A stretch of 64,000 nt of DNA from Candidatus Delongbacteria bacterium (lineage in GTDB: Bacteria > UBA4055). A model generated the notes under the pieces. It ran no database searches. It saw only the letters and a list, made by a program, of their open reading frames with translations, and was not told the origin of the DNA. A program made the position numbers and the translations under genes. The stretch lies in the NCBI GenBank assembly GCA_016937995.1, contig JAFGVM010000016.1, forward strand, positions 155,332 to 219,331, in the 5' to 3' direction. Positions 1 through 64,000 of the stretch are shown in pieces (positions within the stretch are counted from its first letter, which is position 1; the number at the start of each line of letters is the position of its first letter).

Positions 1-822
1 AGGTATTTTTGCCCCAGCTACAAATTCAAAAAGATTGATAGGATATTTAACTACTGGTTTTAAATCCATAAAGATTGTTTTATCCATTCCTTCTACACCG
101 TCATTTTCACTATTTGCATGCATTCCATAGTTCGCATTAAGCCCAAATGTAAGATTGTACTGCCATCTGTAGTCTGCACCTACAACAAACAAGAAATTGT
201 CACCTCTATCATGTTCAATATCCCAATCATCAGTATATTTACCGTTCATAGTATAAATAATGTTTCCTTTGTAAGTGAAATCATCCATAAAATAATATGC
301 TGATATGGCTCCAGTTATATCAAGAGTTTCTGTAGTGAGAGAAACAGTAACTCCATCACCAGCATCAGCTTTATCATCTCCAGTAGGTAATTTTGCTGTT
401 ACATTAAAATCAAGATAAGTATTTTGTTCCGCGAGAAATTTACCATACGAAAAACCTATTGAAATATCACCAATACCACTAGCGCTAAGATCCGACATTG
501 GAACATCACGAGACATAAAGTAAGGTATGGTTGCACTCACACCAAATTCTCTCCATCTGTACCATATAGGTATGTTAAGTTTCTTATAGAATTCTGAGAT
601 CGATGCTTCGGCTGATGCTGTCATATCCTGTTCGGGAGTATTGTCCGGAGTATCATTTGTTGCTGTACCGATTATATCAGCCACTGCCATTGGTTCTGTT
701 GTAATTATTTCATCCGCAGTTGTATCACTTGAGTGAGTATTATTGTAATCATCGTAATACTCTTCCTGAGCATAGATAAAGCCGATCGAGGCTAAGATCA
801 ACATTAGTACCATTCTTTTCAT
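1..822 (-). CDS. Outer-membrane beta-barrel protein, C-terminus beyond the window
   Basis: A frame open from an ATG at 822 to the window edge gives about 274 residues with no stop. It begins with a signal peptide (MKRMVLMLILASIGFIYAQ), followed by an acidic/threonine-rich linker of about 50 residues. After that come alternating beta-strand-like segments, including 'IGDISIGFSYGKF' and 'DFNVTAKLPTGDD'. That pattern recalls the MetA-pathway-of-phenol-degradation / DUF3187 type of outer-membrane channel, where a 'KLPTGD' segment is common. A purine-rich ribosome site (AAGGAGAAGGAAA) lies just before the ATG. It is the downstream neighbour of dxr on the same strand, about 35 bp away. The substrate cannot be told, and the family call is only a resemblance. 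Confidence 0.7.
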   Translation of the reverse strand, partial: MKRMVLMLILASIGFIYAQEEYYDDYNNTHSSDTTADEIITTEPMAVADIIGTATNDTPDNTPEQDMTASAEASISEFYKKLNIPIWYRWREFGVSATIPYFMSRDVPMSDLSASGIGDISIGFSYGKFLAEQNTYLDFNVTAKLPTGDDKADAGDGVTVSLTTETLDITGAISAYYFMDDFTYKGNIIYTMNGKYTDDWDIEHDRGDNFLFVVGADYRWQYNLTFGLNANYGMHANSENDGVEGMDKTIFMDLKPVVKYPINLFEFVAGAKIP

Positions 823-857
823 TTTCCTTCTCCTTTTTATTATTTTAAGTTTTTATT

Positions 858-1988
858 TTAATGAAGCCTTTTCCAAATCTCATCATTAACTTCAAATATC
901 TGATCGATCGTAGGATCTTTTATCTTCTTGTGCTTAGATATTTCTTCCTCTACATTCTTAACAATGTCAGTGAATTTGATCTTCCCTTTCAAAAATTTGT
1001 AAACCATAATTTCATTGACCGCATTAAGAACTACAGGAACAGTTCCTCCTTCTTTTATCGCTTCTATAGCCACATTAATAGCAGGAAACATTTTCGTATT
1101 CGGGTCAAAAAAGTTCAATGTACCAAGCTTGTGCAGATCCAGCTTCGGAAGATCAAGTTTCTTCCTTTCAGGATAAGTTAAGGCATACTGGATAGGTACC
1201 ATCATATCAGGCAGACCCAGTTGGGCAATTACTGATCCGTCAATGAACTCGACCATTGAGTGAATGATCGATTCCGGATGGATAATTATTTCAATTCTTT
1301 CAGGACCCAGATCAAATAAATGAACAGCTTCGATAAGTTCAAATCCTTTATTCATCATTGTTGCTGAGTCTATACTGATCTTATCACCCATAGACCAGTT
1401 CGGATGTGCCAAAGCATCTTCGATAGATACATCTTCCAAACTGTCCTTTCTATCTCGAAACGGTCCACCTGAGGCTGTTAATATTATCTTGTTAATAGCA
1501 GAGTATTCTTCTCCGTTCAAAGACTGTAATATCGCTGAATGTTCTGAATCGATCGGAATTATCTTACTCCCGAATTCTTTCATCAGTGATTTTACATTTT
1601 CTCCGGCCATTACTAGAGATTCTTTATTTGCTAAAGCTATAATTTTCCCGTTTTTAGCAGCATTGATAGTTGGTCTCAAGCCAAATGACCCGACTATCGC
1701 ATTTACGACAATATCAACATTTTTATCAGAAGTTGCCTGGTCAAGACCCTCTTCTATTGTTAATATCTTTATCTTTGATGTCCCCAGAATATCTTTCAGA
1801 TCCTGATAGAATTCTTTATCAATGATGACATATTCAGGGTTATATCTTAACGCCTGATCTGCTAATTTTTTAAAATTATTGTTCGCGGAAAGATATTTTA
1901 TCTTGAATTGACCTTTTAAATTATCAATTACTTTTAAAGTGCTATCACCAATAGAACCTGTTGAACCCAAAATGGAAAGTTTCTTCAT
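858..1988 (-). CDS. dxr: 1-deoxy-D-xylulose 5-phosphate reductoisomerase
   Basis: Catalyses the NADPH-dependent rearrangement and reduction of DXP to MEP, the committed step of the MEP isoprenoid pathway. The 376 residues are near the usual length. The NADPH-binding loop GSTGSIGDSTL is at 8-18, followed by NKESLV at 121-126. The metal ligands read as D147, E149 (IDSEHSAI) and E217 (MMNKGFE). The substrate-loop signature HPNWSMGDKISIDSA is at 195-209. Start ATG at 1988. Two other MEP genes, ispF (36803) and ispE (56987), are in the window but not linked to it. Confidence 0.97.
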   Translation of the reverse strand: MKKLSILGSTGSIGDSTLKVIDNLKGQFKIKYLSANNNFKKLADQALRYNPEYVIIDKEFYQDLKDILGTSKIKILTIEEGLDQATSDKNVDIVVNAIVGSFGLRPTINAAKNGKIIALANKESLVMAGENVKSLMKEFGSKIIPIDSEHSAILQSLNGEEYSAINKIILTASGGPFRDRKDSLEDVSIEDALAHPNWSMGDKISIDSATMMNKGFELIEAVHLFDLGPERIEIIIHPESIIHSMVEFIDGSVIAQLGLPDMMVPIQYALTYPERKKLDLPKLDLHKLGTLNFFDPNTKMFPAINVAIEAIKEGGTVPVVLNAVNEIMVYKFLKGKIKFTDIVKNVEEEISKHKKIKDPTIDQIFEVNDEIWKRLH

Positions 1989-2108
1989 TTAAACCCCGTG
2001 GTTAGTGTTTCTTTCCCTGAATTTTTATTTAATATAGCTAACTGTTATAAATTACACAACTATTAATTTATAAATATTCACGCGGGGAAAAATTTGAGAA
2101 TTAATTTT

Positions 2109-3956
2109 TTAAAAAGAAGTAAGGTCAGATAAATATTTCACATTGAACTCAATCCTGTGAAATCTGTCCGAATCGATCTCATCATAACCTGAACCTATAG
2201 TTCCAGAGTCAGATGTAGAATCTTCTGAAATGCCGAAAGTAAATAAAATATCCCTGTAGCTGTATGAAACAAAACCGTAGATGCTCTTACCGGACCCTGA
2301 ATAAGATATCAGTCCCGGATACAGACCAATGTCATAAAGTCCTGCATACATAATTGTCGACCCTTGTGTGAAATATACATCGGCTCCAAGTCTTATCAAA
2401 AATCCCTCACTAAGATCCATGGTGAAAGTTTGAGAGAACAAATATCCATATCCATCATCGTACCAATCTGAATATTTAAAGTAACTCGATACTTTCGATC
2501 TATTAAAATTGTATTGAATTTTTAATCTTGAATCAATTTTGTTAATTGTTGAATAAAGATCATCATCGTATATCTCATAGTTCTTATATTTACTCTGACA
2601 ATTTAGAGAAATATTTCTATTCGTAATATCCAGTTCAGCCTTAACTTCTCCCCCGGGTAAATATCCTGTATCATACTCAGAACTAAAATAATTACTGCTA
2701 AAAATAAAATTTACTCTTTTGTACAGGTTACCTTTAACTTTGAATCCTATGCTGTTCTCCTTATCACCATCACCCTGTTTTAAAATCTGAGATGATAAGG
2801 ACAGTCGATCCTTCTCTATCCTGCTTAAATACATACCTGTCTTAAGTTTACTGGATGTAAATGATGAACTCAGGATAAAATTATTTTTACTCAGATCTGT
2901 TGCATCGCTGAATTGTATAATGAAGTTATTTTTAAACTTTTTTTTGAGCTGAAATTCGCCAAGAATACCACTATGCAGCTCGGAATTATCTGCAAGTTCT
3001 TTTGAGTAGGTTTCCTCCGAAACGGATATACAACTTGAAAGATCATTATATATGAACTGATAAGAAATACCTTTTAAAAAATGCTTCTCATTGTGATAGC
3101 GTTCTATTTCATTCACAGTTCTGGTATAGGAATTAAGGTTTACCGAATTTATTAAATTATCTGATGTAAGTACGACAGAAACTGGCTTCTCACCGTAGAA
3201 TAATGCAATATTTGAATTACGAAATTCCTGAGATACATAAAAGCCGTTGAACCCGTAATAATCCATACTGGACAAGCTTGATCTCGCAGGATCTTGGAAC
3301 TTGAAACTTTGTTTCAAAGCAAATGGATCGATGAACATAGATTCATACTGCAATAAGCCTGTTACAGAGAAAAAACTGAAATGACCGAGAATGATCTTGG
3401 AACCAGTATTTGTATATTCCAAAGAAAACTTTAGATTATCTGTGTATGAGATCTCCCCTGCTTCTTTTTCAGTAAGAAAAGACAGCTGCATATTATCAGT
3501 TTTAACCTTGATCTTGTTCAAATAATAGCTTTGATTTCCTAAATAATTAGAGTCCTGATAACCGATAGTTTTTTCCAGAAGTCTTTTTGTTCTGAACTGG
3601 TATGTTAGATCATTTTTTACAGGACCTTTTTCTTCATACACTATCATTTGATCAAGCAGCTTTGCAATATCATCAGTAATTATTCCCTCTGAGACAAGAT
3701 TATTCAAGTCTTTTATCCTGTCTGACTTGGAGATACTGTCAAAGATCTCAGAAGCTGTTATTTCATCGATATACGGTAATGAATAAATTTCATATTCTGA
3801 GGCTGTGTTGATATTGATAGGATTTGATCTGAAATGGTCGAACAGACTTGTAAGTGACTCTTCATCCAGTTCACTTTGATCTATCGCTGATAAAAATACG
3901 GTTATCAGTAAAATAGCCAGAATTACATTATATCTCATAAACGATACCGACCGCAT
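2109..3956 (-). CDS. Secreted helix-hairpin-helix protein with outer-membrane barrel-like body
   Basis: The 615 residues begin with a signal peptide and then a ComEA-like helix-hairpin-helix segment at roughly 35-100. It contains NPININTASEYEIYSLPYI followed by a second repeat (IKDLNNLVSEGIITDDIAKL). The remaining 500 residues are amphipathic, rich in Tyr/Ser/Phe, and look like many beta strands of an outer-membrane barrel. Proteins of this build (short HhH region, then a barrel) occur in Bacteroidetes/Chlorobi-type genomes, and their role is not established. A later ATG at 3938 (MRYNVILAILL) gives a cleaner signal peptide and cuts the overlap with the upstream gene from 29 to 11 bp, so it may be the true start. 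Last gene of an overlapping trio with xerC and the gene at 3928-4716. Confidence 0.65.
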   Translation of the reverse strand: MRSVSFMRYNVILAILLITVFLSAIDQSELDEESLTSLFDHFRSNPININTASEYEIYSLPYIDEITASEIFDSISKSDRIKDLNNLVSEGIITDDIAKLLDQMIVYEEKGPVKNDLTYQFRTKRLLEKTIGYQDSNYLGNQSYYLNKIKVKTDNMQLSFLTEKEAGEISYTDNLKFSLEYTNTGSKIILGHFSFFSVTGLLQYESMFIDPFALKQSFKFQDPARSSLSSMDYYGFNGFYVSQEFRNSNIALFYGEKPVSVVLTSDNLINSVNLNSYTRTVNEIERYHNEKHFLKGISYQFIYNDLSSCISVSEETYSKELADNSELHSGILGEFQLKKKFKNNFIIQFSDATDLSKNNFILSSSFTSSKLKTGMYLSRIEKDRLSLSSQILKQGDGDKENSIGFKVKGNLYKRVNFIFSSNYFSSEYDTGYLPGGEVKAELDITNRNISLNCQSKYKNYEIYDDDLYSTINKIDSRLKIQYNFNRSKVSSYFKYSDWYDDGYGYLFSQTFTMDLSEGFLIRLGADVYFTQGSTIMYAGLYDIGLYPGLISYSGSGKSIYGFVSYSYRDILFTFGISEDSTSDSGTIGSGYDEIDSDRFHRIEFNVKYLSDLTSF

Positions 3957-4716
3957 GAGAATATTCTAGATCGAAATGATATGAAATCGCATAGGAGAAC
4001 TGGTATTTTAAATATCTGATCGCAAAACCCGAATTAACACACTTAGGTTCAAAATTGTATCCCGCTGACAGAACAAAAGCATCAATTGGTTTATAGCTTA
4101 TACCGGTCTTTATATTAGCTTTATACCTGTCATCTTTCTCCAGACCCAGATAAACATCTAGCGTATTCAAAGATCTGTAATGAAAATTCAGGAACATTTC
4201 CATTGGTATATCTATATTATCATTTTCGTAAGCATAAAGGTTTTTTATTGAACATATGACTTCCAGATCATCAACTATTTTATAAAAAGCAGTTAGATCA
4301 ACTCCTGCGGTATAACTATTTTTAAACTCAGTATGCAGATAGAAAAGCGATATTCCCGGACTTATCGTTAGATCATCAGTATGAAAAATTGATGAGGAAA
4401 GCTGAAGAGTATTTTCTCTGTAGGTACTGTTCCCGAAATTAATGACTCTGATATAAGAATTCTTACCTAGTACTTTAGTTTGAAATGCAACATCCTCACG
4501 GGAGAATTCAGTGATACCGTAAGGGTGAAGAAAATTTAGGGATAGATATTTTTTGTCTGTATTTAAAGCAGGTATGGTTGTATCACCTGTTTGGAATCCC
4601 GAGACATTCCCTGAAGCGATCGTTTGAGGAGATATTATAATATTTTCTAATGAAGCGAAAATATTTCCTGCAAAGATCATTAACGACATATAAAATAATA
4701 TCTTCCTCAATATCAT
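3928..4716 (-). CDS. Exported PorV/PorQ-like outer-membrane protein
   Basis: The 262 residues start with a signal peptide (MILRKILFYMSLMIFAGNIFA). The mature part is made of alternating strand-like segments. Its C-terminus (SYHFDLEYSHAVGIVYEI) resembles the last strands of PorV/PorQ/UPF0164-type barrels, which commonly end in 'LG.SH.VGISY'. The start overlaps the stop of xerC by 4 bp, so translation is probably coupled. The 3' end overlaps the next gene. The barrel assignment comes from pattern only, and the specific function is unknown. Confidence 0.6.
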   Translation of the reverse strand: MILRKILFYMSLMIFAGNIFASLENIIISPQTIASGNVSGFQTGDTTIPALNTDKKYLSLNFLHPYGITEFSREDVAFQTKVLGKNSYIRVINFGNSTYRENTLQLSSSIFHTDDLTISPGISLFYLHTEFKNSYTAGVDLTAFYKIVDDLEVICSIKNLYAYENDNIDIPMEMFLNFHYRSLNTLDVYLGLEKDDRYKANIKTGISYKPIDAFVLSAGYNFEPKCVNSGFAIRYLKYQFSYAISYHFDLEYSHAVGIVYEI

Positions 4717-5612
4717 TCCCCTTTCGGATGTGCTTTTTTATATACTGCTTTCAATCTTTCCAGTGAGACATGAGTATATACCTGTGTCGTTGACAGACTT
4801 TCATGCCCTAGAAGCTCTTTAACTGTCATAATATCAGCTCCCTGATCAAGCATATGCGTCGCAAAAGTATGTCGTAAAATATGAGGTGATGTCTTATTCA
4901 CTGTTGCCAGTCTTTTCAGTTTATCTCTGACGATCCTCTGTATCTGTCTTTTTGACAGGTGTTTTCCATTTTGCGAAATAAACAGATAATCGGTCTCATT
5001 TTCATTCTCAGATAAAATATCTTTTCTGAATGACAGATATATTCTGTATTTCCTTTTTATATGATCAGAAACAGGCAGTATTCTCTGCTTGGAACCCTTT
5101 CCAAATACAGATATAGTACCTTTTGTGTGATTTATCGTGTAAACTGTCATATCATAAAGTTCACTGAGACGGATCCCTGTACCATAAAAAAATTCAAATA
5201 TCAGACTTTCCCTTGCTGAGAAGAAATCTCCCTCATCAAAGCTTTCCATAATATTTTTCATCTGCACTGTACTTACGAATTCAGGCAATCTTTGCTCAGT
5301 TCTGATAGAATTTATCGTAGAACCAACATCTTTTTCAATAATATTATTTCTGAACAGGTAATTGAAAAAGCTTTTGAATGAGGCGATCCTTCTGTTGTAG
5401 GTTTTCTTTGAAAGTTTTTTTAATACCATATCTCTCAGATATGGCCTGATCTTTTCCTTTGTGATCTCTTTAATGTTCAGATCAACCTCAGATCTTTTGT
5501 AAATGTATTCATAAAGGTCCAACAGATCAGTTCTGTAACCTTTTATAGTATTTTGAGAATAATTTCTTTCGTTATTCAAATATTTTAAGAACTCTTCAAT
5601 AAGATCTTTCAT
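4713..5612 (-). CDS. xerC: Tyrosine recombinase XerC
   Basis: A site-specific recombinase of the kind that resolves chromosome dimers at dif together with XerD. It has 299 residues, the usual length, with an N-terminal SAM-like core-binding domain (about 1-95) and a C-terminal catalytic domain. All catalytic residues are visible: R148 (GTGIRLSEL), K172 (GKGSKQR), H244 and R247 (HILRHTFATH), H270 (LLGHESL) and the nucleophile Y279 (QVYTHVS). The C-terminus, ending in AYKKAHPKGE-like sequence (residues 290-299), resembles Bacteroidetes XerC. The second Xer protein at 17106 fits XerD better. First gene of an overlapping cluster with two envelope genes. Confidence 0.9.
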   Translation of the reverse strand: MKDLIEEFLKYLNNERNYSQNTIKGYRTDLLDLYEYIYKRSEVDLNIKEITKEKIRPYLRDMVLKKLSKKTYNRRIASFKSFFNYLFRNNIIEKDVGSTINSIRTEQRLPEFVSTVQMKNIMESFDEGDFFSARESLIFEFFYGTGIRLSELYDMTVYTINHTKGTISVFGKGSKQRILPVSDHIKRKYRIYLSFRKDILSENENETDYLFISQNGKHLSKRQIQRIVRDKLKRLATVNKTSPHILRHTFATHMLDQGADIMTVKELLGHESLSTTQVYTHVSLERLKAVYKKAHPKGE

Positions 5613-5727
5613 AACGCTGAATCTTCAATAGTTTTGCTAAAAAATAATTATACCTAATCTTCACAGATAAAACAATTCAAAAATATTGATTTTTAAAGAT
5701 AAATAAATTTTGAGTGTGTAATTTCCA

Positions 5728-5844
5728 GACTTCTCAAAAACGAGTAATACAAGGAGAAACATTTTTTATAAGTGGAGTTTAGTGACCTGAACGATACGAA
5801 ATAAAAAATAATTAGAAGCCGTAATACGAAGTTTCTCAGAAGTC
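5728..5844. repeat. 117-bp dispersed element with imperfect terminal inverted repeats, copy 1
   Basis: The ends are GACTTCT and AGAAGTC in inverted orientation. The left part AGACTTCTCAAAAACGAG and the right part TACGAAGTTTCTC are shared with a second element at 36556-36672. It lies between xerC and the tRNA-Ser terminator and has no reading frame of its own. Confidence 0.55.
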
Positions 5845-5845
5845 A

Positions 5846-5880
5846 AAAAAAAAATAGAGCAGGAATTCCTACTCTATTTT
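5846..5880 (-). terminator. Intrinsic terminator of the tRNA-Ser transcript
   Basis: On the minus strand, AAAAATAGAGTAGG-AATT-CCTGCTCTATTTTT forms a stem with one mismatch and is followed by a long U run. It sits directly downstream of tRNA-Ser(GCU). Confidence 0.8.
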
Positions 5881-5882
5881 TG

Positions 5883-5969
5883 CGGGGAACACAGGATTCG
5901 AACCTGCGGAAGGGTTACCCCTTCAACAGTTTAGCAAACTGCCGCTTTAAGCCTCTCAGCCAATTCCCC
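5883..5969 (-). tRNA. tRNA-Ser (anticodon GCU)
   Basis: Read on the minus strand, the acceptor GGGGAAT pairs with GTTCCCC and the discriminator is G. The anticodon loop TTGCTAA in stem CAGT/ACTG gives GCU. The long variable arm (GAAGGGGTAACCCTTC) is typical of serine tRNA, and the T loop GTTCGAATC is present. 3' CCA is not encoded. Length is 87 nt. Confidence 0.95.
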
Positions 5970-5977
5970 GTTTAGAA

Positions 5978-6087
5978 TCAAGAGTGTTTATGCTCTTGAA
6001 TTCTTTTATTTTAGGATCAAGAGTGAAGTTATGAACTCTTAATTCTAAAATCCTATGTAAACAAGAGTGTTTTTGCGAACACTCTTG
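5978..6087. repeat. Three hairpins sharing CAAGAGTG between the two tRNA-Ser genes
   Basis: Hairpin 1 is TCAAGAG/CTCTTGA (5978-5999). Hairpin 2 has two stems separated by an internal loop, ATTTTAG/CTAAAAT and AAGAGT/ACTCTT (6009-6051). Hairpin 3 is CAAGAGTGT/ACACTCTTG (6062-6087). All three lie inside the presumed precursor of the tRNA pair. They may be processing signals or related repeats, and no gene is present. Confidence 0.6.
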
Positions 6088-6096
6088 AAATCTCAG

Positions 6097-6180
6097 CGGA
6101 GGATGAGGGACTCGAACCCCCAAGGGCGCAAACCCGGCGGTTTTCAAGACCGCTGCCTTACCAATTAGGACTAATCCTCC
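6097..6180 (-). tRNA. tRNA-Ser (anticodon UGA)
   Basis: On the minus strand, the acceptor GGAGGAT pairs with ATCCTCC, discriminator G. The anticodon loop CTTGAAA in stem CGGT/ACCG gives UGA. The long variable arm (GGGTTTGCGCCC) and T loop GGTTCGAGTCC fit serine tRNA. CCA is not encoded. Length is 84 nt. Probably cotranscribed with tRNA-Ser(GCU). Confidence 0.95.
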
Positions 6181-6215
6181 GTTCTCGTGGAGAGACCTCC
6201 GCTTTTGAGAATGCA

Positions 6216-6244
6216 AAGATAATGCATTTTTGAAAACTTGTCAA
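6216..6244 (-). promoter_or_regulatory. Promoter of the tRNA-Ser pair
   Basis: On the minus strand, TTGACA (6244-6239), a 17-bp spacer and TATCTT (6221-6216), the latter continuing as TATCTTTG. It lies about 36 bp upstream of the first tRNA. Confidence 0.75.
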
Positions 6245-6296
6245 GAAATTTTGACAGGTAAAATTACAAATTTTTTACATTTTAAAAAATTAATTC

Positions 6297-7166
6297 TTAA
6301 TTCAGTTTTTCAAGCTTGACCAATGCACCGGCGACCCATGTCGGTTTAGGTTTTTCATAAATTATGCTCATATCATCGCTGACAACATCCAGTATTTCAC
6401 TCTTAAATGATCCAATTAAATATCTGAGTACCTGACCGACATCCCTTGCATCACTTTTACTTTTGACACTGAATTCATTATATGCCGAATAGTCACCTTT
6501 TGAAAGTATATCCAACCCTTTGTTTATGGTAATTTCAGCAAGTTGAAGACCACCTTGTTCAGGTTCTAGTGCCAACCCGATCGGATCACCATATCCCGCA
6601 CCATGATGAAAAAGATCACCTGTAGCAACAATTACCGCATTGCTGAATTGAGCTTTCAGCTCTTGCATCCCCGGTATCTTATCAGGTGAACCTCCTGCTA
6701 AATATGGGTATCTTAAGATTAATTCAGGAGATTTAACATTTCTTCTTTTGATCTCCTCGTTCCAAAGAAATAAGAAATTTAGCAAAGAGAATTCGTTTTC
6801 CCATTCTTTTCTAAAATCTAATCCCGGACCCTGGATTCCCCAGAAAACTTCTTTTTTAGGATCACCACCGTATGCAACACGTTTTCTGGCATCATCAAGT
6901 TCTTTCGTTAATGCGTGTAGAACTCCAAGTACGATCACCTTATCTTTTCCACTGTTCAAACAGGCATGAACAACCGCAGCTGTCTGATGACCGCAAATTT
7001 CTATATTACTATGTGGGAATATTAATGATCCTCCTGATCTAAGCACGTCAGCAAGATCCCATTTCATACCCTCATTTAAAATTTCGTCAATTTGTTCTTT
7101 TTTTAAGTTAGAATGCCTTTTTATGGCTTCCTGTTTGAAATCAGGTATAATATTTTCCATATTCAC
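6297..7166 (-). CDS. Memo / AmmeMemoRadiSam protein B-like protein
   Basis: The 289 residues show spaced histidines resembling the Memo fold, which is related to class III extradiol dioxygenases. An early segment reads LIFPHSNIEICGHQTAA, then VLGVLHA, then ATGDLFHHGAGYGD in the second half, where Memo proteins usually have a 'SSDFSHYG' motif. Memo-fold proteins bind a metal through such histidines, and their bacterial role is uncertain. The N-terminal 40 residues look helical and are not typical. The gene is divergent from hemW, and there is no amino-terminal signal peptide. The family call rests on motif pattern only. Confidence 0.55.
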   Translation of the reverse strand: MNMENIIPDFKQEAIKRHSNLKKEQIDEILNEGMKWDLADVLRSGGSLIFPHSNIEICGHQTAAVVHACLNSGKDKVIVLGVLHALTKELDDARKRVAYGGDPKKEVFWGIQGPGLDFRKEWENEFSLLNFLFLWNEEIKRRNVKSPELILRYPYLAGGSPDKIPGMQELKAQFSNAVIVATGDLFHHGAGYGDPIGLALEPEQGGLQLAEITINKGLDILSKGDYSAYNEFSVKSKSDARDVGQVLRYLIGSFKSEILDVVSDDMSIIYEKPKPTWVAGALVKLEKLN

Positions 7167-7244
7167 CTCTCATGGTTTTCTACTTACAATTTAAACATAA
7201 ACTTTTTAATTTGTTATAATTTTATTGTTCGGTTAAATTTGAAC

Positions 7245-8378
7245 ATGGAAATAATTGAGAATGTATATATTCATATCCCTTTTTGTGATAGTAAATGTCC
7301 ATATTGTGATTTTTACTCGATCACAACACAAGATAATTCCATAAAAAACAAATATGTCAGTAAATTGCTCGAGGAAATTGAACAATACTGTGATATTATC
7401 TCACCAAATATTAGATCTGTTTATATCGGGGGAGGAACTCCTAACTCTCTTGATGCTCTCAGTCTGGAAAACTTACTTACCGGTTTATTAAACCAGATCC
7501 ATCTTGCAGAGGGCTACGAATTTACAGTAGAAGTAAATCCGGGATCTGTTACTGAAGAAAAATTAAAATTATTCAAAGAATTTGGGATTAACCGATTATC
7601 TGTCGGATCTCAGACATTTTTAAAGAAAGAGTTGAAAACATTGGGAAGGACACATTCTCCTCAGGATATATTTAGAACTTTTAATACTGCAAGAAAACTG
7701 GGGTTTAACAATATAAATTTAGATCTTATTTTTTCTATTCCAGGACAAACAATCAATTCCCTGATCTATACTTTGAATAAGCTTGCCGAACTGGATCCTG
7801 AACATATATCCGCCTATATGCTGACATATTATGAAGGAACAGAATTTTACAGAAGATCGGTAAAAAAAGATCTCATAAAAATTGTTGATGATATTGAAGT
7901 GGAATATTATGACTTTGTTAAGGAATTCTTAGGATCAAAAGGTTTTGAGCATTATGAATTATCGAATTTTTCTAAAAAAAATAAAATGTCGAACCACAAT
8001 CTTAACACATGGAATTTTGGAGCTTACATTGGACTGGGTACTTCCGCCCATTCATTTTATTTAGACTCACGTTGGTTCAACGATAACAATGTAAAGAATT
8101 ACATTGATTTAAAATTCAATAAATATCCAAATAGATCGACCCTAAGTCTTACAGACAAAAAGAATGAGTATATCATGCTCGGGTTAAGAAAAACCAGTGG
8201 TATTTCACTTGAAAACTACAATAACTTTTTTGGTAATACTATTGATTTTGATTTTAGGAAAAAAATCGGGAAATATCTTGAAAATAATTATTTAATACTG
8301 GACGAAAGCAGGCTTTATTTAAATCCCGAGAAGATAAACATTTACAATTCGATCGTATCAGACATTTTACTGGATTGA
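7245..8378 (+). CDS. hemW: HemW-like radical SAM protein (heme chaperone family)
   Basis: The 377 residues have the radical SAM cluster motif C14-x3-C18-x2-C21 (CDSKCPYC). It is followed by the family landmarks IGGGTPNSL, TVEVNPGSVT, RLSVGSQTF and DLIFSIPGQT. HemW binds heme and is often mis-annotated as oxygen-independent coproporphyrinogen oxidase. The CxxxCxxC spacing and the overall length fit HemW better than HemN, which is longer. I place the start at the ATG at 7245 because the protein then begins directly with the family's 'YIHIPFC' region. An in-frame extension back to 7113 overlaps the divergent gene and is not conserved-looking. Confidence 0.88.
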   Translation: MEIIENVYIHIPFCDSKCPYCDFYSITTQDNSIKNKYVSKLLEEIEQYCDIISPNIRSVYIGGGTPNSLDALSLENLLTGLLNQIHLAEGYEFTVEVNPGSVTEEKLKLFKEFGINRLSVGSQTFLKKELKTLGRTHSPQDIFRTFNTARKLGFNNINLDLIFSIPGQTINSLIYTLNKLAELDPEHISAYMLTYYEGTEFYRRSVKKDLIKIVDDIEVEYYDFVKEFLGSKGFEHYELSNFSKKNKMSNHNLNTWNFGAYIGLGTSAHSFYLDSRWFNDNNVKNYIDLKFNKYPNRSTLSLTDKKNEYIMLGLRKTSGISLENYNNFFGNTIDFDFRKKIGKYLENNYLILDESRLYLNPEKINIYNSIVSDILLD

Positions 8379-8384
8379 CCTTCT

Positions 8385-8687
8385 TTAGATCTCGTAATCC
8401 ACAACATGATGATCTTCAGTGACATTATCAATATATTCTCTTACTATCACGTGCTTGGGATGTCTAAGATAATGATCCAGATCAGCCCTATTATCAAATT
8501 CTGAGTAAAGAACAATATCGTATGAAGAAGGAGAATTTGAAAAATTCATACCCACTTCAAATTTCTTTATCTCAAATATATTTGGTTTGAGGCTTTCTAA
8601 TCTTCTTTTTACTTCCATTGCATTGCCGATCTTCAATGCAACATCAGAGTCTTTTTTCATACTCCACATTACTATATGCTTGATCAT
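8385..8687 (-). CDS. Dabb-family (stress-responsive A/B barrel) protein
   Basis: A 100-residue single-domain protein. It starts MIKHIVMWSMK and contains FEVGMNF, DIVLYSEFDNRADLDHYLRH and HHVVDYEI. This matches the dimeric ferredoxin-like alpha/beta barrel (Dabb) family. Members have diverse or unknown roles, and no catalytic residue can be named here. It follows queE on the same strand with a 31-bp gap, so the two may be cotranscribed. Confidence 0.8.
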   Translation of the reverse strand: MIKHIVMWSMKKDSDVALKIGNAMEVKRRLESLKPNIFEIKKFEVGMNFSNSPSSYDIVLYSEFDNRADLDHYLRHPKHVIVREYIDNVTEDHHVVDYEI

Positions 8688-8718
8688 ATATCCTCCGATT
8701 ACTTTTTAATGAATATTA

Positions 8719-9360
8719 CTATTTGGCTTTTTTATCACCCCAGATAAGTTTATGCAACTGTATCTGATATCTTACATTCAATTCATCACTCAATATTTTT
8801 TCCGCGAATTCTTCATCTGATATATTTGAGTTAAAAACTCTTGATACCAGTATTGAGCGATCAGTTTCTAAATTGTTTTTTTTTATAATATCCTTCATTT
8901 CATTATAATCAAAAAAGTCCGATAAAACAAACTTTATTTCATCTTTTTTTGTAAGAATTTTAAAATTTTCCGTTAAAAAAGAGTCTGATTCTCCTGAACT
9001 GTGGAGTTTAATATCAACAATTTTGACAACTTCATCGGGAATATTCTTCAAGGAAATTGATCCATTCGTTTCCAGTAATATTTTGTATTCCCTGGCGATC
9101 AATTGTTCGATCAAAGGTATCAATTCATCTTTTTGTAGCAGAGGTTCCCCACCGGTGAACTCTATCAAATTAGTGTTAAATTTTTCAATGATCTTAAGAA
9201 GTTCTTCGGCACTGTGATCTTCACCTTCGTAGTATGCATATGCAGTATCACACCAACTGCATCTTAAATTACAGCCAGATAATCTTACGAAAGTACAGGG
9301 AAGTCCCATGTATGAGGACTCTCCCTGTAACGATCTAAATATCTCATTAACTTTGATCAT
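8719..9360 (-). CDS. queE: 7-carboxy-7-deazaguanine synthase
   Basis: A radical SAM enzyme that converts carboxy-tetrahydropterin to CDG in the preQ0/queuosine pathway. The 213 residues start MIKVNEIFRSLQGESSYMG, the typical QueE opening with the substrate-binding QGE. The cluster motif is C30-x3-C34-x2-C37 (CNLRCSWC), followed by FTGGEPLLQ. The start lies 10 bp from the stop of the long gene upstream, suggesting one transcript. No other queuosine genes are in the window. Confidence 0.92.
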   Translation of the reverse strand: MIKVNEIFRSLQGESSYMGLPCTFVRLSGCNLRCSWCDTAYAYYEGEDHSAEELLKIIEKFNTNLIEFTGGEPLLQKDELIPLIEQLIAREYKILLETNGSISLKNIPDEVVKIVDIKLHSSGESDSFLTENFKILTKKDEIKFVLSDFFDYNEMKDIIKKNNLETDRSILVSRVFNSNISDEEFAEKILSDELNVRYQIQLHKLIWGDKKAK

Positions 9361-9369
9361 ATACGATGA

Positions 9370-11775
9370 CTAGTAAATTTCATTTTCCTTATCAAAGACC
9401 AGATTGACAAATTTATCATTTTTCAGATCTGAATTTTCGTTGACAGAAACCAACCCCTTAAGGTTTTTAGATGTGCTTACAGTGTTAAATATCATCTCAG
9501 GTCCTGAACGAACTATGTAATTGAAAGAATTTACTTTAATGTCCTGATTATTGTCAGGGTCCATCAAGTCTTTAATTTTATCAAGCATACTTTGATATTC
9601 GTCCGTTCTATCTGTTGGTACAAGAATAAGGTTATTCGTGAAGACCTTATTCTTTATGACCATATCCACCTCTGCTTTCTCAAAAGGAATAAGAAATATT
9701 ATTGGTGAATCTGTTGAAAATTTCTTATAGAACTCGTACTCATCAACAAAAGGTTCCACGTTCTGAATACTTCTAATGAACAGCTCTTTATCCTCAAAGT
9801 GATCTCCCCAGCTTGATCCGAAATTAAGCAACTTGTTAATTTCTTTGTTAACAAGACTGAACGTTGAATCCCCTGAAACGATCGGATAATTTACACCAGC
9901 AGAAAATAACTCCTGAAGAATATGCTGCTGCTGACCTATCATATCGGAAAAGATGAAAACCTGCTTTCCATCCTGAAGCTTTTCTTTGATCTGATCTATC
10001 GGCATAGGTAAAACTTCATCATGAGCATCAAGATCAGATTTAAAGAATATGTAATTATACTGCATCATGTCTACATCAGCACCTTTAAGCAAGCCGGATG
10101 ATTCCTGACAAATATTGCTTAGGTATACGACATTTTCGCTTGAATCCCTGATCTCTACTATTGAAGCTCCCGGTATACATCCCGCGTTAAAGAATTTAAT
10201 ATTTATGAGCCCCTTGAAATTATAACCTTTACCCTGAGGAGTGATCCTTATGACCCTTTCATTTACCAGATCTATCTCCTGCTTTGTAAATTCAGTCTGA
10301 GTATCACTCATACCTATAACGGTCGAGTTGATTACTTTCATCCATTTGATCCTTGATACCTTATAAGTGATATCTGAAGTAAACAATTTCGCATTTGGAT
10401 TCTTCGCCATGATCTTTGGGATCAGATTCAACTTGTCCTTTCTTGCATCAGTTAAAACTACAATGTCAAGATCATCACCCTCGTATGTCTCAGAAGGGTC
10501 GATAAGTATTTTTACACCTGTCATTTCCAGCAACATAGATTCATTGAATTTTTTTGTGCAAAGACTGGTTGCTTTCAGGTAGTTGTCCTTATCTATAAGG
10601 TCAATTTTATTTTTCCTTTTTTCATACCTGGATAAAATCGAACCGTTAATATCACCGTTATACTCAATATACTCAATTTGGAACGGCATAGTGCCTAATT
10701 TAGCCTGATTTTGAAAGTACTGATCAACTGACTCGATGAGTTCCTTATTTCCGGTATAGAATATCAAATATTTCGCAGAGAGTTTCTCAAAGATCAAATA
10801 TTTAACTGTGAAATTCTCATTCAGTAGTGAATGTTGAAGCTTAAATTGAAGGATCATAGTATCAAGTTTCTCTTTGATAAAAATGTAGTTCTGATAAAAA
10901 CTGTTCAGATAGCTTAAATTTTTACCATCCTCAGGTACGACCACTATATTATGCTCAAGATATATTTTCTCTTTGACTTCATTGAAAACTTTAAGCAGGT
11001 TCTGATAGAATTTGCCATGATTAGTATCCGGTTCGGAGATAAAGTTGATCACGTACCCGGTACCTAATTTAAAGTAGATATCGAGTATCCTGTCCGTTAT
11101 CGACAACGATACACCTTTGTTCTCAAAGATTATTCTGTCGAATAATGTCTCATTCCTCTTTAAAAAGTCTATTACGATCTCTTTTATCTCCACTGGTGAT
11201 AGATTACTTTTTCTCACCACATAATTTATAACTTTTTTCTCTTCGATCACCGGCTTTGATGAAGCTTCATCTTTTTTTGGTTCTTCTTGTAAAAATTCTC
11301 CTCTAATGGTATTCTTTATAAAAATTTTTAGATCTTGTTTAAGTGTTTTAATGTCATCCTTTTTTTCATTCAACAATTCTTCAATTTCTTTTTTTACTCT
11401 GGAGGTTAATTCTATTTCACTTGTGTTTAAAATATTTTCATAACAGATGATATCATTTAAGTTAGATTCTATTTTATTCAATTCAGAGTAATCTGTCACA
11501 TAATTTACTACATCCTTTCCATCACTGTCAGTGTCAAATTTTATAAAACTATCAGATATATCCTCTAATATCCGTTTTGATTCTTTCAGTAAATTTTCAT
11601 TCATCTCTCTGATTTTCTCAGGCATTTTTGAAAAATCCTCAGATTCAAGATACTGAATAGTTTTCTTACTCTCTTTCAACTTTGATAAATAATCTTTATC
11701 AACAGCTATTCCTTTCACCAGTTCCAGAATTTTTTGATTCATAATTTGCTCCATTATATGATTTATAATTTTCAA
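9370..11775 (-). CDS. Large protein resembling a catalytically inactive metallo-beta-lactamase/beta-CASP factor
   Basis: Has 801 residues and is not clearly a known family. Residues 1-175 are charged, helical and probably coiled coil. About 190-390 is mixed alpha/beta. About 397-640 follows the order of a CPSF/RNase J-like metallo-beta-lactamase fold: CTKKFNESMLLEMTGVKILI (406-425), then VVLTDARKDKLNLIPKI (439-455) where active enzymes have LTHxHxDH. Next come AGCIPGAS (531-538) in place of GHIPGS and YLSNI (551-555) in place of the GD motif. A beta-CASP-like stretch follows (QVFIFSDMIGQQQHILQELF, 605-624). Most metal ligands are replaced (H443>D, H445>R, H448>K, H533>C, D554>N), so nuclease activity is unlikely. 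No signal peptide. An internal ATG (MNQKI, residue 12) is an alternative start. Cotranscribed with queE by spacing. Confidence 0.5.
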   Translation of the reverse strand: MKIINHIMEQIMNQKILELVKGIAVDKDYLSKLKESKKTIQYLESEDFSKMPEKIREMNENLLKESKRILEDISDSFIKFDTDSDGKDVVNYVTDYSELNKIESNLNDIICYENILNTSEIELTSRVKKEIEELLNEKKDDIKTLKQDLKIFIKNTIRGEFLQEEPKKDEASSKPVIEEKKVINYVVRKSNLSPVEIKEIVIDFLKRNETLFDRIIFENKGVSLSITDRILDIYFKLGTGYVINFISEPDTNHGKFYQNLLKVFNEVKEKIYLEHNIVVVPEDGKNLSYLNSFYQNYIFIKEKLDTMILQFKLQHSLLNENFTVKYLIFEKLSAKYLIFYTGNKELIESVDQYFQNQAKLGTMPFQIEYIEYNGDINGSILSRYEKRKNKIDLIDKDNYLKATSLCTKKFNESMLLEMTGVKILIDPSETYEGDDLDIVVLTDARKDKLNLIPKIMAKNPNAKLFTSDITYKVSRIKWMKVINSTVIGMSDTQTEFTKQEIDLVNERVIRITPQGKGYNFKGLINIKFFNAGCIPGASIVEIRDSSENVVYLSNICQESSGLLKGADVDMMQYNYIFFKSDLDAHDEVLPMPIDQIKEKLQDGKQVFIFSDMIGQQQHILQELFSAGVNYPIVSGDSTFSLVNKEINKLLNFGSSWGDHFEDKELFIRSIQNVEPFVDEYEFYKKFSTDSPIIFLIPFEKAEVDMVIKNKVFTNNLILVPTDRTDEYQSMLDKIKDLMDPDNNQDIKVNSFNYIVRSGPEMIFNTVSTSKNLKGLVSVNENSDLKNDKFVNLVFDKENEIY

Positions 11776-12010
11776 CCCGAACTTAATTCCGGGTTATCTC
11801 AGGCCTTTAATAAACCCAAGCTAAGCAATATATTAAGTCATTAAAATAATATCAAGCTTAATATTTTTCCAGCAGTGGTATATTCCGGTGTTGAAGACTG
11901 CTTTCGGTCGTTCAAAATATTGAACTATCTTTATATTTGCCTGATTGAGCCAATTCAATTATATTCAAGTCTGTAATTAATAACAATCTCAACTTATATA
12001 GATTAATTTC

Positions 12011-13108
12011 ATGAACGAACATATCAAATACATGAAAGTAGCTCTGAAAGAAGCTTTGAAAGGAAAGGGAAATGTATCACCGAATCCTTTGGTAGGTGCT
12101 GTTATTGTAAAAAATGGAAAGGTCATTGGAAAAGGAGCTCATTTAAAATACGGCCGTGAACATGCTGAGATTAATGCCTTCAATAATTGTACAGAAAGTC
12201 CGGTTGGTGCTGATCTTTATGTTACTTTAGAACCTTGTTCTCATCATGGAAAGACCCCTCCCTGCACAGAAAGAATAATCAAAGAAAAGATATCGAGGGT
12301 ATTCATAGCTACTTTAGATCCATTTAAGGAAGTAAATGGGAGTGGTGTGATAAAATTGAGAAATGCAGGTATAAAAGTAGAAGTTGGGATGCTTGAGTCA
12401 GAAGCAAAAATAATGAATGAATTTTTTCTTCATTTTCATAATACCGGTATGCCATTCATAACAATAAAATCAGCGATCAGTCTTGATGGATCTATCGCAA
12501 CAGATACAGGTGATTCAAAATGGATAACTTCGGCAAAAAGCAGAAGATATGTCCATCAACTAAGGAATGATTATGATGCTGTTCTAGTAGGAAGGAAAAC
12601 AGTTGAAAAAGATGACCCCGAATTAACTGTTAGAGCGGTAAAAGGCCGAAATCCGAAAAGGATCATTATTGATAAAGACCTTAAGCTGGATATTGGTCAC
12701 AAAGTTTTATCAGATCAGTTTACGGATAATACTATAATTTTGACCTCGGATAATAATAAAATTTCTCAAAAAGAAACAATATTGGGAAACAGAGGTATAA
12801 CAATCCTTAAAATAAAAGTTACAGATGGTAGTATAGATTTAAAAGAGGCTATGAAAAAATTGGGTGATCTTGGAATTAATTCGATCATTGTTGAAGGTGG
12901 AGGATGCACAAATTCTATCTTTCTGAAAGAAAAACTTGCAAACAGGATTAATTTATTTATCGCTCCTATTATTATTGGAAGTTCGAAAAAATTTACGTAT
13001 GATCTGGGAATTAAGTCTGTTTCTGAGTCAATACGTATAGTTGACAAAAAAATGATCAAGTATGGTAGTGACATTTTGATAAACGGAAAAATTGAGTACA
13101 CTCTTTAA
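12011..13108 (+). CDS. ribD: Bifunctional riboflavin deaminase/reductase RibD
   Basis: Catalyses the deamination and side-chain reduction of the pyrimidine intermediate in riboflavin synthesis. It has 365 residues, the normal length. The N-terminal deaminase domain has the zinc motif H51-A-E53 (HAEINAF) and C76/C85 (PCSHHGKTPPC). The C-terminal reductase domain begins near 145 (TIKSAISLDGSIA) with SKWITSAKSRRYVHQLR and later EGGG (IIVEGGGCTNSIFL). No FMN riboswitch is visible in the 235-bp upstream gap. No other rib genes are nearby. Confidence 0.95.
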   Translation: MNEHIKYMKVALKEALKGKGNVSPNPLVGAVIVKNGKVIGKGAHLKYGREHAEINAFNNCTESPVGADLYVTLEPCSHHGKTPPCTERIIKEKISRVFIATLDPFKEVNGSGVIKLRNAGIKVEVGMLESEAKIMNEFFLHFHNTGMPFITIKSAISLDGSIATDTGDSKWITSAKSRRYVHQLRNDYDAVLVGRKTVEKDDPELTVRAVKGRNPKRIIIDKDLKLDIGHKVLSDQFTDNTIILTSDNNKISQKETILGNRGITILKIKVTDGSIDLKEAMKKLGDLGINSIIVEGGGCTNSIFLKEKLANRINLFIAPIIIGSSKKFTYDLGIKSVSESIRIVDKKMIKYGSDILINGKIEYTL

Positions 13109-13110
13109 AT

Positions 13111-14514
13111 TTGAAAACTGATATGAAGATCTCAAAAGAAAAAAAACTGCTGGTTTTAACAGATTTTATTACTATAAATACTTCGACTGCGGTTCTTTTT
13201 TTTATTAAATTTAAATCCGGGCTTTTCCCGTCAACTCTGGATCATTCATACAGCGAATTGCTGTTGATGATGCCGGTAATATATCTATTCTGGGTAATTT
13301 TCTTTCATATGAGAGATATGTACAGGTCATTTTATTTTAGAAGTGCCGCAGAAATATTCCTCAACTGTTTATCCAGTTTGACTATCGGGCTCGCAATTGT
13401 CTACATGATCACAGTGGAATTAAACGATCCGGAAACCTATTTCAGGATACCGTTACTCATATACTACTTCATAATGATATCTCTGGTCGCATTCGGCAGA
13501 CTAACATTCAAACTTACTTTGAATAAATACCTCAGGAAAGGTATCGGCTTAAGAAATGCTCTGGTTATCGGTTATAATAAATCAGCAAAAAAGATAGTCA
13601 GGGAGTATCTGAAAGGCAGTTTATTAGGTTTGAAAATTGTTGGATTTATTGATGATGACCCTGATAACCCCGATTACCGTGGGATAAAGACCATAGGAAA
13701 TTTCAATAACTTCGACAAACTCATAACAACTGAACAAATACGAGAGATAATAATTTCGATAGAGTCAAAAGATCCTCTTCTGATAAATAAGATCATTCTT
13801 AAATCAAAAGACAGAAATGTCTTCTACAAAGTTGTACCGTCATTAAATGACATTATTAGCGGAAATGTACGAACCTATGAACTTTTTAATTTTACTCTTC
13901 TTGAGTTATTCCCGGATATTCTGTCTCCGTTTCAGAGATTCCTGAAACGAAGTATGGATATGATCGCATCTTTCATTTTGCTTGTTATTTCTTTACCAAT
14001 TATGATAATTTCTGCTATAATAATAAAATTTGATTCTCCCGGAAGAATAATATACACCCAAAAGAGAGTTGGAAAGGATTTTAAGGAGTTCACTGTTTAC
14101 AAGTTCAGATCAATGAGACAGGATGCTGAAGCAAAGACCGGTGCTGTATGGGCAACAAAAAATGATCCCAGGATAACGAAATTCGGTAATTTTATGAGAA
14201 AGACCCGTATCGATGAATTACCACAGTTGATCAATGTGCTATTGGGAAATATGAGCTTTGTAGGTCCAAGACCTGAGCGGAAAATATTTGTGGATAAATT
14301 TATAAAGAACATACCCTTCTATTACAAAAGACTGCATGTCAAACCCGGTTTGACAGGCTGGGCTCAGGTAAAACATAAGTATGATGAATCAGTTGAAGAT
14401 GTGAAAGAAAAGCTTAAATACGATCTCTTTTACATAGAAAACTTATCTTTAAAATTGGATTTTATCATTTTATTACATACCATTAAGGTTGTTGTGAATT
14501 TTAGAGGCCATTAA
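13111..14514 (+). CDS. Polyprenyl-phosphate sugar phosphotransferase (WbaP/EpsE-like)
   Basis: An inner-membrane enzyme that loads the first sugar phosphate onto undecaprenyl phosphate for exopolysaccharide or O-antigen synthesis. The 467 residues have four to five hydrophobic segments in the first 150 residues and a central nucleotide-fold-like region (VIGYNKSAKKIV, GFIDDDP). The C-terminal bacterial sugar transferase domain reads KRSMDMIASF, YTQKRVGKDFKEFTVYKFRS, RKTRIDELPQLINVL, NMSFVGPRPER and HVKPGLTGWAQV. The longest reading starts at TTG 13111, and an ATG at 13123 is equally plausible. Neither has a strong ribosome site. It lies 2 bp after ribD and is followed by the exporter. Confidence 0.9.
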   Translation: MKTDMKISKEKKLLVLTDFITINTSTAVLFFIKFKSGLFPSTLDHSYSELLLMMPVIYLFWVIFFHMRDMYRSFYFRSAAEIFLNCLSSLTIGLAIVYMITVELNDPETYFRIPLLIYYFIMISLVAFGRLTFKLTLNKYLRKGIGLRNALVIGYNKSAKKIVREYLKGSLLGLKIVGFIDDDPDNPDYRGIKTIGNFNNFDKLITTEQIREIIISIESKDPLLINKIILKSKDRNVFYKVVPSLNDIISGNVRTYELFNFTLLELFPDILSPFQRFLKRSMDMIASFILLVISLPIMIISAIIIKFDSPGRIIYTQKRVGKDFKEFTVYKFRSMRQDAEAKTGAVWATKNDPRITKFGNFMRKTRIDELPQLINVLLGNMSFVGPRPERKIFVDKFIKNIPFYYKRLHVKPGLTGWAQVKHKYDESVEDVKEKLKYDLFYIENLSLKLDFIILLHTIKVVVNFRGH

Positions 14515-14531
14515 AATTTGGAGTTATCAGA

Positions 14532-17096
14532 ATGAAAAAAATTATCATTATTTTTGTGCTTATTTTAAGTTTCGTATGCTTTTCTCAGAATGAAGAATTG
14601 CTTAAGATGTACGAAAAAGTGACTGGAAAAGACCTGTCAACAGAGATCGAAAAATTAAAAAATAAAGATCCCGAATTTAAAAATCTTAAAGAAAAAGTTC
14701 AGATTGATTCAATCTCAATCAAACCTGAGATCACTACAAATGACACTGTAACTGAAGTAAAAGATACTTACTTTGAAAAATATGTTAATGGAACATTGAT
14801 CGATCCGTACTCTTCTAAGCTAAAGCAGTTCTCTATTGATTTTTCAGCAGTAAAAACAACTATGAACTTCAATAAAAAGATCCCTGATTCTTATATACTG
14901 TCCAGCGGAGATGAATTTATTATCGATATTTGGGGCGCTATGGATAAAAACTATGTTGTTCAGGTCACTAATGAAAACTATATAATTATTCCACAGATCG
15001 GGAAGATAGATATTTCAGGATTGAATTACTCTCAGGCAAAGAAAACCATCTCTGATAAATTAGGTTCTATCAGCGGAATTAATTTTACTGTTAGATTATC
15101 AGATGTTAAACCTATAAGTATTTTTGTTGTAGGCAATGTTGCTAAGCCGGGTATTTATAATGTTTCCCCATTTTCCAGTATATTTGAAATCCTTGCTCTG
15201 GCAGGAGGAGTTCTTCCGGAAGGTTCTCTAAGAAATATTGGACTGATCCCGGAAAACGGAGGATCTTCGATAATGGACCTTTATTCTCTAATGTTCTTTG
15301 GTGAAAGAGTGGATCATATTCTCCAATCAAATGAAACTATTTTTGTTCCTCTTATCGGTGAACAGGTTGCAGTGGCAGGTAATGTAAAACGTGAAGGGAT
15401 TTATGAATACAAAAAAGGTGAGAGGCTAAATAATATTCTTAAGATATCCGGTTTAACACCATTTTCTGATACATCCAGAATAGAAATAGAAGGATTAGAC
15501 AAAAAAGGACGATCTTTAGTCGAATCAGTTGCTTTAGAAAATAATCCGGTGATGAAAGACGGGGACATCGTTAGAGTTTTTTCAACGTTGGTCTACAATT
15601 CAGATTACGTTTATTTAAAAGGCAACTTCAGGCATAATAAAAAAATCCAGTACAAGAAAGATATGACACTGGGTAATGTTATCAGTTCAAATGAGATCCT
15701 CAAAGAAAATACAAATCTTGATTACGGTAACATCATAAGAAAGAACGGAATGGGGCAAAGAGATCTTCTGCTAAACTTCTCTCCTGCAAAAGTTTTAAAG
15801 AATGAAGGAGATGATAACATAGTTATATTACCGAGAGATACGATCGAAGTATTCAATCTTGACTCAATTTCATTTTTGCCGACGGTAACAATTTCTGGAG
15901 AAGTAAATAAAGCGGGTAATTATAAATATACTTCAGATATGACAGTTAATACACTTATCGGTTATGCAGGTGGTTTGGCCATAAACGGTGATGTGAACAG
16001 TAATTTGGTTATACGGAATAATGGCGAAAAAGGATATAGCTACTTTACTGATGTTGATCCAAGTTCTTTCAACTTAAAAAATGATGACAGATTACACATT
16101 TTTAATTATAACACCAATAATCCGATGCAGTATGTGCATGTATACGGTCATGTTAAAAACAATGGAAAATTTATCCACTCAAGCAATATGACAGTCTCAG
16201 ACCTGTTAAAATTAGCTGGTGGATATACCTTCGATGCACAAACAGATTCTATGGAAGTAGTATCCGGTATTAACAGAGACAATAAATCTCTTAAGACTAA
16301 AATTATAAGCTCAAAGGATGTTGATACAGTAAAACTTAATGTTAATGATATCCTCTTTGTAAGAAAGATCAAAGATTACGCAAAGGTAAATTATGTAAAA
16401 ATTTACGGTGAGGTGCTTTTTCCGGGAACATACGCACTAAGAGAAAGTGAGGAATTCTCAGACCTGTTGGAAAGATGCGGTGGATTTACAAGTTCCGCTC
16501 AGATAAAGTCTACACAGATCTTTCGTGAAGAGGTTAAAAGACAGCAATCTCAAAAGATCAGAGAACTGAAAGAAGAGCTCAATAACAAGTTGAAAATGAA
16601 GATGATATTGTCCGGTGAGGCTAATCTAGCTTCCGCATTAAATATCGACAAGTTTGATTCCCTTGAAACTTCTGGCAGAGTAATTTTAGATATAGATGAA
16701 AAAGGAAATCATGAAAAATTTTATTTCATGGATCAGGACTCAATATTTGTACCATCAATATCAAGAACTATTCTGGTAATGGGTGAGGTGTATCAACAAA
16801 CCGCGATCACCTTCAACGAAAGCAATAGTGAAGTTGAATACTATTTGGACAAGGTTGGTGGAATTACCGATACCGGAGATGATGATAATATTTACGTAAT
16901 CAAGTCTAATGGAGAGCTGATCAAAGAGAAGGGTTGGTTCGACAATATCCTAAGCTACGATCTTGAACCGGGTGATATTATCTATGTTCCTTACGACTAT
17001 GAAAAGATCGATTATTTTGAACTAACAAAGGATATTACCACTATACTGTATCAGTTGAGTTTATCAGCAGCTACTGTATACACTATTACAAAGTAA
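14532..17096 (+). CDS. SLBB-domain polysaccharide export protein (Wza-like)
   Basis: The 854 residues start with a signal peptide (MKKIIIIFVLILSFVCFSQ). Next comes a coiled/linker region and the polysaccharide export domain at about 115-180 (SSGDEFIIDIWGAM, YIIIPQIGKIDISGLNY). A string of SLBB beta-grasp modules follows, recognisable by repeats such as IFVVGNVAKPGIY, VAVAGNVKREGIYEY, VTISGEVNKAGNYKY, VHVYGHVKNNGKF and VKIYGEVLFPGTY. The last hydrophobic stretch is close to the C-terminus. The protein is much longer than Wza (about 380 residues), as is usual for multi-SLBB exporters in this group. Just downstream of the sugar transferase, so part of a capsule or exopolysaccharide export operon; the polymerase and other transferases are not here. 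Confidence 0.88.
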   Translation: MKKIIIIFVLILSFVCFSQNEELLKMYEKVTGKDLSTEIEKLKNKDPEFKNLKEKVQIDSISIKPEITTNDTVTEVKDTYFEKYVNGTLIDPYSSKLKQFSIDFSAVKTTMNFNKKIPDSYILSSGDEFIIDIWGAMDKNYVVQVTNENYIIIPQIGKIDISGLNYSQAKKTISDKLGSISGINFTVRLSDVKPISIFVVGNVAKPGIYNVSPFSSIFEILALAGGVLPEGSLRNIGLIPENGGSSIMDLYSLMFFGERVDHILQSNETIFVPLIGEQVAVAGNVKREGIYEYKKGERLNNILKISGLTPFSDTSRIEIEGLDKKGRSLVESVALENNPVMKDGDIVRVFSTLVYNSDYVYLKGNFRHNKKIQYKKDMTLGNVISSNEILKENTNLDYGNIIRKNGMGQRDLLLNFSPAKVLKNEGDDNIVILPRDTIEVFNLDSISFLPTVTISGEVNKAGNYKYTSDMTVNTLIGYAGGLAINGDVNSNLVIRNNGEKGYSYFTDVDPSSFNLKNDDRLHIFNYNTNNPMQYVHVYGHVKNNGKFIHSSNMTVSDLLKLAGGYTFDAQTDSMEVVSGINRDNKSLKTKIISSKDVDTVKLNVNDILFVRKIKDYAKVNYVKIYGEVLFPGTYALRESEEFSDLLERCGGFTSSAQIKSTQIFREEVKRQQSQKIRELKEELNNKLKMKMILSGEANLASALNIDKFDSLETSGRVILDIDEKGNHEKFYFMDQDSIFVPSISRTILVMGEVYQQTAITFNESNSEVEYYLDKVGGITDTGDDDNIYVIKSNGELIKEKGWFDNILSYDLEPGDIIYVPYDYEKIDYFELTKDITTILYQLSLSAATVYTITK

Positions 17097-17105
17097 GACC
17101 ATCTG

Positions 17106-18005
17106 ATGAAAAAACTTACAGATATACTTGAGATCTATTACGATCATCTTTTGTTTGAGAAAGGATTATCTGAGTTAACTCTGGAATCATACAGCAACGA
17201 TCTAAACAGATATATAAAGTATCTTTCTGATAAAAATATTTACACTCCTGATGATGTCAAGGTTAGTGATATCAGGTATTTCATTACTGAATTGAACGAG
17301 ATCGGACTAAATGTAAATTCTGTTATCAGAAATCTTTCATCAATAAAAAATTTTCATAAATTCATCGTAACTGAAGATTACTCACCAGTCAATCCATCAC
17401 TTCATATTGAAACACCCAAACATCCAAAGACACTTCCGGAAGTAATGTCTGTCCAGGAAATAGAAGAACTGTTTAAACTTCCGGATCTGGAAACTCCATT
17501 AGGGTTAAGAGACAGAGCAATGCTTGAAATTATTTACGCCTGCGGTCTTAGAATTAGCGAACTGATCACAATAAATTATAATTCGGTAATATTTTCTGAA
17601 AAGATCGTCAGAGTTATAGGAAAAAGAAATAAAGAAAGGATCGTTCCAATAGGTAATAGTGCTTTGGATCATCTACAAAGATATTTAGACGAAGCAAGAC
17701 CTGAACTGGCGGTCAAAGGTAGAGCTGGTGGTACGTTATTCCTTAATTTCAGAGGAAACCCGATCTCGAGAATGGGTTTTTGGAAAATTGTCAGAAAATA
17801 TATTGAAATGGCTCATCTGAACATAAAGATCCACCCTCATACTTTCAGACATTCATTTGCAACCCACCTACTAGAAGGTGGTGCTGATCTCAGGTCTGTT
17901 CAGGAAATGCTTGGTCATGCTGATATTACTACGACACAAATTTACACCCATATTGATAGAGAGCATCTTAAACAGGTTTACAAACAGTTCCATCCAAGAG
18001 GATAA
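17106..18005 (+). CDS. xerD: Tyrosine recombinase XerD
   Basis: Partner recombinase for dimer resolution. The 299 residues have an N-terminal core-binding domain and a C-terminal catalytic domain with R149 (CGLRISEL), K173 (GKRNKER), H245 and R248 (HPHTFRHSFATH), H271 (LGHADI) and Y280 (QIYTHID). The ending QVYKQFHPRG is typical of XerD. Start ATG at 17106, 9 bp after the exporter stop, so it may be read through from the exopolysaccharide genes. The XerC of the window is at 4713-5612. Confidence 0.9.
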   Translation: MKKLTDILEIYYDHLLFEKGLSELTLESYSNDLNRYIKYLSDKNIYTPDDVKVSDIRYFITELNEIGLNVNSVIRNLSSIKNFHKFIVTEDYSPVNPSLHIETPKHPKTLPEVMSVQEIEELFKLPDLETPLGLRDRAMLEIIYACGLRISELITINYNSVIFSEKIVRVIGKRNKERIVPIGNSALDHLQRYLDEARPELAVKGRAGGTLFLNFRGNPISRMGFWKIVRKYIEMAHLNIKIHPHTFRHSFATHLLEGGADLRSVQEMLGHADITTTQIYTHIDREHLKQVYKQFHPRG

Positions 18006-18047
18006 AATTCACTGTTTTATATTTTTTATAACATTGAAATTAATATA

Positions 18048-18076
18048 TTGACAAGATTTTTATATATTTGTATATT
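18048..18076 (+). promoter_or_regulatory. Promoter of tRNA-Phe
   Basis: A perfect TTGACA (18048-18053), a 17-bp spacer and TATATT (18071-18076). It ends about 21 bp before the tRNA 5' end. Confidence 0.85.
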
Positions 18077-18097
18077 TAGCCCGTACCGAATTAGGAT

Positions 18098-18173
18098 GCC
18101 TTCTTAGCTCAGTCGGTAGAGCAAGGGACTGAAAATCCCTGTGTCCGTGGTTCAATTCCGCGAGGAGGCACCA
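18098..18173 (+). tRNA. tRNA-Phe (anticodon GAA)
   Basis: The acceptor GCCTTCT pairs with AGGAGGC, discriminator A, and CCA is encoded. D arm AGCTCAGTCGGTAGAGC. The anticodon stem GGGA/TCCC has loop CTGAAAA. T arm CGTGG-TTCAATT-CCGCG. Length is 76 nt. Unlike the serine and glutamine tRNA genes here, it carries its own CCA. Confidence 0.97.
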
Positions 18174-18175
18174 TA

Positions 18176-18200
18176 AACCCCTGTTATCAGGGGTTTTTTA
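18176..18200 (+). terminator. Intrinsic terminator after tRNA-Phe
   Basis: Perfect 8-bp stem AACCCCTG-TTAT-CAGGGGTT followed by a T run. Confidence 0.9.
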
Positions 18201-18316
18201 TTGCTCCAAAATCACAGACATTCAAAGAATTTAAATATTTTTTTATTTACTTAAGTTTCAAATATTATTAACATTTCGGTATATTTGGGAATATTAATAA
18301 ATTCAAGGAGTATCTT

Positions 18317-19795
18317 ATGAGCAGAGACAGATGGTCATCAAGATATATTTTTCTCTTTGCGGCGATCGGAAGTGCAGTAGGATTAGGGAATGTATGGAAA
18401 TTTCCATATTTAGCTTATAAATATGGGGGAGGTGCTTTTCTGATACCATATTTAATTGCCCTTGCTTTGATCGGGATCCCGCTGCTGACCATAGAATTTG
18501 CTATTGGACAGAAAATGCAGAGCGGTGCTTTGGATTCTTTCGTAAAATTGCATAAAAGAGCAGGTGGTATAGGTTTTGCCGCAATTTTTGCTGGATTTAT
18601 CGTAGTTGTCTACTATGCTGCTGTTATGGCCTGGTCACTATTGTACTTATTTCAATCATTTACAAATGATCTTCCATGGGCATCAGATTCGGGAAACCAT
18701 TTTTTCAATAAAGTACTTACCATTTCTTCAGGTGTCGGAGATATTGGAGGTGTGAACTGGATTTTATTCATTTCTCTATTCTTTGTTTGGGTCATGATAT
18801 ATTTTACAATCTGGAAAGGTGTTAAAAGTGTAGGAAAGGTCGTTACCATCACTATGCCCTTACCGATCATACTTTTAGCTGTTCTATTTATTCGTGGAAT
18901 TACTCTCAAAGGCGCCGGCTATGGAATTTCAGCTTATTTAACACCTAATTTTAAAATTCTACTTGATACAGATATCTGGTTAGCTGCTATTTCTCAGATA
19001 TTTTTTACTCTCAGCATCGGTTTTGGTATAATGATAGCTTATGCAAGTTACAATAAAAAAGATCAGAATGTACTTGGAGATGCTGTTATAACTGCTGTAG
19101 TGAACTCAGCTATAAGTCTCTTTGCTGGTTTTGTTGTTTTTTCAGTGCTTGGTTATATGGCAACTTCTACAGGAGCTGATATTAGTGAGGTGGCAAAAAG
19201 CGGTCCTGGACTAGCTTTTGTTGTGTTCCCGAAGGCTCTCTCCCTTATGCCATGGGCAGGATTTTTCTCGGTTCTGTTTTTTATAACACTTTTAAGTTTG
19301 GGTATAGACAGTGCATTCTCTTTGATCGAAGCAGTGAATACATCCCTGAAAGACCGGTTCCCTAAATTAAGTTTGGCAAAAATATCATTTTATACCTGTA
19401 CATCAGCTTTTCTTCTCGGTATTTTGTTCGTAACGAACGCAGGTCTTTATTATTTAGATATCGTTGACCATTTTATTACATATTATGGTCTGGTCATAGT
19501 AGGTTTTTTTGAGGTCATAATCATTGGATGGGTTTACAAAGCAAAACGTATGAGGGATTTCATTAATAGTGTGTCAAAATTCAAACTTGGAATTTGGTTT
19601 GATATATTGATCAAATTCTTCATTCCTCTTATACTAGTATTAATTCTTATTGATAATTTGATAAACGAATTTAAAACAAATTACGAAGGCTACCCTGACT
19701 GGGCATTGAGGATTGGTTGGGGACTTATAGTATTTCAAATAGTTGTTGCCTTATTTTTTGTTCTCAGAAATAAAAATATTGATGAAGAGGAATAA
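18317..19795 (+). CDS. Sodium-dependent transporter of the NSS (SNF) family
   Basis: An inner-membrane symporter, usually for amino acids, driven by sodium. The 492 residues start MSRDRWSSRYIFLFAAIGSA and continue with the family signature GLGNVWKFPYLAYKYGGGAF (TM1). Around ten to twelve hydrophobic segments follow. The unwound TM1 region (AIGSAVGLGN) that coordinates sodium in LeuT-type proteins is intact. A strong ribosome site AAGGAG lies 7 bp before the ATG. The substrate is not predictable. Single gene between the tRNA-Phe terminator and a hairpin at 19806. Confidence 0.93.
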   Translation: MSRDRWSSRYIFLFAAIGSAVGLGNVWKFPYLAYKYGGGAFLIPYLIALALIGIPLLTIEFAIGQKMQSGALDSFVKLHKRAGGIGFAAIFAGFIVVVYYAAVMAWSLLYLFQSFTNDLPWASDSGNHFFNKVLTISSGVGDIGGVNWILFISLFFVWVMIYFTIWKGVKSVGKVVTITMPLPIILLAVLFIRGITLKGAGYGISAYLTPNFKILLDTDIWLAAISQIFFTLSIGFGIMIAYASYNKKDQNVLGDAVITAVVNSAISLFAGFVVFSVLGYMATSTGADISEVAKSGPGLAFVVFPKALSLMPWAGFFSVLFFITLLSLGIDSAFSLIEAVNTSLKDRFPKLSLAKISFYTCTSAFLLGILFVTNAGLYYLDIVDHFITYYGLVIVGFFEVIIIGWVYKAKRMRDFINSVSKFKLGIWFDILIKFFIPLILVLILIDNLINEFKTNYEGYPDWALRIGWGLIVFQIVVALFFVLRNKNIDEEE

Positions 19796-19805
19796 GTATT
19801 AAAAA

Positions 19806-19828
19806 GTGTGGAGTGTAATGCTCCACAC
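19806..19828. terminator. Hairpin between convergent genes
   Basis: GTGTGGAG-TGTAATG-CTCCACAC, perfect 8-bp stem, between the converging transporter and miaA. There is no clean U tract, so termination is only likely. Confidence 0.55.
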
Positions 19829-19834
19829 GATCCT

Positions 19835-20746
19835 TTATTTTAATTTTTTCAGAACTAGATTTATCTTTTCTTCCATAGACAAATCTCCATCGATCCAATT
19901 AATACCGATACCGTTTTTCTCCATTCTTCTAAACCATGTCATCTGACGTTTTGAAAATCTGTGAATTGAAGAATTAAGTTTCTGGAACATATCATTATAA
20001 TTATATTGACCGTCAAGATATTCGGCTAAATATTTATATTCAAGCCCGTAATATATCAGCTTCTCTTTAGATACTCCCATATCCAATAATTTTTTTGCTT
20101 CATCCACCATACCTTCTTCAAATCTGGCTCGCAATCTGTCCGTTATCCTTTTCTTTAGCCGGTCTCTGTCAAAACGAATGGCAAATATTACATACTCTAA
20201 TTCAGGAATTTGTTCATCGACATCATTTTCTGTCTGATAAACCGCAATTTCGATCGCTCTGATTAATCTTTTTCTGTACATAACATCAGTAATATTATGA
20301 GGTGTCGTGAATTGATTTAAAATATCGGCCAGCTCTTCATCTGTTTTATCAGATAATTCATTTCTAAGAATATCATTTACAGGAACATTTATTAGTTTAT
20401 AGTTCTTCAGAACAGATTCAACATAAAGACCTGATCCTCCGCATAATACCGGTTGCTTCCCTCTGGAAGTGATATCCTCATATACTTTTATAAAATCATT
20501 CTGATATCTAAAAATATTGTATTCCTCACCGGGTTCACAGATATTAATTAAGTGAAATGGTATATTTATGTCATTTATAACAAAATCATCAAGGTCTTTT
20601 CCTGTGCCGATATTCATATGTTTATATACCTGTCTTGAATCGGCACTTATAACCTCTCCGTTAAGTAGACCGGCAATATTAGCTGCAAGTTTAGTTTTTC
20701 CGGTTGCGGTTTGTCCGGTTATTACTATTAATTTAGCTTTTGAAAT
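19835..20746 (-). CDS. miaA: tRNA dimethylallyltransferase, apparently starting at AUU
   Basis: Adds the dimethylallyl group to A37 of tRNAs that read UNN codons. The first canonical ATG in this frame (20617) would cut off the P-loop. Reading further upstream restores KLIVITGQTATGKT (residues 5-18) and ISADSRQVYKHMNIGTGK, the expected start of MiaA. An in-frame stop (TAA, 20761-20759) lies above, and between it and the P-loop there is no ATG, GTG or TTG. The codon ATT at 20746-20744 follows CGGAG by 6 bases and is the best start, giving 303 residues, the usual length. Later motifs include LVLCGGSGLYVESVL-like (PVLCGGSGLYVESVL) and RRMTWFR-like RQMTWFRRM. Genomically solitary. Confidence 0.88.
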   Translation of the reverse strand: MSKAKLIVITGQTATGKTKLAANIAGLLNGEVISADSRQVYKHMNIGTGKDLDDFVINDINIPFHLINICEPGEEYNIFRYQNDFIKVYEDITSRGKQPVLCGGSGLYVESVLKNYKLINVPVNDILRNELSDKTDEELADILNQFTTPHNITDVMYRKRLIRAIEIAVYQTENDVDEQIPELEYVIFAIRFDRDRLKKRITDRLRARFEEGMVDEAKKLLDMGVSKEKLIYYGLEYKYLAEYLDGQYNYNDMFQKLNSSIHRFSKRQMTWFRRMEKNGIGINWIDGDLSMEEKINLVLKKLK

Positions 20747-20757
20747 AAAAAACTCCG
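20744..20757 (-). promoter_or_regulatory. Ribosome site and AUU start codon of miaA
   Basis: On the minus strand the order is CCGGAG, TTTTTT, ATT. It is the only sensible initiation signal that keeps the MiaA P-loop. Confidence 0.65.
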
Positions 20758-20783
20758 GTTAAGTTATTTCTTATTTCGTAATA

Positions 20784-20814
20784 ATAAAAAAAACCTTCCA
20801 TTTAAGGAAGGTTT
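20784..20814 (-). terminator. Intrinsic terminator of the small secreted protein gene
   Basis: On the minus strand, AAACCTTCC-TTAAAT-GGAAGGTTT is followed by a run of T. It lies 42 bp after the stop of the gene at 20856-21206. Confidence 0.85.
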
Positions 20815-20855
20815 AAATTTGAAATAAAAAGATGCTTCGTATTTTTTTTAAAACA

Positions 20856-21206
20856 TTATTGAGTCGTTTTTTCCAGAAATTTCTTTATTCTGAAGGTGGT
20901 CTCAGGAATGTTATCTGTTTTTACTAAGATCCAGACTGTAGTATATCCTTTACCGGCAAGGTCTTTTAAGCTTTTTAGGTCTGTTATGCAAATCCCGTCT
21001 TCGCATTTTACAAGTTTTACTTCTTCACCTAATAGTTCCCCTCCATTCAGGCTGTCGTAAAATTTAAAGGTCACTTTGTAAGTACCGTCATCGAGAGGCA
21101 ATCCATACTTGTCGGATAAAGTACTCTTAAAATTACCTGATTTTAATTTTTCGACTCCTAACAATGCTACGGTCAACATCATCAATACCAATAACACTTT
21201 CTTCAT
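20856..21206 (-). CDS. Small secreted protein of unknown function
   Basis: The 116 residues start with a signal peptide (MKKVLLVLMMLTVALLGVE). The mature part is about 95 residues and contains GLPLDDGTYKVTFKFYDS and GGELLGEEVKLVKCEDGICI, a beta-rich pattern with two cysteines (C85 and C90 approximately). This could be a small carbohydrate-binding-like or tail-fibre-like beta domain, since 'L.DGTY.VTF.LYD...GG..LW.E' patterns occur in such proteins. I do not recognise a named family. It has a strong ribosome site (GAAAGGAGGAAAAT) and its own terminator, so it is monocistronic and probably well expressed. Confidence 0.7.
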   Translation of the reverse strand: MKKVLLVLMMLTVALLGVEKLKSGNFKSTLSDKYGLPLDDGTYKVTFKFYDSLNGGELLGEEVKLVKCEDGICITDLKSLKDLAGKGYTTVWILVKTDNIPETTFRIKKFLEKTTQ

Positions 21207-21555
21207 ATTTTCCTCCTTTCGTCCCCTTTTAATTGGAGATCACGTACGAAAAAAATTAGAGGGTAAGGTTTTCTATTTCTCAGTTTTACACTTTAAGAAA
21301 CGTTCAAGAAAATTCTATATTTCACCATCAACACTATTAAATAAAACCTAGTTCAATCCCCTCGGATTTTTTTTCATATTTTCAATATAACTAAAATTTC
21401 GTGATTTGTCAAATGAGAAAAATCATATGCGACTATTTAGATATTAGTATAAGGTCAATATGTCCTGTAATTATTTTCTGGGAGTTTTATAATTCTAATT
21501 AAAATCATTTATTAAATTAACTGTTTTTTGTATCTTTATATTCCGGTTAAAAAAC
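21207..21555. other. 349-bp intergenic region without a gene
   Basis: Divergent upstream region of the small secreted protein (minus strand) and uvrA (plus strand). It is AT-rich. I see no palindromic SOS box and no convincing promoter hexamers, and nothing else recognisable. Confidence 0.6.
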
Positions 21556-24438
21556 GTGGCAGGATTTATGAGAACATCAGACAAATTAATAATAAAAGGT
21601 GCGAACGAGCACAATTTAAAAAATATAGACCTCGAACTTGAAAAGAACAAGCTTATAGTCTTCACAGGCATCAGCGGGTCTGGAAAATCTTCCATGGCTT
21701 TTGACACTATTTATACAGAGGGTCAGAGAAGATATGTTGAATCCTTATCAAATTATACCAAGCAGTTTCTGGGTATTATGAAAAAACCTGTAGTAGACTC
21801 TATTGAAGGGTTATCACCTGCGATATCCATTGAACAGAAGACATCATCGTCTAACCCAAGGTCAACAGTGGGGACAGTTACAGAGATCTTCGACTTTGTC
21901 AGGATGCTTTTTGCAAGAGCCGGTCATCAATACTGCTACAGTTGCGAAAATGAGGTCCATTCCAGGGCTTTAGATGAAATAATCGGTGATATCCTTAAGA
22001 GTCTTGAAGAAAATACAAAGTTCATAATAATTTCACCTTACATAGAAAGACAGAAAGGGAATTTGAAAAATTCTCTCGATTTCTTACGGGCTGAAGGATT
22101 TTTCAGAGTAATTATAGATGAAAAAGAATATACTCTTGATGATGAGATCAATGTTGATGAGAAAAAATTTCATAAACTGTATGTTATAGTTGATAGATTA
22201 AAAAAGAGAGACGATATAAAAAGCAGGCTGGCGGAATCTGTTGAAATAGCTTTGAAGCTTTCAGGTGGTAATCTTATTATTGATGATCTTGATAAGAAAG
22301 AACAGAAGTTATACAGTGAAAAAAATTACTGTCAGAAATGTCATATCAGTTATCCTGACCTGTCCCCGAATTCATTTTCTTTTAACACTCCGGCCGGTAT
22401 GTGCAGTGATTGTCACGGGCTGGGTTTCATAAAAACTGTGGACATCAATAAACTCGTTAAATATCCAAAAAAAAGTATCTCTCAGGGTGCTATTCCTTAT
22501 GTGATGGGTCAAAATATCGAATTCAAGAAGATCAGGAGTATATTTAAAGCTTATGATGTTGATTTTAATACTCCTGTAAATAAAATTCCTGAGAAATTGT
22601 TCAAAGCGATAATGTACGGTACTTCAAAAACACTTTCGATGGATTATGTTTCTAAAAGTTTTCAGGGTGTGATCACAACATCTTATGAAGGACTTTCAAA
22701 TTTAATTGAGAGACGTTACAGAGAAACCAGTTCCAATATGGCAAGACATTACTACGAATCTTTCATGATGGACAGCTGTTGCGTCTCTTGCGAAGGAAAA
22801 AGGCTAAAAAAAGAATCACTGGCCGTTAAAGTACACGGTCACAGTATAGACCAGATCACATCAATGGAAATTAATAAATTAACTGAATTTGTAAAAGATC
22901 TTCCTGGTCATCTTACGGAAAAGGAAAATGAGATCATAAAGGAATTGCAGAAGGAGATGTGTGAAAGGTTGAACTTTTTGATGAATGTGGGTTTGCAATA
23001 TCTGACTCTGGACAGAAATGCAAGAACGTTATCAGGAGGTGAAGCTCAGAGAATTAGGCTTGCAAGTCAGATCGCAAGTGGTCTAACAGGAGTGATCTAT
23101 GTTCTTGACGAACCGAGTATAGGTCTTCATCAGAAAGACAATAAAAAATTGCTTGATAACTTGATCGAACTCAAGAACAAAGGTAATACTGTTATCGTGG
23201 TTGAGCATGACAGAGAAACTATTGAGGCTGCTGAAACGATAGTGGACTTTGGTAAGGAAGCAGGAGTCTACGGAGGAGATATTGTATATAGGGGAGATTA
23301 TAAGAATCTTGAAAAAAACAGATCTCATACTTCCGATTATGTTTTCAGAAGGGAAAATGTAAATATTGAAAATAAAAGCAATGAAAATTCAGGTGAAATA
23401 GTTCTGTCAAAAGTTTCCACTAATAACCTGAAAGATATCAATGTAAGTTTTCCTTTGAACAAAATGACAGTTGTTACCGGTGTTTCCGGTGCGGGTAAAA
23501 GTAGCCTCGTGATGGATACACTCTATCCTGCATTAAAGTCTATGGCAAAGAACAAAGAAGATCTCAAAGATCCTGCCTCAAAGATAGAAGCGAACTACAA
23601 TGATATATATATCAAAGATACTTTCGGAAAAAAATTCAATGATTTTGAAGTCAGATTGATAAAGATCGATCAAAATCCTATAGGCAGAACCCCAAGGTCA
23701 AATCCGGTTACATATATTGGTGCTTTTGATACTATCAGAGAGATCATGGCTAAATCAAAGCTTGCAAGGATGAGAGGTTATACAAAATCACGTTTCAGTT
23801 TCAATGTGAAAGGTGGTCGCTGTGAAAAATGCCAGGGTAGCGGTGTGATCAAAATTGAGATGCATTTCCTTGCGGATGTTTATGTAGAGTGTGATGTTTG
23901 TAACGGTAAGCGCTATAATTCCGAGACATTGGAAGTAACTTTTAAAGATAAAAATATTAACGAAATTTTGAACCTAGATGTTCAGGAAGCTTATGAATTG
24001 TTTAAGAATATACCTGCTTTAAAAAATAAACTTGGAACTTTAATGTCTGTGGGGATGGGATATGTTAAACTTGGTCAACCTTCGACTACATTGTCCGGTG
24101 GGGAAGCACAGAGGATAAAACTTGCTAAAGAACTTTCCAGAGCAAAGATACAGGGAACTGTATATATTTTAGATGAACCAACAACAGGTTTGCACTTTTT
24201 AGATATTCAGCATCTTCTTAATGTTCTAAAAGAACTCAGAGATTCTGGTAGTACAGTTATCATCATTGAGCATAATCTTGATGTGATCGTTAATTGTGAT
24301 CATGTAATAGATCTTGGTCCTGATGGCGGGCCTACCGGTGGAAAACTTGTATTTCAGGGAAGTGTTGAGGAGATCGCTAAATCTAAAAAAGGTTACACTG
24401 CTAAAGAGGTCAGGAAGGAATTGAAAGCGAGAGGATAG
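21556..24438 (+). CDS. uvrA: Excinuclease ABC subunit A
   Basis: Damage-recognition ATPase of nucleotide excision repair. About 960 residues, the normal length, with two ABC modules. Walker A motifs are GISGSGKSS (near 40) and GVSGAGKSS (near 645), and signatures are LSGGEAQRIRLASQ and LSGGEAQRIKLAKE. Walker B motifs are VLDEPSIGLH and LDEPTTGLH. Zinc-binding cysteine pairs are present (CQKCHISYPDLSP with CSDCHGLG; CEKCQGSG with CDVCNGKR). The longest frame starts at GTG 21556. The ATG at 21568, after AGGA, is a likely alternative that removes four residues. Stands alone. Confidence 0.97.
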   Translation: MAGFMRTSDKLIIKGANEHNLKNIDLELEKNKLIVFTGISGSGKSSMAFDTIYTEGQRRYVESLSNYTKQFLGIMKKPVVDSIEGLSPAISIEQKTSSSNPRSTVGTVTEIFDFVRMLFARAGHQYCYSCENEVHSRALDEIIGDILKSLEENTKFIIISPYIERQKGNLKNSLDFLRAEGFFRVIIDEKEYTLDDEINVDEKKFHKLYVIVDRLKKRDDIKSRLAESVEIALKLSGGNLIIDDLDKKEQKLYSEKNYCQKCHISYPDLSPNSFSFNTPAGMCSDCHGLGFIKTVDINKLVKYPKKSISQGAIPYVMGQNIEFKKIRSIFKAYDVDFNTPVNKIPEKLFKAIMYGTSKTLSMDYVSKSFQGVITTSYEGLSNLIERRYRETSSNMARHYYESFMMDSCCVSCEGKRLKKESLAVKVHGHSIDQITSMEINKLTEFVKDLPGHLTEKENEIIKELQKEMCERLNFLMNVGLQYLTLDRNARTLSGGEAQRIRLASQIASGLTGVIYVLDEPSIGLHQKDNKKLLDNLIELKNKGNTVIVVEHDRETIEAAETIVDFGKEAGVYGGDIVYRGDYKNLEKNRSHTSDYVFRRENVNIENKSNENSGEIVLSKVSTNNLKDINVSFPLNKMTVVTGVSGAGKSSLVMDTLYPALKSMAKNKEDLKDPASKIEANYNDIYIKDTFGKKFNDFEVRLIKIDQNPIGRTPRSNPVTYIGAFDTIREIMAKSKLARMRGYTKSRFSFNVKGGRCEKCQGSGVIKIEMHFLADVYVECDVCNGKRYNSETLEVTFKDKNINEILNLDVQEAYELFKNIPALKNKLGTLMSVGMGYVKLGQPSTTLSGGEAQRIKLAKELSRAKIQGTVYILDEPTTGLHFLDIQHLLNVLKELRDSGSTVIIIEHNLDVIVNCDHVIDLGPDGGPTGGKLVFQGSVEEIAKSKKGYTAKEVRKELKARG

Positions 24439-24442
24439 GAAG

Positions 24443-24468
24443 TTACACTGAGCGGAGTCGAAGTGTTA
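24443..24468. repeat. REP-like palindrome
   Basis: TTACACTGAGCGGAG and TCGAAGTGTTA form an imperfect palindrome downstream of uvrA. The core CTGAGCGGAGTCGAAG is a common intergenic repeat motif in many bacteria. Confidence 0.55.
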
Positions 24469-24547
24469 GATTATTTTAGTCGTAGCCGGAAGTACGTTAC
24501 GAAGGAATGCGTTCATCATTAAGTTGGAAGTTTAATAGGAGAAATTT

Positions 24548-25501
24548 ATGTCACAATTTCACAGATTGGTCTATATCGATAAAATGATCAAAGAGTTCGG
24601 TCAAGTTACAAAAAAACAAGTCATCGATGAATTCCAGGTAAAAATTGGTACAGTAAAAAATGATTTCAGATACATGAAATTTGAAGTAAACTCTCCGATT
24701 GTATATTCTAGAAAGAAAAAGGCTTATCATTATAAAGATGACGGATTTGAACTATTCTCATTTAGACAAGAGAAGATCTTTCTCTTCTTTGTTTTGTTGA
24801 AGCAATTACTTCACCACGAAACATTAATGCCACTTGATCCTACAAATATACTCGAACTGATAAAAAGGGATGTCGATCCTGAATATTTAAAACTCGAGAC
24901 AAAAATAAGTTATGAGCTTTCAGAATTTGAATATCCTGATATGGAAAAGTTTGCAAGAATAGTCGGTTCGATGCTCAGGAAGTTCACTCTCAACATAAAA
25001 TATCTCGGTGCTAAAGGTAAAAAGTCATCTAGGGCAATTGAACCTTTCCATATTTTCTATTATCAGGGAAAGTGGTATGTATTAGCTCATTGCAGAAAGA
25101 AAGATGAATTAAGAATGTTCTTATTGTCAAGAATAGTAAAGATCGATGATAAGAACTCAGAAAAATTCAGTTGTAAAAGATATAAAGCTAAAGAGCTAAG
25201 AGATTTCTTGAATGACAGTTTTGGTATAGCACGGGGAAAAGAAGCAGATACCGCAGTAATAAGATTTTATGAACCTGTAATGTACCATATTAGAGATCAA
25301 AGGTGGCACAAGGATCAAAAAGTTAAAGTTGTAGACAATGATAAAGAAAAATATATTCAATTCACTCTTCCGGTTGCAAAATATGAAGAATTAGTCGGCA
25401 GAGTTCTCCGCTTCTCCCCCGATGCTGAGATCATTGCACCTCAAGCGATGAGAGAAATGTGGCTTTCAAAACTAAAACTATCTCTAAACAAGTATAATTA
25501 A
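24548..25501 (+). CDS. WYL-domain transcriptional regulator
   Basis: The 317 residues have an N-terminal DNA-binding region at about 1-60 (VTKKQVIDEFQVKIGTVKND), a linker, and a WYL domain at about 145-215. The WYL domain includes AIEPFHIFYYQGKWYVLAH and the following LSRIVKI. A C-terminal extension (WCX-like, about 230-310) ends in AQAMREMWLSKLK-like sequence. WYL regulators bind nucleic-acid or nucleotide ligands and often control defence or stress genes. A clear ribosome site AGGAG lies 7 bp before the ATG. It sits directly upstream of two long palindromes and a Fic gene on the same strand, so it may regulate them, though the Fic protein itself could do so too. Confidence 0.88.
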   Translation: MSQFHRLVYIDKMIKEFGQVTKKQVIDEFQVKIGTVKNDFRYMKFEVNSPIVYSRKKKAYHYKDDGFELFSFRQEKIFLFFVLLKQLLHHETLMPLDPTNILELIKRDVDPEYLKLETKISYELSEFEYPDMEKFARIVGSMLRKFTLNIKYLGAKGKKSSRAIEPFHIFYYQGKWYVLAHCRKKDELRMFLLSRIVKIDDKNSEKFSCKRYKAKELRDFLNDSFGIARGKEADTAVIRFYEPVMYHIRDQRWHKDQKVKVVDNDKEKYIQFTLPVAKYEELVGRVLRFSPDAEIIAPQAMREMWLSKLKLSLNKYN

Positions 25502-25506
25502 TTCAT

Positions 25507-25541
25507 TATTTTATACATATCCTAAGTTTATGTATAAAATA
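25507..25541. promoter_or_regulatory. Probable operator, perfect 13-bp palindrome
   Basis: TATTTTATACATA, 9 bp, TATGTATAAAATA, starting 6 bp after the WYL gene stop. It lacks the GC-rich stem expected of a terminator. It shares its half-site with the palindrome at 25609-25641. Confidence 0.7.
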
Positions 25542-25608
25542 TAGATATAATCCGGGTTATCTCTGCAGTTTTTACCATTGACATCGTATGTTTTTTTGCT
25601 TAAGTTGA

Positions 25609-25641
25609 ATATGTATAAATAATTCGACAATTTATACATAT
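25609..25641. promoter_or_regulatory. Probable operator, perfect 12-bp palindrome before the Fic gene
   Basis: ATATGTATAAAT, 9 bp (AATTCGACA), ATTTATACATAT. It is the same half-site as at 25507-25541 but in the opposite arrangement, again with a 9-bp centre. Further degenerate half-sites (ATGTATAG, ATGTACAA) follow up to the start codon. Confidence 0.72.
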
Positions 25642-25685
25642 CATTAAAACATGTATAGAAATGTACAAAATATATAGGTGTCAAA

Positions 25686-26762
25686 ATGAATTTCGAATTA
25701 AAACCATTACCCGTATTGGGTGTTGATCTGGAAACAAAGAATATTTTAAAAAAATGCGCAACAGCAAATCGTTACCTGGCTGAGCTGAAAGGAATATCCG
25801 GTACTATTCCAAACCAGCAGATATTGATAAATACATTATCAATACAGGAAGCAAAAGACAGCTCTGAGATCGAAAATATCATTACAACTCATGACGAACT
25901 TTTTAAAACAGAACTGTTCCCTGCTGCAAAATTTATCAATCCGGCGGCAAAAGAAGTATCTGATTATGTTTCTGCATTAAGAAAAGGTTACGAACTTGTA
26001 AAACAGAACGATCTTCTGACTACAAATAATATAATCGATATACAGTCGGCACTGGAAAGGAATAATTCAGGAATAAGAAAATTACCCGGAACTGTTCTGA
26101 AAAATGAAAAAACCGGTGAAATAATATATACTCCCCCTCAGAATTATTATGATGTTATCAAATTGCTGGATAATCTTGTAAGATTTATCAATGATGATGA
26201 ATTATTGCATGTTGATGATCTTATAAAAATGGCTCTAATCCATTATCAGTTTGAAAGTATTCATCCTTTTTATGACGGTAACGGTAGAACCGGGAGAATA
26301 ATAAATGTTCTTTATCTTGTGCTGAAAAATATGCTGGATATTCCGGTCTTGTATTTAAGTAGGTATATTGTGCAAAATAAAAAAGAATATTACAGTTTGT
26401 TACAGGAAGTCAGGGATAAAGATAATTGGGAATCCTGGATACTTTTTATGCTTGATGCAATTGAAAATACATCAAAACAAACTATCACGAAAATACAGGA
26501 AATAAATGAAGCATTAATGTCATATAAACATCAGATAAGAGCTAAATATAAATTTTACAGTCAGGATTTGATAAACAATCTATTTTTTCATCCATATACA
26601 AAGATTGAATTCATACAGAAATCACTTAAAATAACAAGACTAACTGCAACAAAATACCTAGATGAGCTGACAAAAGGTGGTTTTTTAAATAAAGAAAAAA
26701 TCGGAAGATCCAATTACTACATTAACATAGCACTTTTTAGAATTTTGAGCAATAATATTTAA
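25686..26762 (+). CDS. Fic-family protein with inhibitory helix and C-terminal winged helix
   Basis: Likely an AMPylating (or related nucleotidyl-transferring) enzyme. The 358 residues carry the catalytic Fic motif H193PFYDGNGRTGR204 complete. An N-terminal inhibitory motif of the form [S/T]xxxE[G/N] is present (S59-SEI-E63-N64), the class II arrangement in which the glutamate blocks ATP. A hairpin 'flap' is likely around 135-150 (TGEIIYTPP). The C-terminal part at about 295-350 (HPYTKIEFIQKSLKITRLTA, DELTKGGFLNKE) looks like a winged helix, as in DUF4172/Fic-HTH proteins. That domain could bind the palindromes just upstream and autoregulate. Ribosome site GGTG is weak. Confidence 0.9.
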   Translation: MNFELKPLPVLGVDLETKNILKKCATANRYLAELKGISGTIPNQQILINTLSIQEAKDSSEIENIITTHDELFKTELFPAAKFINPAAKEVSDYVSALRKGYELVKQNDLLTTNNIIDIQSALERNNSGIRKLPGTVLKNEKTGEIIYTPPQNYYDVIKLLDNLVRFINDDELLHVDDLIKMALIHYQFESIHPFYDGNGRTGRIINVLYLVLKNMLDIPVLYLSRYIVQNKKEYYSLLQEVRDKDNWESWILFMLDAIENTSKQTITKIQEINEALMSYKHQIRAKYKFYSQDLINNLFFHPYTKIEFIQKSLKITRLTATKYLDELTKGGFLNKEKIGRSNYYINIALFRILSNNI

Positions 26763-26969
26763 TTTCCCCTCCCTAAAATTAAAAATAATTAAGCAAAGAA
26801 ATTCAATGAAGGTTGATTTTATTAAGAAGGAGCTAAGAGCAACTAAGTGACTTTGAGAATAAAATTAGCCTGACGAAGAAGTTCGAAGTTTAATTTTTTT
26901 TTACTGGTCAAATTTAATACCCCCTAACAGTATTACATTACAGATGTGAATGCTTAAATAGGAGGTATC

Positions 26970-27275
26970 GTGAAAATCCCAAATAAAATAAACTGCAAGA
27001 AATGCAATACAACATTAGCAACTTCCGGGTATGTAGGTAGAGACATTACAGGTAGATATGTTAGATGTATTACCTGCGATAAAGAATTGAAAAGAGGATA
27101 CTTTTCCTTTGGTCTCTTAGGAGGTTACGCAAAAGTTTACACTATTCATATGGCCGATTTCCAGGTAAAGATCGTATGCGAGAAGTGTTTTAAGAGAATA
27201 AACAAATCAGGCATTAAATGCTACAATTGCGAAGTAGGGGTCGATTCCCATTCGACCCCAATTAGCAGAACATGA
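26970..27275 (+). CDS. Small zinc-ribbon-like protein, C-terminus encoded by a repeat
   Basis: The 101 residues contain four cysteine pairs: CKKC (res 9-12), CITC (about 38-41), CEKC (about 72-75) and CYNC (about 86-89). This suggests one or two zinc ribbons. The centre (GYFSFGLLGGYAKVYTIHMADFQ, split here as GYFSFGLLGG and AKVYTIHMADFQ) is not recognised. It starts with GTG at 26970, 4 bp after a perfect AGGAGG. The last 13 or so residues (VGVDSHSTPISRT) are read from a REP-like palindrome at 27237-27259, so the natural C-terminus may have been shorter or altered by the repeat. Function unknown. Confidence 0.65.
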   Translation: MKIPNKINCKKCNTTLATSGYVGRDITGRYVRCITCDKELKRGYFSFGLLGGYAKVYTIHMADFQVKIVCEKCFKRINKSGIKCYNCEVGVDSHSTPISRT

Positions 27276-27303
27276 TCTTGAACAAGGGGTTTCAACCCCT
27301 TGT
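27234..27303. repeat. Two REP-like palindromes
   Basis: First, GTAGGGGTCGA with TCGACCCC (stem 27237-27244/27252-27259), overlapping the end of the zinc-ribbon gene. Second, ACAAGGGG-TTTCAA-CCCCTTGT (27282-27303). The first begins with the GTAG tetranucleotide typical of RAYT-associated REP sequences. Confidence 0.65.
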
Positions 27304-27335
27304 ATGCAGTTAAATAAACAAAAGGAGATAGAACA

Positions 27336-27671
27336 ATGTGCAAAGAAAATTTGAGCAAAATACTCAGTACACTGAAACCACTAAAAGAAGAACTTGAGCA
27401 TGCTGTCAATAAAGTAACACTTCTTTTTTCAGAATTCGATTCAATTGATTTCGATGCTGAAGAAGAAAAAGAAGAGATCGAAGAAGCAATTGAGAATATA
27501 GAGAATGTTATGGATTCAATTACAAGAGATGAAGGAAAACAAACCATGCTGAAAGAGATCGATGCTTATAAGAAGAAAATAGAAGGATTGGATGCTTCGG
27601 AACAAATTGTAAAAGAGATCCAGGATTTATTTGAAGAGATCAAATCAAAAGCGGAAGAATTGGATTTTTAA
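27336..27671 (+). CDS. Small acidic coiled-coil protein
   Basis: The 111 residues are strongly acidic, with long heptad-like runs such as EEEKEEIEEAIENIENVM and IVKEIQDLFEEIKSKAEE. No signal peptide or cysteine motif beyond C2. Probably an all-helical oligomer. Clear ribosome site AAGGAG, 9 bp before the ATG. I do not recognise a family. One of five small genes in a row, each separated from the next by a different hairpin or REP-like sequence. Confidence 0.6.
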   Translation: MCKENLSKILSTLKPLKEELEHAVNKVTLLFSEFDSIDFDAEEEKEEIEEAIENIENVMDSITRDEGKQTMLKEIDAYKKKIEGLDASEQIVKEIQDLFEEIKSKAEELDF

Positions 27672-27683
27672 AAACAGTGCCAG

Positions 27684-27707
27684 TGATTAGTTGAAGCCAA
27701 CTAATCA
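27684..27707. repeat. Perfect 10-bp palindrome
   Basis: TGATTAGTTG-AAGC-CAACTAATCA, 12 bp after the preceding small gene. Could act as a weak terminator, but has no U tract. Confidence 0.6.
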
Positions 27708-27729
27708 TAAATGTAGGTCACTAACAATC

Positions 27730-27806
27730 TGTCATTATCGGACTTGATCCGGTAATCCATAGAGAAACATAAAAAATGGATCTCCGTGTCAAGCACGAAG
27801 ATGACA
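27730..27806. repeat. Pair of inverted REP units with covarying stems
   Basis: Unit 1 (27730-27759) runs TGTCAT...CGGACTTGATCCG...ATCCA. Unit 2 (27777-27806, opposite orientation) runs TGTCAT...CGTGCTTGACACG...ATCCA. The outer bases and the CTTGA loop are conserved, while the stem changes as pairs (GGA/TCC versus GTG/CAC). A third copy is at 33136-33165. Confidence 0.75.
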
Positions 27807-27828
27807 AACAATAATAAGGAGAAGAATA

Positions 27829-28053
27829 ATGGCAAATGAAAAAGAAAAACTGTATTACCAGGCAGTACAAAAATGGGCTGAAAAGTCGGGTGAACTGGCT
27901 AAATGTCAAAGCAAAAACATGAAATGGTTTCTTGCTCCGCCTGTCATACAATGGATTACACCAAGTTATGAAAGTGATATTGAGAGGTTAGAGAAAGAAG
28001 TTGGAAAGCTTGAAAAGGAAATGGATGAATTGGAAGTAGAAGCAGAAATTTAA
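27829..28053 (+). CDS. Small helical protein
   Basis: The 74 residues have an N-terminal helix (KLYYQAVQKWAEKSGELAKC), a short hydrophobic/proline centre (WFLAPPVIQWITP) and a C-terminal coiled coil (ESDIERLEKEVGKLEKEM). The centre might touch a membrane. Excellent ribosome site (AAGGAGAAG). Not recognised. Part of the small-gene string. Confidence 0.55.
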   Translation: MANEKEKLYYQAVQKWAEKSGELAKCQSKNMKWFLAPPVIQWITPSYESDIERLEKEVGKLEKEMDELEVEAEI

Positions 28054-28064
28054 GGCATTGGCTC

Positions 28065-28137
28065 GTAGGGAACGCAGGAATGCGTTCCTCTACCAATAAC
28101 ACACGAAAATCGAAGGGGACGATTTCTTATCGTCCCC
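28065..28137. repeat. Two REP-like palindromes
   Basis: GTAGGGAACGCA with TGCGTTCCTCTAC (28065-28093), which again starts with GTAG, and GGGGACGAT-TTCTT-ATCGTCCCC (28115-28137). They fill the gap between two small genes. Confidence 0.65.
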
Positions 28138-28165
28138 AAAAACAAAATAATAAAGGAGTAAAACC

Positions 28166-28375
28166 ATGTTAAAAACAATAGCATCAGTTCTCGCTGGTAT
28201 AGGAATAGGAGTTGCCCTGGCAGCATGGGCAGAAACGATGGATGATGATGTTTCAATCGATTCGCTGGATCTTGACATTGATGATCAGGATACTGATTTG
28301 AAGGATGATACAACTGTAACAGAAAAAGAGGACAATGAAGCACTCGATGACCTCGCAACGGAGAATGCTTCGTAA
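28166..28375 (+). CDS. Small exported or membrane-anchored acidic protein
   Basis: The 69 residues have an N-terminal hydrophobic segment (TIASVLAGIGIGVALAAWA) that is either a signal peptide or an anchor. About 45 very acidic, Asp-rich residues follow (SIDSLDLDIDDQDTDLKDD). The acidic tail could bind cations or be disordered. Good ribosome site (AAGGAG). Followed by a terminator-like hairpin at 28380. Not recognised. Confidence 0.55.
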   Translation: MLKTIASVLAGIGIGVALAAWAETMDDDVSIDSLDLDIDDQDTDLKDDTTVTEKEDNEALDDLATENAS

Positions 28376-28379
28376 TCGT

Positions 28380-28406
28380 AAGGGCTCAACATCTTGAGCC
28401 CTTTTT
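28380..28406 (+). terminator. Intrinsic terminator
   Basis: AAGGGCTC-AACATCTT-GAGCCCTT followed by TTT, just after the stop of the acidic small protein. Confidence 0.75.
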
Positions 28407-28478
28407 CAACTCGTAAAGATAATGATATTGAATAGTTCTTTGAGGAAATAAAGAAAACCGATTAAGAGAGGAGGAAAA

Positions 28479-28814
28479 ATGCTAAAATTAAGAGTATTAA
28501 CAACTTGTGCTGCTATATTATCGTTACTGATACTAGCCAGTATTAGTATAGCTCTTATTATCCATGCAACAACAGGATATACAGACATAGATATGCTTGA
28601 AAAAGAAGCACCCGTATTTTTAACTGAGAGAGGATATAAGATCATTTCTTATGATGGATATCAAGGAAAAATATTTCATGGTGGTTTTGTATGGTATCAG
28701 GTAAGAGATAAAGATAATTATCTCTATGTATTAGCCGTTGGTGAATGGAATGACCGATTTATGATATATAACCAAAGATGTCTGAACGCATTACCATTAA
28801 AATCAAACTTATAA
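28479..28814 (+). CDS. Small single-pass membrane protein
   Basis: The 111 residues have one hydrophobic helix near the N-terminus (AAILSLLILASISIALII), then an extracytoplasmic-looking domain of about 80 residues rich in Tyr and Gly (YKIISYDGYQGKIFHGGFVW, VRDKDNYLYVLAVGEWNDRF). That domain could be a PepSY-like or small beta domain. Strong ribosome site AGGAGG. Function unknown. 14 bp before the DnaB-like gene, so likely cotranscribed with it. Confidence 0.6.
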   Translation: MLKLRVLTTCAAILSLLILASISIALIIHATTGYTDIDMLEKEAPVFLTERGYKIISYDGYQGKIFHGGFVWYQVRDKDNYLYVLAVGEWNDRFMIYNQRCLNALPLKSNL

Positions 28815-28828
28815 AAAAAAGGAGTATT

Positions 28829-29521
28829 ATGAAATATAAATGTGGATTAGAAATTTTGGATAAAAATATAAATGGTTTTACAACCAGTGAAATGATCGTC
28901 TTCGGAGCTAGACCAGGACATGGTAATATATTCCTTCTACTTTCAGTAGTCAGAGGTATTTACAATAATGCTGAAAATAAACCTAAGATCATGGTTCTGA
29001 CAAATAGACAACAGGATAAATTCCCTGCAAACAAAGGAGATAAGAAGATTTTTAATATCGTTTACGATCAGTCACAGGATCTAAAAAGTTTCTTTGAGCA
29101 ACTTTACAAGGTGATTGAATTATCGAAACCGGAGATAATTGTTTTTGATATTAATTCTTTATACTTTAACAGGAGCAAAGATTTTTACAGAAAATTGAAA
29201 AAGATCACTCTCGAAAACGATACTATGATTATAATTAATTCGTTATTGAAAAGAAAAGCAGATCAGAGAGTATATAGGCAACTTCAAGTGTCTGATCTTG
29301 AAGCTTCAAATGTGGTAGATGAAATAGCTGATAAAGTTGTTTTAATGTTCAGACCTGAGGTTTATGGGATCATGGATTGTAATGGTAGAAAGCAAAAAGG
29401 ATTAGCTGACCTTGTCATATTCATGAACGATAACATCTATACTAATATTTTCCTTAATTTTGACGAAAATAAGAAAATATTCGATGAGAACTTGAAGAAT
29501 CGGGGATATTATTATTTGTAA
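28829..29521 (+). CDS. DnaB-C/RecA-fold-like protein with degenerate Walker A
   Basis: The 230 residues follow the replicative-helicase C-domain layout from end to end. LEILDKNINGF and MIVFGARPGHGNIFLLLSV (23-41) match the DnaB 'IVGARPGMGKTAFAL' region, but the essential K and T are N33 and I34. Then comes PEIIVFDINSL (Walker B position, D107), NDTMIIINSLLKRKADQR (SQL-motif position) and VSDLEASNVVDEIADKVV (155-172), which corresponds to 'SDLRESGAIEQDAD'. The C-terminal GLADLVIFMNDN corresponds to the helicase 'KNRNG' strand. So it is probably an ATPase-dead relative of DnaB or of RadA/KaiC folds. I choose ATG 28829, 4 bp after AAAGGAG; an upstream start would overlap the preceding gene. Confidence 0.6.
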   Translation: MKYKCGLEILDKNINGFTTSEMIVFGARPGHGNIFLLLSVVRGIYNNAENKPKIMVLTNRQQDKFPANKGDKKIFNIVYDQSQDLKSFFEQLYKVIELSKPEIIVFDINSLYFNRSKDFYRKLKKITLENDTMIIINSLLKRKADQRVYRQLQVSDLEASNVVDEIADKVVLMFRPEVYGIMDCNGRKQKGLADLVIFMNDNIYTNIFLNFDENKKIFDENLKNRGYYYL

Positions 29522-29545
29522 AGGCAGGTTCTACTGCCTTTTTTT
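29520..29545. terminator. Terminator between convergent genes
   Basis: AAAGGCAG-GTTCTA-CTGCCTTTTTTT, with its T run on the plus strand, ending the DnaB-like gene. Confidence 0.85.
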
Positions 29546-30413
29546 ATCCCTTCAACCGATCTTCCGTAATCGACACAAAAAAATCCTTCGACCACAATTT
29601 CAACTCGGTTGAATCTGCTATGAAAGGAAATATGTCATTCTTTGCACTTTTATAATCTATTTCATTAAATTTCTTAAACAATAACTCTTTTATATCAACT
29701 AAAGTCAAAATATTATCATGATCCAAATGCCCGGATTGCTTCATTCTCTGAGTTAAATGATCTAAATTCAGTTGAGCACCCTGAGATAAGTACCAGACAT
29801 AATCATATAGATCTCTACCTTTTGTTCTATTACTACCCCATCCCCTGCATAACAAAGCATGTACTTTTCCTGCAAATAACGATGGCAACGAAAATAATCT
29901 TACATGATATGGGATCGGTATAAGCTGATACTTTATTTCGTAATCTGCTCCATCAGGTGGATCTGTATCGATCTCCAGCTTAATTTTTATCAGCTCATTG
30001 TTATGTAATTTAGAAATCCCCGGTATTTTTGAAGAAATATCCAATATATGGATTTTCGTTCCACCTTTTATAAATGCTGATTCTATATTAGAAGAAATAC
30101 TCTTAACCTTTTTTTCTACTTCCATATCGAAACCATAAGCACCCAATTCATCCTTAATAAATTTACAATATGGCTCTATCTCAAAATTTGGATCTTTTTT
30201 GATCAGCGAAAAATCCAAGTCTTCAGAAAAACGATTTAATCCGTAAAAGATCCTAAGGGCAGAACCACCATAAAATGCTGCAATATTAAAAAAGTCAGCT
30301 CTGTATAATCCCAGTAGAGCTATTTCTTGAATAATTTCTTTTAAGGCATTTTTATAATCATCTGTAGTTACACAGCTATATTTTTTCAACATTGATTCAA
30401 CCGCACTATGCAT
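29544..30413 (-). CDS. AbiEii-like nucleotidyltransferase toxin
   Basis: The 289 residues are of the AbiEii/AbiGii family. The nucleotidyltransferase signature FYGGSALRIFYG then FSEDLDFSL (48-70) gives the GGS motif and the D65-x-D67 metal pair. Downstream LPSLFAGKVHALLCR and GRDLYDYVWYL (R-D-hh-D) are typical of this family. AbiEii proteins act as toxins of type IV systems and in abortive infection by inactivating tRNA 3' ends. The start is 10 bp downstream of the AbiEi gene. The catalytic residues are intact, so it may be active. Confidence 0.9.
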   Translation of the reverse strand: MHSAVESMLKKYSCVTTDDYKNALKEIIQEIALLGLYRADFFNIAAFYGGSALRIFYGLNRFSEDLDFSLIKKDPNFEIEPYCKFIKDELGAYGFDMEVEKKVKSISSNIESAFIKGGTKIHILDISSKIPGISKLHNNELIKIKLEIDTDPPDGADYEIKYQLIPIPYHVRLFSLPSLFAGKVHALLCRGWGSNRTKGRDLYDYVWYLSQGAQLNLDHLTQRMKQSGHLDHDNILTLVDIKELLFKKFNEIDYKSAKNDIFPFIADSTELKLWSKDFFVSITEDRLKG

Positions 30414-30423
30414 TTTACTCCTT

Positions 30424-31023
30424 TTATGTCAAAAACTTTAAGAATCTATCCAACAGCTTTTTTCTGTACAATGGAACCAATAACTTTAATTCCTTTTTGT
30501 CTAATGAAAAGACCTGTTCTCTATCAAACCTTAGATCATCAAATAACAACTTCTCAATATCATAGTCAGCTTTTAATTTTTTGATCTTATACAACGTATC
30601 GCAAACAGCTTTTTCTTTTGTTGCTATTAAAAATGGTTCGTTTTCTTCTTCAATGAGTACTACACTTTGATAATAAACCAAAGGATTTATGTATCGATAC
30701 AGGAATTTCCCTACCGGTGTTTCAAAAAGTTTGTCTTTATTTTTGTTAAACACTGCGGAGGTAACAACTTGAACTTTTTCAGGAATAATACCATGCCACG
30801 AAAGTGCGTATTCAAATGAAATGTATGAAGGACCGTAGATTATATTTGCAAGAGTATTTCTATTGTAATCATTATCTTTGATATAAAGTCCGCGCTTAAT
30901 CTTAATTACTTCACCTGACTTAATCATAGTTGTTAATTTTGATTTTGGTGAAGCATATTCAGCCAGGCTTTCCATTAAATATAAAGTATCAAAATACACA
31001 GACTTCTCCCTTTTCTCCGGCAA
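30424..31023 (-). CDS. AbiEi-like antitoxin/regulator
   Basis: The 199 residues have an N-terminal winged-helix-like part (SKLTTMIKSGEVIKIKRGLY) followed by IIYGPSYISFEYALSWHGII and a C-terminal domain containing IATKEKAVCDTLY. This is the usual layout of the AbiEi antitoxin family, which represses its own promoter and counteracts AbiEii without a stable complex. Together with the next gene it forms a complete AbiE pair. No clear inverted-repeat operator is seen in the 50 bp upstream. Confidence 0.85.
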   Translation of the reverse strand: MPEKREKSVYFDTLYLMESLAEYASPKSKLTTMIKSGEVIKIKRGLYIKDNDYNRNTLANIIYGPSYISFEYALSWHGIIPEKVQVVTSAVFNKNKDKLFETPVGKFLYRYINPLVYYQSVVLIEEENEPFLIATKEKAVCDTLYKIKKLKADYDIEKLLFDDLRFDREQVFSLDKKELKLLVPLYRKKLLDRFLKFLT

Positions 31024-31075
31024 GTATGAATATATCGTATTTTTCAGAGAAAGTCAAGAATTGAATTACAACAAA

Positions 31076-32092
31076 TTAAAATGCTTTCGCACCTGTGATT
31101 ATGATCGATAAATTTCCCTCTAATGAAGAAGCTGCTTCTACTCTTATACCTATATCTTTAATTTTGTAGATAAACCCTCCCCCATATCCGAGTTTGATAT
31201 TCTTCATTGAAAGATCTTCAATTTTATTAAATACATCTCCAACAGATAAAAAAGAAGTAAGCGAAACTGCTTTGTAGATCAGAATATCGTACTGCGACTG
31301 AAAAGCCATCATATTTCTGTCAACAAAACGTCTTTCCGGATATCCTCTCAGAATAGAACTCCCTCCCAAGGATGAGAGCTGATGATAATGGGGTTCTCCC
31401 CCGACGATTCTTGTGATCAATTGCAGGTTTATAGCTGATTGATTGATCGATCTATAGTAAGCTAATTGACTTTCAAATATTTTAAGCGACTCAGATTTCC
31501 CCAGAGATTCAGGAAAATATATAAAAGAATTTTCAAATAAAATTCCATCTCTGTAAAAATCATCAGTAATTGTATCATATCTTATCTTTAATCCGATACC
31601 TGTAGAATAAATATCTCTTTGATCCAACTCTGGAATATCCTCTGAACTGTAACCGGGACTGTAATAAAAAATATTTACAGAAAAAAAACTTTTCCAGTTC
31701 TCATAAAATTCTAAACCAACGTCAAAGTGATCTTCAAGAAAGAAATAACCGTATTTAAACTCATTCCCCAATTCAGAACCGTTACCAACACCGTAATACT
31801 CCAGATAGTAATCCTCAAACCAGAACTTGTTCTCTAAAAATACTGATCCCAGCTTTTTTTCTGTGATAACGAAAAATATTTTCTGGTCTTTGAATGTATA
31901 GATAAGATTACTGAATATCTTGTCTTCGTCATTGCAGTTGTAATTGAAGAATGTTCCTAACGCAACACTTGTATCTGTTGTGTAGAAACCGAAAGGAAAA
32001 ATTATATAATCTCCTTCAGTTTTGGTTGAATCTGATTGGGAATAAGAAGATCCCGCAATAAGAAGCAATAATAATAAAGATACTTTTCTCAT
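31076..32092 (-). CDS. BamA/TamA-like (D15) outer-membrane barrel without POTRA domains
   Basis: About 338 residues from the ATG at 32092, which gives a clean signal peptide (MRKVSLLLLLLIAGSSYSQ). A longer in-frame start at 32167 would put a non-signal segment in front. The mature protein is made of strand-like segments. Near 230-250 it has LGGSSILRGYPERRF, the conserved 'lid-lock' LRGY/VRGF motif of the D15/Omp85 superfamily. No room for POTRA repeats, so it is a barrel-only member. Substrate or partner unknown. Confidence 0.8.
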   Translation of the reverse strand: MRKVSLLLLLLIAGSSYSQSDSTKTEGDYIIFPFGFYTTDTSVALGTFFNYNCNDEDKIFSNLIYTFKDQKIFFVITEKKLGSVFLENKFWFEDYYLEYYGVGNGSELGNEFKYGYFFLEDHFDVGLEFYENWKSFFSVNIFYYSPGYSSEDIPELDQRDIYSTGIGLKIRYDTITDDFYRDGILFENSFIYFPESLGKSESLKIFESQLAYYRSINQSAINLQLITRIVGGEPHYHQLSSLGGSSILRGYPERRFVDRNMMAFQSQYDILIYKAVSLTSFLSVGDVFNKIEDLSMKNIKLGYGGGFIYKIKDIGIRVEAASSLEGNLSIIITGAKAF

Positions 32093-32264
32093 AATAGATG
32101 ATCGGTTTGTTAGGACTTCAATATAAATGATGAAGCTTAGTATTACAATGAATAATTTACAGGACACTGTTCTTCAAAAACTTTTTATTTCTTGCCTACA
32201 ATAACTTATAGATATATATTAATCTTAATTTTATGTTAGTTACAAAAAACGCAATGGGTTCTGT

Positions 32265-33071
32265 ATGGAAAAAAAGATCATAGAGAAATTGAAAGACATT
32301 TATTACTACATGCAATATGGTAAACTGATGCCGGGATTTATTCATAACATCAATGGAAAGATCACTGCAGTTGACTCAAAACTTCAGATAACTTCTATGA
32401 AAACTCAGATGAAGCTTAAGAAACTTATTGCAAAAAAAGAAGAAATTGATCCGGAAGTATTTGAAACAACAAAAGCTGAATATGAAAACTTACTCGAAAC
32501 CATAGAACAATTGAAAAACCCAATGACCGAATTAACGGGACTTATGAAGACTATAAATGAAAAAGTGTTCAATGAAAGTAGTCCCGGAATTCAAATGATC
32601 GACATAAACGGCACCATAAAAAGCTTTGATGAATTTTTTAAATTCTATAAGAGATATAAACACGATACCGAAGTTATAATGGATCTGGAGGGTAATCCTT
32701 TTGTTAAAATGGAATACCGGGATGTTTATTTGATACTTTATACAATAGTGAGAAACGCTGTGGATTCTACTTATCTAGGCAGTTCAGAATCAAAGCAGAT
32801 ACGTTTTACAACAAATAATCACAGTAATCATGTTGATCTAAAAATTTTCTGTAACGGAAGAAAGATCACTGACGAAAATAAATTATTCGACCCGCTCTAT
32901 ACCACAAAGGTCGATTACTCAGATACTAACCAAAATGATGATGATCCGAAAGGTGCCGGTCTTGATCTGTATTTCCTCAAAATGATCCTGGAAAAATATG
33001 AAGGCTATGATTACAGCTTGAAAAATGTAGAAGGTGGAACTGAGTTTAGAATAAAGTTGTTGAAAAAATAG
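32265..33071 (+). CDS. Stand-alone histidine-kinase-like ATPase
   Basis: The 268 residues include a possible phosphoacceptor region PGFIHNINGKI with H27, a helical dimerisation-like region at 40-105, and a HATPase_c domain at about 145-268. N-box YLILYTIVRNAVDS has N164. The G1 position reads FCNGRKI (194-200) instead of DxGxG, followed by LFDPLYTTK. The G2 box is PKGAGLDLYFLK (228-239). There is no sensor, HAMP or membrane segment and no response regulator next to it. ATP binding may be altered by the odd G1 box. Confidence 0.75.
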   Translation: MEKKIIEKLKDIYYYMQYGKLMPGFIHNINGKITAVDSKLQITSMKTQMKLKKLIAKKEEIDPEVFETTKAEYENLLETIEQLKNPMTELTGLMKTINEKVFNESSPGIQMIDINGTIKSFDEFFKFYKRYKHDTEVIMDLEGNPFVKMEYRDVYLILYTIVRNAVDSTYLGSSESKQIRFTTNNHSNHVDLKIFCNGRKITDENKLFDPLYTTKVDYSDTNQNDDDPKGAGLDLYFLKMILEKYEGYDYSLKNVEGGTEFRIKLLKK

Positions 33072-33080
33072 GTGATAATT

Positions 33081-33165
33081 ATCCTAACAGGATATAATTC
33101 CCATAACCACAGGTTTCTACCTGTGAGATAACACCTGGATACCCGGATCAAGTCCGAGTATGACA
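33081..33165. repeat. Three palindromic repeats in a row
   Basis: ATCCT-AAC-AGGAT (33081-33093), CACAGGT-TTCT-ACCTGTG (33108-33125), and the third copy of the TGTCAT/ATCCA unit (33136-33165, inverted, with stem CGGA/TCCG around CTTGA). Confidence 0.7.
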
Positions 33166-33226
33166 GACAGTAAAAATAGGACAAACAGCAGTGCTGTTCT
33201 ACTTGTATTCGAGAAACAAGAAAAGA

Positions 33227-36200
33227 ATGAAAATAACTAAGAAGAAAATACTGAAATTATTTTTATACCTAGCAGGATTGTTCCTGCTTTTTATTTTAGG
33301 TTTATTTTTAATGCTCCAGTACTTCTTCCCCTCTTCTTTTGTAAAATCACAGATCGAAAAATATGTAATGGACAATTACGGAATCTCATTAAAAATAAAT
33401 GAACTTGATTTTAGTTTGTTCAGTGGAATTGAAGTCACAGATTTCAGCATTAAGGACAATGATATCCCTGATTCCCTTTTCAGTTTCGATTCATTTCAAT
33501 TGAAATACGATCTGTTACCATTGAAAGATAAAAAACTCGTCATAAACAAACTTACAGTTCAGCACCCGAAGATCTCTATTGTAAGAGATAAGAACGGTAG
33601 ATTTAATTTTGATGGTATAATAGAAAAATTAAAAAATAAACAAAAAACTGTTGAAGAACCTGATAAGATAAAGGATGTTAGTAATTCTTCCTTTGTAGTT
33701 AATCTGGAAAATCTTGATGTAAATAATGTTGAACTCCTTTACGATGACAGCTCCCCTGAATCTCCAATAAAAGCAAAGCTTCCAAGGTATAACGTAAAGC
33801 TTAGAAATGTAAAATTCAAAGATCTGGATGATATGAAGGTTGATCTTTCAATATCTACAGCGGAAAATAATTCATTCAGTATCAGATTTAAAGACAACAG
33901 TGCCGAATTGAAACAGGATCTAAATCTTAATGTCAAAGTGGTTAATGAGAATATAAATGTTAATATTATTCACAGCTTGAGCAGTATTAACTTCAGAAAC
34001 AAAGATATTTCCTTAAAAAATGTCGGTGCTAAAAAAGTTGATATGAAAATTTCTTACAATCTGAAAACTGATTCACTGAGTATCGGAAAACTGCAATTCA
34101 GTTTCGCTGACATGATATCTGCCGAATTAACAGGCAATGTTAAAAATGTTTCGACTTCCCAGATAGCAGAGATTAAGATCACCAGAGCCAATGTTAACTT
34201 TGATAAGATTTTGGATTTCATTAAAGAAAATAAACTGCTCGAACCTCCTCCGGTTTTATTAACAGACACACAATTATCGGTTAAAGATCTGACTTTAATG
34301 AATGTAGTTTCTACTGGTAACACAGAGATCAAAGGAACATCATACTTTAATTCTTCAAAAATTATTTATCGTGAAAAAGATATTCTTGCAGTTATAAATG
34401 ATTTAAACACTGAAGTAGCCTTTGAACTCGGTATAAATATTAAAGACATAAAATTGGATAAATCGATAATTGGAGTAAAATCTAAGATCAGAAATATCTC
34501 TGCTAATGTTCAGGGTCAGAAGTACAAGATCAATAATATTTCAGCTGAAATTACACCTGTGTTAACCAAAGACTTAAAACCTCAGAGTGTTTTACTGACT
34601 GCAAATATCGGTGAGATACTTGATGGAAATATCAATTTAAGCACAAATGTTGACCTGTCAGGACTTTCCGACTTTTCCACTGGATCTATAATTGAAAATA
34701 TAGTGCTCAAACTGGATGTTTCCGGGAATGGTATTAAACCATACCGCATCGCCGAGCAGGTTCCGAAGGGTCTTTCAATATCCTTTGTTGAACATATGGA
34801 TATAAAAAAATCTAATGTTTCAAATAAGTTCAACTTAAGTACAAAATTCATTCAACTAAAAGATGAGGAAAAATTATTTTCACCGCTCAATAATTTTGAA
34901 TTAAAAACATTTTTCTCGGTTGATCTGAAAAACTTTAAGAATGAAGTGATCATTCTTGATACCATTAATGCAAAACTGGCTGACTTCAATGAAACTATTA
35001 TATCCAATGTTAATATTGATCTAAAAAATAGCATCTTAAATATCGGAAGTTTTAAAACTGACACTGATCTATATAATACTTTAAAGCTGATAAAACTGAC
35101 CAAAGAGCCTATGATTGCAAATACTTCTATTGGAAAGGGTCAGGTATATATGGATGCTCACGGAAGATTCAGCTATGCTGATATGACCGGTAGCGGTAAT
35201 GCCGAAATAAACATGCTGATAGAAAATTTATCCCATGACGATCTTATGATCAAAGACTTCGTCAAAATAAACGAGAAGATCATAGCCAGTGAGAACAACA
35301 TAAGTCTTGTTGGAGATGTAAATATTTCTGATCTGGACTATCATGGAATTCTTAAATCTTACGATATAAAAGGTGATATCAACCTGAAGAACTCGATCAC
35401 ATACTTTACGAATGGTGAGATAAGAATAAATAAGGCAGGTGTTGATCTCCCTGATATTCAAACCTCGGCATCATTGACAGGAAAGGCAGATATTTCTACA
35501 AAAGTCCCTACCTTCAATCTTGAAGCTCAACACAATATCGGACTTCGAAAAGAATATCCTGCAGTTTCACAATTAAAAGACATAAGAGGTCTTATCTCAG
35601 GAACAACAAAATTATCAGGTGACACGAACTATGTTTACATAATTAACCATACTGAAGCTATTAAAGGATTTAATGCAAAAGTGAATTTGGACTCTACAGG
35701 TAGTCAATATGCTCAGATAAACAATATGAACATTCAATTCCCTTTCAATCTTATAATGAAACTTCCGGAATATGACATTTCTAAGGCTGAATTTATAATA
35801 ACAGACACTTACGATGATAATATTGACTTCAGAGAGTATTCAGAGAACAGAGAAACCTATGCGAGGTATGGATTACCTGTATCCACCGTTACTGCAGATG
35901 AGATCGAAATTAATCATCCGATGTTGAAAGATAAGATGAAGAACCTTGATGTGGATATGTATTATGACGATAATAAATTAACGATCAACCGATACTATTT
36001 TGAACTGCTTGATGGAAATGCGACAGGATTTTTAAAACTGGATCTTGGAAAAGGTAAAATGGATGAAAGCATAATGAAGAGAGCTGTTTTAGATTTTAAC
36101 TTCATGGCTTCAGGAATGAATACATATTATCTATCGAACAAAGAGAACAGTGAGCAGGCTTCGACAGAATTGAATACTACAATGACATTAAACTCCATAG

Positions 36201-36520
36201 GACTGGATTTTATCAATAATCCAAATCTGAACGGTGAGATAAATGTTTCAAAGATATCAGCTGGTGATGCAAAATATCTGCTTGAATTTCTAAACAAAAG
36301 CTCAGGGGATCAGACTGCCGGAATGCTGAAAAATATGCTGAACCTCTTCCCCGGCATAAAAGTGGATCTATTCTCATTCAAGATCAAAAATAATTTCCTG
36401 TATACCTTGATCAAATTGAAAAAACCATGGTATTTATTCTATTTCCCGTTAGCTGAAGAAATTAAACTTTCGAAACAATCATTGAAATTTTATATTGATA
36501 AATACGTGGTAGAAGAATAA
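33227..36520 (+). CDS. AsmA-family giant envelope protein
   Basis: About 1097 residues from ATG 33227. A GTG at 33191 in the same frame is less likely because it puts basic residues from the repeat region in front. One N-terminal membrane helix (KLFLYLAGLFLLFILGLFLM) follows a basic stretch. Then comes the AsmA opening, with SSFVKSQIEKYVMDNYGISL and INELDFSLFSGIEVTDFSI. The rest is a long repetitive beta structure with LNVNVEL-type segments and DISTKVPTFNLEAQH. AsmA/TamB-like proteins form grooves that move lipids or affect envelope assembly between the membranes. It is isolated, with repeats on both sides. Confidence 0.85.
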   Translation: MKITKKKILKLFLYLAGLFLLFILGLFLMLQYFFPSSFVKSQIEKYVMDNYGISLKINELDFSLFSGIEVTDFSIKDNDIPDSLFSFDSFQLKYDLLPLKDKKLVINKLTVQHPKISIVRDKNGRFNFDGIIEKLKNKQKTVEEPDKIKDVSNSSFVVNLENLDVNNVELLYDDSSPESPIKAKLPRYNVKLRNVKFKDLDDMKVDLSISTAENNSFSIRFKDNSAELKQDLNLNVKVVNENINVNIIHSLSSINFRNKDISLKNVGAKKVDMKISYNLKTDSLSIGKLQFSFADMISAELTGNVKNVSTSQIAEIKITRANVNFDKILDFIKENKLLEPPPVLLTDTQLSVKDLTLMNVVSTGNTEIKGTSYFNSSKIIYREKDILAVINDLNTEVAFELGINIKDIKLDKSIIGVKSKIRNISANVQGQKYKINNISAEITPVLTKDLKPQSVLLTANIGEILDGNINLSTNVDLSGLSDFSTGSIIENIVLKLDVSGNGIKPYRIAEQVPKGLSISFVEHMDIKKSNVSNKFNLSTKFIQLKDEEKLFSPLNNFELKTFFSVDLKNFKNEVIILDTINAKLADFNETIISNVNIDLKNSILNIGSFKTDTDLYNTLKLIKLTKEPMIANTSIGKGQVYMDAHGRFSYADMTGSGNAEINMLIENLSHDDLMIKDFVKINEKIIASENNISLVGDVNISDLDYHGILKSYDIKGDINLKNSITYFTNGEIRINKAGVDLPDIQTSASLTGKADISTKVPTFNLEAQHNIGLRKEYPAVSQLKDIRGLISGTTKLSGDTNYVYIINHTEAIKGFNAKVNLDSTGSQYAQINNMNIQFPFNLIMKLPEYDISKAEFIITDTYDDNIDFREYSENRETYARYGLPVSTVTADEIEINHPMLKDKMKNLDVDMYYDDNKLTINRYYFELLDGNATGFLKLDLGKGKMDESIMKRAVLDFNFMASGMNTYYLSNKENSEQASTELNTTMTLNSIGLDFINNPNLNGEINVSKISAGDAKYLLEFLNKSSGDQTAGMLKNMLNLFPGIKVDLFSFKIKNNFLYTLIKLKKPWYLFYFPLAEEIKLSKQSLKFYIDKYVVEE

Positions 36521-36555
36521 TTGAGAATTGAAAATGGAAAATTGACAATTAAACA

Positions 36556-36672
36556 CAGACTGATCAAAAACGAGTATCAGGGAGAAATGCGAATTTGCAG
36601 GGGCGTAACAACTTACGCCCGATTGAAGAAATCACAATTCAACAAAGATATACGAAGTTTTTTAACCGTCTG
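36556..36672. repeat. 117-bp dispersed element, copy 2
   Basis: The ends are CAGAC and GTCTG in inverted orientation. The interior shares TCAAAAACGAGTA (left) and TACGAAGTTT (right) with copy 1 at 5728-5844. It encloses a REP-like palindrome GGGCGTAA-CAAC-TTACGCCC at 36601-36620. Confidence 0.55.
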
Positions 36673-36678
36673 AAAAAA

Positions 36679-36703
36679 GATCCCTCGGAGAACTTGAGGG
36701 ATC
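36679..36703. terminator. Hairpin between the AsmA-like gene and ispF
   Basis: GATCCCTC-GGAGAACTT-GAGGGATC, perfect 8-bp stem. The adjacent A run means the U tract is on the minus strand, where no gene ends, so its role is unclear. Confidence 0.4.
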
Positions 36704-36802
36704 AATAAACATAGTATTTTGTAGGAGAAAAAAATACTAGTAGAGTTTTGAAGAAGTGAACAACTCTATTATTAATAATAATATATAGATAAAGGATAGC
36801 AT

Positions 36803-37279
36803 ATGATAAAAGTCGGTTTAGGCTATGATGTTCATCGGTTTGAAGAGAACAGGAAATTAATACTCGGTGGAGTTGAAATACCCTATGAAAAAGGTCTTCA
36901 GGGACACAGTGATGCAGACGTACTTTTGCATGCAATTGCAGATGCTTTACTTGGTGCTTTGGCCCTGGGTGACATAGGAGTTCATTTCCCTGACACAGAA
37001 GAGGAGTTCAAAGGTATGGACAGTATGTTGCTTCTGGAAAAAGTGAATACAAAAGTGAGAGAAAAGGGATATCGTATTGGAAATATCGATTCTATCATTA
37101 TTTGTGAAAAACCAAAGCTGATGAACTATATTCTAAAAATGTGTGACAATATCGCGAATTGCCTTGAAACTTCTATCAATAATATTTCTGTTAAAGCGAC
37201 TACAACAGAAAAACTGGGTTTTGAAGGAAGAGAGGAAGGTATAGCTGCACAGGCAATCGTACTCTTGAACAGAAAGTAG
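36803..37279 (+). CDS. ispF: 2-C-methyl-D-erythritol 2,4-cyclodiphosphate synthase
   Basis: MEP pathway enzyme that cyclises CDP-ME 2-phosphate to MEcPP. It has 158 residues, the normal length. Zinc ligands are D9 and H11 (GYDVHRF) and H43 ([16 protein letters not shown]). Further conserved parts include [26 protein letters not shown] and [14 protein letters not shown] near the end. Start ATG at 36803 with weak ribosome site GGATAG. Confidence 0.97.
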
Positions 37280-37341
37280 GGTCGTACGCAAGTATTCAGG
37301 CTGAAGGGAATTTATCTTCCAAAGGGATATAACAATAATGA

Positions 37342-37361
37342 CCACTGGTTTCACCCTGTGG
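37342..37361. repeat. REP-like palindrome
   Basis: CCACTGGTTTCACCCTGTGG, imperfect, similar in style to the ones at 33108 and 27282. Confidence 0.5.
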
Positions 37362-37375
37362 ATAAAAGGACATAA

Positions 37376-38764
37376 ATGACAAAAAAAAACAACGATATTG
37401 AAATAACAGCAGGGAAACCTATATACGGCGGGAAATGCCTTTCAGAATATGAAGGTAAAAAAGTTATGCTTGAAAGAGCTTTACCCGGAGAAAAGGTCGT
37501 TGCTTACATAAAAAAGAAAAAGAAAGGTTACATTGAAGCATCTGCAAAAGAAATATTGGAAAGATCACCGCATAGAATTGAATCAGAGTGTAAGTACTAT
37601 CCAACTTGCGGTGGTTGTAAGTTAAGAGATGTTGACTATGATTATCAGACCTGGATCAAAGAGGAAGTTGTAAGAGATTGCGTTGAGCGTATTGGAAAAG
37701 TAAAAGATTATAAATTCCTTCCGATAGTAAAAGCTGACAATTCCAGCCATTATAGGAATAAAATGGAATTCACATTCTCTGAAGAAAGGTATTACATGTC
37801 TAAAGATGAACCTTTTGATCAGGATAATTTTTCACTGGGTTTTCATGCTCCTAAATTTTACAGTAAGGTGATAGATGTTGAATACTGCTATCATCAACCT
37901 GAACTGCTGAATGAAATCTACAAAAGTCTCAGAGATATTTTAAAATCTTCAGGTCTTGAACCTTACAATATTACCAAACATACGGGATTTTTAAGATATT
38001 TGGTAATACGCATAACAACTGAAAATAATGTAATGATAAATCTCGTTACAAAGTCCAGAGAATTAGATATTATCAGCTCTATTGCAGATCAGTTAAAGAG
38101 CAAACATCCCGAGATAATTTCATTTATGAACACTATAAATAAGGGTCTCAGCAGTACTGCCTACGGAGAAGAAACTATCTTGATACAGGGTAATGATATA
38201 ATCACAGATTTTATCGGAGATTACAAATTTGAGATCAGCAGTAATTCATTCTTTCAGGTCAATCCTGATCAGACACATAAATTGTACGATAAGATAGTCG
38301 AATTTGCAGAACTCAAAGGGAATGAAAATGTATTGGATCTTTACTGCGGGGTCGGAACTATAGCTATTTATATAAATAAACTTGTAAGAAGTGTTACCGG
38401 TTTTGAACTGGTGGAGGAAGCTGTTATTAACGCTCAAAAAAATGCAGAGCTTAACAGTATTACAAATTGCAAATTCGTTTCAGGTGATCTAATGAACCTT
38501 GCAAAAGAAGGAGAAATATTCAAAGAAATATTCGATATTATTATAACTGATCCTCCAAGAGACGGAATGCACCCGAAAGTTGTTCAGTCAATTATTGATT
38601 CCGGAGTATCTAAGATAGTTTATGTTTCCTGCAACCCGTCAACATTTGCAAGAGATGTTCAACTATTTGAGATGGGTGGCTATAAATTAAAAATAGTTCA
38701 ACCTGTTGATATGTTCCCTCATACTTATCATGTTGAAACTGTCGGGTTGTTGTTAAAACAATAA
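37376..38764 (+). CDS. rlmD: 23S rRNA (uracil-5-)-methyltransferase, RlmD/RumA family
   Basis: SAM-dependent methyltransferase that makes m5U in 23S rRNA (or tRNA, in related enzymes). The 462 residues have a TRAM RNA-binding domain at about 1-60. The iron-sulfur cysteines C72, C78, C81 (CKYYPTCGGCKLRD) are followed by a fourth near 164 (VEYCYHQ). Other landmarks are NSFFQVNPDQTHKLYD and the SAM loop NVLDLYCGVGTIAIYI. TDPPRDGMHP and the nucleophile cysteine in VYVSCNPSTFARD come last. The exact target base cannot be settled without a tree of the RlmD/RlmCD/TrmA group. Confidence 0.93.
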   Translation: MTKKNNDIEITAGKPIYGGKCLSEYEGKKVMLERALPGEKVVAYIKKKKKGYIEASAKEILERSPHRIESECKYYPTCGGCKLRDVDYDYQTWIKEEVVRDCVERIGKVKDYKFLPIVKADNSSHYRNKMEFTFSEERYYMSKDEPFDQDNFSLGFHAPKFYSKVIDVEYCYHQPELLNEIYKSLRDILKSSGLEPYNITKHTGFLRYLVIRITTENNVMINLVTKSRELDIISSIADQLKSKHPEIISFMNTINKGLSSTAYGEETILIQGNDIITDFIGDYKFEISSNSFFQVNPDQTHKLYDKIVEFAELKGNENVLDLYCGVGTIAIYINKLVRSVTGFELVEEAVINAQKNAELNSITNCKFVSGDLMNLAKEGEIFKEIFDIIITDPPRDGMHPKVVQSIIDSGVSKIVYVSCNPSTFARDVQLFEMGGYKLKIVQPVDMFPHTYHVETVGLLLKQ

Positions 38765-38819
38765 ATTCTGTAGTGAACACATTCAAGCTGTTCTAAAAGC
38801 GAATTAAAAAAGGTTTTAT

Positions 38820-41800
38820 ATGGTAAATTCAAAAGTATTAGCACAGAAATATCACGAGTATATTGAGAACAATATTCAGCCCGACAAACAGACCATGAAG
38901 AATATTGAGGACTCGAGATTAATATATTTTACAAAATTATTTGCTGTGGTTGCTTCTGTTGAAAAAGAACTGAGTGAAACTGAATATGCGTACATTCTGG
39001 AATTTTACTGGATTAATTATCCTGACACCATTGCTTTCTATTTATTTAAAAAATTCGAAGAGTTCAAAAAGAAATATGTTTCAATTCAGTCATATGATAT
39101 TGAAAATGACAGTAATACATCCTATGGGGAAAAAGTTTTTATTCTTTTCAAGATCTATGAGTTTATTTATCTGTTGGGAAAAGTAAATAATTCAAAAATC
39201 CAAACAGGAAGAAAAATAGCATCATTACTCGGGATCAACAACGAGGAACTGAGCCTGGTTGAATCTATTTTCAACGGTAATTTTGATTATTCTGATGTTC
39301 GCAGGAATGTTAATATAAAATATATCGTTGTCAGTAATGATGAAAATAAAAGTGATGTATACCTTCCTTTCAAAGACCTTAGTCTGATAATTTTTAATCT
39401 TGAGAAGTTTTACTTCTTAATCAAACTCGATGAAAACAGCTCTGTTCATATAAATAATTTTAATTTGATGAACAAGATTTCGTTCAAAATGCCATATGGA
39501 AGCAACCTGTCCATAAATGATTACACTATCGAGTCAGAGGATATTAAGCTTTATATAAAAATCAAGTACAATATCTACCCTGACAAACATTTCTTCCTTA
39601 ACGTTAAGAACGGAAATATCGAACTTGAAAAAGAGCAGGGAAATCATACTATAGCAAAATTAGATTTCATAGGTTCAAAAATCATCCTTGATAAAGTTAG
39701 GTACGATACTGAATTTTCAATAAATGATACAATTATCACCGGAAGAACGCTGATAAATATAAATGATTTTGTGAAAGTGAACGGAAGCTACCTAAATATC
39801 AGGAAATTAAAATATCAGGAATTTTTCGAAAATGAATATATCAGATTTACTGAAGGTAAGAACGAGTATCAAATATCAAATTATGTCGGGTCTGATATTT
39901 ATCTGAGTGATAAATCAGAGTTCAAATGGGAAGGTAAGATCATTTTTAAGGATGGTATTTATTTTCTTAACACAGGAACCTGCTATCATCCGGTATGGAT
40001 AATTAGAGACAATATTGATTTTCAGATAAATAAACAAACTACTTTTCTGGGAAGGAAGATCAAACAGGAAAAATTATTTGAGCTCAAGGATAATGATATA
40101 ATTTTCATTCAGGGAAATGTTCTGAAATTAAATTTACAAAATAAACTTTTTGAAAAAACTTACTTTCGTTATATATCCTACAGAGCTGAAGATCTGAGTT
40201 ATTACTTTTCAGACAATGCAAAAGCGATTGACTCTGTTTCTTTTGAAGTGGATCATGGAGATCTGATATGTATTATGGGTCCCAGTGGTGCAGGGAAAAG
40301 TACTTTGTTGAAGATCCTCAGCGGAAAAATAAAGCCTCAAAAAGGTGAAATTTTTGCTGATAATTTTAATTTTTTTGAATATTACGAAAAAATTAAACGT
40401 TTTATCAGCTATGTCCCTCAGGATGATGTAATATTTGAAAATCTGACCGTTTTTGAGAATTTTTATTATAATGCAAAATTAAGATTTCCAAAACTGAGTG
40501 AAAAGAATTTGTCGGAAAAAGTTGATAGCGTTATAAAAGAAATTGGATTGATCTCAAAGAGAGATACCAGGGTTGGAACTGAACTGGATAAGATCCTGAG
40601 CAGCGGTGAAAGAAAGAGAATGAATATCGGGCTTGAGCTTTTATCTGATTCTAACATTTATTTCTTTGATGAACCTACCACAGGATTATCGTCAAAGGAT
40701 AGTGAAAAAGTTATAGAACTTCTTGACAAACTTTCTAAGAACGGAAAGATAATATTCACTGTGATCCATCAGCCAAGCTATAAAATATATAAAAAATTCA
40801 ATAAGATAATTCTTCTGGACCATGGCGGAAAACTTGCATATTCCGGAGAGACCCGCAATGCACTTGATTATTTCAAACTAAGCTCAAACAAGTTTGAGAC
40901 AGATATCGTGATCAACGATAAGGACAGGATCGATCCCGATCTTTTACTTGACAGCCTCGAAGAACCATTGAGAGATATTGACGGAAGTGTTATTCCTGAA
41001 AGAAAATATTCCCCGGAATACTGGAAAAATAAATTCAAAGACCATCTTAAAGAGTTAAGGTCTGTAAAAATACCGGCAGGAGACCTTGTTAACGATGTAC
41101 CGTCAAGAAATTTTGACCTTGAAGGAAAGCTGAAGCAGTTCTTTACACTGTTCACAAGGAATTTTAAGAACAAAATGAGAAATAATTCTAATATTTTGAT
41201 AACTTTCCTAGAAGCACCAGTACTGGCTTTGATAGTAGGTTTTATTCTAAGATATGTACCCGTTGATAAATATACACTATACAACAATATCCACATGCCT
41301 ATATTCCTCTTCCTGACAGTGATCATTACTATATTTCTTTCTATGATGAACAGCTCTGATGAGATAATTAAAGATATGGAGGTCCTTGAAAGGGAAAAAA
41401 TGCTCGATGTGAAGTATAAAAGATATTTCATTTCCAAGTTTTTTACCCAATTGATCTTCGCGACCATCCAGAATATTTTATACCTTGCTGTTGCTTTCAG
41501 TCTTCTGGAGATCAGAGAATTGTACTTTGAATACCTTCTTTTCATGACAATAATTTCAATTTCAGGTATCTCTATGGGATTCTTTATTTCTTCCATTCCA
41601 GGATTGACGGTAAAAGCTGTTCAGAATATCGTACCGTTGATTTTGATACCTCAGATAATTTTCGGTGGAGCTTTGATCCAGTACAAAGAACTTAATACTT
41701 CACTTACCATCTATGAAAATTCTCCAATACCTGAAGTTTGCCAGTTCATGCCTTCAAGATGGGCTTATGAAGGTTTAATGGTACTTCAGGACACATACAA

Positions 41801-42278
41801 CAGTTATCATCCGAAGAAAGACGCTTTACAGAAACAACTTGATGATCTGATAAAGAACAGACCGGATCAAAATAATGAAGATGATAAAGATTCCTACAAT
41901 AAAAAAAAGTATGACTTACTGAATAAAGAAATGGTAAATATCCGTAAGAAATATATGTCGGATTACGGTAACAGGGAGATACATAGAGCCATAGTTTCAG
42001 GAAATGAGAGATTTGATCACAAATTTAAAATCGCAAAATTAATTGAATCCAGAGATAGCGACGAGGAGATACACAGGAAGATATTGTATCCGATGTTCAC
42101 TAGTGAAAAAGTTCTACCGTTCCTGGATGTTAAAGTTAACACTTCTGTTTATAATGCTTTCATTTTGATAATGATATCGCTGTTGATAAACTCTTTGACA
42201 TTTATAATGCTTGCGAACAGAAGTAGATTCCTGGTATTATTTTCAAGTAGAAGAAATAAAAAAAGGAGAAACAAATGA
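38820..42278 (+). CDS. ABCG-like transporter fused to TerB-like and FHA-like N-terminal regions
   Basis: The 1152 residues begin with a helical TerB-like region (about 25-150), then a beta-rich region resembling one or two FHA folds (about 160-450). An ABC ATPase follows: Walker A GPSGAGKST (about 487-495), signature LSSGERKRMNIGLEL (about 592-606), and Walker B IYFFDEPTTGLSS. The C-terminal half has an ABC-2 permease with about six membrane segments from residue 790 on. A soluble stretch with many charged residues sits between the last two (around 1000-1095). The ATPase-first, permease-second order is that of ABCG half-transporters. No substrate can be inferred. Its stop overlaps the start of the M48 peptidase gene by 4 bp, indicating coupling. 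Confidence 0.85.
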   Translation: MVNSKVLAQKYHEYIENNIQPDKQTMKNIEDSRLIYFTKLFAVVASVEKELSETEYAYILEFYWINYPDTIAFYLFKKFEEFKKKYVSIQSYDIENDSNTSYGEKVFILFKIYEFIYLLGKVNNSKIQTGRKIASLLGINNEELSLVESIFNGNFDYSDVRRNVNIKYIVVSNDENKSDVYLPFKDLSLIIFNLEKFYFLIKLDENSSVHINNFNLMNKISFKMPYGSNLSINDYTIESEDIKLYIKIKYNIYPDKHFFLNVKNGNIELEKEQGNHTIAKLDFIGSKIILDKVRYDTEFSINDTIITGRTLININDFVKVNGSYLNIRKLKYQEFFENEYIRFTEGKNEYQISNYVGSDIYLSDKSEFKWEGKIIFKDGIYFLNTGTCYHPVWIIRDNIDFQINKQTTFLGRKIKQEKLFELKDNDIIFIQGNVLKLNLQNKLFEKTYFRYISYRAEDLSYYFSDNAKAIDSVSFEVDHGDLICIMGPSGAGKSTLLKILSGKIKPQKGEIFADNFNFFEYYEKIKRFISYVPQDDVIFENLTVFENFYYNAKLRFPKLSEKNLSEKVDSVIKEIGLISKRDTRVGTELDKILSSGERKRMNIGLELLSDSNIYFFDEPTTGLSSKDSEKVIELLDKLSKNGKIIFTVIHQPSYKIYKKFNKIILLDHGGKLAYSGETRNALDYFKLSSNKFETDIVINDKDRIDPDLLLDSLEEPLRDIDGSVIPERKYSPEYWKNKFKDHLKELRSVKIPAGDLVNDVPSRNFDLEGKLKQFFTLFTRNFKNKMRNNSNILITFLEAPVLALIVGFILRYVPVDKYTLYNNIHMPIFLFLTVIITIFLSMMNSSDEIIKDMEVLEREKMLDVKYKRYFISKFFTQLIFATIQNILYLAVAFSLLEIRELYFEYLLFMTIISISGISMGFFISSIPGLTVKAVQNIVPLILIPQIIFGGALIQYKELNTSLTIYENSPIPEVCQFMPSRWAYEGLMVLQDTYNSYHPKKDALQKQLDDLIKNRPDQNNEDDKDSYNKKKYDLLNKEMVNIRKKYMSDYGNREIHRAIVSGNERFDHKFKIAKLIESRDSDEEIHRKILYPMFTSEKVLPFLDVKVNTSVYNAFILIMISLLINSLTFIMLANRSRFLVLFSSRRNKKRRNK

Positions 42279-43528
42279 AATACGAACAAATACGACTGAA
42301 TCTTGAAAAAGAGTTTGGAGAAGAGATCAACAGGATCATCCAGGGAAACGTAATTTTAAAACTTCTGATAGATGCAAGAGTAATGAATGCTTCTGATAGC
42401 TATTCCAAGATCATGGAAAGTTACAACTTTAAGATCACCAAAGAAATGACACCCAAACTTTATAAATTATGTCAGGGAGTTAAAAAAACTTTAAAATTCA
42501 GTGATAAGATCGATTTTTTCGTTGTAAATTCTCCTGAGATGAATGCCTTTGCTATTCCGAGCAACTATAAGGAACTTCCACACAGAATAGCTTTAAATTC
42601 TACTATAATTGATAAAATGGATGATGATGAACTCAAGTTCGTTATCGGTCATGAGATAGGACATCTTGTAACAAAAACATATAAGATCAATCAGATGATG
42701 AGTTTCATTTTTCAGAATAAACCTCCAAATCTTTTACTTAAGCAGAAATATCTTTTCTGGGGAAAACTCTGTGAACTTTCAGCTGATAGATTCGGACTGA
42801 TAGCTAACCAGAATGTAGAGAAAGCTATCTCAAGTTTTTTCAAACTTATCTCAGGATTGCCTAAGAATATTATCGACTTTGATCTGAGGGCTTTTATCAA
42901 ACAGAATGAGCAGAACCTTGAAAAACATATAAATGAGATGTCTTCTCAAAGGATTTCACATCCTATACCAGCTTTAAGGGTAATATCTCTGGACAGGTTC
43001 AGTAAATCTTCCCTGTACAAACATATTGAAAAGACCGGAAAAACTAAAGCTGATAAGACTCTTTCAAAAAATATGAACACTATCCTGCAGAAATTCTTCT
43101 TAATGGGCAACGAGCATGATGTTCACAGGATGAGATTTATTGCTTCAGCTGGATTGATCACTGCTCAGATCGACAAACAACTTACAAGTGTTGAAATTGA
43201 AGCTATAATTGAGACACTTGCAAATTATCTTCTGTTTCCAAAAGAATTCCTTGATGATATGATCAAAAGTAATAAAGTGAATGAGATATTCAATGATTCA
43301 ATAAATAATCTTCTCGATCCTCAGAAGAACAAAGGGTCTATTCAGCAGGAAGCTGAAATGATGTTCAATTACCTTATTGTGATCGTTATGTCTGATAACA
43401 GGATAGAGCAGGCTGAGATCGATTTCTTGAATAAAATCGGTACAGAGTTATTCGGTTTTCCACTGGAGAAAATAGCGTATATGATCGCAGGAATAGTCGC
43501 CAGCAACTATTCACCAAGAGTTGTTTAG
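42275..43528 (+). CDS. M48-family metalloprotease with C-terminal TerB-like domain
   Basis: The 417 residues have an N-terminal helical part, then FVVNSPEMNAFAIPS and the zinc motif HEIGH in VIGHEIGHLVTK (about 122-133). LCELSADRFGL carries the downstream glutamate ligand (E-x3-D). No membrane helix is seen, unlike HtpX. The C-terminal 130 residues (QQEAEMMFNYLIVIVMSDNR, QAEIDFLNKIGTELFGF) resemble a TerB/DjlA-type helical domain. Overlapping start with the ABC gene suggests a two-gene unit. Substrate unknown. Confidence 0.85.
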   Translation: MKYEQIRLNLEKEFGEEINRIIQGNVILKLLIDARVMNASDSYSKIMESYNFKITKEMTPKLYKLCQGVKKTLKFSDKIDFFVVNSPEMNAFAIPSNYKELPHRIALNSTIIDKMDDDELKFVIGHEIGHLVTKTYKINQMMSFIFQNKPPNLLLKQKYLFWGKLCELSADRFGLIANQNVEKAISSFFKLISGLPKNIIDFDLRAFIKQNEQNLEKHINEMSSQRISHPIPALRVISLDRFSKSSLYKHIEKTGKTKADKTLSKNMNTILQKFFLMGNEHDVHRMRFIASAGLITAQIDKQLTSVEIEAIIETLANYLLFPKEFLDDMIKSNKVNEIFNDSINNLLDPQKNKGSIQQEAEMMFNYLIVIVMSDNRIEQAEIDFLNKIGTELFGFPLEKIAYMIAGIVASNYSPRVV

Positions 43529-43534
43529 ATTTTT

Positions 43535-43562
43535 TAGGGAGCGGTTTCAAACCGTTCCCTAC
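43535..43562. repeat. REP-like palindrome acting as a likely terminator
   Basis: TAGGGAGCGGTTT-CAAACCGTTCCCTA between two convergent genes. One mismatch pair in the stem. Confidence 0.6.
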
Positions 43563-44230
43563 ATAGCCAACGAGAACACAAAAACCAGCAATATAAAACT
43601 GCTGAAGATCGACAACAACATCCCTTTTACAGCTAATTTTTTACTTACCTCATGTGCTTCAGTGATCCCAATGTATATCAAATAGATCCACCAGAGATAA
43701 ACCAGTATATTAAAAAATGGATTACTGAAGGGTATTATTGCAACAAGGCTTGTTACCATAGAATAGGCTAATATTCTGAACGTAGCCTCGTAACCATTCA
43801 CTGACGCTCCGGCCATAGATAAAGAGAAATGCCATACCCATACAAGAATGTAGAACAGAACAAAGTTCAGAAGTAAATTTTTGAATAGGTCCAGAATGGT
43901 CGGATCTTTGATCTCAGTTTTCATAATTTCGCTATCAGGATCAACAAGATCAGGATTCTCCTGCATAGCTGCTTTTAATTGTTCCGCTGGTGAATCTATC
44001 AATCCTGTGTTTATATAAAAACCCGTAAAAAAAACATTGATCGAAAGCATTATCAAAACAAAAAGGACAGGAAACCTCAAACCTTTGTTAATGTGCATCT
44101 TTGAATAAAATTCTCCAGGTGATTTGATCAACATTAAAACCGATAAATAAAATCCATTTAAGAAACCATACTTCTCTGTTTCCTCGAAAGGAATATTCTC
44201 AAAATTTTCTATATTATTTTCTTCAAGCAT
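43559..44230 (-). CDS. Yip1-domain membrane protein
   Basis: 223 residues from the ATG at 44230, which follows AGGAAAAC. A longer frame to 44284 would read through a REP-like palindrome, so I reject that extension. After an acidic N-terminus (ENFENIPFEE), the protein has FYLSVLMLIKSPGEFYSKM, the amphipathic start of the Yip1 family, and then five hydrophobic segments. Yip1-family members in bacteria have no firm function. Confidence 0.8.
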   Translation of the reverse strand: MLEENNIENFENIPFEETEKYGFLNGFYLSVLMLIKSPGEFYSKMHINKGLRFPVLFVLIMLSINVFFTGFYINTGLIDSPAEQLKAAMQENPDLVDPDSEIMKTEIKDPTILDLFKNLLLNFVLFYILVWVWHFSLSMAGASVNGYEATFRILAYSMVTSLVAIIPFSNPFFNILVYLWWIYLIYIGITEAHEVSKKLAVKGMLLSIFSSFILLVFVFSLAM

Positions 44231-44250
44231 TTGTTTTCCTATTATTTTGG

Positions 44251-44273
44251 ACAAGGTGGCTTTAGCCCCTTGT
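44251..44273. repeat. REP-like palindrome
   Basis: ACAAGGTGGC-TTTA-GCCCCTTGT, imperfect. Related in its ends to the palindrome at 27282 (ACAAGGGG/CCCCTTGT). Confidence 0.55.
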
Positions 44274-44321
44274 AAAAATTTCATGATTCAAAACCAAAGA
44301 CTCAAAACCCGAAACCCACAA

Positions 44322-44957
44322 CTAATCCATCTTCACTGCTATTCCTAGTCCATCACCCAAAGCCAACAATTGAGATTTGAACCCGTTTAATTTAGAAAAT
44401 CTCTTATTAAATTCCTGAAGTGTGGGAACAGCTGCCTTTGGAGGATCAAAACTCTCAGGCGAATAGACCGATCCCTTCCAGAAAAGATTATCCACAAGAA
44501 TTATTCCATCAGAATTAATATGCTCTATGGCGTAATCCAGGTATAACGGATATCCCCTTTTGTCTGCATCAATGAAGATTATATCGAATTTTTCGTCTAT
44601 CCTGAAAAGCATTTTTTCAGCTCGACCGTTTATCAATTTAATTTTATCCTCTACATTGAACTTTTTAAAATTCTCTAATGCCTGATTTTGAAGATCTTCC
44701 CTATAGTCCAATGTGTATATCATTCCCTTTCTTAAAACTCTTGCCATTGTTAAAGCTGAAAAACCAACATTAGTACCTATTTCAAGTATTTTATCCGGTT
44801 GCTTGATCATAACTATCTGAGAAAGAAATTTTGCAGTATCTCTCCCTACTACCGGGAATTTATTTTCAACCAGATATGAATAGAGCTCTTCTGTACCATC
44901 AGGATCCAGCTTTAGCAGATAATCGAGATATACTTTAAGTTTTTCATTGAGTATCAT
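44322..44957 (-). CDS. O-methyltransferase (COMT/TrmR-like)
   Basis: The 211 residues contain the SAM-binding loop KILEIGTNVGFSALTMARVL, then IYTLDYREDLQNQALENF, the acidic metal-binding FDIIFIDADKRGYPLYLDY and LVDNLFWKGSVY. This is the divalent-metal-dependent caffeoyl-CoA O-methyltransferase-like family, which in bacteria includes the tRNA hydroxyuridine methyltransferase TrmR. The substrate cannot be decided here. Solitary, with an unremarkable upstream region. Confidence 0.9.
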   Translation of the reverse strand: MILNEKLKVYLDYLLKLDPDGTEELYSYLVENKFPVVGRDTAKFLSQIVMIKQPDKILEIGTNVGFSALTMARVLRKGMIYTLDYREDLQNQALENFKKFNVEDKIKLINGRAEKMLFRIDEKFDIIFIDADKRGYPLYLDYAIEHINSDGIILVDNLFWKGSVYSPESFDPPKAAVPTLQEFNKRFSKLNGFKSQLLALGDGLGIAVKMD

Positions 44958-45137
44958 AATTAACCCCGGATTTGTTGAACATCAAATATAAGTAAAATAG
45001 GGTTAAGGGGCAAGAGACATATAGGTTATGCCTAACAACCCTTCCCCCATCTGTCCATTGGTCAATGTCAGCTGTTTCCAAAAAATATATCAATAATTCA
45101 ATGAAGTAAATGCAGCATATTTTCCAATGTTTTTCTC

Positions 45138-45166
45138 TTGACTAAACAGCTTTAATGAACTATATT
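45138..45166 (+). promoter_or_regulatory. Promoter of the thrS-infC-rpmI-rplT operon
   Basis: TTGACT (45138-45143), 17-bp spacer, TATATT (45161-45166), about 50 bp before the thrS start. There is no room for a long leader such as a T-box. Confidence 0.75.
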
Positions 45167-45216
45167 CAGTTCCTTGTATAAAAAGCAGGTAACAAACAAG
45201 TAAAGTGAGGGTGAAA

Positions 45217-47154
45217 ATGATAAAAATAACATTTCCGGACAAAAGCGTGAGAGAGTTTGAACAGGGTATCAAAGCTTATCAGGTGGCAACATCAATAAGC
45301 ACAAGCCTTGCAAAAACGACGATCGCTGCGTCAGTGAACGGAAAGGTTGTTGACCTTGATCATCAGATTAACTCTGATGCAGGTATCATTTTCCATTCTT
45401 TTTCAAGTAAAGAGGGAAAAGAAGTCTACTGGCACTCTTCTTCACATATTATGGCACTTGCTGTAAAAAATCTATATCCGAATGTTAAAGTTGCTATCGG
45501 TCCTGCAATAGAACAGGGTTTTTATTATGATTTTGAAGCTGAGCCGTTTGCTGATGAAGATCTCAGAAAGATCGAAAAAGAAATGTCGAAGATCATCAAG
45601 TCCGGAATGAAATTCGAAAGAAATGAGATCAGCAGAGAAGAAGCTATAAAGATGTTCGAGTCAAAAGGTGAAGATTACAAAGTTGAACTGATAAAAGAAC
45701 TTCCGGAGGGTGAGGTCATTTCAACTTATTCGCTTGGAGATTTTACTGATCTGTGTAGAGGTCCACATATATCGAACTCATCAAAAATCAAGCATGTAAG
45801 TTTATTAACCTCTTCCGGTGCATACTGGAGAGGTGATTCAAATAATAAAATGCTTCAAAGGATCTATGGCATAAGTTTTCCTGACAAGGATGAACTTGAG
45901 AAATTCCTGATGATCAGAGAAGAGGCTGAGAAAAGGAATCATAAAAAACTTGGACGTGAGCTTAACCTGTTCAGTTTTTTCCCTGAAGCACCCGGTTCTC
46001 CATTCTATAAGAAAAATGGTCTTATCATATTTGAAAAATTGATCGAATACTGGAGAGAAGAGCATAAGAAGGACGGATACGAAGAGATAAAAACCCCTGT
46101 TATTCTTAAAAGAGAACTATGGGAAAGATCAGGTCACTGGGAAAATTATAGAGAGAATATGTTCACCAGCGAGATAGAAGGTGATCAGTTCGTTATAAAA
46201 CCAATGAACTGCCCGGGCGGAATTCTGCTTTATAATTCTGAACTGCACTCATACAAAGACCTTCCTATTAGATCCGGTGAGATCGGACTTGACCATAGAA
46301 ATGAGTTCAGTGGCGCTTTATCAGGATTGTTCAGAGTAAGAGCATTCCATATGGATGATGCACACATATTCATGACACCGGCTCAGATAAAAGACGAGAT
46401 AATCGGTGTTATTAAACTATTTGCAAGGGTATACAAAACTTTCGGATTGGAATATCATCTTGAACTTTCAACAAGACCTGAGAAATCAATTGGGACAGAT
46501 GAAGCATGGGAAACAGCTACAGAAGGTCTTAGAGGAGCACTTGATGCATACGGTATCGGTTATGAAATAAACGAAGGTGACGGAGCTTTCTACGGTCCTA
46601 AGATCGACTTTAAGATCCATGATGCTTTAAGCAGACAATGGCAATGCGGAACTATTCAGCTGGATATGAACCTTCCTGAGCGATTTGATGTAACTTACAT
46701 TGATGAAAACTCTGATAAGAAAAGAGCTATCATGATCCATAGGGCACTCTACGGTTCAATAGAAAGATTCATGGGAATTATAATCGAACATTTCGGTGGT
46801 TTCTTTCCATTATGGCTTGCACCTGTGCAGGTAACCGTGATACCTGTTAGTGACAAGTTCAATGACTATGCAAAATCAGTATATGATAAACTGAATTCAC
46901 TTGGATATAGAGTTGAATTCGATGATAGATCAGAGAAAGTGGGTTACAAGATCAGAGAAGCAGATGGAATTAAGAAAACTCCATACATGCTGGTTATCGG
47001 TGAAAAAGAAGTTGAGACAAATATTTTTACTGTCAGACAGCATAAAAACGGTAACATTGGAGAATTAAGCTTAGAAGATTTTATTTCAAGAATAAAAGTG
47101 GAAGTTGATACCAGGATTTTACCTGAAGGATATAAATTGGAATTTAATAAATAA
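45217..47154 (+). CDS. thrS: Threonyl-tRNA synthetase
   Basis: 645 residues from ATG 45217, which follows GAGGG by 5 bp. A GTG at 45205 is in frame but would consume the ribosome site. Domain order: TGS domain (1-62), the second additional (editing) domain with SSHIMA and CRGPHIS, then the catalytic core with motif 2 (FRVRAFHMDDAHIF) and motif 3 (MIHRALYGSIERFMGI). Zinc-ligand positions are NCPGG and H residues of the core. The anticodon-binding domain starts near 540 (WLAPVQVTVIPVSD). First gene of a four-gene translation operon. Confidence 0.97.
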   Translation: MIKITFPDKSVREFEQGIKAYQVATSISTSLAKTTIAASVNGKVVDLDHQINSDAGIIFHSFSSKEGKEVYWHSSSHIMALAVKNLYPNVKVAIGPAIEQGFYYDFEAEPFADEDLRKIEKEMSKIIKSGMKFERNEISREEAIKMFESKGEDYKVELIKELPEGEVISTYSLGDFTDLCRGPHISNSSKIKHVSLLTSSGAYWRGDSNNKMLQRIYGISFPDKDELEKFLMIREEAEKRNHKKLGRELNLFSFFPEAPGSPFYKKNGLIIFEKLIEYWREEHKKDGYEEIKTPVILKRELWERSGHWENYRENMFTSEIEGDQFVIKPMNCPGGILLYNSELHSYKDLPIRSGEIGLDHRNEFSGALSGLFRVRAFHMDDAHIFMTPAQIKDEIIGVIKLFARVYKTFGLEYHLELSTRPEKSIGTDEAWETATEGLRGALDAYGIGYEINEGDGAFYGPKIDFKIHDALSRQWQCGTIQLDMNLPERFDVTYIDENSDKKRAIMIHRALYGSIERFMGIIIEHFGGFFPLWLAPVQVTVIPVSDKFNDYAKSVYDKLNSLGYRVEFDDRSEKVGYKIREADGIKKTPYMLVIGEKEVETNIFTVRQHKNGNIGELSLEDFISRIKVEVDTRILPEGYKLEFNK

Positions 47155-47155
47155 C

Positions 47156-47169
47156 GAGGTACGAGTATT
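47156..47169 (+). promoter_or_regulatory. Ribosome site and AUU start codon of infC
   Basis: GAGGT (47156-47160), 6 bp, ATT (47167-47169). AUU initiation is the known basis of IF3 autoregulation in other bacteria. Confidence 0.9.
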
Positions 47170-47706
47170 AAAAAAAATTACTCAAAAAGAACAGCTGAAC
47201 CTAATGTTAGGATCAATGAGCAGATCAGATATGATCAGATAAGGGTCATCGACGAGAACGGTGAACAGGCAGGGATCATGAGTTCTAAGGAAGCTAATGA
47301 ACTTGCATTGGAAAAAAATCTGGATCTTGTTGAAATAGCTCCGAACGGTAAACCACCTGTATGCAAGATAATCGATTATGGTAAATTCCGTTATGAACTT
47401 GCAAAGAAGGAAAAAGAGAGTAAAAAAAAGCAGCATAAAGTTGAATTGAAGACGATACGTATCATGTCTGTAAATATCGATCAACATGATATTGAGATCA
47501 AATCAAAAAAAGCCAGAGAATTCCTGCTTGAAGGAAATAAAGTAAAAGTATTCCTTCAGTTCAGAGGCCGTGAGATAGTCCATAGAGATATGGGTAAAGA
47601 TCTGCTGGAAAGCTTTTATTCTTTTCTTGAGGACATTGCTAAATTTGACTCTCCGATCGTGCAGGAAGGATTTAGAAGGATTTCAATGATATTGACAAAG
47701 AAATAA
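47167..47706 (+). CDS. infC: Translation initiation factor IF-3, starting at AUU
   Basis: 179 residues counted from ATT 47167, 12 bp after thrS. Starting at the first ATG (47278) would remove 37 residues including the conserved NVRINEQIRYDQIRVIDENG opening. Later landmarks are NELALEKNLDLVEIAPN, PVCKIIDYGKFRYE, EIKSKKAREFLLEGNKVKV and FRGREIVHRDMG. IF3 rejects non-AUG starts, so excess IF3 should depress its own synthesis. The gene order thrS-infC-rpmI-rplT is conserved in bacteria. Confidence 0.96.
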   Translation: MKKNYSKRTAEPNVRINEQIRYDQIRVIDENGEQAGIMSSKEANELALEKNLDLVEIAPNGKPPVCKIIDYGKFRYELAKKEKESKKKQHKVELKTIRIMSVNIDQHDIEIKSKKAREFLLEGNKVKVFLQFRGREIVHRDMGKDLLESFYSFLEDIAKFDSPIVQEGFRRISMILTKK

Positions 47707-47750
47707 ATTATAGTATTAGTAACTAACACAACAAACAGGAAGGGGAAAAC

Positions 47751-47948
47751 ATGCCCAAGGTAAAAACACACAGAGCTGCAAGAAAGAGAATGAAGCTTAC
47801 TTCAAAAGGAAAGGTTAAAAAACCTTCTGCTTTCACAAGCCATCTTCTCACAAACAGATCTTCAAAAAGAAAAAGAAGTCTTAGAAAACAAGGAATTCTG
47901 TCTAAAGCAGATACACCTAACATCAAAAGACTTCTGCAGGGAGTTTAA
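47751..47948 (+). CDS. rpmI: 50S ribosomal protein L35
   Basis: 65 residues, normal length. It starts MPKVKTHRAARKRMKLTSKG, has HLLTNRSSKRKRSLRK in the middle and ends IKRLLQGV. Ribosome site AGGAAGGGG. Between infC and rplT. Confidence 0.97.
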   Translation: MPKVKTHRAARKRMKLTSKGKVKKPSAFTSHLLTNRSSKRKRSLRKQGILSKADTPNIKRLLQGV

Positions 47949-47984
47949 TTCCGTCAAAAAAAAATGTAAACCAAGGAGTACACT

Positions 47985-48329
47985 ATGCCAAGAGCTAACA
48001 CAAGAGTAGCCTCCCGTAACCGTAGAAAGAAAGTCTTAAAGGCTGCTAAAGGTTATTGGGGAAGACGAAGCAAGCTCATCGAGAATGCGCTTGATGCAAC
48101 CAAAAAAGCGGGTATATACGCTTACAGGGACAGAAAAGTTAAAAAAAGAAAATTTAGAGAATTGTGGATAGTTAGGATCAACGCTGCAGCAAGACTTAAC
48201 GGAATGAAATATTCTGAATTCATGCACAAATTATCTGAAAAAGAAATTAAGCTTGATAGAAAAGTTCTTGCCTATATGGCAGTTCATGATGCTGATGCGT
48301 TCAAAAACCTTGTTGAAAGTGTTAGATAA
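47985..48329 (+). CDS. rplT: 50S ribosomal protein L20
   Basis: 114 residues, normal length. It has MPRANTRVASRNRRKKVLKA, AKGYWGRRSKL, RDRKVKKRKFRELWIVRINA and LNGMKYSEFMHKL. L20 binds 23S rRNA early in assembly and can repress this operon in other bacteria. Followed by a strong terminator. Confidence 0.97.
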   Translation: MPRANTRVASRNRRKKVLKAAKGYWGRRSKLIENALDATKKAGIYAYRDRKVKKRKFRELWIVRINAAARLNGMKYSEFMHKLSEKEIKLDRKVLAYMAVHDADAFKNLVESVR

Positions 48330-48333
48330 AGCA

Positions 48334-48361
48334 AAAGGCGGTCAATTGATCGCCTTTTTTT
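48334..48361 (+). terminator. Intrinsic terminator of the thrS operon
   Basis: AAAGGCGGTCAA with TTGATCGCCTTT forms a near-perfect hairpin followed by T5. Confidence 0.9.
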
Positions 48362-48471
48362 ATTTCCTGTTTAGCCTACATAATTTTTTATTATTGTATA
48401 AAATTGAATATATATGTATATTAGGGTCTAATCTACAGTAATAGATAATTAAAAATAAATGGAGTTTAATT

Positions 48472-50139
48472 ATGAAGAATGGTTTCATTTTATTCTTTCT
48501 AATTTTTACAATGTTGCTCTCTGCCAAAATTGTTACAATTGAAGGTGAATATACTTACGCCTACAGCGATGATGAAACTTTAGTTCAGGCAAAGAAAAAG
48601 TGTTTGGACTTTGCCAAGAGAGATGCACTTGAGAAATTCGCTACTTATATTTCTAGTGAAAGTGTTTACAAGGATTACATGACCGAAAAGGATGAAGTTG
48701 TAGCAAGATCTCTTGGAGTACTTAAGAATTTAGTTATTAATGAAGAAAATATTGACAAAGCGAACAGCACGATCTTTTATAAGGTAACTGCTGAAATTGA
48801 TGAAGATGAAGTTCTCAAAAAACTGGAAAAGAAACAAGAAACAAATACAATGAACGTCAAGATAAAGGACTTTGTAAAGTCAGGTATGAATGCAGAAAGT
48901 CAGTTAAGGATCGGTGATGCATTGAAATACTATTACTGGGCTTTATTATTAGTGAAGAGCGAACCTAAAAGTGCAAGCCTAAAGTGTGAAGAACTTGATG
49001 ATAGACTTTTAACTATTTCATTGCCTGAAAAAATAAACTCCATCCTAACTTCACTTGAATTTACGTTCAAGGATGTTTCAGAAAGCAAAAAATATAAATA
49101 TCTTGGGTTTGAAATTAAATACAAAGGTGCTAAAGTAAATAACTTGCAACTGACATATTTTAATGGTGATGTATGGTCAAATCCTGTTAAAGTAAGAGAC
49201 GGTGAAGGAAGTATAGAATTATTTGGAGATGCCGCTGAGTCAATAACCAAGCTCTCCTTACAAACAGACTATATGTATGAGGAGCAGTGTAATTATGATC
49301 ATAATGTCAAACAAGCTTTAAAGAAAGTATCACATATTCCATTTTCTTCAGCTAAATTCAAGGTTAAAATACCTAAAGCAAAGAAAGATGTCGTTCAGGA
49401 ACCGGTTATTCAGAAACCTATTCCTGTTGTTGAAGAAACTGTTGAAAAGCCTGTAGAAAATAAGGTTGAAAAACCTGTTGTCATTGAGCACATTACACCT
49501 GTAAAAAAAGACAACAGTATGCTGGCTCAACATTATAACAATAACGAAAACGATCAAATTGTCAAAAAATCCTTTTTCGGATTTAAGGGCGGACTTAATA
49601 CTGCTATTTTCTCTGGTGATGATGTTATGGATGGACTTGAAAGCCAGGAATTTTTCAACATTGGTATGTTCTCAGTAACAAATATAAATAAAAATATTGC
49701 TTTCCAGATCGAATTAAACTATTCTCAAAAAGGTGCTTATGCAGAAGACTGGGATTATTATACAGGCCTGTGGACTGAGAATAACTGGCTTTATGATTAT
49801 ATGGAATTACCAATGATATTAAAGATTTCTATGCCGATCAATAATTCCTCACCGAATTTTTACTTAGGTTTTTCTTACGGTGTTTTAATTTCTGCAACTT
49901 ATGACTGGACAGATGAATGGGGTGATTCAGGAGAAATAGATATGTCTGATGTTGTAAACAGTTCAGAAGCCTCATTTATTATTGGAGGTGGACTTGATTA
50001 TGTTCTAAATCAGAAGACCTTGTTATTAATTGACTTAAGGTATACTGTCGGTATTACACCAATATATAATGAAGATGAAGTTGGAGAGTTGGATATGCAA
50101 AACAGTGTCTTTTCTGTCAATTTTGGAATAGGTTTTTAA
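48472..50139 (+). CDS. Secreted FlgT/LPP20-like N-domain fused to a PorT-like barrel
   Basis: The 555 residues have a signal peptide (NGFILFFLIFTMLLSA). A domain at about 20-125 (LVQAKKKCLDFAKRDALEKF, VLKNLVINEENID, VTAEIDEDEVLKKLE) resembles the FlgT-N/LPP20 type found in lipoproteins and flagellar proteins. The middle region (130-290) could be DUF4384-like, followed by a Val/Pro/Glu-rich linker (about 300-345, PVIQKPIPVVEETVEKPVE). The last 190 residues are an eight-strand-type barrel of the PorT/OMP_b-brl_2 class (FFGFKGGLNTAIFSGDD, IDLRYTVGITPIY). Isolated between two terminators. Confidence 0.65.
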   Translation: MKNGFILFFLIFTMLLSAKIVTIEGEYTYAYSDDETLVQAKKKCLDFAKRDALEKFATYISSESVYKDYMTEKDEVVARSLGVLKNLVINEENIDKANSTIFYKVTAEIDEDEVLKKLEKKQETNTMNVKIKDFVKSGMNAESQLRIGDALKYYYWALLLVKSEPKSASLKCEELDDRLLTISLPEKINSILTSLEFTFKDVSESKKYKYLGFEIKYKGAKVNNLQLTYFNGDVWSNPVKVRDGEGSIELFGDAAESITKLSLQTDYMYEEQCNYDHNVKQALKKVSHIPFSSAKFKVKIPKAKKDVVQEPVIQKPIPVVEETVEKPVENKVEKPVVIEHITPVKKDNSMLAQHYNNNENDQIVKKSFFGFKGGLNTAIFSGDDVMDGLESQEFFNIGMFSVTNINKNIAFQIELNYSQKGAYAEDWDYYTGLWTENNWLYDYMELPMILKISMPINNSSPNFYLGFSYGVLISATYDWTDEWGDSGEIDMSDVVNSSEASFIIGGGLDYVLNQKTLLLIDLRYTVGITPIYNEDEVGELDMQNSVFSVNFGIGF

Positions 50140-50146
50140 TATTCTA

Positions 50147-50171
50147 AAAAGCGGTCATTGACCGCTTTTTT
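50147..50171 (+). terminator. Intrinsic terminator
   Basis: AAAGCGGTCA-TTGACCGCTTTTTTT, perfect stem, after the PorT-like gene. Confidence 0.9.
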
Positions 50172-50194
50172 TATATAATTTAATAGGAGCTAAT

Positions 50195-50845
50195 ATGAAG
50201 AAGATAGCTATGATCGTAACCTTTCTATTACTCGGTTATTCATTTGCTGAAATGGTAATAACAAAAACCGACGGATCAAAAATGAGCGTTGATATTAATA
50301 AAGAAGATATTATCGCCATAGAATTTTTATCTGATATAACACTGTTAGAAAATCAGAAATTGATACTGAATGATACATTTGACAATGGAAGTTTTGAAAA
50401 TTGGAGTGGTAGTTCGTCAAATAAAGGAATTACTGACGGGATAGTACATTTTAGCTGCACTAATCACACTACTTTTCAATTGAATAAAAAGATACCTTCA
50501 GAAAATGTGATCGTTGAATGGTACGGTGCTGCAGATAAAAACGGTTTTCACGGTAGTCTGGGTCCATACGAATTCAATATAGGGGGATGGAATAATTCAG
50601 CATCTGGATATTCCGGTCCGGATTTTCCTTTCAAAAAAATTATAACAGGAAAAGTATATGAGCCAAATAAATTTCAGATCTATAAACTCGAAAGAATAGG
50701 AAATAAAATAAAAGCAACAGTAGATGACCGTGTTATTTTTGATGAAATATTAACTGTAAAAAATAAAGATCCTGAAGGAATATTTAAATTTAATACATAC
50801 TACGGAACATTAAAGGTTGACTGGATTAAAATATATAGACCATGA
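50195..50845 (+). CDS. Secreted protein with LamG/DUF1080-like jelly-roll domain
   Basis: The 216 residues begin with a signal peptide (KKIAMIVTFLLLGYSFA), then a short beta segment (MVITKTDGSKMSVDINKEDI). A domain at about 50-216 follows: FDNGSFENWSGSS, IVHFSCTNHTTFQL, WYGAADKNGFHGSLGPY and TYYGTLKVDWIKIYRP. The ending 'vDWIKIY' is typical of concanavalin-like jelly rolls such as LamG and DUF1080, which bind or cleave sugars. No catalytic pair is identifiable, so binding is more likely than hydrolysis. Confidence 0.65.
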   Translation: MKKIAMIVTFLLLGYSFAEMVITKTDGSKMSVDINKEDIIAIEFLSDITLLENQKLILNDTFDNGSFENWSGSSSNKGITDGIVHFSCTNHTTFQLNKKIPSENVIVEWYGAADKNGFHGSLGPYEFNIGGWNNSASGYSGPDFPFKKIITGKVYEPNKFQIYKLERIGNKIKATVDDRVIFDEILTVKNKDPEGIFKFNTYYGTLKVDWIKIYRP

Positions 50846-50872
50846 TCTGGAATTGTACAAAATAAATGTATA

Positions 50873-50900
50873 AAAAAAGACCGGTTAACCGGTCTTTTTT
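50873..50900. terminator. Bidirectional intrinsic terminator
   Basis: Perfect palindrome AAAAGACCGGTTAACCGG and its complement half, with A run and T run on the two sides. It separates the converging genes at 50195-50845 and rplI. Confidence 0.9.
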
Positions 50901-50920
50901 ATAAACTAGCACTTAATTAA

Positions 50921-51469
50921 CTATTCATCCAATTCTTCGATCTCACCGTCAATTTCTTCTTCAACAGGTTCTTCTTTGACAGCAGGTTCAGCAACAGCTT
51001 CATCAATAACAGGTTGCTTTTCACCTGCTTCATCAACAACTTCCAAAGTAATGAATGTTTCTTCTTCTGAAGCTGATTTATAAGGTATTTTAAAATTACC
51101 TAAATGTTTGATGTTCTCTTCAAGATGTATCTTTTTCTTATCCAGATCAATACCCTTGTTTTTTAGTTCATCAGCGATATGCTGTGATGTCACAGAACCG
51201 AACAGTTTTCCATCTTCTCCTACTTTCATAGCAATAGTTACAACTTGCTTATCAAGTAAAGATTTAAGGAATTCAGCAGATTTTTTGATCTGTATCTCTT
51301 TGTATTTCTTTGATTTAGTAGATTCATTATACATTCTCATGTATGCATCAGTAGCAGGATATGCCATACCTTTAGGTATCAGGAAATTTCTTCCGTAACC
51401 ATCTTTGACCTTAACGATCTCTCCTGCTTTTCCGACTCTGTTTAAGTCTTGTCTTAATATAATTAACAT
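50921..51469 (-). CDS. rplI: 50S ribosomal protein L9 with acidic C-terminal extension
   Basis: 182 residues. The first 148 are an ordinary L9: MLIILRQDLNRVGKAGEIV, then VKDGYGRNFLIPKGMA, then GKLFGSVTSQHIADEL. After this there is an extra tail of about 34 residues that is almost entirely Glu, Pro, Val and Ala (VAEPAVKEEPVEEEIDGEIE). Most L9 proteins end near residue 150. Last gene of rpsF-rpsR-rplI. Confidence 0.95.
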   Translation of the reverse strand: MLIILRQDLNRVGKAGEIVKVKDGYGRNFLIPKGMAYPATDAYMRMYNESTKSKKYKEIQIKKSAEFLKSLLDKQVVTIAMKVGEDGKLFGSVTSQHIADELKNKGIDLDKKKIHLEENIKHLGNFKIPYKSASEEETFITLEVVDEAGEKQPVIDEAVAEPAVKEEPVEEEIDGEIEELDE

Positions 51470-51480
51470 TTTATACTCCT

Positions 51481-51711
51481 TTATCTTGCAGTGTTATCAA
51501 CGAAAGGTAGAATAGCTAGAATTCTTGCTCTCTTGATAGCTGTCGTTAGTAATCTTTGATGTTTAGCACATACTCCTGAAGTTCTTCTTGGAATTATCTT
51601 TCCCTGTTCAGTAGTGAACTTTGTTAATTTCTTATCGTCTTTATAATCAATATACACAACGTTCTCTTCACAGAATCTGCATATTCTTTTTTTTCTCTCT
51701 TTTATCATCAT
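51481..51711 (-). CDS. rpsR: 30S ribosomal protein S18
   Basis: 76 residues, with [19 protein letters not shown], then [20 protein letters not shown] and [19 protein letters not shown]. Lies between rpsF and rplI with gaps of 18 and 11 bp. Confidence 0.96.
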
Positions 51712-51729
51712 TTAATCCTGTAGTTAAAT

Positions 51730-52098
51730 TTAATCTTTATCTTCTCTGTCTTCATTTCTTTTTGCTGAAAGATCAATTGGAGCTAACTTGTCAAGTTCTT
51801 CCTGCTTCATGGCTCTTTTGTCAGTAACAATGGTCATAAAACGCAAGATATCAGCGTTAAGATTAAAATCTCTTTCAATCACTTTCGGGATCTCACTGCC
51901 GGCATTGTATTTGTAGTGAGTATAATAGCCTGTCGGCTTTTTTTTGATCGGATAAGCTAGTCTTTTCTTACCCCAATTTTCAATTTCAATTATCTCTCCG
52001 TCTGATTTGATCATTTCCTCATACTTAGAGACAATCTCGTCGATCTTAGGTTGATCGAGAGCAGGATCGATGATGATCGTTGTTTCATACCTTCTCAT
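51730..52098 (-). CDS. rpsF: 30S ribosomal protein S6
   Basis: 122 residues starting MRRYETTIIIDPALDQPKID. It has ENWGKKRLAYPIKKKPTGYY and ends in a charged tail (AKRNEDREDKD). First gene of the ribosomal cluster. The single-strand binding protein gene often found between rpsF and rpsR is absent here. Confidence 0.95.
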   Translation of the reverse strand: MRRYETTIIIDPALDQPKIDEIVSKYEEMIKSDGEIIEIENWGKKRLAYPIKKKPTGYYTHYKYNAGSEIPKVIERDFNLNADILRFMTIVTDKRAMKQEELDKLAPIDLSAKRNEDREDKD

Positions 52099-52208
52099 TT
52101 TTTCTCCTTTTGGACTGTTTAAGGCTGAAAATCTAAGATTCCCAGCAAGAATTTGTACGCCAAATGTAATCTATTTTTTATTTTATGTCAATATTTTTAT
52201 TAATATTC

Positions 52209-54368
52209 TTATAGCAGTGGTGCAATTACAAGCGCAACTACTGATGTAAGTTTTAATAATATGTTCAAAGATGGTCCGGATGTATCTTTAAATGGATCAC
52301 CTACAGTATCACCGACTACAGAAGCTTTATGTGCTGCTCCACCCTTTTCGTATTTGAAATCATCTATTGTAATTCCGCCCTCGATCTGTTTCTTTGCATT
52401 ATCCCAGGCTCCACCGGTGTTAGATTGAAATATTGCTAGCAGAACTCCGCTTGAAGTAATACCTGCTAACAGTCCACCAAGCATTTCCGCTCCAAAAACA
52501 AACCCTACAAATACAACTGATGCTATTGCAAGTACACCAGGTAAGATCATACCTCTCATCGCAGCGTGAGTTGAAATTTTAATACAGGTTTCATAGTCAG
52601 CTTTACCATCCGCTTCTTCGAAAGTGACCAGTTCGGCACCTTCGATCTTTGATTCATCTCCATTGTATTTTTTCATAAGAAGCAGAGCTGCTTTTAATTC
52701 AGGAATATCCTTAAACTGCCTTCTTACTTCCTCGACCATTGCCATAGCTGCAGAACCAACTGCCTTCATTGCAAAAGATGAAAATAAGAACGGAAGCATT
52801 GCTCCAACAAAAAGACCTGCCATCACTCTAGGATTGGCTATGTCGATCGAGTGTAATCCCGCCTGTTGCATATATGCAGCAAATAAAGCTAGAGCTGTTA
52901 AAGCAGCGGAAGCTATTGCAAATCCTTTACCAATCGCTGCTGTTGTGTTACCTACTGCATCAAGTTTATCAGTTCTTTCACGTACTTCTTTCGGCTGCTG
53001 TGACATTTCAGCTATACCACCTGCATTGTCAGAAATAGGGCCATATGCATCGACCGCTAATTGAATACCTGTGTTTGCAAGCATACCAAGTGCTGCTATT
53101 GCGATACCGTATAATCCGGCAAATTGATATGCTCCCATTATCGCTCCTGCAATAAGAATAACCGGAACAGCTGTAGATTCAAATCCAACACCTATACCTG
53201 CAATAATGTTGGTTGCTGATCCTGTTTTTGACTGAGCAACTATTGACAACACCGGTTTACCGCATAATCTTGTATAGTACTCAGTAGATAATCCTACTAA
53301 AAGTCCAGCTACAAGACCGATAATTGTTGCATAGAACACTCCCATTGCTGTAAAAGTTATGCCATTGTATACCCAACTTACTGGAAGGAATTTGTTGATA
53401 ATAAAGTAAAATGCCACTATCATGATAGCGGATGATCCAAATTCTCCGATATTTAAAGCTGTTTGTGGATTTCCACCCTCTTTTACTCTTACCATGAAAG
53501 TACCAAGGATCGATACAATAATACCTACCGCAGCAAGTATTAAAGGTAGAACAACAGCAGCCATAGGATTTTCTTTAAAAGCATCAAGCTTGAAGAATGC
53601 TAGTCCAAGAACCATTGATCCTATGATCGATCCTACATATGATTCGAACAGATCCGCACCCATTCCGGCAACATCGCCAACATTGTCACCAACGTTATCT
53701 GCGATAGTAGCAGGATTTAAAGGATGATCTTCCGGTATACCAGCTTCAACTTTTCCTACAAGATCTGCACCCACATCTGCAGCTTTAGTATAAATACCTC
53801 CGCCTACTCTTGCAAAAAGAGCTATAGAAGACGCTCCTAGAGAAAAACCTGTGATAACGTTTATGATCTTTTGGGCATCAAGAAGTTCTTCCCATCCCCA
53901 TAGATTGCCGTATATTAAGTATAGAGCACCTAAACCGAACACACCTAGACCTACTACTGATAATCCCATAACAGAACCACCTGTAAAGGCAATTGACAGT
54001 GCTTTTTCCAATCCGGTTATCGCAGCCTGGGTTGTTCTGTAGTTAGCTTTGGTGGCAACTTTCATTCCAATATATCCGGCCAATGCTGAACTTACTGCAC
54101 CAAGTATGAAAGATATTGCCACTAGAGCACTACTGTCTTCTTTGCCTGTGTTTACCCAGGCTAATAGTGCGGCAACTACAATAACAAAATAAGCTAAAAC
54201 AGAGTATTCTGTTTTTAGAAAAGCCATTGCTCCTTTGTTGATCGCTGCTCCAATTTTTTGCATTTTCACAGAACCCTTGTCCTGTTTCTCGATCCAGAAA
54301 GACCTGTAAAAAGCAAACGCTAGTCCAAATAATCCGAGGATAGGTATCCAATACTTGATGTCAGTCAT
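52209..54368 (-). CDS. hppA: Membrane-bound pyrophosphatase, potassium-dependent type
   Basis: An integral-membrane ion pump that couples pyrophosphate hydrolysis to H+ or Na+ transport. It has 719 residues and about 16 membrane segments. Catalytic loops are [40 protein letters not shown] and near the end [19 protein letters not shown]. The motif [15 protein letters not shown] has Ala where potassium-independent enzymes have Lys, so it should need potassium. The pumped ion cannot be read from these motifs alone. Downstream of pth on the same strand with a 19-bp gap. Confidence 0.95.
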
Positions 54369-54387
54369 AGTTTCACCTATTTTTTAT

Positions 54388-54984
54388 TTAATTATTTTCA
54401 ATTTTCCCGTTAAAAATATTCATTGATCTGTCAATTCCGTCACTTATCATCAATTCAATTGCACTTACTGATCTTTCAAGAATATCATTCATATCTTCTC
54501 TGATCTTTTCTGGTATCACACTGAGAACCAAGTCCGGCAATACATCAGGATTTTTCTCTAGTATTCCCGCAATAATATCTGTTCTAAAGCCTATTCTAAG
54601 TCTTGGAAATTCTATAGTGTCCAGAGAATTAATAATGGATTTTATACCATTATGTCCCCCTGCAGTTCCAGACTTTCTTAATCTTATTGTGTTCATAGCT
54701 AGATTAATGTCATCATATACCACAAGAAGATCATCTATTCCGGCACCATAATATTCAAGCACCTCTTTTACTGCGATACCTGACAAATTCATATACGTTA
54801 CAGGTTTCACAATAACAACTTTCTTAAAATTAACAAAGCCGGTAGCGGAATAATATTTCCCTTTGCCGGCTTTAAAATTTAAATCATGTTTTATTGCAAA
54901 TCTATCTACAGCCATGAACCCCAGATTATGCCAAGTATTTGAATACTTCGCACCGGGATTTCCTAATCCGATTATAATTTGCAT
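54388..54984 (-). CDS. pth: Peptidyl-tRNA hydrolase
   Basis: Frees tRNA from peptides dropped by ribosomes. The 198 residues start MQIIIGLGNPGAKYSNTWHN. Catalytic residues N9 (GLGNPG) and H19 (WHN) are present, and the Asp in VVYDDINLAMNTIRLRKSG is conserved. The usual 'TRHN' is TWHN here, a tolerated position. Lies between rplY and hppA. Confidence 0.95.
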   Translation of the reverse strand: MQIIIGLGNPGAKYSNTWHNLGFMAVDRFAIKHDLNFKAGKGKYYSATGFVNFKKVVIVKPVTYMNLSGIAVKEVLEYYGAGIDDLLVVYDDINLAMNTIRLRKSGTAGGHNGIKSIINSLDTIEFPRLRIGFRTDIIAGILEKNPDVLPDLVLSVIPEKIREDMNDILERSVSAIELMISDGIDRSMNIFNGKIENN

Positions 54985-55025
54985 AGTACTTCTTATTTCA
55001 ATGTTCGATAACAGAAGAAATTATA

Positions 55026-55688
55026 CTACTCGCTTTTTTCTTCTCCACCATCAGTTTCAGAATCGCCTTCAGCTCCTTCTTCAACCTCTTCGCCTTCAGC
55101 TCCTTCTTCTCCTTCTTCTTCTTCACCTGCTGCGACAGCTGCTCTAGTTAATGAAACACCACACAACAACATGCTTCCAGGAGAAACAACTGTAACGTTT
55201 TCTCTAACTACATCAGAAGCATGAACAGTATGTGTTAATTTCAATCCTGTAACATCGATCACAATTTCATCAGGAACATTTTTAGGAAGAGCAGAAATCA
55301 TAAGATATCTTGAGTTTATGATCAATACACCACCTTGATTCTTAACTCCCTCAGCCACACCTTCGTATCTTAAAGGTATCTGTAATTTTGTCTCTTTTCC
55401 AGGTGTTAAACCAACGACATCAGCATGAACAAGAGCCCAAGTCACTGGATGACGTTGAACCTCTCTTAGAATGACCATGTGATCTTCACCGTCGATTTCT
55501 AAAGTGTGAACTTTTTTACCTGATTTAATAGCTTTGTTTAATTCTTTCTCGTTTAGAAAAAAAGTTTTGTTTTCCTTAATTTCCGGACCGTAAAGGTTCG
55601 CAGGGATCAATCCTTTTTTTCTTTCATTTTTCAGTTCAACCTTTCCGGTTACTTTTCTGACCAGTCCGATCAATTTGCTTTCAGCCAT
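55026..55688 (-). CDS. rplY: 50S ribosomal protein L25 (CTC form)
   Basis: 220 residues. The N-domain reads GLVRKVTGKVELKNERKKG, LIPANLYGP and VILREVQRHPVTWALVHADV. The TL5/CTC-type C-domain follows. The last 35 residues are nearly all Glu, Gly, Ala and Ser (EEEEGEEGAEGEEVEEGAEG), a low-complexity acidic tail. Binds 5S rRNA. tRNA-Gln and spoVG lie upstream, pth downstream, the common spoVG-ctc-pth neighbourhood. Confidence 0.95.
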   Translation of the reverse strand: MAESKLIGLVRKVTGKVELKNERKKGLIPANLYGPEIKENKTFFLNEKELNKAIKSGKKVHTLEIDGEDHMVILREVQRHPVTWALVHADVVGLTPGKETKLQIPLRYEGVAEGVKNQGGVLIINSRYLMISALPKNVPDEIVIDVTGLKLTHTVHASDVVRENVTVVSPGSMLLCGVSLTRAAVAAGEEEEGEEGAEGEEVEEGAEGDSETDGGEEKSE

Positions 55689-55766
55689 CTTAATCTACCT
55701 CTATCTTAATTCTATTATTTATAAATAAAACAAGAGCCTTTGTTTTAAGACTCTCGATCATATTAG

Positions 55767-55838
55767 CAGGGGTAGCAGGATTCGAACCTACGCATGTCGA
55801 GACCAAAACCCGATGCCTTACCGCTTGGCTATACCCCT
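55767..55838 (-). tRNA. tRNA-Gln (anticodon UUG)
   Basis: On the minus strand the acceptor AGGGGTA pairs with TACCCCT, discriminator G. Anticodon loop TTTTGGT in stem TCGGG/CTCGA. T loop GGTTCGAATCC. CCA is not encoded. Length is 72 nt. Sits between spoVG and rplY, likely in one transcript. Confidence 0.95.
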
Positions 55839-55848
55839 AGCACAAAAC

Positions 55849-56133
55849 TTATTCAGCTTCCACTGATTCGTTTACTTGATTTGACACTTCTTCAGCATAT
55901 TTATCAAGGATCTCTTTTTCAAGCCTTATTCTGAAATCATCTACAATTGGATGAGCAATATCTTTGTAGCTTCCATCAGGTAATTTTCTACTTGGCATAC
56001 ATACGAACAATCCGTCTTTACCGTTAATTACTTTAAGTCCTCTTACGATAAACACATCATCAAATGTAACATGTACAAATGCCTTAAGCTTCTCTTCGTT
56101 TCTTAAATTAATTCTGATCTCGGTTAATTCCAC
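55849..56133 (-). CDS. spoVG: SpoVG-family RNA/DNA-binding regulator
   Basis: 94 residues from the GTG at 56133, which follows GGAGG by 5 bp and gives MELTEIRINLR, the standard SpoVG start. A GTG 12 bp upstream overlaps the ispE stop and is less likely. Conserved parts are VTFDDVFIVRGLKVINGKDG, LFVCMPSRKLPDGSYKDIAH and PIVDDFRIRLE. SpoVG is a small site-specific nucleic-acid-binding protein also found in non-sporulating bacteria. Confidence 0.95.
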   Translation of the reverse strand: MELTEIRINLRNEEKLKAFVHVTFDDVFIVRGLKVINGKDGLFVCMPSRKLPDGSYKDIAHPIVDDFRIRLEKEILDKYAEEVSNQVNESVEAE

Positions 56134-56144
56134 TCTATCCTCCA

Positions 56145-56987
56145 CTATACTTTAACGGCTTTTACAAAGTAATTCTGATCTATAAGGTTTTTTGCATTTT
56201 TCAGTTTTAATTCATCTCTGAAAAAACCAAAAACCGATGAGCCACTGCCTGACATTGCTGCAAATTCAGCACCTTTGTTAAGCAAAGCATTCTTAATCGT
56301 TTCTATTTCAGCATGTTCTTTGAACACGTAACTCTCGAAGTCGTTGATAAATTCATCATATTTCAGATGAACATCACTGCTTGATTTCAAGGCAAGGGCA
56401 AATATACCATTTTGAGAATTTTTTGTCAAGTTCAAATTTAAATTTCTATAGGCTTCTGATGTATCCACATGAATGTTGGGATATACTAAAAGTATATAGC
56501 CATCTGTCAAAACCGGGTTTATCGAAGTGAGTTTTTCTCCTATGCCGGTTGCCGCTGCACAACCACCTTTAATGAAAAATGGTACATCTGCCCCAAGCTT
56601 AATACCTAATAATTCCAATTTCTCTTCCGTTAAATTCAAACCCCATAGATCGTTCAGGGCTTTTAAAACTGTTGCAGCATCTGAAGATCCTCCGCCAAGA
56701 CCGGCTCCGATTGGAATATTCTTCATTAAAAGTATATTACATCCATATGTAATATTAAACTCATTTTTTAATATCTCAGCAGCTTTTATACAAATATTTT
56801 TACCTTCCGGAATAAAAATCCCTGTACTCTCAAAATTGATATTTCCATTTGAATTTGAATTTATTTCGATTTCATCATAGAGAGGGATCTCCTGAAAGAT
56901 GGTTTCAAGTTCATGATAACCATTTGGCAATTTACCGGTGATTCTCAGATGGATATTTATCTTGCAATTAGCGTTGTATAAAGGCAT
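56145..56987 (-). CDS. ispE: 4-diphosphocytidyl-2-C-methyl-D-erythritol kinase
   Basis: GHMP kinase of the MEP pathway. The 280 residues start with NCKINIHLRITGKLPNGYHE. The ATP loop is KNIPIGAGLGGGSSDAATVL, with the catalytic Asp in LGADVPFF and the third motif GAEFAAMSGSGSSVFGFF. Start 1 bp after the lolA stop, and its stop touches the spoVG ribosome site, so the three genes form a tight unit. Confidence 0.96.
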   Translation of the reverse strand: MPLYNANCKINIHLRITGKLPNGYHELETIFQEIPLYDEIEINSNSNGNINFESTGIFIPEGKNICIKAAEILKNEFNITYGCNILLMKNIPIGAGLGGGSSDAATVLKALNDLWGLNLTEEKLELLGIKLGADVPFFIKGGCAAATGIGEKLTSINPVLTDGYILLVYPNIHVDTSEAYRNLNLNLTKNSQNGIFALALKSSSDVHLKYDEFINDFESYVFKEHAEIETIKNALLNKGAEFAAMSGSGSSVFGFFRDELKLKNAKNLIDQNYFVKAVKV

Positions 56988-57623
56988 CTATTTTTTCCTT
57001 AGATCTATTACCTCTGCTTTATCAGGTTTTGTATAAATGAATTTATCCTGTGTGATCTCTTTGTTTATTAACATGTTTGATAAAAAATATGTAGTTTTAT
57101 TCTCATCAAGATCAAAGCATTCGATCTCAAAAGGTACGAACTCTTCATTAACCTTAACTTTCAGTTTATTAATGAATCTTTCATTTTCTTCAGGTGATAC
57201 TAAATTCAGAACATAGAATTTATTTTCCCCTTCCACTTTCTCAAAGAAATCTTTCATTTCATATATATCAGTGAATTCAAATATCAATTGTCCGGGTAGT
57301 ATGGTATTATCGTTATCTTTGATATTTTCGATAAGTACCTGATCATTCTCGGACGAATATCTCCATACTGTCTTTCCATCAGAGAAAATAAAATCTTTAT
57401 CAAGTTCAATTCTGAAAATATCAGTATCCTTCATATAAAATTTTCCTGAGACCTTTGTTTCCTCTTCCGCAAGCTCCCATATTTGCACCTGAGCAAAATC
57501 CGATTCAAAAGTTTTGATCGATGCTATCTTTTCTTTTATCCCTGATAATATTTTATCTCCGGAGATCGAGAACAAATTTGAGAATAAAATTATTATCGCA
57601 AGTAAATATATCGTCTTTCTCAT
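56988..57623 (-). CDS. lolA: LolA-like periplasmic outer-membrane lipoprotein carrier
   Basis: The 211 residues have a signal peptide (KTIYLLAIIILFSNLFSIS). The fold is of the LolA type: IKTFESDFAQVQIW, VSGKFYMKDTDIFRIELDKD, FIFSDGKTVWRYS and NKLKVKVNEEFVPFEIECF. LolA carries lipoproteins from the inner to the outer membrane. No LolB is seen. First gene of the lolA-ispE-spoVG group. Confidence 0.85.
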   Translation of the reverse strand: MRKTIYLLAIIILFSNLFSISGDKILSGIKEKIASIKTFESDFAQVQIWELAEEETKVSGKFYMKDTDIFRIELDKDFIFSDGKTVWRYSSENDQVLIENIKDNDNTILPGQLIFEFTDIYEMKDFFEKVEGENKFYVLNLVSPEENERFINKLKVKVNEEFVPFEIECFDLDENKTTYFLSNMLINKEITQDKFIYTKPDKAEVIDLRKK

Positions 57624-57732
57624 GGTATCACCTTATTTTTTACACTTGCTTCAAAATTAATGATTATAGTTCCAAAGAGCAAAGGAAAAAGAATTACTTC
57701 TTAAACAAAAGGTAAATTATTTAGGTTCAAAT

Positions 57733-57765
57733 AAGAAAGGTGGTTCACAAATAACCACCTTTCTT
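57733..57765. terminator. Hairpin terminator after the caspase-like gene
   Basis: AAGAAAGGTGGTT-CACAAAT-AACCACCTTTCTT, perfect 13-bp stem, 40 bp past the stop of the gene at 57805. Confidence 0.75.
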
Positions 57766-57778
57766 AATTTATTGTCAC

Positions 57779-57795
57779 CCTGAATTTATTTCAGG
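57779..57795. repeat. REP-like palindrome
   Basis: CCTGAATTTATTTCAGG preceded by GTCAC. The TGTCACCCTGAA...TTTCAGG type is common between genes in many bacteria. Confidence 0.55.
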
Positions 57796-57804
57796 ATATT
57801 ACTT

Positions 57805-60800
57805 TTACTTCGTTAAAATCATCTTTTTAGTAATACTCGTACCATTTGCCTCAAGAGTATAGAAATACATACCTGAGTTAAAATTACTTGCATCAAAGCA
57901 AACTGTATGAATTCCTGCTTCTTTACTTTCATTTACAAGCTCTGAGACTAATTGTCCATTGATGTTATAGACACATAATTTCACATCGCTTGCTGTCGGT
58001 AATGCAAATTTTATTTGTGTAACTGGGTTAAATGGGTTCGGATAGTTCTGATACAATGTATGCTCTGTAGGTAAAGTCGTACCAGTTATATCAGATTTGT
58101 CTTCTCCACCTTTATTTGCACTTTCAGTTAACTTATCAAGCAGATCGTTAAGATTATCTGAGTGATCTACAGTTGATCTACCTTTGCCCTGATTCTCAAG
58201 ATCTTTTAACATATTGGCTATGCCTATATTGATTTCTGCCAAAATAATCTCTTCATCATTATCAGCTTCTGCTTTCATCTCTTCAGCTACTACAATTGCA
58301 TCATCGAATCTTTTTCCCTTTATATGTGTTGCGACTTTCCTTCCTTTAAAGAATTTTTTATGTGATGTTTCTTCTGATGCAATAGCGGCATCGTACATAG
58401 TAATAAGTTCGTTATTATCCAGTCCTTCCTGCTCATACAAATAAGGCAATCTTGACATAGCAACATAGTATTCAGGTGTATCAACATATTTATCGATAAT
58501 ATGCTCATACAGATTTATAGCAGGATTGATCTTATCATTCGATTCTAGATTTAAAGCATTCGAAATAATTCTGCTTTCTTCAGATATTGACTGCATAATT
58601 TCTGATTGTACAATATCAGTACCACATGGAGCTGAGTAATATGGTGTATAATCAAGTGTATAATTAGGATGGTCGTAGAAATAATCATCATCAATTACCT
58701 CATAACCCCAGAAATTATATTGTACATCCATAACTATATATTGATCTCTAATATCTTTTTGACCTATTGAGATTGCAGGGAAATTCGGACTTGAATATAC
58801 ATCGTTATTTCTCATATAAATATTACCTGTTGGGTTTATACCTATATGTGCACTTGGAAATAGAGATGAATTACTTTCATAAGCATTTTTTTCAAAAACA
58901 CAGTTCGCACTTTTATAAATTGGTATTTGATCTTCTGTACTGATAAGTAAAGGCATAGCATCATTTCCGGAGATGACCATACCGTAATGTTTACTATATG
59001 TCATTTCACAACCTGAAACAACTGGTGAACAAAGCAAAAAATAAGTTCCAATATTGAAGTGAGTAATATTGTTATTACTGAATGTACCATCAGCACCGGT
59101 GATCATTATACCTGTTCCTTCATCAGTGCCATACAATGTATTATTTTCAATTATATACTTGTATCCTGAATTCATACTCAACAGATCAATTCCGTTTACA
59201 CAGTTTTCAAAATCAGAATTGGTTACTTCAAATTTCATCATTCCGTCACCCTGAATAGCAGTAACAGCATCATGTATATTTACACTGTTTAAAGTAACTG
59301 TACTACCTGTAAGACAATTTATACCCAGCCAGTAGCCTAAAATATCAGTACATGAAAATGTTGTACCATTTGCTAATAGTTCTCCTTTATTCATAACTAC
59401 GATCTCTGCACCTTCCGATGCTTCAATAACGGATCCTGAATTTAGAATAAGGTCAGCATCATTTTCTACAACTAATTTTGAATCAGTTCCTAAATCAATA
59501 TTCGAGCCTGCCAACATAATAAAATCTGATATCTGTAAATGTAATTCTGAAGAATTTGCTATATCTAATTTTGCATTTTCAGGAAATTTTATATCCCCTA
59601 TTATAGATGCATTGCCTTCTACTTCTACGATTGCACCAGGCTCAATTGTTAAGTTACTACCGTAGTCGATAAAAATCTCTGAAGCATCTTTTAATTTTAA
59701 CACAGCTCCACTTTGAACAACTAAATTATATCCAGATGAAATATTGATCTTGCGACCTTCTAATAAAGTTGTATGTGAATTGTCAATCAGGATCAGATCA
59801 TTATTTACTACATTAAGGTCAGCTGATATACCCATCAAACCTCTTAATCTATAATCTGCATAATTGTTGAAAATTAATGTAGGATACAACAAGGAAGTAG
59901 TTGAACCAATGTTATCTTGGTCTGAAAAAACTGACTTTTGTGTAATTATTGAGTTATGATTATCTAACCAAATTGAACTTTCTTCAATTGTAACTACACC
60001 ATCATAGTTAATATCAGTTTCTTCCATGATGTTAAACCATTCAAAATCAGCACTTGCTGATGGTCTCTGATATTCGTATGGATGATCCCCAATATTTCTT
60101 CGTACTTCATCTAGAGCAAAAGGTCTATTCCCTGCTGTTGATGTATATAAATGTACAGTGAATTCATCATGATAAACACATTCATCAGGATAAGCTTCAA
60201 ATAAATGCTCAAATTCTATACCTGTCCCAAACGAATAAGACTGTTCTGTCCATGCTTTATCATCTGCTAAAGTTGATTCTTCAGTCATTTTACAAGCACT
60301 ATTCATAATTTTGTTACTACCATCACTCATAAGTTCAAAATCGTCAATGAAATTCTCTGAATGACATTGCCCCAACCAAAATACTTTTTTATTAGCAGGA
60401 ACAAGTTCAATAATATCTGCTAAATCATTATCACTTATTGTAGGTCGATAAAATTCATAAAATGGTTCCTCATATATGAGCATAACACCCTCTTCTGGTT
60501 GGTCTTCTTCAAATTCATAACCACCGTGTGAGATAGTAGAAACCAATAAGAAATCATCTTGGGTCATAACAGTTGACAATGAATCAAATATGTCTTCAAT
60601 GTTTTCAATTGATGCAGATGAATAAGCTAGTTGTTTAAAATCTTCACTTTGCTCTTCATAGTTGAATCCATATTCTTGGTAATAATCCATCCAGTACTGA
60701 TCGGGAATCATATATGGTTGTCCAGCTTTCAATGGATAATCTTTTCCATTTGCGTATAAAAAATATACCTTGTCAGGTGAAAAACCTTGGTCTTTCACTA

Positions 60801-60974
60801 ATAAATGCCACATTAATACTGTATCATTCCACCATTTATAATAAATAGCTTTTTGTTCATATCGGTCTTATTGTATCTGTCATCTCCAGTTATTACTACA
60901 GCATACTTGTCTGCACAGATTATTTTGCTAACCATAATGAGCATTAGCACCAACATTATTAGTTTCTTTAACAT
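57805..60974 (-). pseudogene. Caspase/legumain-like protease with beta-helix and sorting tail, frameshifted near the N-terminus
   Basis: The long frame (57805-60813, 1002 residues) lacks an N-terminus. A second frame from ATG 60974 supplies a signal peptide and KYAVVITGDDRYNKTDMN, then runs to a stop. One extra A in the A5 run at 60850-60854 would join them and read AIYYKWWNDTVLMWHLLV, so a 1-base deletion (mutation, phase switch or sequence error) is likely. Domains: a caspase/C13-like fold with catalytic His in VSTISHGGY (about 94-102) and Cys in FWLGQCHSENF (about 145-155), then an EF-hand-like DINYDGVVTIEE. Next are right-handed beta-helix repeats (about 330-650), a helical repeat part, and a C-terminal sorting tail with LYQNYPNPFNPVTQIKF and GMYFYTL. 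Probably a cell-surface protease when intact. Confidence 0.7.
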
Positions 60975-61272
60975 GTTGTCTCCTTTTTTTTACTTTTTAT
61001 TGTTGAAGTACCACCTTGCATTATAATAAAGGTTATAATAGAATTATCATTACCACCTTTAATTTTAATAAATACAGGGGCGAAGTAGTAATTTATCAAA
61101 TTACTCGGTAGTTAGATTTACTAATCTTAAGGTGAGATATTTAAATCAATTTTTTGATATGATATTTTCTGTTTTTAAGCTCCTCCCTTTATTTTGATTT
61201 TTCTATCCTAATCATCTCGAACATTGATGCTATGCTGTAATATGTATTTAAGCGAACTTACCTCTGTAGCTT

Positions 61273-62688
61273 TTATCTCAGATATAGCATTTTCTTCGTT
61301 TCTTTTACCATACCATCAATCTTCAATCTATAATAATAAACTCCACTATTCAATTTACTTGCATCAAATGTTACCGTATGATTTCCTTTGCTTTGCTTTT
61401 CGTTTACCAAATTATTAACCAATTCTCCTTTTGAATTAAATACTGATATTTCAATCTTACTAATAGCATTTATTGAATAATTGATATTTGTAGTTGGATT
61501 AAATGGGTTAGGGTAATTAAATTCCAATTTATAACTCATGTCTGATTGCTCATTATTATTATAAATTCCTACATAAGATCCTTTAATAAAATACAAATAA
61601 TCTGCTCCTTCAAAATCATAGTCTCGAAAAACTATATAATAGTTTTCATTATATGATTTAACTACAGGATTTCCTGTTGACAAATCTCCAAAATTATAAG
61701 TTTCTAATACCCATGAGTCATCTAATTGTCTAAAATCACAAATATTTGCTTCAATCCCTAGATATTGTTGAAAAATATGTACTCGATTATTTTCGTCTGT
61801 TGTAATGTTGACCACGTTTGGATATGTAAAATCAGACACTATATCAGGTTCACTCCAAATACTATCATTCAAATGCTTAAATTGGTAAAAAGTTCTCCAG
61901 GTATTATAGTTTTCTTGCTCTCTAGATGCTATATGTAAATTGTTGTCTTCTGATAAACAAATCCTTTCTCCTACACTAGCTGTTAGTGTTCCAACTGAAT
62001 CAATTACTTCTATTTTTGACCATAAATCTTCTTGTTTTTTATAAGTAACATAGGCAGTATAAGTGTGTTCACTAAGTAAAGCATTTGTTGATCCTGTTGC
62101 ATGTAAATTATTCTGATTATCAACAATAATATCTTTAAAATAAAAATCAGTAATGGTGCTATCTATTTCCGTCCATACAGAATCACTAACGTCAATATAT
62201 CTAAAATACGGAACACCAAATAAATCCCAAAAATGATATACTCTATCATCATTATCTACTATAAGTTTACTTTTGAAATAGAAAGTATTACTATCTAACC
62301 TATCTGGCTCGCTCCATGAAATGCCATCGAATGTTTTAAGCATCAAGATTGGATAGCTTGCATTCCAGTCATATGCAACATACAAATTACCATTATTATC
62401 AGAAGCTATTGCAGGGTCTCTAAGTAAAGATGTATCAGACTGAGATACATTATAAGCAGGACTCCAACTGTCTCCTTCATCCTGAGAATACGAGTAGAAT
62501 ATTTGACTATAAGTACTCGTATATCTCTCATTCCAGACCACATGAATTGTACCGTTTTTATCAATACACATATTATGTTCTTTAATATCTGCTGTTGGGT
62601 GACTGCATATTACGATCGGTTCACCCCATTGATACCCTGCGATAAGGTAGATCATTGATATTAAAATGAATAAAATCAATTTCTTCAT
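61273..62688 (-). CDS. Secreted sialidase-fold (BNR) propeller protein with sorting tail
   Basis: The 471 residues begin with a signal peptide (KKLILFILISMIYLIAG), followed by repeats of the BNR/Asp-box style (SYSQDEGDSWSPAYNVSQ, MLKTFDGISWSEPDRL) spread over about 380 residues. Blades with 'DNNGNLYVAYD' and 'DNNRVHIF'-like strands suggest a beta-propeller. The tail has FNYPNPFNPTTNINYS, ELVNNLVNEKQSKGNHTVTF and GVYYYRL, the type A sorting domain used by type IX-like secretion. The sialidase catalytic residues (Tyr/Glu, Arg triad) are not identifiable, so a binding or structural role is as likely as glycosidase activity. The 297-bp gap to the caspase-like gene is AT-rich and holds nothing I recognise. 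Confidence 0.75.
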   Translation of the reverse strand: MKKLILFILISMIYLIAGYQWGEPIVICSHPTADIKEHNMCIDKNGTIHVVWNERYTSTYSQIFYSYSQDEGDSWSPAYNVSQSDTSLLRDPAIASDNNGNLYVAYDWNASYPILMLKTFDGISWSEPDRLDSNTFYFKSKLIVDNDDRVYHFWDLFGVPYFRYIDVSDSVWTEIDSTITDFYFKDIIVDNQNNLHATGSTNALLSEHTYTAYVTYKKQEDLWSKIEVIDSVGTLTASVGERICLSEDNNLHIASREQENYNTWRTFYQFKHLNDSIWSEPDIVSDFTYPNVVNITTDENNRVHIFQQYLGIEANICDFRQLDDSWVLETYNFGDLSTGNPVVKSYNENYYIVFRDYDFEGADYLYFIKGSYVGIYNNNEQSDMSYKLEFNYPNPFNPTTNINYSINAISKIEISVFNSKGELVNNLVNEKQSKGNHTVTFDASKLNSGVYYYRLKIDGMVKETKKMLYLR

Positions 62689-62794
62689 TTTTACTCCTCA
62701 AGAGTTGGGTAGTATAACTATCTACCCTTTAAATTTTATTTACATTAGTGACATTTGTCCCCTGTGGAATGTACCCGATTTTCTGGAGACATTG

Positions 62795-62878
62795 CTAAGC
62801 ACATTTTTCTCCCTTTCTCTCAAACTCAACCGGACTAATATAGCCTATACGCTTTGTGTCAACAAAGATGTCGCCTCT
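62795..62878 (-). pseudogene. Remnant of a different IS3-family transposase (OrfB C-terminus)
   Basis: On the minus strand the frame ending at 62795 reads VDTKRIGYISPVEFERKGE, the hallmark end of many IS3 OrfB proteins ('GY.SP.EFE'). The complete element next to it has a different OrfB ending, so this is debris of a separate IS. After it, TGTCTCCAGAAAATCGGGTA may be the old IS end (to about 62756). Confidence 0.6.
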
Positions 62879-62889
62879 GTTAATTAATT

Positions 62890-63930
62890 TCACTGTTTAA
62901 TCTCCGGATTCAAAACCACTTTTTCCGGCGCACCCCAAATTTTCATATTTCTCTTTCCCCATCTTTCAGGATATAAGCTTTTTGCTTCAGCCATAACTGC
63001 GTTACGTTTCGTAAAAATTGTTTTAGCCTCACCGCTTCTCATCTGTGCCGGAGTAACATAATCCACAGAAGAATGAAGGTGGTCATTGTTATACCAGTTC
63101 ACAAAATCCGCCATCCATTCTCTCGCATGATTAATATCCTTAAAGCGAAGCGGATATTTAGGATCGTACTTAAGAGTTCTAAAAAACGATTCTATATAAG
63201 GATTATCATTACTTGTTCTCGGACGACTGAAGGACACACTGACTTTAAGCACTCTCAAAAGTGTCATTAAGCTTATTCCTTTCATTATCGATCCATTATC
63301 AGAATGCAGATAGCTGAACTTTACATCTTTGTCGTACGAGAGAGTACTAAATAGATCTTCGCTGTGTTTATCACTTTCTTCTTCATGTACTGCCCAGCCT
63401 ACTAAATATTTATCGTAAATATCTATGATCATGTAGGCGTAATAAAATAGACCTTTTACAAGTCCTGGGAGCCATGTTACATCCCAGCATAAAACTTCAC
63501 TTGATTGTGACGCAGTACGCTCCGGCGGTCGGGCTTGTTTTCTTCGTTTAGCAGGCTTGACCTGACCTGTTGCTTTTAATATTCTGTAAAATGTTCTGAC
63601 CGAGCCATAATATTTATTTTTATCAAGAAGCATAGGAACAATCATGTGCGGACTAAGATCCCTGTACTCAGGCTTATTACAGACACTAACTATCTCCTGA
63701 CGCTTTTCAGGCTCAAGCTTTCTTATCACTTTTGTATGCGAACCCTTTCTTCTGTCTTTCAAGCCTCTTTCTCTCCACTTTTCCAATGTTCTTACACTGA
63801 TTCCTACCAGCTCGCAGGCTTTAAACTGCCTTGCACCGTTTGAACGAGCTTCATCTATAAGGACGACTATCTCTGATTTTACTCTCTCAGGGATCAGTCG
63901 TCCCCGTCTTCCACCAAAAGAATCTCTAAT
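62890..63930 (-). CDS. IS3-family transposase OrfB (DDE integrase)
   Basis: About 346 residues in frame, from the slippery site to the stop. Numbering from the TTG at 63786, the catalytic triad is D102 (CWDVTWLPG), D163 (YLHSDNGS) and E199 (NDNPYIESFFRTLKY), giving the IS3-type DD(35)E spacing. The upstream part of the frame has a helix-turn-helix-like FKACELVGISVRTLEKWRER. Expressed probably as an OrfAB fusion by -1 frameshifting. It ends VVLNPEIKQ. All residues expected for activity are present. Confidence 0.88.
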   Translation of the reverse strand: MRDSFGGRRGRLIPERVKSEIVVLIDEARSNGARQFKACELVGISVRTLEKWRERGLKDRRKGSHTKVIRKLEPEKRQEIVSVCNKPEYRDLSPHMIVPMLLDKNKYYGSVRTFYRILKATGQVKPAKRRKQARPPERTASQSSEVLCWDVTWLPGLVKGLFYYAYMIIDIYDKYLVGWAVHEEESDKHSEDLFSTLSYDKDVKFSYLHSDNGSIMKGISLMTLLRVLKVSVSFSRPRTSNDNPYIESFFRTLKYDPKYPLRFKDINHAREWMADFVNWYNNDHLHSSVDYVTPAQMRSGEAKTIFTKRNAVMAEAKSLYPERWGKRNMKIWGAPEKVVLNPEIKQ

Positions 63931-64000
63931 TTTTTTTTAAGCACAAGAAGAGCTGCTGTTTCTGCGAGTGCTTTTTCCTTCCTTGCAAGCTCTTTTTCAA
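63894..64000 (-). CDS. IS3-family OrfA, C-terminal part only
   Basis: Frame open to the window edge, ending at TGA 63896-63894. It reads ...AETAALLVLKKKLEILLVED, a coiled/leucine-rich end with LKKK, as in many IS3 OrfA proteins. The nine A's at 63938-63930 let ribosomes slip by -1 into OrfB. The start lies beyond the window. Confidence 0.75.
   Translation of the reverse strand, partial: EKELARKEKALAETAALLVLKKKLEILLVEDGDD

Follow-up and report, generated by a model that had tools for sequence, protein, structure and literature searches.

Can a bacterial protein carry the motifs of a CPSF/RNase J-like nuclease in the right order when the residues expected to hold the metal have been replaced, and what might such a protein then do? 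This question is raised by a gene in a 64,000-nucleotide stretch of a Candidatus Delongbacteria genome (the window), whose product had been read in the first-pass annotation as a probable catalytically dead metallo-beta-lactamase (MBL)/beta-CASP protein. Its reading frame at 9370-11775 (-) is real, being open over that entire span as first described; however, the TTG at 11775, with which it had been taken to begin, is probably not the true start. The ATG at 11742 fits better because a GGAG lies six bases 5' of it and the same start is found in homologues. From this preferred ATG, the gene occupies 9370..11742 (-) and encodes a 790-aa product, whose residue numbering is used throughout. A genome search recovered one copy in the host.

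At the sequence level, the window protein matches the Pfam model Lactamase_B_6 (PF16661) above its curated cut-off (29.2 vs 27 bits, 7.4e-7), and five of the 12 family members are matched by this model at E<=0.1. A phmmer search of PDB sequences with the window protein returned no match, and the models PF10996 and PF07521 for the beta-CASP and C-terminal part found none anywhere in the host genome. Comparison of the family with three active bacterial beta-CASP RNases by hhalign gave a probability of 95.5% (E 1.6e-8), and an active bacterial homologue was also matched directly at E 4.5e-4. The hhalign register aligns motifs 1 to 4, pairing LTDARKDK with LTHAHYDH, AGCIPGA with AGHILGS and YLSN with FTGD, although its residue alignment is unreliable beyond position 613. 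Since motifs 2-4 are in this way independently paired with those of active RNases, their order is not a matter of chance.

The AF2 model, built from 12 sequences (pLDDT 78), was used for a Foldseek search, which returned the MBL/beta-CASP fold as the first-pass annotation had anticipated, with CPSF73 and CPSF100 among the matches. The best match was 2ycb (E 2.6e-23), and KH-CPSF chains took ranks 1-8 (down to 5.8e-20), followed by type VII Cas14, INTS11, TTHA0252, CPSF73 and CPSF100. VIA-align gave Z values of 31-32.6 over residues ~385-790 for the top rows, mostly across 340-395 residues at ~3-3.5 A, with aCPSF1, TTHA0252, CPSF73 and Cas14 as the high-Z targets. Because this alignment covers ~385-790, the model also has the inserted beta-CASP domain and the C-terminal part of the MBL fold. 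The core had been placed at 397-640, where the motifs do stand in the right order, but it runs on to the C-terminus (385-790). Pfam, hhalign, the AF2 model, Foldseek and VIA together delimit a full MBL/beta-CASP/MBL core at residues 384-790 (9373..10593 (-)), and the complete predicted fold and the sequence homology place the protein within the superfamily. In these model-based comparisons the Z values are tied among sub-families; the core fold alone gives no nearest one.

The hhalign and family alignments locate the altered metal site within this core. In motif 2, LTDARKDK replaces LTHxHxDH at residues 430-437 (10432..10455 (-)); in motif 3, GCIPGAS replaces GHxxGA/S at 521-527 (10162..10182 (-)); and in motif 4, SN replaces GD at 542-543 (10114..10119 (-)), its context being YLSN (540-543) with N at the expected D. 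D415 of motif 1 is retained and invariant. The motif-2 HxH pair and the motif-3 His are absent from all 12 members. The HxHxDH segment, DARKDK in the window protein, becomes [ND]-[AS]-[RKL] followed by variable residues across the family; the motif-3 His position is taken by C, S, A, V or L, and the motif-4 Asp column by N, Y or V, with D only in the two deepest of the 12 members. The final motif-2 residue is His in six of 12. Such ligand remnants in some members point to an active enzyme as ancestor. A single His column (H607) and no Cys column are conserved over the 12 members, and the beta-CASP/C-terminal part, where motifs A-C of an active nuclease would lie, including the stretch beyond the alignment limit at 613, has no conserved His except H607. 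In addition, most members share a [ST][ND]AR signature in the motif-2 loop, which suggests that the site was rebuilt rather than merely lost, and the core has invariant polar stretches (ITPxGKGYN 500-508, TSDI 455-458, NFGSSWGD 640-647 and DEYEFYKKFS 667-676). Sequence, predicted fold and family-wide replacement of the ligands (12 of 12) bear out the original reading: the window protein is almost certainly a catalytically dead MBL/beta-CASP member.

Two further segments precede the core. Residues 1-165 (11248..11742 (-)) form an acidic, mostly helical and poorly conserved arm, as judged by AF2 secondary structure, a heptad test, charge and dN. This region had been described as a coiled coil at 1-175, of which a modest heptad signal above shuffles survives (a moderate contrast of 0.65 for residues 16-60 vs 0.39, sd 0.10, in shuffles), but the model has several helices (2-9, 16-34, 42-60, 88-106 and 114-151) and no single continuous coil. 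Residues 168-384 (10591..11241 (-)) are predicted to form two tandem KH-like alpha/beta domains, as judged by conservation, AF2, Foldseek and VIA. The pair, at ~168-384, had been overlooked in the first reading. It is the most conserved part of the protein (75% mean column identity) and is modelled as two tandem alpha/beta domains with a pLDDT of 81. Sequence searches of PDB and Pfam with this region yielded nothing credible and no KH family, and the GXXG motif is absent from both domains. Archaeal KH-CPSF sequences that could be aligned with it were also sought on plasmids, but the matches listed there were bacterial. By fold, the first domain alone best matches RbfA (Z up to 8.0), and the second has aCPSF1 KHb (~6), S3 and NusA among its matches (Z 5.4-6.2); OsmC-like and secretion-ring domains score similarly to the KH types against the pair. 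Foldseek with the pair recovers 2xr1, 2ycb and 9bct over ~200 columns, spanning both domains, at E 0.01-0.04. These fold matches, taken with the full-length result, make a KH-like identity of 168-384 likely. The suggested likeness to aCPSF1 holds in that KH-CPSF chains head the Foldseek rows and a pair of KH-like domains stands in front of the core, but the KH match alone is weak. Charge was considered as a sign of RNA binding and proved uninformative, the core being neither more nor less acidic than its active homologues.

The distribution of the family was established by searching the genomes of its own phylum and by a profile search of 386 genomes, comprising 13 Delongbacteria and 373 other bacteria. 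The gene is present in 12 of the 13 Candidatus Delongbacteria genomes, including all nine of good quality; the sole one with no detected copy (G002) is 79% complete. No member was found in the 373 other bacterial genomes, where the profile picked up a single protein (7.4e-9), an active RNase whose site is intact. As far as sampled, the family is not spread over FCB candidate phyla but is phylum-specific, and it is near-universal in Delongbacteria. One contig (L023, PDON01000054.1) matches genome G004, from the host's family, and its Candidatus Cloacimonadota label is probably outdated. The 12 distinct members align over their full length and share 38-73% identity with the window protein. For the closest pair tested (L018/L019), dN is 0.051 and dS 0.65 (dN/dS about 0.08), with the ratio falling to about 0.04 for the KH-like pair; dN is lowest at residues 168-384. 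Purifying selection on the gene is therefore strong, and a decaying pseudogene was rejected on the grounds of the ratio of about 0.08 and of a reading frame that is intact in 12 genomes. Within the limited literature searched, we found no account of this family or of any bacterial KH-CPSF that is catalytically dead.

Eukaryotic 3'-end machines are known to contain dead beta-CASP subunits next to an active twin, and a helper role like that of CPSF100 had been entertained for the present protein. For the host genome this role is excluded: in addition to the missing PF10996 and PF07521, a protein search for a homologue of the active enzymes found none at E<=0.1, and with no active beta-CASP protein detected, the analogy with a CPSF100/CPSF73-type heterodimer does not hold there. 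More broadly, PF10996 (beta-CASP) and PF07521 (RMMBL) are both absent from 10 of the 13 Delongbacteria, host included; the other three genomes carry them in a single intact YSH1-type beta-CASP RNase (L034, L067 and L068 in G005, G009 and G010). The 10 genomes with neither an RMMBL nor a beta-CASP match apparently have no RNase J either. RNase Y is found in all 13 Delongbacteria and RNase E/G in 11; Rho is itself present in 12 of 13, and the protein was rejected as a stand-in for it.

What, then, does the protein do? We put at about even the chance that it is a dead, phylum-specific beta-CASP protein acting as an RNA/RNase scaffold; the scaffold mechanism taken by itself we hold to be slightly short of even. 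Under this mechanism, the KH-like pair and the emptied cleft of the core would hold RNA and/or RNA-processing proteins, and the acidic helical arm might be the docking site for a partner, for example the RNase Y or RNase E/G machinery. The protein would accordingly be a specificity or scaffold factor, neither a nuclease nor one subunit of a beta-CASP heterodimer in the manner of CPSF100. The further proposition that the phylum turned an ancient KH-CPSF-like nuclease, of the type terminating archaeal transcripts, into a core non-catalytic RNA-processing/transcription factor with no active beta-CASP partner is doubtful. Against the RNA/RNase scaffold stand the acidity of the arm, the lack of GXXG in a KH-like pair with Foldseek E values above 1e-3, and the fact that the top genomic association is with queE and not with any RNase gene.

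Some of the same features would suit a scaffold that binds proteins and plays no part in RNA biology, its fold being retained purely as a platform: the KH-like domains are degenerate and devoid of GXXG, there is no conserved His/Cys site and the helical arm is long. We nevertheless regard this as fairly unlikely, since constraint is greatest in the KH-like pair and nearly all members of the beta-CASP family act on nucleic acid.

The main competing lead is the linkage to queE. The next gene downstream (8719..9360 (-)) encodes a 7-carboxy-7-deazaguanine synthase, QueE, called from TIGR04349 and related models, all below their cut-offs, together with the radical-SAM family. All 12 genomes with the pseudo-nuclease gene (the host and 11 others) have queE as the same-strand gene immediately downstream, mostly overlapping it or within about 25 bases; the spacing reaches a few hundred bases in G004. 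The linkage is kept in the deep lineages G004 and G007 despite different surroundings; most of the other genomes have ribD, a sugar transferase gene and a capsule export gene upstream in divergent orientation. As tRNA-guanine transglycosylase is also found in 11 of 13 Delongbacteria, the protein might act alongside QueE in queuosine/7-deazaguanine metabolism as a binding subunit, perhaps with tRNA as its ligand. This role is unlikely, however: QueE is a widespread enzyme with known stand-alone activity, adjacency is in itself no proof of joint function, and G002 has the transglycosylase and no copy of the gene that could be found (at 79% completeness). Also against it, no preQ1 riboswitch lies nearby; control through queE by such a riboswitch was discarded, tRNAs being the only Rfam matches.

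Other parts of the window also drew attention. Three ORFs (2109-3956, 3928-4716 and 6297-7166) have no Pfam or NCBIfam match, and the order of the first two is kept beside a tyrosine recombinase gene in L052. Two XerC/XerD-type tyrosine recombinases are encoded in the window, at 4713-5612 and 17106-18005. A Fic protein (25686-26762), which combines Fic_N with a SoFic-like C-terminal domain, adjoins a WYL-domain regulator (24548-25501), and a 1002-aa protein (57805-60813) ends in a Por_Secre_tail domain, used for type IX secretion sorting.

The many invariant polar residues of the core and the new [ST][ND]AR signature of motif 2 could also be read as signs that the old cleft has acquired another catalytic activity, one for which the zinc ligands are not needed. 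We consider this improbable: no beta-CASP enzyme is known to us to act once deprived of its metal ligands, and no cofactor motif was recognized. That the protein remains a zinc nuclease whose ligands have been shuffled is highly improbable: the motif-2 final His (6/12) and motif-4 Asp (2/12) speak for an active ancestor, but the HxH pair and motif-3 His survive in none of the 12 members, in which His is conserved in a single column and Cys in none.

Among known systems, RNase J shares the superfamily fold (Z about 24) but scores below the CPSF-like members, and the host genome has no RMMBL match. Type VII CRISPR Cas14 shares the core fold (Z 32.6), and one member alone (L014:3117-5486) matches the Cas14 model NF045584 (E 3.8e-10). 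Unlike Cas14, however, the Delongbacteria gene sits among housekeeping genes; with 38.8 bits vs a cut-off of 800 and no recognized cas gene nearby, a Cas14-like CRISPR effector was rejected. The bacterial YSH1-type RNases (TTHA0252; L034, L040, L013) have a homologous core (Z about 31), but they keep their own intact HxHxDH site and have no KH-like or helical domains. CPSF100 and INTS9, which pair with the active paralogues CPSF73 and INTS11, resemble the window protein in being beta-CASP proteins devoid of catalytic ligands and under selection (Z 26.8 for yeast CPSF-100, 2i7x); they differ in that no active beta-CASP partner was found in the host genome or in nine other Delongbacteria.

The archaeal KH-CPSF (aCPSF1/FttA; TIGR03675; 2ycb, 2xr1, 3af5, 9bct) appears, by predicted fold, to share the order KH-KH-MBL-betaCASP-MBL, an arrangement described as unique to archaea (PMC3095777), where aCPSF1 occurs across phyla (PMC8653824). 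It functions in terminating transcription, alongside RNA polymerase and Spt5 (PMC11616081), its traits being a C-terminal homodimer, U-rich RNA binding and contact with RNA polymerase/Spt5 (PMC3095777, PMC11616081); its KHa is also devoid of GXXG (PMC3095777). In contrast, the Delongbacteria protein is bacterial, has lost the catalytic ligands, shows no GXXG in either KH-like domain and has an extra helical arm in front. None of the 12 members matches TIGR03675 at E<=1, and its cut-off is reached in none of the 386 genomes. As far as sequence matches tell, KH-like domains followed by beta-CASP are an unusual order for bacteria, because the best listed bacterial TIGR03675 matches start at model position 116 or later and are missing most of the KH part. 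Given that Rho is present in Delongbacteria, the dead KH-CPSF-like protein is no replacement for bacterial factor-dependent termination. A bacterial phylum thus keeps a dead beta-CASP protein, mostly with no active twin, whose domains appear to be ordered like those of the archaeal termination nuclease, and the family offers a test both of the non-cutting roles of the beta-CASP fold and of the KH-CPSF arrangement outside archaea.
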